Assembly: GCA_001803565.1 (NCBI GenBank)
Contig: MHDQ01000005.1
Span: forward strand, 1-12,506
DNA: 12,506 bases
Reading direction: 5' to 3'
Source of the DNA: Nitrospinae bacterium RIFCSPLOWO2_12_FULL_45_22
Lineage (GTDB): Bacteria; 2-12-FULL-45-22
The notes below the pieces were generated by a model, which saw only the letters and a list, made by a program, of their open reading frames with translations, did not search any database and was not told the origin of the DNA. Position numbers and translations under genes: made by a program. This document shows, one piece after another, positions 1-12,506 of the stretch (positions are counted from its first letter, which is position 1; every line of letters starts with the position of its first letter).

Positions 1-512
1 ATTCTGACCCCCCCGGCCTCGGTCACATAATACTGGCCGGTTTCTTTCTTTGTCCCTTCCAGCCTGTTTTTAGATAGATAATATGAGGTATTAGGGAGCA
101 CCCGGATCTGCTTGAGGGGGAACCATTGTTTATCTGCCAGGCGGTCAATGACCGACTGGGGCAGAACCTTGGGGAGCCAGGCAAAGTTTTTATAATTGTC
201 CTGGGTGATTACCAGCCCTGGCTTCAGCTCCTCTGGAATCTCACCCTTTTTTCGCGCCTCCTCCAGAAGTGAAAAGACATCATACCCCCGCCACTCCTTC
301 CATCCCTTCTGTAAGGCCCATACATCCGGGTGATTGAGCAGCTCCGCCCACTTCTGGTCCGCTGCATTACCCGATGTCTTAGCAAATTCTATCCAGTCTT
401 TGACGTACTGAGGCGGTTCTTGCGCAGAGGTGATGCCAGGGATAAAGAACAGAGCAACCGCTATACTTATAGTCACTTTGCATAAAAAAGCCCTCTTTGT
501 GCTGTGATTCAT
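1..512 (-). CDS. DUF1329-like periplasmic/outer-membrane-associated protein, N-terminal part (cut by window edge)
   Basis: The frame reads from an ATG at 512 to the left edge with no stop, giving 170 complete codons. The start is chosen because a perfect GGAGGAG lies at 521-527, 8 nt upstream; the ATG at 519 is out of frame and only 1 nt from that site. The N-terminus is a Sec signal peptide: basic start (MNHSTKR), a hydrophobic core (ISIAVALFFIPG) and a likely cleavage after TSA before QEPPQ. The mature part has the segments PGLVITQDNY and TSYYLSKN followed by TGQYYVTEAGG, which I recognise as typical of the DUF1329 family (LolA/LolB-like fold, often beside DUF1302 proteins). It is the last visible gene of the envelope operon, 27 bp after the DUF1302-like gene. 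The function of DUF1329 proteins is not settled; a role in carrying a hydrophobic cargo between membranes is inferred from fold and neighbours. The C-terminal part is outside the window. Confidence 0.72.
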   Translation of the reverse strand, partial: MNHSTKRAFLCKVTISIAVALFFIPGITSAQEPPQYVKDWIEFAKTSGNAADQKWAELLNHPDVWALQKGWKEWRGYDVFSLLEEARKKGEIPEELKPGLVITQDNYKNFAWLPKVLPQSVIDRLADKQWFPLKQIRVLPNTSYYLSKNRLEGTKKETGQYYVTEAGGVR

Positions 513-520
513 AACTCATT

Positions 521-527
521 CTCCTCC
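521..527 (-). promoter_or_regulatory. Shine-Dalgarno site that fixes the DUF1329-like start
   Basis: Read on the minus strand this is GGAGGAG, 8 nt upstream of the ATG at 512. It separates the correct start from the out-of-frame ATG at 519. Confidence 0.75.
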
Positions 528-539
528 TTTCTCTATTCA

Positions 540-2402
540 TTAGAATTGATAAACAATCTCGAATTCAATGGAATCATTGTTGTCAAAGACCCCAAAAGAC
601 TTGTCTCCTTTTCCCTCCATATGGATCCACTCGATCCGGGGCCGCCAGTTGTCTCCAAAAGTCCTGAAGGTCACCCGGTGGCGCATGCCAAACCCACTAT
701 TGTTCTGATCAAAGATATATAATGCATCCAGATTGATAAGGTCTTTATATACCTCGGTATTCCAGGCGAAGGTAAACCAGAACTCGTTGTCAGGCCGTCT
801 CCAATCAATATATGGAGATTGCCATAGGACACGTCGTTCCCCCGCCTCATTATTTATAACCTTAAATAAAAAGACCTGGAAACTGGTAAAGATAGACCGG
901 GGACGGGTCAGGAGCCAGTTGCCATAGAAGGAGTCTGGTAACCAGAGGAAGTAGTCAATGCCGAACAGAGTGGACCAGAAATCCTTCTCCACCACCGAAA
1001 ACCGGTCTTCAGCAACTAGCCGGACAGTGTTAAAAGGCTTGTTAAACTCATAAGAAGTTTCCAGGCGGAAGACTGGGCTAACCTTTTTGGGTGGGAGCTT
1101 GATAAAGTGCATCTCCCGCGTAGCAGTAAAACCCACAAGTTTTTTATGTTCCCGAAAGTCCACATCCACATTGGCTACCACTGAAAGACCGCCAGGAATA
1201 CCTGAGCTGCCCAACGGGGGGAGGGGTAGTCCCAGGAATGGGGCAGCCGTGCCTGTAGCTAAATCAACCAAGCCGGCATTAACGAATCCAAAAGCCGCTT
1301 CACCTAATGATGGCGATACAGGCTGGTTAAAAGGAGGTGGGTTAATAGAGAGTGGTGCCCTGCCGTCAGGCCCCAGGTGCAGCTCAGCGTTTCTGACCCG
1401 GGTAATGGGCATATCCTGCCAGCCATAATAACCACTCAACGTGAAATCGGTGTCAAACATCCGCCAGGAGTAGCGGGTAGCAAAGGCCCCATTATTCCAA
1501 TTCCACCAGTCTGTGCTAGCGGGTGTAGTAATAAAGTGCGCAAACACCCGATCGGGAAGCGGTCCCCGGGGTGAGAAGTCGTGCCTGGGCAACGGGAATC
1601 CCCACCTCCCACCTGCCTCCTTGTCAAAAGGGTTATTGATAATGAGCTCACTGTGCCGCACATTGGGAATCCAAATAAACTCCAGACTCTGGGCCCTGAT
1701 GCCCAGGCGATCAAGGGGGATATAATCATCTAAAAAGAAAGTCAGGTCTGCCATCCATTGGTCAATTCGCAACTCCTCATAGTCCCGAAAGAGGAAGCGC
1801 TTGCGAAAATCAAGGGGATTGATCACATCCATTAGGCGCAGACCATCCGCCTGCCCCCATCCCCGCTGAAACTTTCCCAGGGTAAGGGCAAACCCTTTCT
1901 CCCGGTTGGTGAAGGTAACCGAGGCCTCGCGAATCAGGTAATCCCGAAGGAAGTTATTACAGTCTCCATTCCTACAGGTATCTGCGAACGACAGGGCATC
2001 ATCAGCATCTCCATCCCCCGTAGCCCCGGTGTAGGAATGGACTTTCCCCTGGTATTTATAGCCAAAGTTACGGCTGTCATCCCGAAAAGAATGGATAAGA
2101 TCGCCCCAGAGATTTAGATCAAGCTTTACCCACATCCAGTCCTGGTAGCTGTAATTGGTGACAAAATCTAGCAGGTACTCATCTGTCTGATTCTGGAATA
2201 TGGGTCCGGTTGATCCCCGCCCCACATTCTGGTATCCCCAGACGAAACCCTGTCGAATCTTACCGTCCATCCGCAGGTTATGGTCTCCAAAAACGTTCTC
2301 GTATAGGGTTGCCTGGGCTTGCCCGGCGCCACAGCACCACAGCAGCATTACTGTTATAACTCCCAAACAAATGCTGTACATCCCCTTATACCATAACTTC
2401 AT
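540..2402 (-). CDS. DUF1302-like outer-membrane beta-barrel protein
   Basis: This 620-residue protein starts at an ATG preceded by a purine-rich GGAGGGAGGG-like Shine-Dalgarno site. Residues 1 to about 31 form a signal peptide (MKLWYKGMYS, hydrophobic core, cleavage near AQA). The Cys-Cys pair in the core does not make a proper lipobox, so I call a secreted protein, not a lipoprotein. The mature chain has many alternating aromatic/polar stretches and ends in Tyr-Gln-Phe, the C-terminal Phe typical of BAM-assembled barrels. Residues 181-203 contain the GWGQADG...DVINPLDFRKR segment, which matches the DUF1302 style (WG.aDG followed by DviNP.d.r). C143 and C148 could form a disulfide in a periplasmic or surface loop. 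It follows the RND gene by 99 bp and precedes the DUF1329-like gene by 27 bp, the usual company of this family. The likely role is an outer-membrane channel or docking partner for a hydrophobic compound; the substrate is unknown. Confidence 0.8.
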   Translation of the reverse strand: MKLWYKGMYSICLGVITVMLLWCCGAGQAQATLYENVFGDHNLRMDGKIRQGFVWGYQNVGRGSTGPIFQNQTDEYLLDFVTNYSYQDWMWVKLDLNLWGDLIHSFRDDSRNFGYKYQGKVHSYTGATGDGDADDALSFADTCRNGDCNNFLRDYLIREASVTFTNREKGFALTLGKFQRGWGQADGLRLMDVINPLDFRKRFLFRDYEELRIDQWMADLTFFLDDYIPLDRLGIRAQSLEFIWIPNVRHSELIINNPFDKEAGGRWGFPLPRHDFSPRGPLPDRVFAHFITTPASTDWWNWNNGAFATRYSWRMFDTDFTLSGYYGWQDMPITRVRNAELHLGPDGRAPLSINPPPFNQPVSPSLGEAAFGFVNAGLVDLATGTAAPFLGLPLPPLGSSGIPGGLSVVANVDVDFREHKKLVGFTATREMHFIKLPPKKVSPVFRLETSYEFNKPFNTVRLVAEDRFSVVEKDFWSTLFGIDYFLWLPDSFYGNWLLTRPRSIFTSFQVFLFKVINNEAGERRVLWQSPYIDWRRPDNEFWFTFAWNTEVYKDLINLDALYIFDQNNSGFGMRHRVTFRTFGDNWRPRIEWIHMEGKGDKSFGVFDNNDSIEFEIVYQF

Positions 2403-2501
2403 AACCCTCCCTCCTCTCTAATAAAATTATTTAGTCCTTGCCTGCCCTCCCCCTCTATCCGGCAAAGGGATCAACCTGGATCAGGGCCAGCCACCTTATG
2501 C

Positions 2502-4865
2502 TTACACTACCTCTTTTTCTTCGCCAGCGTGAATCTTGCCCAGAAGGGATTTGGGTTTAAACACCGTGACTGCCGCGGGGATAAAGACAATAGCCCCAAG
2601 CATGTTAAACAAAAGAACCACCGCTAAAAGGAATCCCATCTCTGCTTGAAACTTTAATCCCGAAAGGAAATACCATGGCATCAGGGGAATAATCATGGTA
2701 GAAGCGGTAAGGACAACAGCCGTACCAGCCGATTTCAACATTGTCGTTATAGCCAGGGGAAGACTTCCTAAACGATGGTACTCTTCCTTAATCCGATCCA
2801 TCACGTAGATCCCGTAATCCACCCCCCGGCCCATCCCCACGGCAGCTACCGGCAAAGTGCTCAGGTTCATACCGATCCCCATAAGGTACATGTAGGTTTG
2901 GGCAATCAACTGAGCCCCCAGGAGGACAATAGCAAGCATAAGGCAGGCAGCTACTGAACGGTAGCTAATATAAACGGTGATAAGGATCACCGCCAGGATA
3001 GCTGCAATAGTCAGGAATTGCGCTTTCTCAATAACCAGGTCAGTAGCCAGGGTAAGGCCCCCCAGGCCCCCGGGGAAGAGGTATAGGATAGTGTCTTTAG
3101 GCTCGCTCCGTTTGCGGGCAAAGAAGTTCTCGATATCGGCAGTGATCTTTCTAAGGGTAGCACTTTTGTGATCACTGAGAAAATAGACGATGTTCCCCTT
3201 AAGCCAGCTCCCGTCTGTAAATACATCAAAGTCTCCCGGATCAGAACGTGACCGAAAGAAGTATAGGTCCATAGCAATGGTCTCGTGCGAGGCCGGGATA
3301 AACTCATAGGAGGGGTCCCCCTCTAATACTACTGAATGGACTTTCTTTACCAGCGGGACCAAAGACTGTACCCCACTCACCTCCTCATGTCTCTGGTACA
3401 AAATACGCGACAGGTCCTCAATGGCCTGGTATACCCGCGACTCTGCCATGGTCCCTTCTGGGCCATCCACAAAGAGCTGGATGGTATCGGTCCCCAAACG
3501 GCCAAATCGCTGATTGATCTCCGTGTTATCCTGGTTATAACGGGCATCAGACCAGAGGATCGGGCTTCCAGGATAGGGATCGCCAATAATAACTTTAGAA
3601 GCGAAAATCGCTCCCACTACAAAGACCACTACCACAACCGCAATAATCGGCTTGCCCCACCGTTGGTAGTCCAAATCGGCCAGCAGGCTGAGTTTGTGGA
3701 GCCACTTCTGTCCCCTTGCCTCCAGCTTCTCGGGTATTGGCACGTAAAAGAAAGTGGCGGCACTAAAGGTCACTGCCAGCGTGATGCTCAAGAGCCAGGC
3801 AGTACAGAGGATAGAGAGGATACGGAGGGTAGGTATCTCTGCCAGGTAAAGCACGGTAAAGCCCATGGCATCAGTAAAGATGGCTGAGAAGCTCGGCTTC
3901 AGCAGCGCCACAATGGTCTCTTCTAAAGCCAGTTTGAAATCTTTAAGGCGGGCGTATTCTTCATAGAAACGATTGGTGATCTGGATGGAGTGGCTCAGGA
4001 TGGTGGCAAAGACAAAGAAGGGCAGGATAAGCATCAAGGGGTTGACATTGTAGCCGGTTATGCTGATGAAACCAAATCCCCAGATGGTGGTCATCACTGC
4101 CTTGATAATGGGGATCATTACCCCCAGGAACGAGGCATAATAAACGTAAACTACCCCCAGAATGATCACAAAGGTCAAAATAAAGATGCCGATCATCTGA
4201 GGTACATAGGCATAGATGGTACCAAGAAGGAGGGGGCGTCCCACACCATGGACTGTTACTGGGCCGTTGGCCTCCTCACGCGCCCGTAGCTCCTCAAAGA
4301 AGTTATAAAACTTCTCAAAGTCCATATCGGGTTTGAAGTCCAGGATGACCATAGCAGCCGTGTCATCCTCCGAGACGAGTTGACCCCCGTAGAGTTCCTT
4401 GGCGTTTATTTTTAGTTGCCTAAGCCCTTCGGCATCCTGGGGTATATCAGGCCACATCAGGCCCTCGATACGAATTGTCCCGGCCTCTCCGGTGATAGCC
4501 TTAATCTTTTTGCTGGCAATAGATTGGACAGAGAAGCGGCTGGTATCGGGATAATAGTAGAGCTCCTCTGCGATTTTACGGAAACGCTGGAGGAATTCCG
4601 GATTGTAGATGTCTCCCTGGGTAGTTTTCACCTCCACCAAGGTGGTATTAGCCCCACCAAAGATCGGGGCATAGGTATTATATCTTTCGACATAGGGATG
4701 CCCTTGCGGAATCATCTCTTCCAGGATGATCTTTAGCTTGAGCCCGGTCACCAAGAAATAACCAAACACACCGGTAAAGATGATCATTACCACGAGCACA
4801 ATCCCTGTGTGCTCCACAAGCAATCGGGCCAATCGTCTCTTCCAATCCATGGTAGTTTTACCCAC
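2502..4865 (-). CDS. RND/MMPL-family inner-membrane transporter
   Basis: From a GTG start at 4865 this is 787 residues. The topology is a duplicated RND half: TM1 near residues 20-43, a periplasmic domain to about 220, a TM cluster from about 223 to 378, TM7 near 406-424, a second periplasmic domain, and a last TM cluster from about 615 to 769. The second half has GRGVDYGIYVMDR with an Asp-Tyr pair at about 683-684, as in the proton-relay GxDYxxF motif of MmpL transporters. The matching place in the first half reads SHSIQITNRF, with no Asp-Tyr pair. At roughly 790 residues it fits the compact MMPL/'predicted exporter' group rather than the ~1000-residue AcrB group. The GTG is chosen because GGAGG (4874-4878) lies 8 nt upstream and the frame then begins 1 nt after the preceding stop. 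It presumably uses proton motive force to move a hydrophobic molecule with the YCF48-, DUF1302- and DUF1329-like partners. Import or export cannot be decided from sequence. Confidence 0.88.
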   Translation of the reverse strand: MGKTTMDWKRRLARLLVEHTGIVLVVMIIFTGVFGYFLVTGLKLKIILEEMIPQGHPYVERYNTYAPIFGGANTTLVEVKTTQGDIYNPEFLQRFRKIAEELYYYPDTSRFSVQSIASKKIKAITGEAGTIRIEGLMWPDIPQDAEGLRQLKINAKELYGGQLVSEDDTAAMVILDFKPDMDFEKFYNFFEELRAREEANGPVTVHGVGRPLLLGTIYAYVPQMIGIFILTFVIILGVVYVYYASFLGVMIPIIKAVMTTIWGFGFISITGYNVNPLMLILPFFVFATILSHSIQITNRFYEEYARLKDFKLALEETIVALLKPSFSAIFTDAMGFTVLYLAEIPTLRILSILCTAWLLSITLAVTFSAATFFYVPIPEKLEARGQKWLHKLSLLADLDYQRWGKPIIAVVVVVFVVGAIFASKVIIGDPYPGSPILWSDARYNQDNTEINQRFGRLGTDTIQLFVDGPEGTMAESRVYQAIEDLSRILYQRHEEVSGVQSLVPLVKKVHSVVLEGDPSYEFIPASHETIAMDLYFFRSRSDPGDFDVFTDGSWLKGNIVYFLSDHKSATLRKITADIENFFARKRSEPKDTILYLFPGGLGGLTLATDLVIEKAQFLTIAAILAVILITVYISYRSVAACLMLAIVLLGAQLIAQTYMYLMGIGMNLSTLPVAAVGMGRGVDYGIYVMDRIKEEYHRLGSLPLAITTMLKSAGTAVVLTASTMIIPLMPWYFLSGLKFQAEMGFLLAVVLLFNMLGAIVFIPAAVTVFKPKSLLGKIHAGEEKEVV

Positions 4866-4866
4866 T

Positions 4867-5988
4867 CTAAGCCCCTCCTTTCCCAGGATAGACATTCTTG
4901 CCCCAATTCAGCATCGTCCGGCAGCTTTCTTTGCCGCTTGAGCAATGCAGGACAATTCCTTTTTGGCCGACAACCCACACCCCGGCATCAGGATTAGCTT
5001 GAGACGAATAGAACCATGTTTCTAAAAGATTAACACCTGGGGGAAGTATAATCTCGTGCCAGTGCAGATTATCGCCGTTGCGTCCTTCAAACCAATGGAG
5101 AAAGCGGGTGCCCAGAACCAGTATTCGTCCCGATCCATTATCTATACAGAGGTCAAAAAAATTTTCTTTCCTGCCAGTTGAAATCGTCTCCCATCTCTCT
5201 CCCCCATCGCGGGTGCGCAGGATAGTACCGCTCAAACCAGCCACATAGCCTACCTGGGGGTTAAGAAAGGCGATGCTCATCAAGGTCACGCTCGTTCCAG
5301 TTTCTCTGGCTTGCCAGGATCGCCCTCCATCGCGGGTAACGAAGAGGGAGCCAAACTCTCCCACAATCCATCCTATCTGTTGAGTGAAAAACCGAACCCG
5401 ATTGAGGTGGGCTTCTTTTCCCTCCAAAACCTGTTCTCGCCAGTTTTTTCCTCCATCCCGGGTAACAAATATGGAGCCAGTTCGGGCAATAATCCACCCT
5501 CTGGAGGTATCAATAAAGTCCACATCCCGAAGGTAGATATCGGGATCAAGAGAACGAAGACGCATGGTATCAATCGTTTGCTTAACCCAGCTTTGTCCTC
5601 CATCCTCGGTATGGAGCACGGTTCCTCTCAGCCCGACCGCCCATCCCCGCTTTTCGTCAACAAAGTCTACACCGCGTAAAAGGGCTTTCGTACCAGTCTC
5701 CTGACGGGTCCAACTTTTTCCGCCATCATGGGTGGTAAGAATTGTCCCATAATCACCTACCACCCACCCCTTATCCTCAGTGACAAACTGGAGGTCATAA
5801 AGATGATCTGGTACCCAGCGGATGGTTCCTGTGCTGTGAACTGAAACTGATGAGTGTGCCGTAGAGAAGAGGCCCAGGTAGTATGCAGTAACAGCAACAA
5901 CACTACAGACGATGACCCCCAACAGAGTTCTCGTCACAGGCAATCGTTTATAACTATTGTTTGTCGGTATGCTTCGTGTCTCTCTCAT
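4867..5988 (-). CDS. Membrane-anchored YCF48/Hcf136-like beta-propeller protein
   Basis: This 373-residue protein has an N-terminal signal-anchor at about residues 20-41 (TRTLLGVIVCSVVAVTAYYL) followed by a propeller. Five clear blades carry a GW.VG..G.i core (GWVVGDYGTI, GWAVGLRGTV, GWIIARTGSI, GWIVGEFGSL, GYVAGLSGTI), each followed by an Asp-box-like segment (HDGGKSW, EDGGQSW, RDGGKNW, RDGGRSW, RDGGERW). A degenerate last repeat is WVVGQKGIVL. This is the YCF48/BNR-like family known as a photosystem II assembly factor in phototrophs and found beside RND exporters in non-phototrophs. I chose the ATG at 5988 because it directly precedes a classic anchor sequence and has GGGGAG 11 nt upstream. 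The open frame continues upstream only to a TTG at 6141. It is the first gene of the operon and its stop is 1 nt from the RND start. It probably acts in the periplasm as a scaffold or assembly factor for the transporter; that role is inferred. Confidence 0.8.
   Translation of the reverse strand: MRETRSIPTNNSYKRLPVTRTLLGVIVCSVVAVTAYYLGLFSTAHSSVSVHSTGTIRWVPDHLYDLQFVTEDKGWVVGDYGTILTTHDGGKSWTRQETGTKALLRGVDFVDEKRGWAVGLRGTVLHTEDGGQSWVKQTIDTMRLRSLDPDIYLRDVDFIDTSRGWIIARTGSIFVTRDGGKNWREQVLEGKEAHLNRVRFFTQQIGWIVGEFGSLFVTRDGGRSWQARETGTSVTLMSIAFLNPQVGYVAGLSGTILRTRDGGERWETISTGRKENFFDLCIDNGSGRILVLGTRFLHWFEGRNGDNLHWHEIILPPGVNLLETWFYSSQANPDAGVWVVGQKGIVLHCSSGKESCRTMLNWGKNVYPGKGGA
4874..4878 (-). promoter_or_regulatory. 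Shine-Dalgarno site that sets the GTG start of the RND gene
   Basis: GGAGG on the minus strand, inside the last codons of the YCF48-like gene and 8 nt before the GTG at 4865. The in-frame upstream ATG at 4895 has no such site and would overlap the previous gene by 29 bp. The layout indicates translational coupling. Confidence 0.7.
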
Positions 5989-6228
5989 AAGATAAATTTC
6001 TCCCCAGATGAGATAAAAGTTGTTAATCAGTATCTTATTAAACAAAACGAGAGAGGGGACCAAGGTAAGTAGGTTAAAAAAGGGCATCTTAAAGAGAACA
6101 GTACGTTGAGGAGTAACAGCACCGGTCGTTAGCTTCAGCAAACTATTATCCTGCAGAGCTTAAGCTAATGGTCACTAGCAAAGGAATATCTCACTCAGAG
6201 AGAAAAACCCCTCCCCTTTTGTCAGGTG
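5989..6228 (-). other. Long 5' leader of the envelope operon
   Basis: No separate gene is supported between the predicted transcription start (near 6228) and the ATG at 5988. The leader is about 240 nt, long for a simple operon, and contains the hairpin at 6129-6168. Part of it is open in the YCF48 frame (from a TTG at 6141), but that start has no Shine-Dalgarno site. I do not recognise a known riboswitch class in it. Confidence 0.4.
6129..6168 (-). other. Inverted repeat / possible RNA hairpin in the operon leader
   Basis: The arms 6129-6139 and 6158-6168 are complementary at 10 of 11 positions, around an 18-nt loop. On the minus strand they read TTAGCTTAAGC and GCTGAAGCTAA. No T-run follows, so it is not a standard intrinsic terminator. 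It lies about 140 nt upstream of the chosen YCF48 start. Confidence 0.4.
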
Positions 6229-6234
6229 CACGAT

Positions 6235-6262
6235 ATTATACATTAGTTTAATTATACGTCAA
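6235..6262 (-). promoter_or_regulatory. Sigma-70-type promoter for the envelope operon
   Basis: On the minus strand, TTGACG (6257-6262) is followed by a 16-bp spacer and a perfect TATAAT (6235-6240). Transcription would begin near 6228 and run into the YCF48-RND-DUF1302-DUF1329 genes. The surrounding sequence is AT-rich. A 7-bp inverted repeat, GTCAACA (6258-6264) and TGTTGAC (6297-6303), overlaps the -35 box and may be a regulator's half-sites. A near-consensus promoter here implies that the envelope operon can be transcribed independently of the carboxylase array upstream. Confidence 0.72.
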
Positions 6263-6377
6263 CACTTTTTTCCCTATTGGAGCCCCTTATCTTTTCTGTT
6301 GACACGTTGCAGTAAAATGAAGGAAGTTTTTTTGCCTGAAATCACCAGCAATTCTTGGTCACATTATGTGCTTATAG

Positions 6378-7283
6378 CTATATGATCTTTTCAATAATGG
6401 AATGGAAGGTCTTGGCGCTTACCGAATCAGGGTATTGTAGGATAAAGGGGGTTCCATTATCCGCGGTCTGAGATATCCTTTCATCCAACGGTATGCAACC
6501 CAGGAAAGGTACCCCCATAGCTTGCGCCAGGTTCTCACCACCACCGGTCTGAAAGATATTTGCCTTCTTGCCACAGTCGGGGCAGACAAACCCACTCATA
6601 TTCTCAATAATGCCAATTATCGGTACTTTAGCCTTTTGGCAGATAGTGACCCCTCGCCGGGCTACTCCCTGGGACAGTTCTGAGGGGATAGTCACTACTA
6701 TTACACCGGTCAGGTCCGGGATATACTTCATCATATTAAGGGTCTCTGCCCCAGTACCAGGTGGCAGGTCCAAAACCAGGTAGTCTAATGGCCCGAATTG
6801 GACCGAAGCCAGAAATTCTTCTAAGGCACCGCGCTTGAATTCATCAAACCAGGTCAATGATTCATTATCGTCCATGAGAAAGCCCGTAGAAACCACCTTG
6901 ATTCCTAAAGGGCCTGGTACGGGCAAGATCCCTTCTTTCCCTATCATCAACTTTTTACCCTGGAGGCCAAGGATTTTTGGTATGCTGGGCCCATGGAAAT
7001 CAGAGTCTATGATCCCGGTCTTCTGCCCTCTTTGGACAAGGGCCATGGCCAGGTTAGCTGAGACGGTAGATTTTCCTACCCCACCCTTGCCACTGAGCAC
7101 TGCTAGCTTATACCTTATACCCTTCATCTTTCCCTTTATAATATCCATCCGGCCTTGCTGATAGATGCTATATTTATATGGATCAGGGCAATCAAAATAT
7201 TTATAGCAACTCTGGCATTGGTGGAGGCAGTTTTGATCTACATTAATCCGTAAGAGCTCGGTAAACTTTTCTTCCCTTTCCAC
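6378..7283 (-). CDS. Mrp/NBP35-family P-loop ATPase with N-terminal cysteine cluster
   Basis: This 301-residue protein starts at a GTG (7283) with GGGAG (7291-7295) 7 nt upstream; that site overlaps the stop of the preceding small gene, indicating coupling. Residues 64-72 are the deviant Walker A SGKGGVGKS of the MinD/Mrp class. DSDFHGPSIP (93-102) and DLPPGTG (172-178) are the other typical Mrp nucleotide-site segments. CPDC at 234-237 is the C-terminal CxxC through which Mrp/NBP35 dimers bridge a [4Fe-4S] cluster. Residues 19-32 add a cluster C-x3-C-x2-C-x5-C (C19, C23, C26, C32). NBP35 also has an N-terminal four-cysteine motif, but with a much longer first gap in the form I know, so this one looks distinct. 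Family members carry or assemble Fe-S clusters and bind ATP. Here it is the last gene of the UbiD array, so a maturation or ATP-driven accessory role for the carboxylase is plausible. A general Fe-S housekeeping role is the alternative. Confidence 0.88.
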   Translation of the reverse strand: MEREEKFTELLRINVDQNCLHQCQSCYKYFDCPDPYKYSIYQQGRMDIIKGKMKGIRYKLAVLSGKGGVGKSTVSANLAMALVQRGQKTGIIDSDFHGPSIPKILGLQGKKLMIGKEGILPVPGPLGIKVVSTGFLMDDNESLTWFDEFKRGALEEFLASVQFGPLDYLVLDLPPGTGAETLNMMKYIPDLTGVIVVTIPSELSQGVARRGVTICQKAKVPIIGIIENMSGFVCPDCGKKANIFQTGGGENLAQAMGVPFLGCIPLDERISQTADNGTPFILQYPDSVSAKTFHSIIEKII

Positions 7284-7294
7284 AACATCACTCC

Positions 7295-7570
7295 CTAGGT
7301 ATCATAGACCTTTTCTTTAAGCAACAACCCTTCCCTCTCATCAATAATCTTTATGCGCCAGGGCTCGGGCCGCAAGCTACCCCGTTGATATCTAAGCCAG
7401 AGGATATCTCCTTCAGGCAACTTATTCGCCGAGCTGGCCAGTATGGCCTTTACTACCCTGGTATCATATTTCCGATTACCGGGAGCGAGGTCCCGGATAG
7501 CCAGTATTAACTCCTTTCCTTCTGGCAGAGTAGATAGATCATCTACAAAGGTATCGTATTCTTTTGGCAT
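7295..7570 (-). CDS. Small UbiD-associated protein, phenylphosphate carboxylase gamma-subunit-like (copy 1)
   Basis: This 91-residue protein has a GGGGGAGAG purine run just before its ATG. Its N-terminus (KEYDTFVDDLSTLPEGKEL) followed by an AIRDL.PG..KY segment, an LPEGDILWLRY stretch and EPWRIKIIDE looks like the roughly 10-kDa gamma subunit (PpcC type) of anaerobic phenylphosphate carboxylase. That assignment is from recognition, not a database search. No signal peptide, membrane segment or cysteine is present, so it is a soluble cytoplasmic protein. It ends 11 nt before the GTG of the Mrp ATPase and follows UbiD-1 by 109 bp, a spacer filled by a palindromic repeat. It is probably a structural or regulatory subunit of one of the neighbouring carboxylases. 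Confidence 0.75.
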   Translation of the reverse strand: MPKEYDTFVDDLSTLPEGKELILAIRDLAPGNRKYDTRVVKAILASSANKLPEGDILWLRYQRGSLRPEPWRIKIIDEREGLLLKEKVYDT

Positions 7571-7598
7571 CTCTCTCCCCCCTTATTTTTTAAGCACT

Positions 7599-7660
7599 CA
7601 GCTATCAGCATTCAGCTTTTAGTTAAAAAGTGCTAATGTCTTGCTGACCGCTGATAGCTG
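7599..7660. repeat. Palindromic repeat of the CAGCTATCAGC type between UbiD-1 and the small gene
   Basis: Arms 7599-7616 and 7643-7660 pair at 16 of 18 positions around a 26-nt loop. The wider similarity extends to about 7592-7674 (AAGCACTCAGC against its near complement at the other end). Such TCAGCTATCAGC elements resemble dispersed intergenic palindromes seen in many bacterial genomes. No T-run follows on the minus strand, so it is not a standard terminator, although the RNA hairpin could still stabilise the 3' end of the UbiD-1 message. Confidence 0.7.
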
Positions 7661-7679
7661 ACGGCTGAACACTTACAGT

Positions 7680-9110
7680 TTATTTATAGCCGTAGTTTTT
7701 CCAGTTATTCAATACTTTTTCCTGGATTTCTTTAGGATAGATTTCTTTGAAAGAGGCCTTCCTGGGTATAGCAATCTCTTTAGGCCAGTCTAAAGGCCAG
7801 GTACAATCCAGCAGCACTGCGGCCCCTTTTCCCCACATCCTCTCTTCCAGGCTCAAGAATGGTAGCAGAGGATGGCCCACAGCAAATTCTTGTGCCCGGA
7901 TTCCTCTGACCGGGTGGCATTTGGTCACAATAGCATGTAATACCTCGGTAATATTATATGGGTCTACATCGGAATCTACTACTACTATGTAGGGATAAGG
8001 GAGTTTAGTGCCCCAGATGGCATTAGCTATATGGGAGGCAATATTGGTATATTTGGCTTGTACTGCCACCACAATCATATGACCAGAGCATTCGGGTGGT
8101 AGATGGATACCGGTAATAGGGAACCCATAATTATCTAAGATGGTCTTAATATCTGTCCGACCACAAACCGATAGGCAGATATCTGCATCATCCAGTGGTA
8201 CTCCCATATTGGCTACAGTAAGGATAGGGTCGTTCCTGAAGGTTATGGCCTTGACCCGATACACTGGCCGGGGCATCCGAGGGGAAGAGCGATAGCCGGT
8301 ATATTCTCCAAAAGGACCTTCATCTACCCGCTTATAAGGTAAGACTTCGCCTTCAATAATTATCTCCGCATGGGCCGGGACCAGGATATCGCTGGTTTCA
8401 CACTTGATCAATTCTACTGGAGCCCGTCTTATGCCACCAGCCAGGTCCGCCTCATTTCTGCCTACCCCATAAGAGGCGCAACTAGCCAGGGCCGAGATAG
8501 GGTCTGGCCCAATAGCCGTAGCAAAGGGCATAGGTATATTGTTGGCTTCATATTTGCGATAATACATAACGCCAATGTCCTGGGTAGGCAAAAATAATCC
8601 GCCCATATCCCGGCTGTTATGGATCATCTGGCGGTACATCCCCCAATTTACCCAGTCACTATCCATATCCTTGGTGAGAACGAAATGCCAGGTACTTATA
8701 TAGCGGCCACCATCACCATCATGCACCATGGGGGCGGGCAGCTCATAAAGGTCTACCTGATCCCCTATCCGGACATTCTCTTTACAAGGGCCATCTTTGA
8801 CTATTACCGGTTTTATGGGGTGCTGGGCCCGCTTGTGGTATTCATCCAGGATCGCGCCCGGATGGGAATCCGCCGGCATATCCATAGCAATAGCTAAGCG
8901 GCGAAAGTTAGCCAGCGGGCCACCAAACATCCGGAACCCCTTGGGATAGCCCTTGATCTTCTGGAAGAAAGGGGCTGGGAGCTTTAGTTCGTAAGACCGC
9001 CTGATTATTGCCCCGGCCTCTAAATCCCAATCCACTTCCTGCGCTACTCGTACCACTTCGCCGGCTTTTTCTAGTGCCTCTATATATTCCCGATTATCTC
9101 TAAATGGCAT
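7680..9110 (-). CDS. UbiD-family prenylated-FMN (de)carboxylase, UbiD-1
   Basis: At 476 residues this has normal UbiD length. The ATG has GGAGG 8 nt upstream. Using Aspergillus Fdc1 numbering recalled from the literature, the family motifs are present: N155 and R160 in NWGMYR (Fdc1 N168 and R173), E220 in NEADLAGG (E233, metal ligand), and E264 and E269 in EGPFGEY (E277 and E282, catalytic). Spacing agrees exactly: R160 to E220 is 60 residues and E220 to E264 is 44, as in Fdc1. The third metal ligand, His191, is not kept; D178 (or Q177) of the segment PTQDIG stands there. Known members reversibly (de)carboxylate unsaturated or aromatic acids using prFMN made by UbiX; no ubiX is in the window. 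Association with small gamma-like genes favours the anaerobic aryl carboxylase branch (phenylphosphate, naphthalene or benzene type) over ubiquinone synthesis. It differs clearly from UbiD-2 and UbiD-3 and may be a different subunit. Substrate unknown. Confidence 0.87.
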   Translation of the reverse strand: MPFRDNREYIEALEKAGEVVRVAQEVDWDLEAGAIIRRSYELKLPAPFFQKIKGYPKGFRMFGGPLANFRRLAIAMDMPADSHPGAILDEYHKRAQHPIKPVIVKDGPCKENVRIGDQVDLYELPAPMVHDGDGGRYISTWHFVLTKDMDSDWVNWGMYRQMIHNSRDMGGLFLPTQDIGVMYYRKYEANNIPMPFATAIGPDPISALASCASYGVGRNEADLAGGIRRAPVELIKCETSDILVPAHAEIIIEGEVLPYKRVDEGPFGEYTGYRSSPRMPRPVYRVKAITFRNDPILTVANMGVPLDDADICLSVCGRTDIKTILDNYGFPITGIHLPPECSGHMIVVAVQAKYTNIASHIANAIWGTKLPYPYIVVVDSDVDPYNITEVLHAIVTKCHPVRGIRAQEFAVGHPLLPFLSLEERMWGKGAAVLLDCTWPLDWPKEIAIPRKASFKEIYPKEIQEKVLNNWKNYGYK

Positions 9111-9134
9111 CTTACATCCCTCCTCTCTTTAGGG

Positions 9135-9428
9135 TTACCTGATCATCTCTTCCCGGGTAGGAGCTTTCTTAGGATGGAAGGCATCATCGGGAAGTTCTTC
9201 CAAGACCTGGATTCCCCAATACTGATCGGTGATATCATCTTTCAGGTTTCGAATCCAGAGTTTTGCTGCGCCCGGTAAGGCATTAAAATCCTCTTTGACC
9301 TTAGCCTTTACTACCTTTCTGGCCAAATCTGATAAGTCTCTTACCTCCAGTAATATATCTTTATCCTGTCTTATCTCTTCCAAAAGGTCTTCTAGATATA
9401 ACCAGTACACTTCATAACCCTCTCTCAT
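9135..9428 (-). CDS. Small UbiD-associated protein (copy 2)
   Basis: This 97-residue soluble protein has no signal peptide and no cysteine. It reads YEVYWLYLEDL at the start, then a LLEVRDLSDLARKVVKAKV segment, AAKLWIRNL and QYWGIQVLEELPDD. The order of elements (Y.v at the N-terminus, v/iRDL, rk.VkA, LW.R, W.I.vieE) parallels the 91-residue small protein at 7295-7570, so I treat both as one gamma-like family, although this copy is more divergent and has an acidic insertion near the N-terminus. Its stop is 24 bp before the UbiD-1 start, while the UbiD-2 stop lies 105 bp upstream behind a repeat, so it appears to be paired with UbiD-1. The Shine-Dalgarno site is weak (AAGGGG about 7 nt upstream). 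Confidence 0.68.
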   Translation of the reverse strand: MREGYEVYWLYLEDLLEEIRQDKDILLEVRDLSDLARKVVKAKVKEDFNALPGAAKLWIRNLKDDITDQYWGIQVLEELPDDAFHPKKAPTREEMIR

Positions 9429-9444
9429 CTTTTGACCCCTTATT

Positions 9445-9511
9445 CGTTAGGCGTTAGGCGTTAGGTGTAAGTGGTAAGGCTAACCCCTAACGACTCACCA
9501 CTTACGCCTAA
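9445..9511. repeat. CGTTAGG triplet and hairpin between UbiD-2 and the second small gene
   Basis: Three perfect head-to-tail copies of CGTTAGG occupy 9445-9465. Arms 9461-9475 (TTAGGTGTAAGTGGT) and 9497-9511 (ACCACTTACGCCTAA) pair at 14 of 15 positions around a 21-nt loop that itself contains CCTAACG, the complement of the triplet unit. Just beyond, 9514-9523 reads AGCTATCAGC, the same ten bases as 7600-7609 in the other repeat, possibly a relic of that family. Confidence 0.7.
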
Positions 9512-9533
9512 TGAGCTATCAGCTTCTGCTCTC

Positions 9534-11030
9534 TTAATCAACCATGGACTTGAACACGGGCCTCATGACATATTCTCCCCTCTTTTCCTGGGTTATAGAA
9601 ACCGGTTTTTCAAATCCAAGCCCCTGCCAGTTCCGCTCTACCCAGTCTTGTACCTCCCTGGGGAATGCCCGCTCAAAGTCTACCCTCTTATTCGGGAGCT
9701 TGCTGGTACAATCGAAATAGACGGTCTTCTTGAGAGCCTCTTTCTTTTCTGCAATACTCAAAAAAGGCTCGTACTTAATGGCATGGGCAGCGGGAGCATT
9801 TATCTTCCTGATATCTCTACCAGGATGAACGTTTAATGAGAATTCCTCCATACCATCTTCGGTATTAGAAGGATTAACCGTGGCATCAACAATAAATGAC
9901 CTGAACAAGCCAGGTATGGAACCCTGAAAAGCCAGGGCTGCCCTACCTACCACATCAGGGCTATTTTTTAGGATAGATATCCAGAGATTAGCCCAGGTAG
10001 AAGACCCAAGGGGGCTTCCCCAGGCCGTTACTACGGGCAGATCATGATAAACTCTGAGTCGTCTCCACATCTCTACCCCGAAGGCAAAACCTAATGCCTT
10101 GCTGGAATTGGCAAACATACCCTCGACACAGAAGGGTATGATAGGGTCTTTCCGGTGGGTAATGGCTGTTACACGAACCACAGGTCGGGGCATCCGGGGT
10201 CCCTGGATAAAACCTGGATACTCACCAAAAGGCCCCTCATCCCAAAGCTCACCGGGACGTATAACACCCTCAATCACTATATCGGCATCGGCCGGTACAT
10301 ATAGATTATTGGTCTCACACTTAACCAATTCCAGGGGCTCCTGCCGCAGTCCACCGATCAACTCTGCCTCCCAAATACCCCACGGGGCCCGAAATGCCGC
10401 ACCTACAAAGGTCAATACATCGGCCCCTACATAATAGGCTACCGGCATCGGCTCGCCCCGGGCATGCCATTTCTTCATAATAATATCCCCTTGCTGGCCA
10501 TAGGTAGGGTCATAACCGATGCCATTACGGGTATGGATCATACCGCGGTAGTTGGCCCAGTTATTCCAGCGCTCCTCTGGGTCCTCCATGCACCAGCAGC
10601 CGGTGGTAGTATACCGACCCCCATCGCCATGATGCAGATAAGGCCAGGGAAACTTCAGGAGATTCGCCTCCTTACCCATCTGGATATGTTCTTTGCAGAG
10701 ACCGTTAGAGACTATGGTAGGAGGAATACCGGTATATAGTCGCCTCAAGAGTTCTGCCCCCAGGTCAAAAGGGTTGGCCTCAGGTGGTGCGCCAGCGGCT
10801 ATCGCCAGCCGGCGCCATATCTGATGCACAGGCCCAGCCCAGGGCTCTCCTAATAAGGTGTAACCTTCTGGATAACCCTTTATCTTCTTGAACCAGAGGA
10901 TCGGACCGCCTACCCGGCAAGACATGGTAGAGAAGGCCGCTGCCTCCAGATTCCAATCCACCTCCTCTTCTATCTCTACCAACTCACCCATTTCTCTCAG
11001 ACGCTTTATAAATTCTCTTACTGATGGCAT
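9534..11030 (-). CDS. UbiD-family prenylated-FMN (de)carboxylase, UbiD-2
   Basis: This 498-residue protein starts at an ATG with GGAGG 5 nt upstream. UbiD motifs: N157 and R162 in NNWANYRG (Fdc1 N168, R173), E221 in WEAELIGG (E233), E265 and E270 in EGPFGEYPGF (E277, E282). The region of metal ligand His191 reads GQQGDIIMKK (178-187) and contains no histidine. After residue 300 the usual substrate-side segment is replaced by CVEGMFANSSKALG, unlike UbiD-1 (GVPLDDADIC), so the active-site pocket should differ. It is a close paralogue of UbiD-3: over residues 186-301 only 3 of 116 residues differ, but the part after 301 diverges much more. The 20-bp spacing from the third small gene upstream suggests that pair is one unit. 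It is probably cytoplasmic and prFMN-dependent, acting on an aromatic acid or arene; it may be a non-identical subunit partner of UbiD-1. Confidence 0.86.
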   Translation of the reverse strand: MPSVREFIKRLREMGELVEIEEEVDWNLEAAAFSTMSCRVGGPILWFKKIKGYPEGYTLLGEPWAGPVHQIWRRLAIAAGAPPEANPFDLGAELLRRLYTGIPPTIVSNGLCKEHIQMGKEANLLKFPWPYLHHGDGGRYTTTGCWCMEDPEERWNNWANYRGMIHTRNGIGYDPTYGQQGDIIMKKWHARGEPMPVAYYVGADVLTFVGAAFRAPWGIWEAELIGGLRQEPLELVKCETNNLYVPADADIVIEGVIRPGELWDEGPFGEYPGFIQGPRMPRPVVRVTAITHRKDPIIPFCVEGMFANSSKALGFAFGVEMWRRLRVYHDLPVVTAWGSPLGSSTWANLWISILKNSPDVVGRAALAFQGSIPGLFRSFIVDATVNPSNTEDGMEEFSLNVHPGRDIRKINAPAAHAIKYEPFLSIAEKKEALKKTVYFDCTSKLPNKRVDFERAFPREVQDWVERNWQGLGFEKPVSITQEKRGEYVMRPVFKSMVD

Positions 11031-11050
11031 TCTCGCCTCCTTCCCCTTAT

Positions 11051-11287
11051 TTAGGTAAGTTCTTCTATGGCTATAACCTTAACATAAACCTCCCCGGCTT
11101 CAAGACCAAAGCGGCCAAAGACCTTCAGCTTCTCTGCCTCGGGAAACTCCTTGCGGCAGATAAGGGTATTGGCATAGAGCCAGGTCTTATCCGTATCGTC
11201 TAATAGCTTAACCCTCATTTCTCTGGGCGATGCTTCCAAAGCACCCCAGGTCTCTTCTAGTGATCTATAATCCACTTGATAAGCCAT
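11051..11287 (-). CDS. Small UbiD-associated protein (copy 3)
   Basis: This 78-residue protein starts at an ATG with GGAGG upstream (GGAGGAAAGAATT before the start). It begins AYQVDYRSLEE, has a MRVKLLDDTDKTW segment, one cysteine in LICRKEFPEAEK, and ends VYVKVIAIEELT. Size, position and the end pattern (v.Vi.iEE) fit the other two small genes, but sequence likeness is weak and I would not assign the gamma-subunit family from it alone. It sits 20 bp upstream of UbiD-2 and 246 bp downstream of UbiD-3. No signal peptide or membrane segment is seen, so a soluble carboxylase-associated subunit is the most likely role. Confidence 0.62.
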   Translation of the reverse strand: MAYQVDYRSLEETWGALEASPREMRVKLLDDTDKTWLYANTLICRKEFPEAEKLKVFGRFGLEAGEVYVKVIAIEELT

Positions 11288-11351
11288 AATTCTTTCCTCC
11301 CCCTATAATTAATACCATAGGAATTTCCCCTTCAGACACGGATGAAGACAC

Positions 11352-11470
11352 AAAATCCTAAATCCTAATATCTAAATCCTAAAACAAATTCAAAATTAAA
11401 ATGACCTAATTTCAAAATAGTTTTGAGCATTTGGGCTTTGGATTTTGATATTGTTTAGAATTTAGGATTT
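11352..11470. repeat. AT-rich imperfect inverted repeat (MITE-like) between UbiD-3 and the third small gene
   Basis: The left end repeats AAATCCTAA-type units (AAATCCTAAATCC, then CTAAATCCTAAAAC). The right end, TTTAGAATTTAGGATTT, is its near complement. The centre holds a short palindrome, TCAAAATAGTTTTGA, at 11412-11426. It is far more AT-rich than the flanking genes and has no coding frame, so it looks like an inserted non-autonomous element or dispersed palindrome. Target-site duplications were not identified. The rest of 11288-11533 shows no gene and no convincing promoter. Confidence 0.65.
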
Positions 11471-11533
11471 CAAATTTAGAGTCTGTCTTAATTACTATCT
11501 GTGTGTATTTCGAAAATCTATATCCTAACTAAT

Positions 11534-12506
11534 TTAATCTACCATAGATTTAAACATTGGCCTCATAATATATTCTCCCCTCTTCCCTTTAAAAATAGAG
11601 GCCGGTTTTTCAAACCCCAACCTTTGCCAGTTCTGTGCTACCCAATCCTGTAACTCTCGGGGAAAGGCCCGCTCGAAGTCCACCCATTCATTATCCTGCT
11701 TAGCCGTACAATCGAAATAGACCCCTTTCTTAAGCCCCTCTTTTTTCTCTTCAATGCTCAAAAATGGCTCATACTTTATTCCAGTACATGCCGGGGCATT
11801 CACCTTCCTTATGTCCTTACTGGGATGGACATTTAGTGCGAAGGCTTCCATAGCGTCTTCGTTATTAGAGGGGTCTACTGAGGCATCTATAATGAAAGAT
11901 TTAGTGGTTATTGGTAGAAATCCATGCTGTCCAAGGGCAGCCCTATTGACAACATCGGGGCTGGTCTTTTCTAGCGCTATCCAGAAGCTGGCATACCCAG
12001 AGGGCATAGGGGCGGGCCAGACGCCTATTACAGGTAAATCATAATATACCCTGAGACGACGCCATACTTCGGCTGCAAAGCCAATTCCCAATGCCTTACT
12101 GGATGTAGCATACATACCTTCTACACAATAAGGTATAATCGGGTCTTTTCTGTGAGTGATGGCTGTTACGCGAACCACAGGCCGGGGCATCCTGGGCCCC
12201 TGGATAAAACCCGGGTATTCACCAAAGGGCCCCTCATCCCAAAGCTCACCAGGTCGAATGACACCCTCAATCACAATATCGGCATCGGCCGGTACATAGA
12301 GATGATTGGTCTCACACTTGACCAGCTCCAGGGGCTCCTGCCGCAGTCCACCGATCAACTCCGCCTCCCAAATACCCCACGGGGCACGAAACGCCGCACC
12401 TACAAAGGTCAAAACATCTGAGCCTACATAATAGGCCACCGGCATCGGCTCACCCCGGGCATGCCACTTCTTCATAATAAGATCCCCTTGCTGGCCATAG
12501 GTAGGG
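11534..12506 (-). CDS. UbiD-family prenylated-FMN (de)carboxylase, UbiD-3, C-terminal part (cut by window edge)
   Basis: The frame is open to the right edge, giving about 324 codons that match UbiD-2 from its PTYGQQGD segment (residue 175) onward. The internal ATG at 12475 is not the start: it equals Met185 of UbiD-2 and the frame continues through PTYGQQGDLI before it. Visible motifs are WEAELIGG (metal-ligand Glu) and EGPFGEYPGF (both catalytic Glu). The His191 region is again GQQGD without histidine. In the 300 bp equivalent to 10141-10440 I count about 31 base differences from UbiD-2, mostly synonymous. The second half differs at many residues (for example WPAPMPSGYASF against WGSPLGSSTWANL) and is one codon shorter. 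The full length is probably near 497 residues. It is followed by the AT-rich repeat and the third small gene. The paralogue pair suggests isoenzymes or two related subunits. Confidence 0.86.
   Translation of the reverse strand, partial: PTYGQQGDLIMKKWHARGEPMPVAYYVGSDVLTFVGAAFRAPWGIWEAELIGGLRQEPLELVKCETNHLYVPADADIVIEGVIRPGELWDEGPFGEYPGFIQGPRMPRPVVRVTAITHRKDPIIPYCVEGMYATSSKALGIGFAAEVWRRLRVYYDLPVIGVWPAPMPSGYASFWIALEKTSPDVVNRAALGQHGFLPITTKSFIIDASVDPSNNEDAMEAFALNVHPSKDIRKVNAPACTGIKYEPFLSIEEKKEGLKKGVYFDCTAKQDNEWVDFERAFPRELQDWVAQNWQRLGFEKPASIFKGKRGEYIMRPMFKSMVD

Follow-up and report, generated by a model that had tools for sequence, protein, structure and literature searches.

In this work, we describe a nine-gene cluster of 9.4 kb from Nitrospinae bacterium RIFCSPLOWO2_12_FULL_45_22 whose products probably form a prFMN-dependent arene carboxylase complex that works without oxygen and is of the naphthalene/phenanthrene-carboxylase type. 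A multi-subunit aryl carboxylase system had been proposed in the initial annotation of this DNA, and sequence comparison supports the proposal: one UbiD subunit clusters with PpcA, two small proteins fall into the phenylphosphate carboxylase gamma family, and the gene inventory is that of naphthalene carboxylase (PMC10570749, PMC12016498). The system is of a known kind and comes here from a bacterial phylum with few sampled genomes. To our knowledge, the anaerobic activation of non-substituted aromatic hydrocarbons is biochemically unproven at the subunit level.

Most of the cluster lies in the window, that is, the whole stretch of 12,506 nucleotides that was analysed, which is an entire contig (MHDQ01000005.1; table 1). 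Three UbiD genes alternate there with three small genes, all six on the minus strand, as first annotated. The tight placement of UbiD genes behind their own small genes was likewise confirmed, with spacings of 24 nt before UbiD-1 and 20 nt before UbiD-2; UbiD-3 is flanked by gaps of 246 and 340 nt. Shine-Dalgarno-like sequences stand ahead of the cluster genes.

The right end of the window shares an exact overlap of 88 bases with the end of another contig of the genome, C231. Extension in this direction, recommended in the initial annotation as a search for more modules, completed UbiD-3, whose joined frame is open over 497 aa, and added a fourth UbiD gene (UbiD-4) and a second ParA/Nbp35-like ATPase gene. 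The join is based on assembly ends, not on one single read, and was the only one found among the 127 contigs (1.39 Mb) examined. The resulting order is ATPase, UbiD-4, UbiD-3, small, UbiD-2, small, UbiD-1, small, ATPase. Both this continuation and the Mrp/Nbp35-like ATPase gene at 6378-7283 had been overlooked before.

Table 1. Features of the carboxylase cluster and of the adjacent genes (positions refer to the window unless a contig is named)
Feature	Position	Strand	Description
Probable exported protein, N-terminal 170 aa	3..512	-	cut by contig end; no Pfam match
Probable outer-membrane beta-barrel protein	540..2402	-	signal-peptide-like start, C-terminal Phe; no Pfam match at E = 10
MMPL/RND-family transporter	2502..4895	-	PF03176, 77.5 bits
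YCF48-like BNR-repeat protein	4867..6141	-	PF14870, 124.4 bits; start codon uncertain; probable transport-module partner
ParA/Nbp35-like P-loop ATPase A	6378..7283	-	301 aa, GTG start; PF10609, 286 bits
Small protein 1	7295..7570	-	91 aa; phenylphosphate carboxylase gamma family; PF09662, 49.3 bits
UbiD-1	7680..9110	-	476 aa; predicted PpcA-like prFMN (de)carboxylase subunit; PF01977, 215.6 bits
Small protein 2	9135..9428	-	97 aa; divergent gamma-family member; no Pfam match of its own
UbiD-2	9534..11030	-	498 aa; second UbiD type; PF01977, 205.5 bits
Small protein 3	11051..11287	-	78 aa; ORF with SD GGGGAGG; gene predicted from position and ribosome-binding site
UbiD-3, C-terminal 323 residues	11534..12506	-	cut by contig end; PF01977, 140.8 bits
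UbiD-3, N-terminal part	contig C231, L013:1-609	-	reached through 88-base overlap
Second ParA/Nbp35-like ATPase	contig C231, L013:2480-3394		PF10609, 252 bits

The four UbiD subunits (Pfam cut-off for UbiD domains, 23.3 bits) represent three types, namely the PpcA-like UbiD-1, UbiD-2/3 and UbiD-4, with mutual identities of just 32-36%. Two types had already been distinguished within the window, and the distinction holds, UbiD-2 being 83% identical to UbiD-3 and 34% to UbiD-1 at the protein level. Rather than grouping with the UbiDs of quinone pathways, UbiD-1 clusters with PpcA, apart from housekeeping UbiD (tree support 97/91), and shares 48% identity with an annotated PpcA. It also scores below both housekeeping-UbiD equivalog cut-offs (149 vs 788 and 196 vs 496 bits). 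The C58/C256 UbiD and the UbiD of Azoarcus KH32C are separate from the window UbiDs in the tree. For UbiD-2, UbiD-3 and UbiD-4 we found no close characterised relative, and a pattern scan of genome contigs, made with poor patterns, returned mostly UbiDs of Chloroflexota, Bacillota and actinobacteria (26-38% identity). The catalytic Arg and both Glu are kept in all four aligned UbiDs. On the other hand, the residues of the Fdc1-type metal-binding site are replaced in the window UbiDs (D, Q or G at the His position), and the Asn of this site is also missing in UbiD-4, in a part of the alignment that is uncertain; these replacements suggest that some UbiD subunits of the cluster may be structural.

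At least one of the small proteins had been thought to resemble the gamma subunit of phenylphosphate carboxylase, and by profile comparison two of the three belong to this family. Small protein 1 exceeds the gathering cut-off of Phenyl_P_gamma (PF09662, 25 bits) and is 35% identical to PpcG of Azoarcus KH32C, whereas small protein 2 was recovered at E = 2.2e-12 by a gamma profile trained without it. This match, together with the recurrence of the UbiD-small-UbiD order elsewhere, indicates that small genes 1 and 2 are real and not chance open reading frames. Small protein 3, in turn, was missed by the gamma-family profile, its hhalign comparison with the family gave P = 0.058 with several shuffles as good, and no homolog was shown for its gene. 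The small proteins gave weak structure models (pLDDT 42 for small protein 3, and 62) and a fold search gave no significant match, so we claim no fold for them. In a comparison with LpdD/VdcD-type accessory proteins, small protein 1 was unmatched in solved structures, its low-confidence all-beta model having no significant fold match. Small protein 2 had no match in a scan of viral sequences.

A PpcA-like UbiD adjoining a gamma-family small protein is shared with the PpcBDAG systems of Azoarcus KH32C and Thauera, and could point to a variant phenylphosphate (or phenylphosphoamidate) carboxylase acting in phenol or aniline degradation. Every equivalog cut-off was missed, however. On the curated PpcA, PpcB and PpcC models, all proteins stay below the threshold: UbiD-1 attains 489.7 of 564.6 bits on TIGR02723, the best PpcB score in the window cluster is 195.3 vs 468.95 bits, and small protein 1 scores 52 bits on TIGR02725 against a cut-off of 135.55. 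The delta subunit (a HAD phosphatase), said in the initial annotation to be absent from the window, has no equivalog genome-wide either (best PpcD-like HAD protein 152.6 vs 281.95 bits, in a genome that is 85% complete). In addition, the annotated ppcBDAG operon of KH32C is adjoined by genes for PEP-utilizing enzymes of the phenylphosphate-synthase type and by ubiX, and has no ParA-like ATPase, whereas here such genes do not adjoin the cluster and ATPases are found instead. Our comparisons thus do not support a phenylphosphate route, and we regard this variant as very unlikely; they agree with the earlier suggestion that the arene carboxylase might work without a phenylphosphate intermediate.

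In composition, the cluster matches the carboxylases of polycyclic aromatic hydrocarbons (PAH). Naphthalene carboxylase has been described as UbiD-like proteins with two ParA-MinD-like proteins and three linkers (PMC10570749), and as nine genes over 8.9 kb, with four UbiDs and a proposed complex of about 750 kDa (PMC12016498); the two reports differ in the number of UbiD-like subunits, three being counted in the complex by the former and four by the latter. Between its subunits and PpcA, identities of up to 46% have been published (PMC12016498). By published inventory, the N47 and NaphS2 loci (N47_K27540-27460; NPH_5855-5865) share with ours nine genes in about 9 kb, four UbiDs, ParA/MinD-like ATPases, small linker proteins and a subunit at PpcA-level identity (PMC12016498, PMC10570749), but they belong to a different phylum, and transport genes directly behind the cluster are a feature of the locus described here. 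Of the traits that mark a PAH carboxylase, we found four UbiD-like subunits (three to four expected, with at least one PpcA/AbcA-like) including UbiD-1 in the PpcA clade, two ParA/MinD-like ATPases, and three small linker-like proteins, the last by count and position, with the family shown for two. The phenanthrene carboxylase cluster apaA-J of TRIP1 also combines several UbiD-like genes with ParA/MinD, MRP and Fer4_NifH-like genes (PMC13101529); it has six proposed carboxylase subunit genes and contains a CoA ligase gene (apaC), whereas no ligase was seen here.

The two ATPases, which form the ends of the cluster, carry Fe-S ligand motifs. ATPase A, separated by 11 nt from the last small gene upstream, has an N-terminal C-x3-C-x2-C-x5-C, a C-terminal C-x2-C and the Walker A motif GKGGVGKS, and the four-Cys and CxxC columns are invariant in all four UbiD-linked ATPase copies of the genome. 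Such ATPases are rare, with matches at E <= 1e-70 in three of 386 sampled genomes, two of them from this phylum.

The low identity among UbiD-1, UbiD-2/3 and UbiD-4, the catalytic triad retained in all and the gaps around UbiD-3 would also fit a set of UbiD enzymes that act separately, each on its own substrate, and are adjacent by chance. Against this, the genes form a single co-directional run between paired ATPases, and the published counterpart was proposed as one complex (PMC12016498). The UbiD-small-UbiD order moreover recurs on contig C35 of the same genome, in the other sampled genome of the phylum and in a third genome that is alone in its own phylum, and the first two have the compact layout ATPase-UbiD-small-UbiD-ATPase. 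Separate enzymes are therefore quite unlikely, and we favor a single complex.

Downstream of the cluster and on the same strand are the transport genes, among which those for the MMPL/RND transporter and the YCF48-like protein overlap by 29 nt. A benzene degrader, Ca. Anaerobenzenivorax (ORM2a), has the same pairing beside a probable outer-membrane protein gene in its 'Nanopod' cluster, which in that organism lies apart from the activation genes (PMC13101534). Of the Nanopod set (MMPL, YCF48, porin-like, DUF1329), MMPL and YCF48 are matched here, the remaining two genes having no Pfam match. The benzene 'Magic' activation cluster (PMC13101534) was rejected as a relative, since it is not UbiD-based.

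Elsewhere in the genome, contig C69 encodes an OYE-type protein whose best solved match is 2-naphthoyl-CoA reductase (381 vs 323 bits for the next) and whose gene adjoins another UbiD gene and a gamma-like gene, while a BzdN/BzdO-like pair adjoins the cluster on C231. The BzdO-like, benzoyl-CoA-reductase-like gene probably encodes a selenocysteine, at codon 94, in the position of an active-site cluster ligand. Neither ubiX nor a CoA ligase gene was recognised in the window or in C231:1-6518; ubiX, already noted as missing from the window, is located on contig C6. Known PAH degraders are sulfate reducers. No dsrA match at E <= 1e-100 was found in this 85% complete genome, and sulfate reduction of that kind is thus unsupported.

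The substrate is most likely an unsubstituted (poly)cyclic arene. UbiD enzymes are reversible, sequence does not reveal their substrate, and UbiD-2, UbiD-3 and UbiD-4 stand far from characterised enzymes, so that the complex might share only its architecture with naphthalene carboxylase and act as a (de)carboxylase on a heteroaromatic, hydroxyaromatic or terpenoid acid. We consider this unlikely given the match in gene inventory with PAH carboxylases, the presence in the genome of genes resembling those for 2-naphthoyl-CoA reductase and BzdNO, and transport genes of a type linked to hydrophobic compounds.

In an arene carboxylase of this kind, prFMN made by the UbiX encoded elsewhere in the genome would enter a cycloadduct with the substrate, an aromatic hydrocarbon without substituents and most likely with two or three rings, and addition of CO2 would yield the arene carboxylate. 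The small proteins may act as clamps or assembly factors for the UbiD subunits, the ATPases may supply electrons or Fe-S clusters, perhaps so that prFMN can mature without oxygen, and the products of the YCF48, MMPL and outer-membrane genes may move the hydrophobic substrate. A fuller proposal is speculative and, taken as a whole, improbable. In it, a PAH carboxylase of an uncharacterised phylum would depend on its pair of Nbp35-like Fe-S ATPases for oxygen-independent maturation or re-activation of prFMN, and its three kinds of UbiD would be held together by gamma-family proteins in a single asymmetric particle; a hydrocarbon importer would be encoded behind it and a selenocysteine class I aryl-CoA reductase beside it.

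Recurrence of the nine-gene inventory in a second and distant lineage would show which components stay constant, namely a PpcA-like UbiD, UbiDs of other types, small proteins and a pair of Nbp35-like ATPases. Provided that they are the same proteins, the published 'linker proteins' may be members of the phenylphosphate carboxylase gamma family. The conserved ATPases turn the mechanism of oxygen-independent prFMN maturation into a question open to experiment, and the potential for arene carboxylation would extend to a phylum represented by two genomes in our sample.

The initial annotation described three UbiD genes alternating with three small genes on the minus strand, and all six were found (see table). 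A Pfam search placed the UbiD domain in all three large genes. A P-loop ATPase (ATPase A), eleven nucleotides behind the gene of small protein 1 and a member of the Mrp/NUBPL/Nbp35 family, was absent from that annotation. The window is an entire contig (C5) of a fragmented assembly (3.67 Mb, 321 contigs, 85% complete), whose phylum has only one other member in the genome collection examined. We found that the first 88 bases of contig C231 are identical to the final 88 bases of the window, and no other end-to-end pair with a comparable overlap exists among 127 contigs of the same genome (1.39 Mb). Because contigs that adjoin in a k-mer assembly graph overlap in this way, the two are treated here as one locus, judged from assembly ends.

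Extended to the right in this way, UbiD-3 becomes an uninterrupted 497-residue frame with 83% identity to UbiD-2, followed by the 504-residue UbiD-4 and another ParA-like ATPase (ATPase B). The full cluster occupies 9,435 bases of one strand, in the order ATPase B, UbiD-4, UbiD-3, small 3, UbiD-2, small 2, UbiD-1, small 1, ATPase A. At the DNA level, UbiD-2 and UbiD-3 are 83-96% identical over approximately bases 300-900 of the gene, falling to 59-74% beyond base 900, a pattern that would fit partial homogenisation of an old duplication by gene conversion.

Coordinates of the UbiD cluster and related features
Feature	Contig (locus)	Position	Strand	Remarks
ATPase A	C5 (window)	6378-7283	-	
Small protein 1	C5	7295-7570	-	
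UbiD-1	C5	7680-9110	-	
Small protein 2	C5	9135-9428	-	
UbiD-2	C5	9534-11030	-	
Small protein 3	C5	11051-11287	-	
UbiD-3	C5, C231 (L013)	11534-12506 + L013:1-609	-	
BzdN-like gene	C231 (L013)	3865-4989	+	
BzdO-like benzoyl-CoA reductase subunit	C231 (L013)	5211-6518	+	in-frame TGA at codon 94
Second 2-hydroxyglutaryl-CoA dehydratase-D (HGD-D) family gene	C53 (L144)	6642-7889	+	TGA in same motif, GFGRDS-U-S
tRNA-Sec	C247 (L134)	5686-5782	-	
Compact cluster, this genome	C35 (L012)	254-5818		ATPase-UbiD-small-UbiD-ATPase
Compact cluster, phylum's second genome	L047	5361-10891		ATPase-UbiD-small-UbiD-ATPase
C69 module	C69 (L014)	7323-12880		UbiD, gamma-like small protein, OYE-type protein, two HGD-D-type genes
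UbiD-small-UbiD, genome G032	C267 (L039)	1-3986		

In the tree, UbiD-1 falls in a clade with PpcA of phenylphosphate carboxylase and the UbiDs of contig C35 (97/91); it shares 48% identity with an annotated PpcA of Azoarcus KH32C and scores 490 bits against the PpcA model, below the equivalog cut-off of 565. UbiD-2, UbiD-3 and UbiD-4 lie outside this clade, grouping loosely with a haloarchaeal UbiD (84/73). None of the cluster UbiDs groups with the ordinary UbiDs of the same genome (C58, C256), the housekeeping placement that would have spoken against a carboxylase. UbiD-1 to -4 retain the catalytic Arg and both Glu, and all four differ from the reference at a metal-ligand position. A first look at another genome, G049, gave 64 UbiD-like candidates.

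Small protein 1 matches the phenylphosphate carboxylase gamma family in Pfam. A gamma profile built from five gamma-like proteins plus PpcG, with small protein 2 left out, recovered the latter among 7,150 ORFs (E = 2e-12), and PpcG was itself recovered at 2e-12 by a profile lacking it. From these matches, small proteins 1 and 2 are assigned to the gamma family, as had been suspected for at least one of the three small proteins. Small protein 3 was not recovered by the gamma profile among the same ORFs, and profile comparison with the family gave P = 0.058, a value that several shuffles equalled or bettered. Predicted structures of the small proteins were of too low confidence to be informative.

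All four UbiD-linked ATPases of the genome carry two cysteine motifs, C-x3-C-x2-C-x5-C in the N-terminal part and C-x2-C towards the C-terminus, as laid out in Nbp35-type Fe-S carriers. Matches at E <= 1e-70 occurred in three of 386 sampled genomes across Bacteria, two of them from this phylum. Paired ATPases also flank the UbiD-small-UbiD unit in the compact cluster of both phylum genomes. One UbiD of the C35 pair and its equivalent in the phylum's second genome have His in place of the catalytic Arg, so the pair may combine one active and one structural subunit. The UbiD-small-UbiD order also occurs in G032, a dsrA-bearing genome and the sole member of its phylum in the collection. The ATPases might deliver Fe-S clusters or electrons, possibly maturing prFMN without oxygen; the mechanism of prFMN oxidation in anaerobes is still open (PMC10865409).

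Neither ubiX nor the HAD phosphatase had been seen in the window; UbiX is located on contig C6, and no PpcD equivalog was found in this 85% complete genome. Contig C69 holds a further UbiD with a gamma-like partner. The OYE-family protein adjoining this pair has 2-naphthoyl-CoA reductase as its closest relative among solved structures (381 bits, against 323 for the next), although other OYE-family enzymes also score well. Anaerobic PAH degradation is the only setting from which such type III aryl-CoA reductases have been reported (PMC12016498). This region of C69 is probably one more module for an aromatic acid or aryl-CoA compound.

Approximately 470 bases past ATPase B, in divergent orientation, lie the BzdN-like and BzdO-like genes. 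The TGA of the latter aligns exactly with Cys95 of BzdO, which together with two other cysteines binds the active-site [4Fe-4S] cluster (PMC11971306). A 6-bp hairpin begins about 11 nt 3' of the TGA, its fold being just modestly stronger than that of shuffled sequences (z = -1.6); a search for a SECIS element gave no Rfam match. The second TGA-bearing gene scores 216 bits against HGD-D when read through, and the genome encodes tRNA-Sec. Together, the TGA position, the hairpin, the second gene and the tRNA make a selenocysteine at an aryl-CoA-reductase-type cluster probable.

Gene content, order, family relations and catalytic residues are shown here, and the candidate multi-subunit aryl carboxylase system first proposed is upheld. 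In culture N47, naphthalene carboxylase is encoded by a single nine-gene cluster of 8.9 kb with four UbiD genes, proposed to form a complex of ~750 kDa (PMC12016498). PMC10570749 lists UbiD-like proteins, two ParA-MinD-like proteins and three linkers for naphthalene carboxylase, and the phenanthrene carboxylase cluster contains ParA/MinD, MRP and Fer4_NifH-like genes (PMC13101529). The present cluster has the same kind of inventory as these published descriptions. We infer that its subunits would all join one complex acting on an unsubstituted arene, with the small proteins as putative linkers and the ATPases as putative sources of Fe-S clusters or electrons.

The strand that carries ATPase A continues behind it with genes for a YCF48-like protein and an MMPL transporter, then one for a probable outer-membrane protein and the first part of one for another probable exported protein; Pfam confirmed only YCF48 and MMPL. 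These two are shared with the highly expressed 'Nanopod' cluster of a benzene degrader, which comprises YCF48, MMPL, a porin-like protein and DUF1329 (PMC13101534). By its gene inventory, the locus is probably a UbiD cluster of the PAH-carboxylase type, an architecture already published, here in a sparsely sampled phylum and with a transport module attached.
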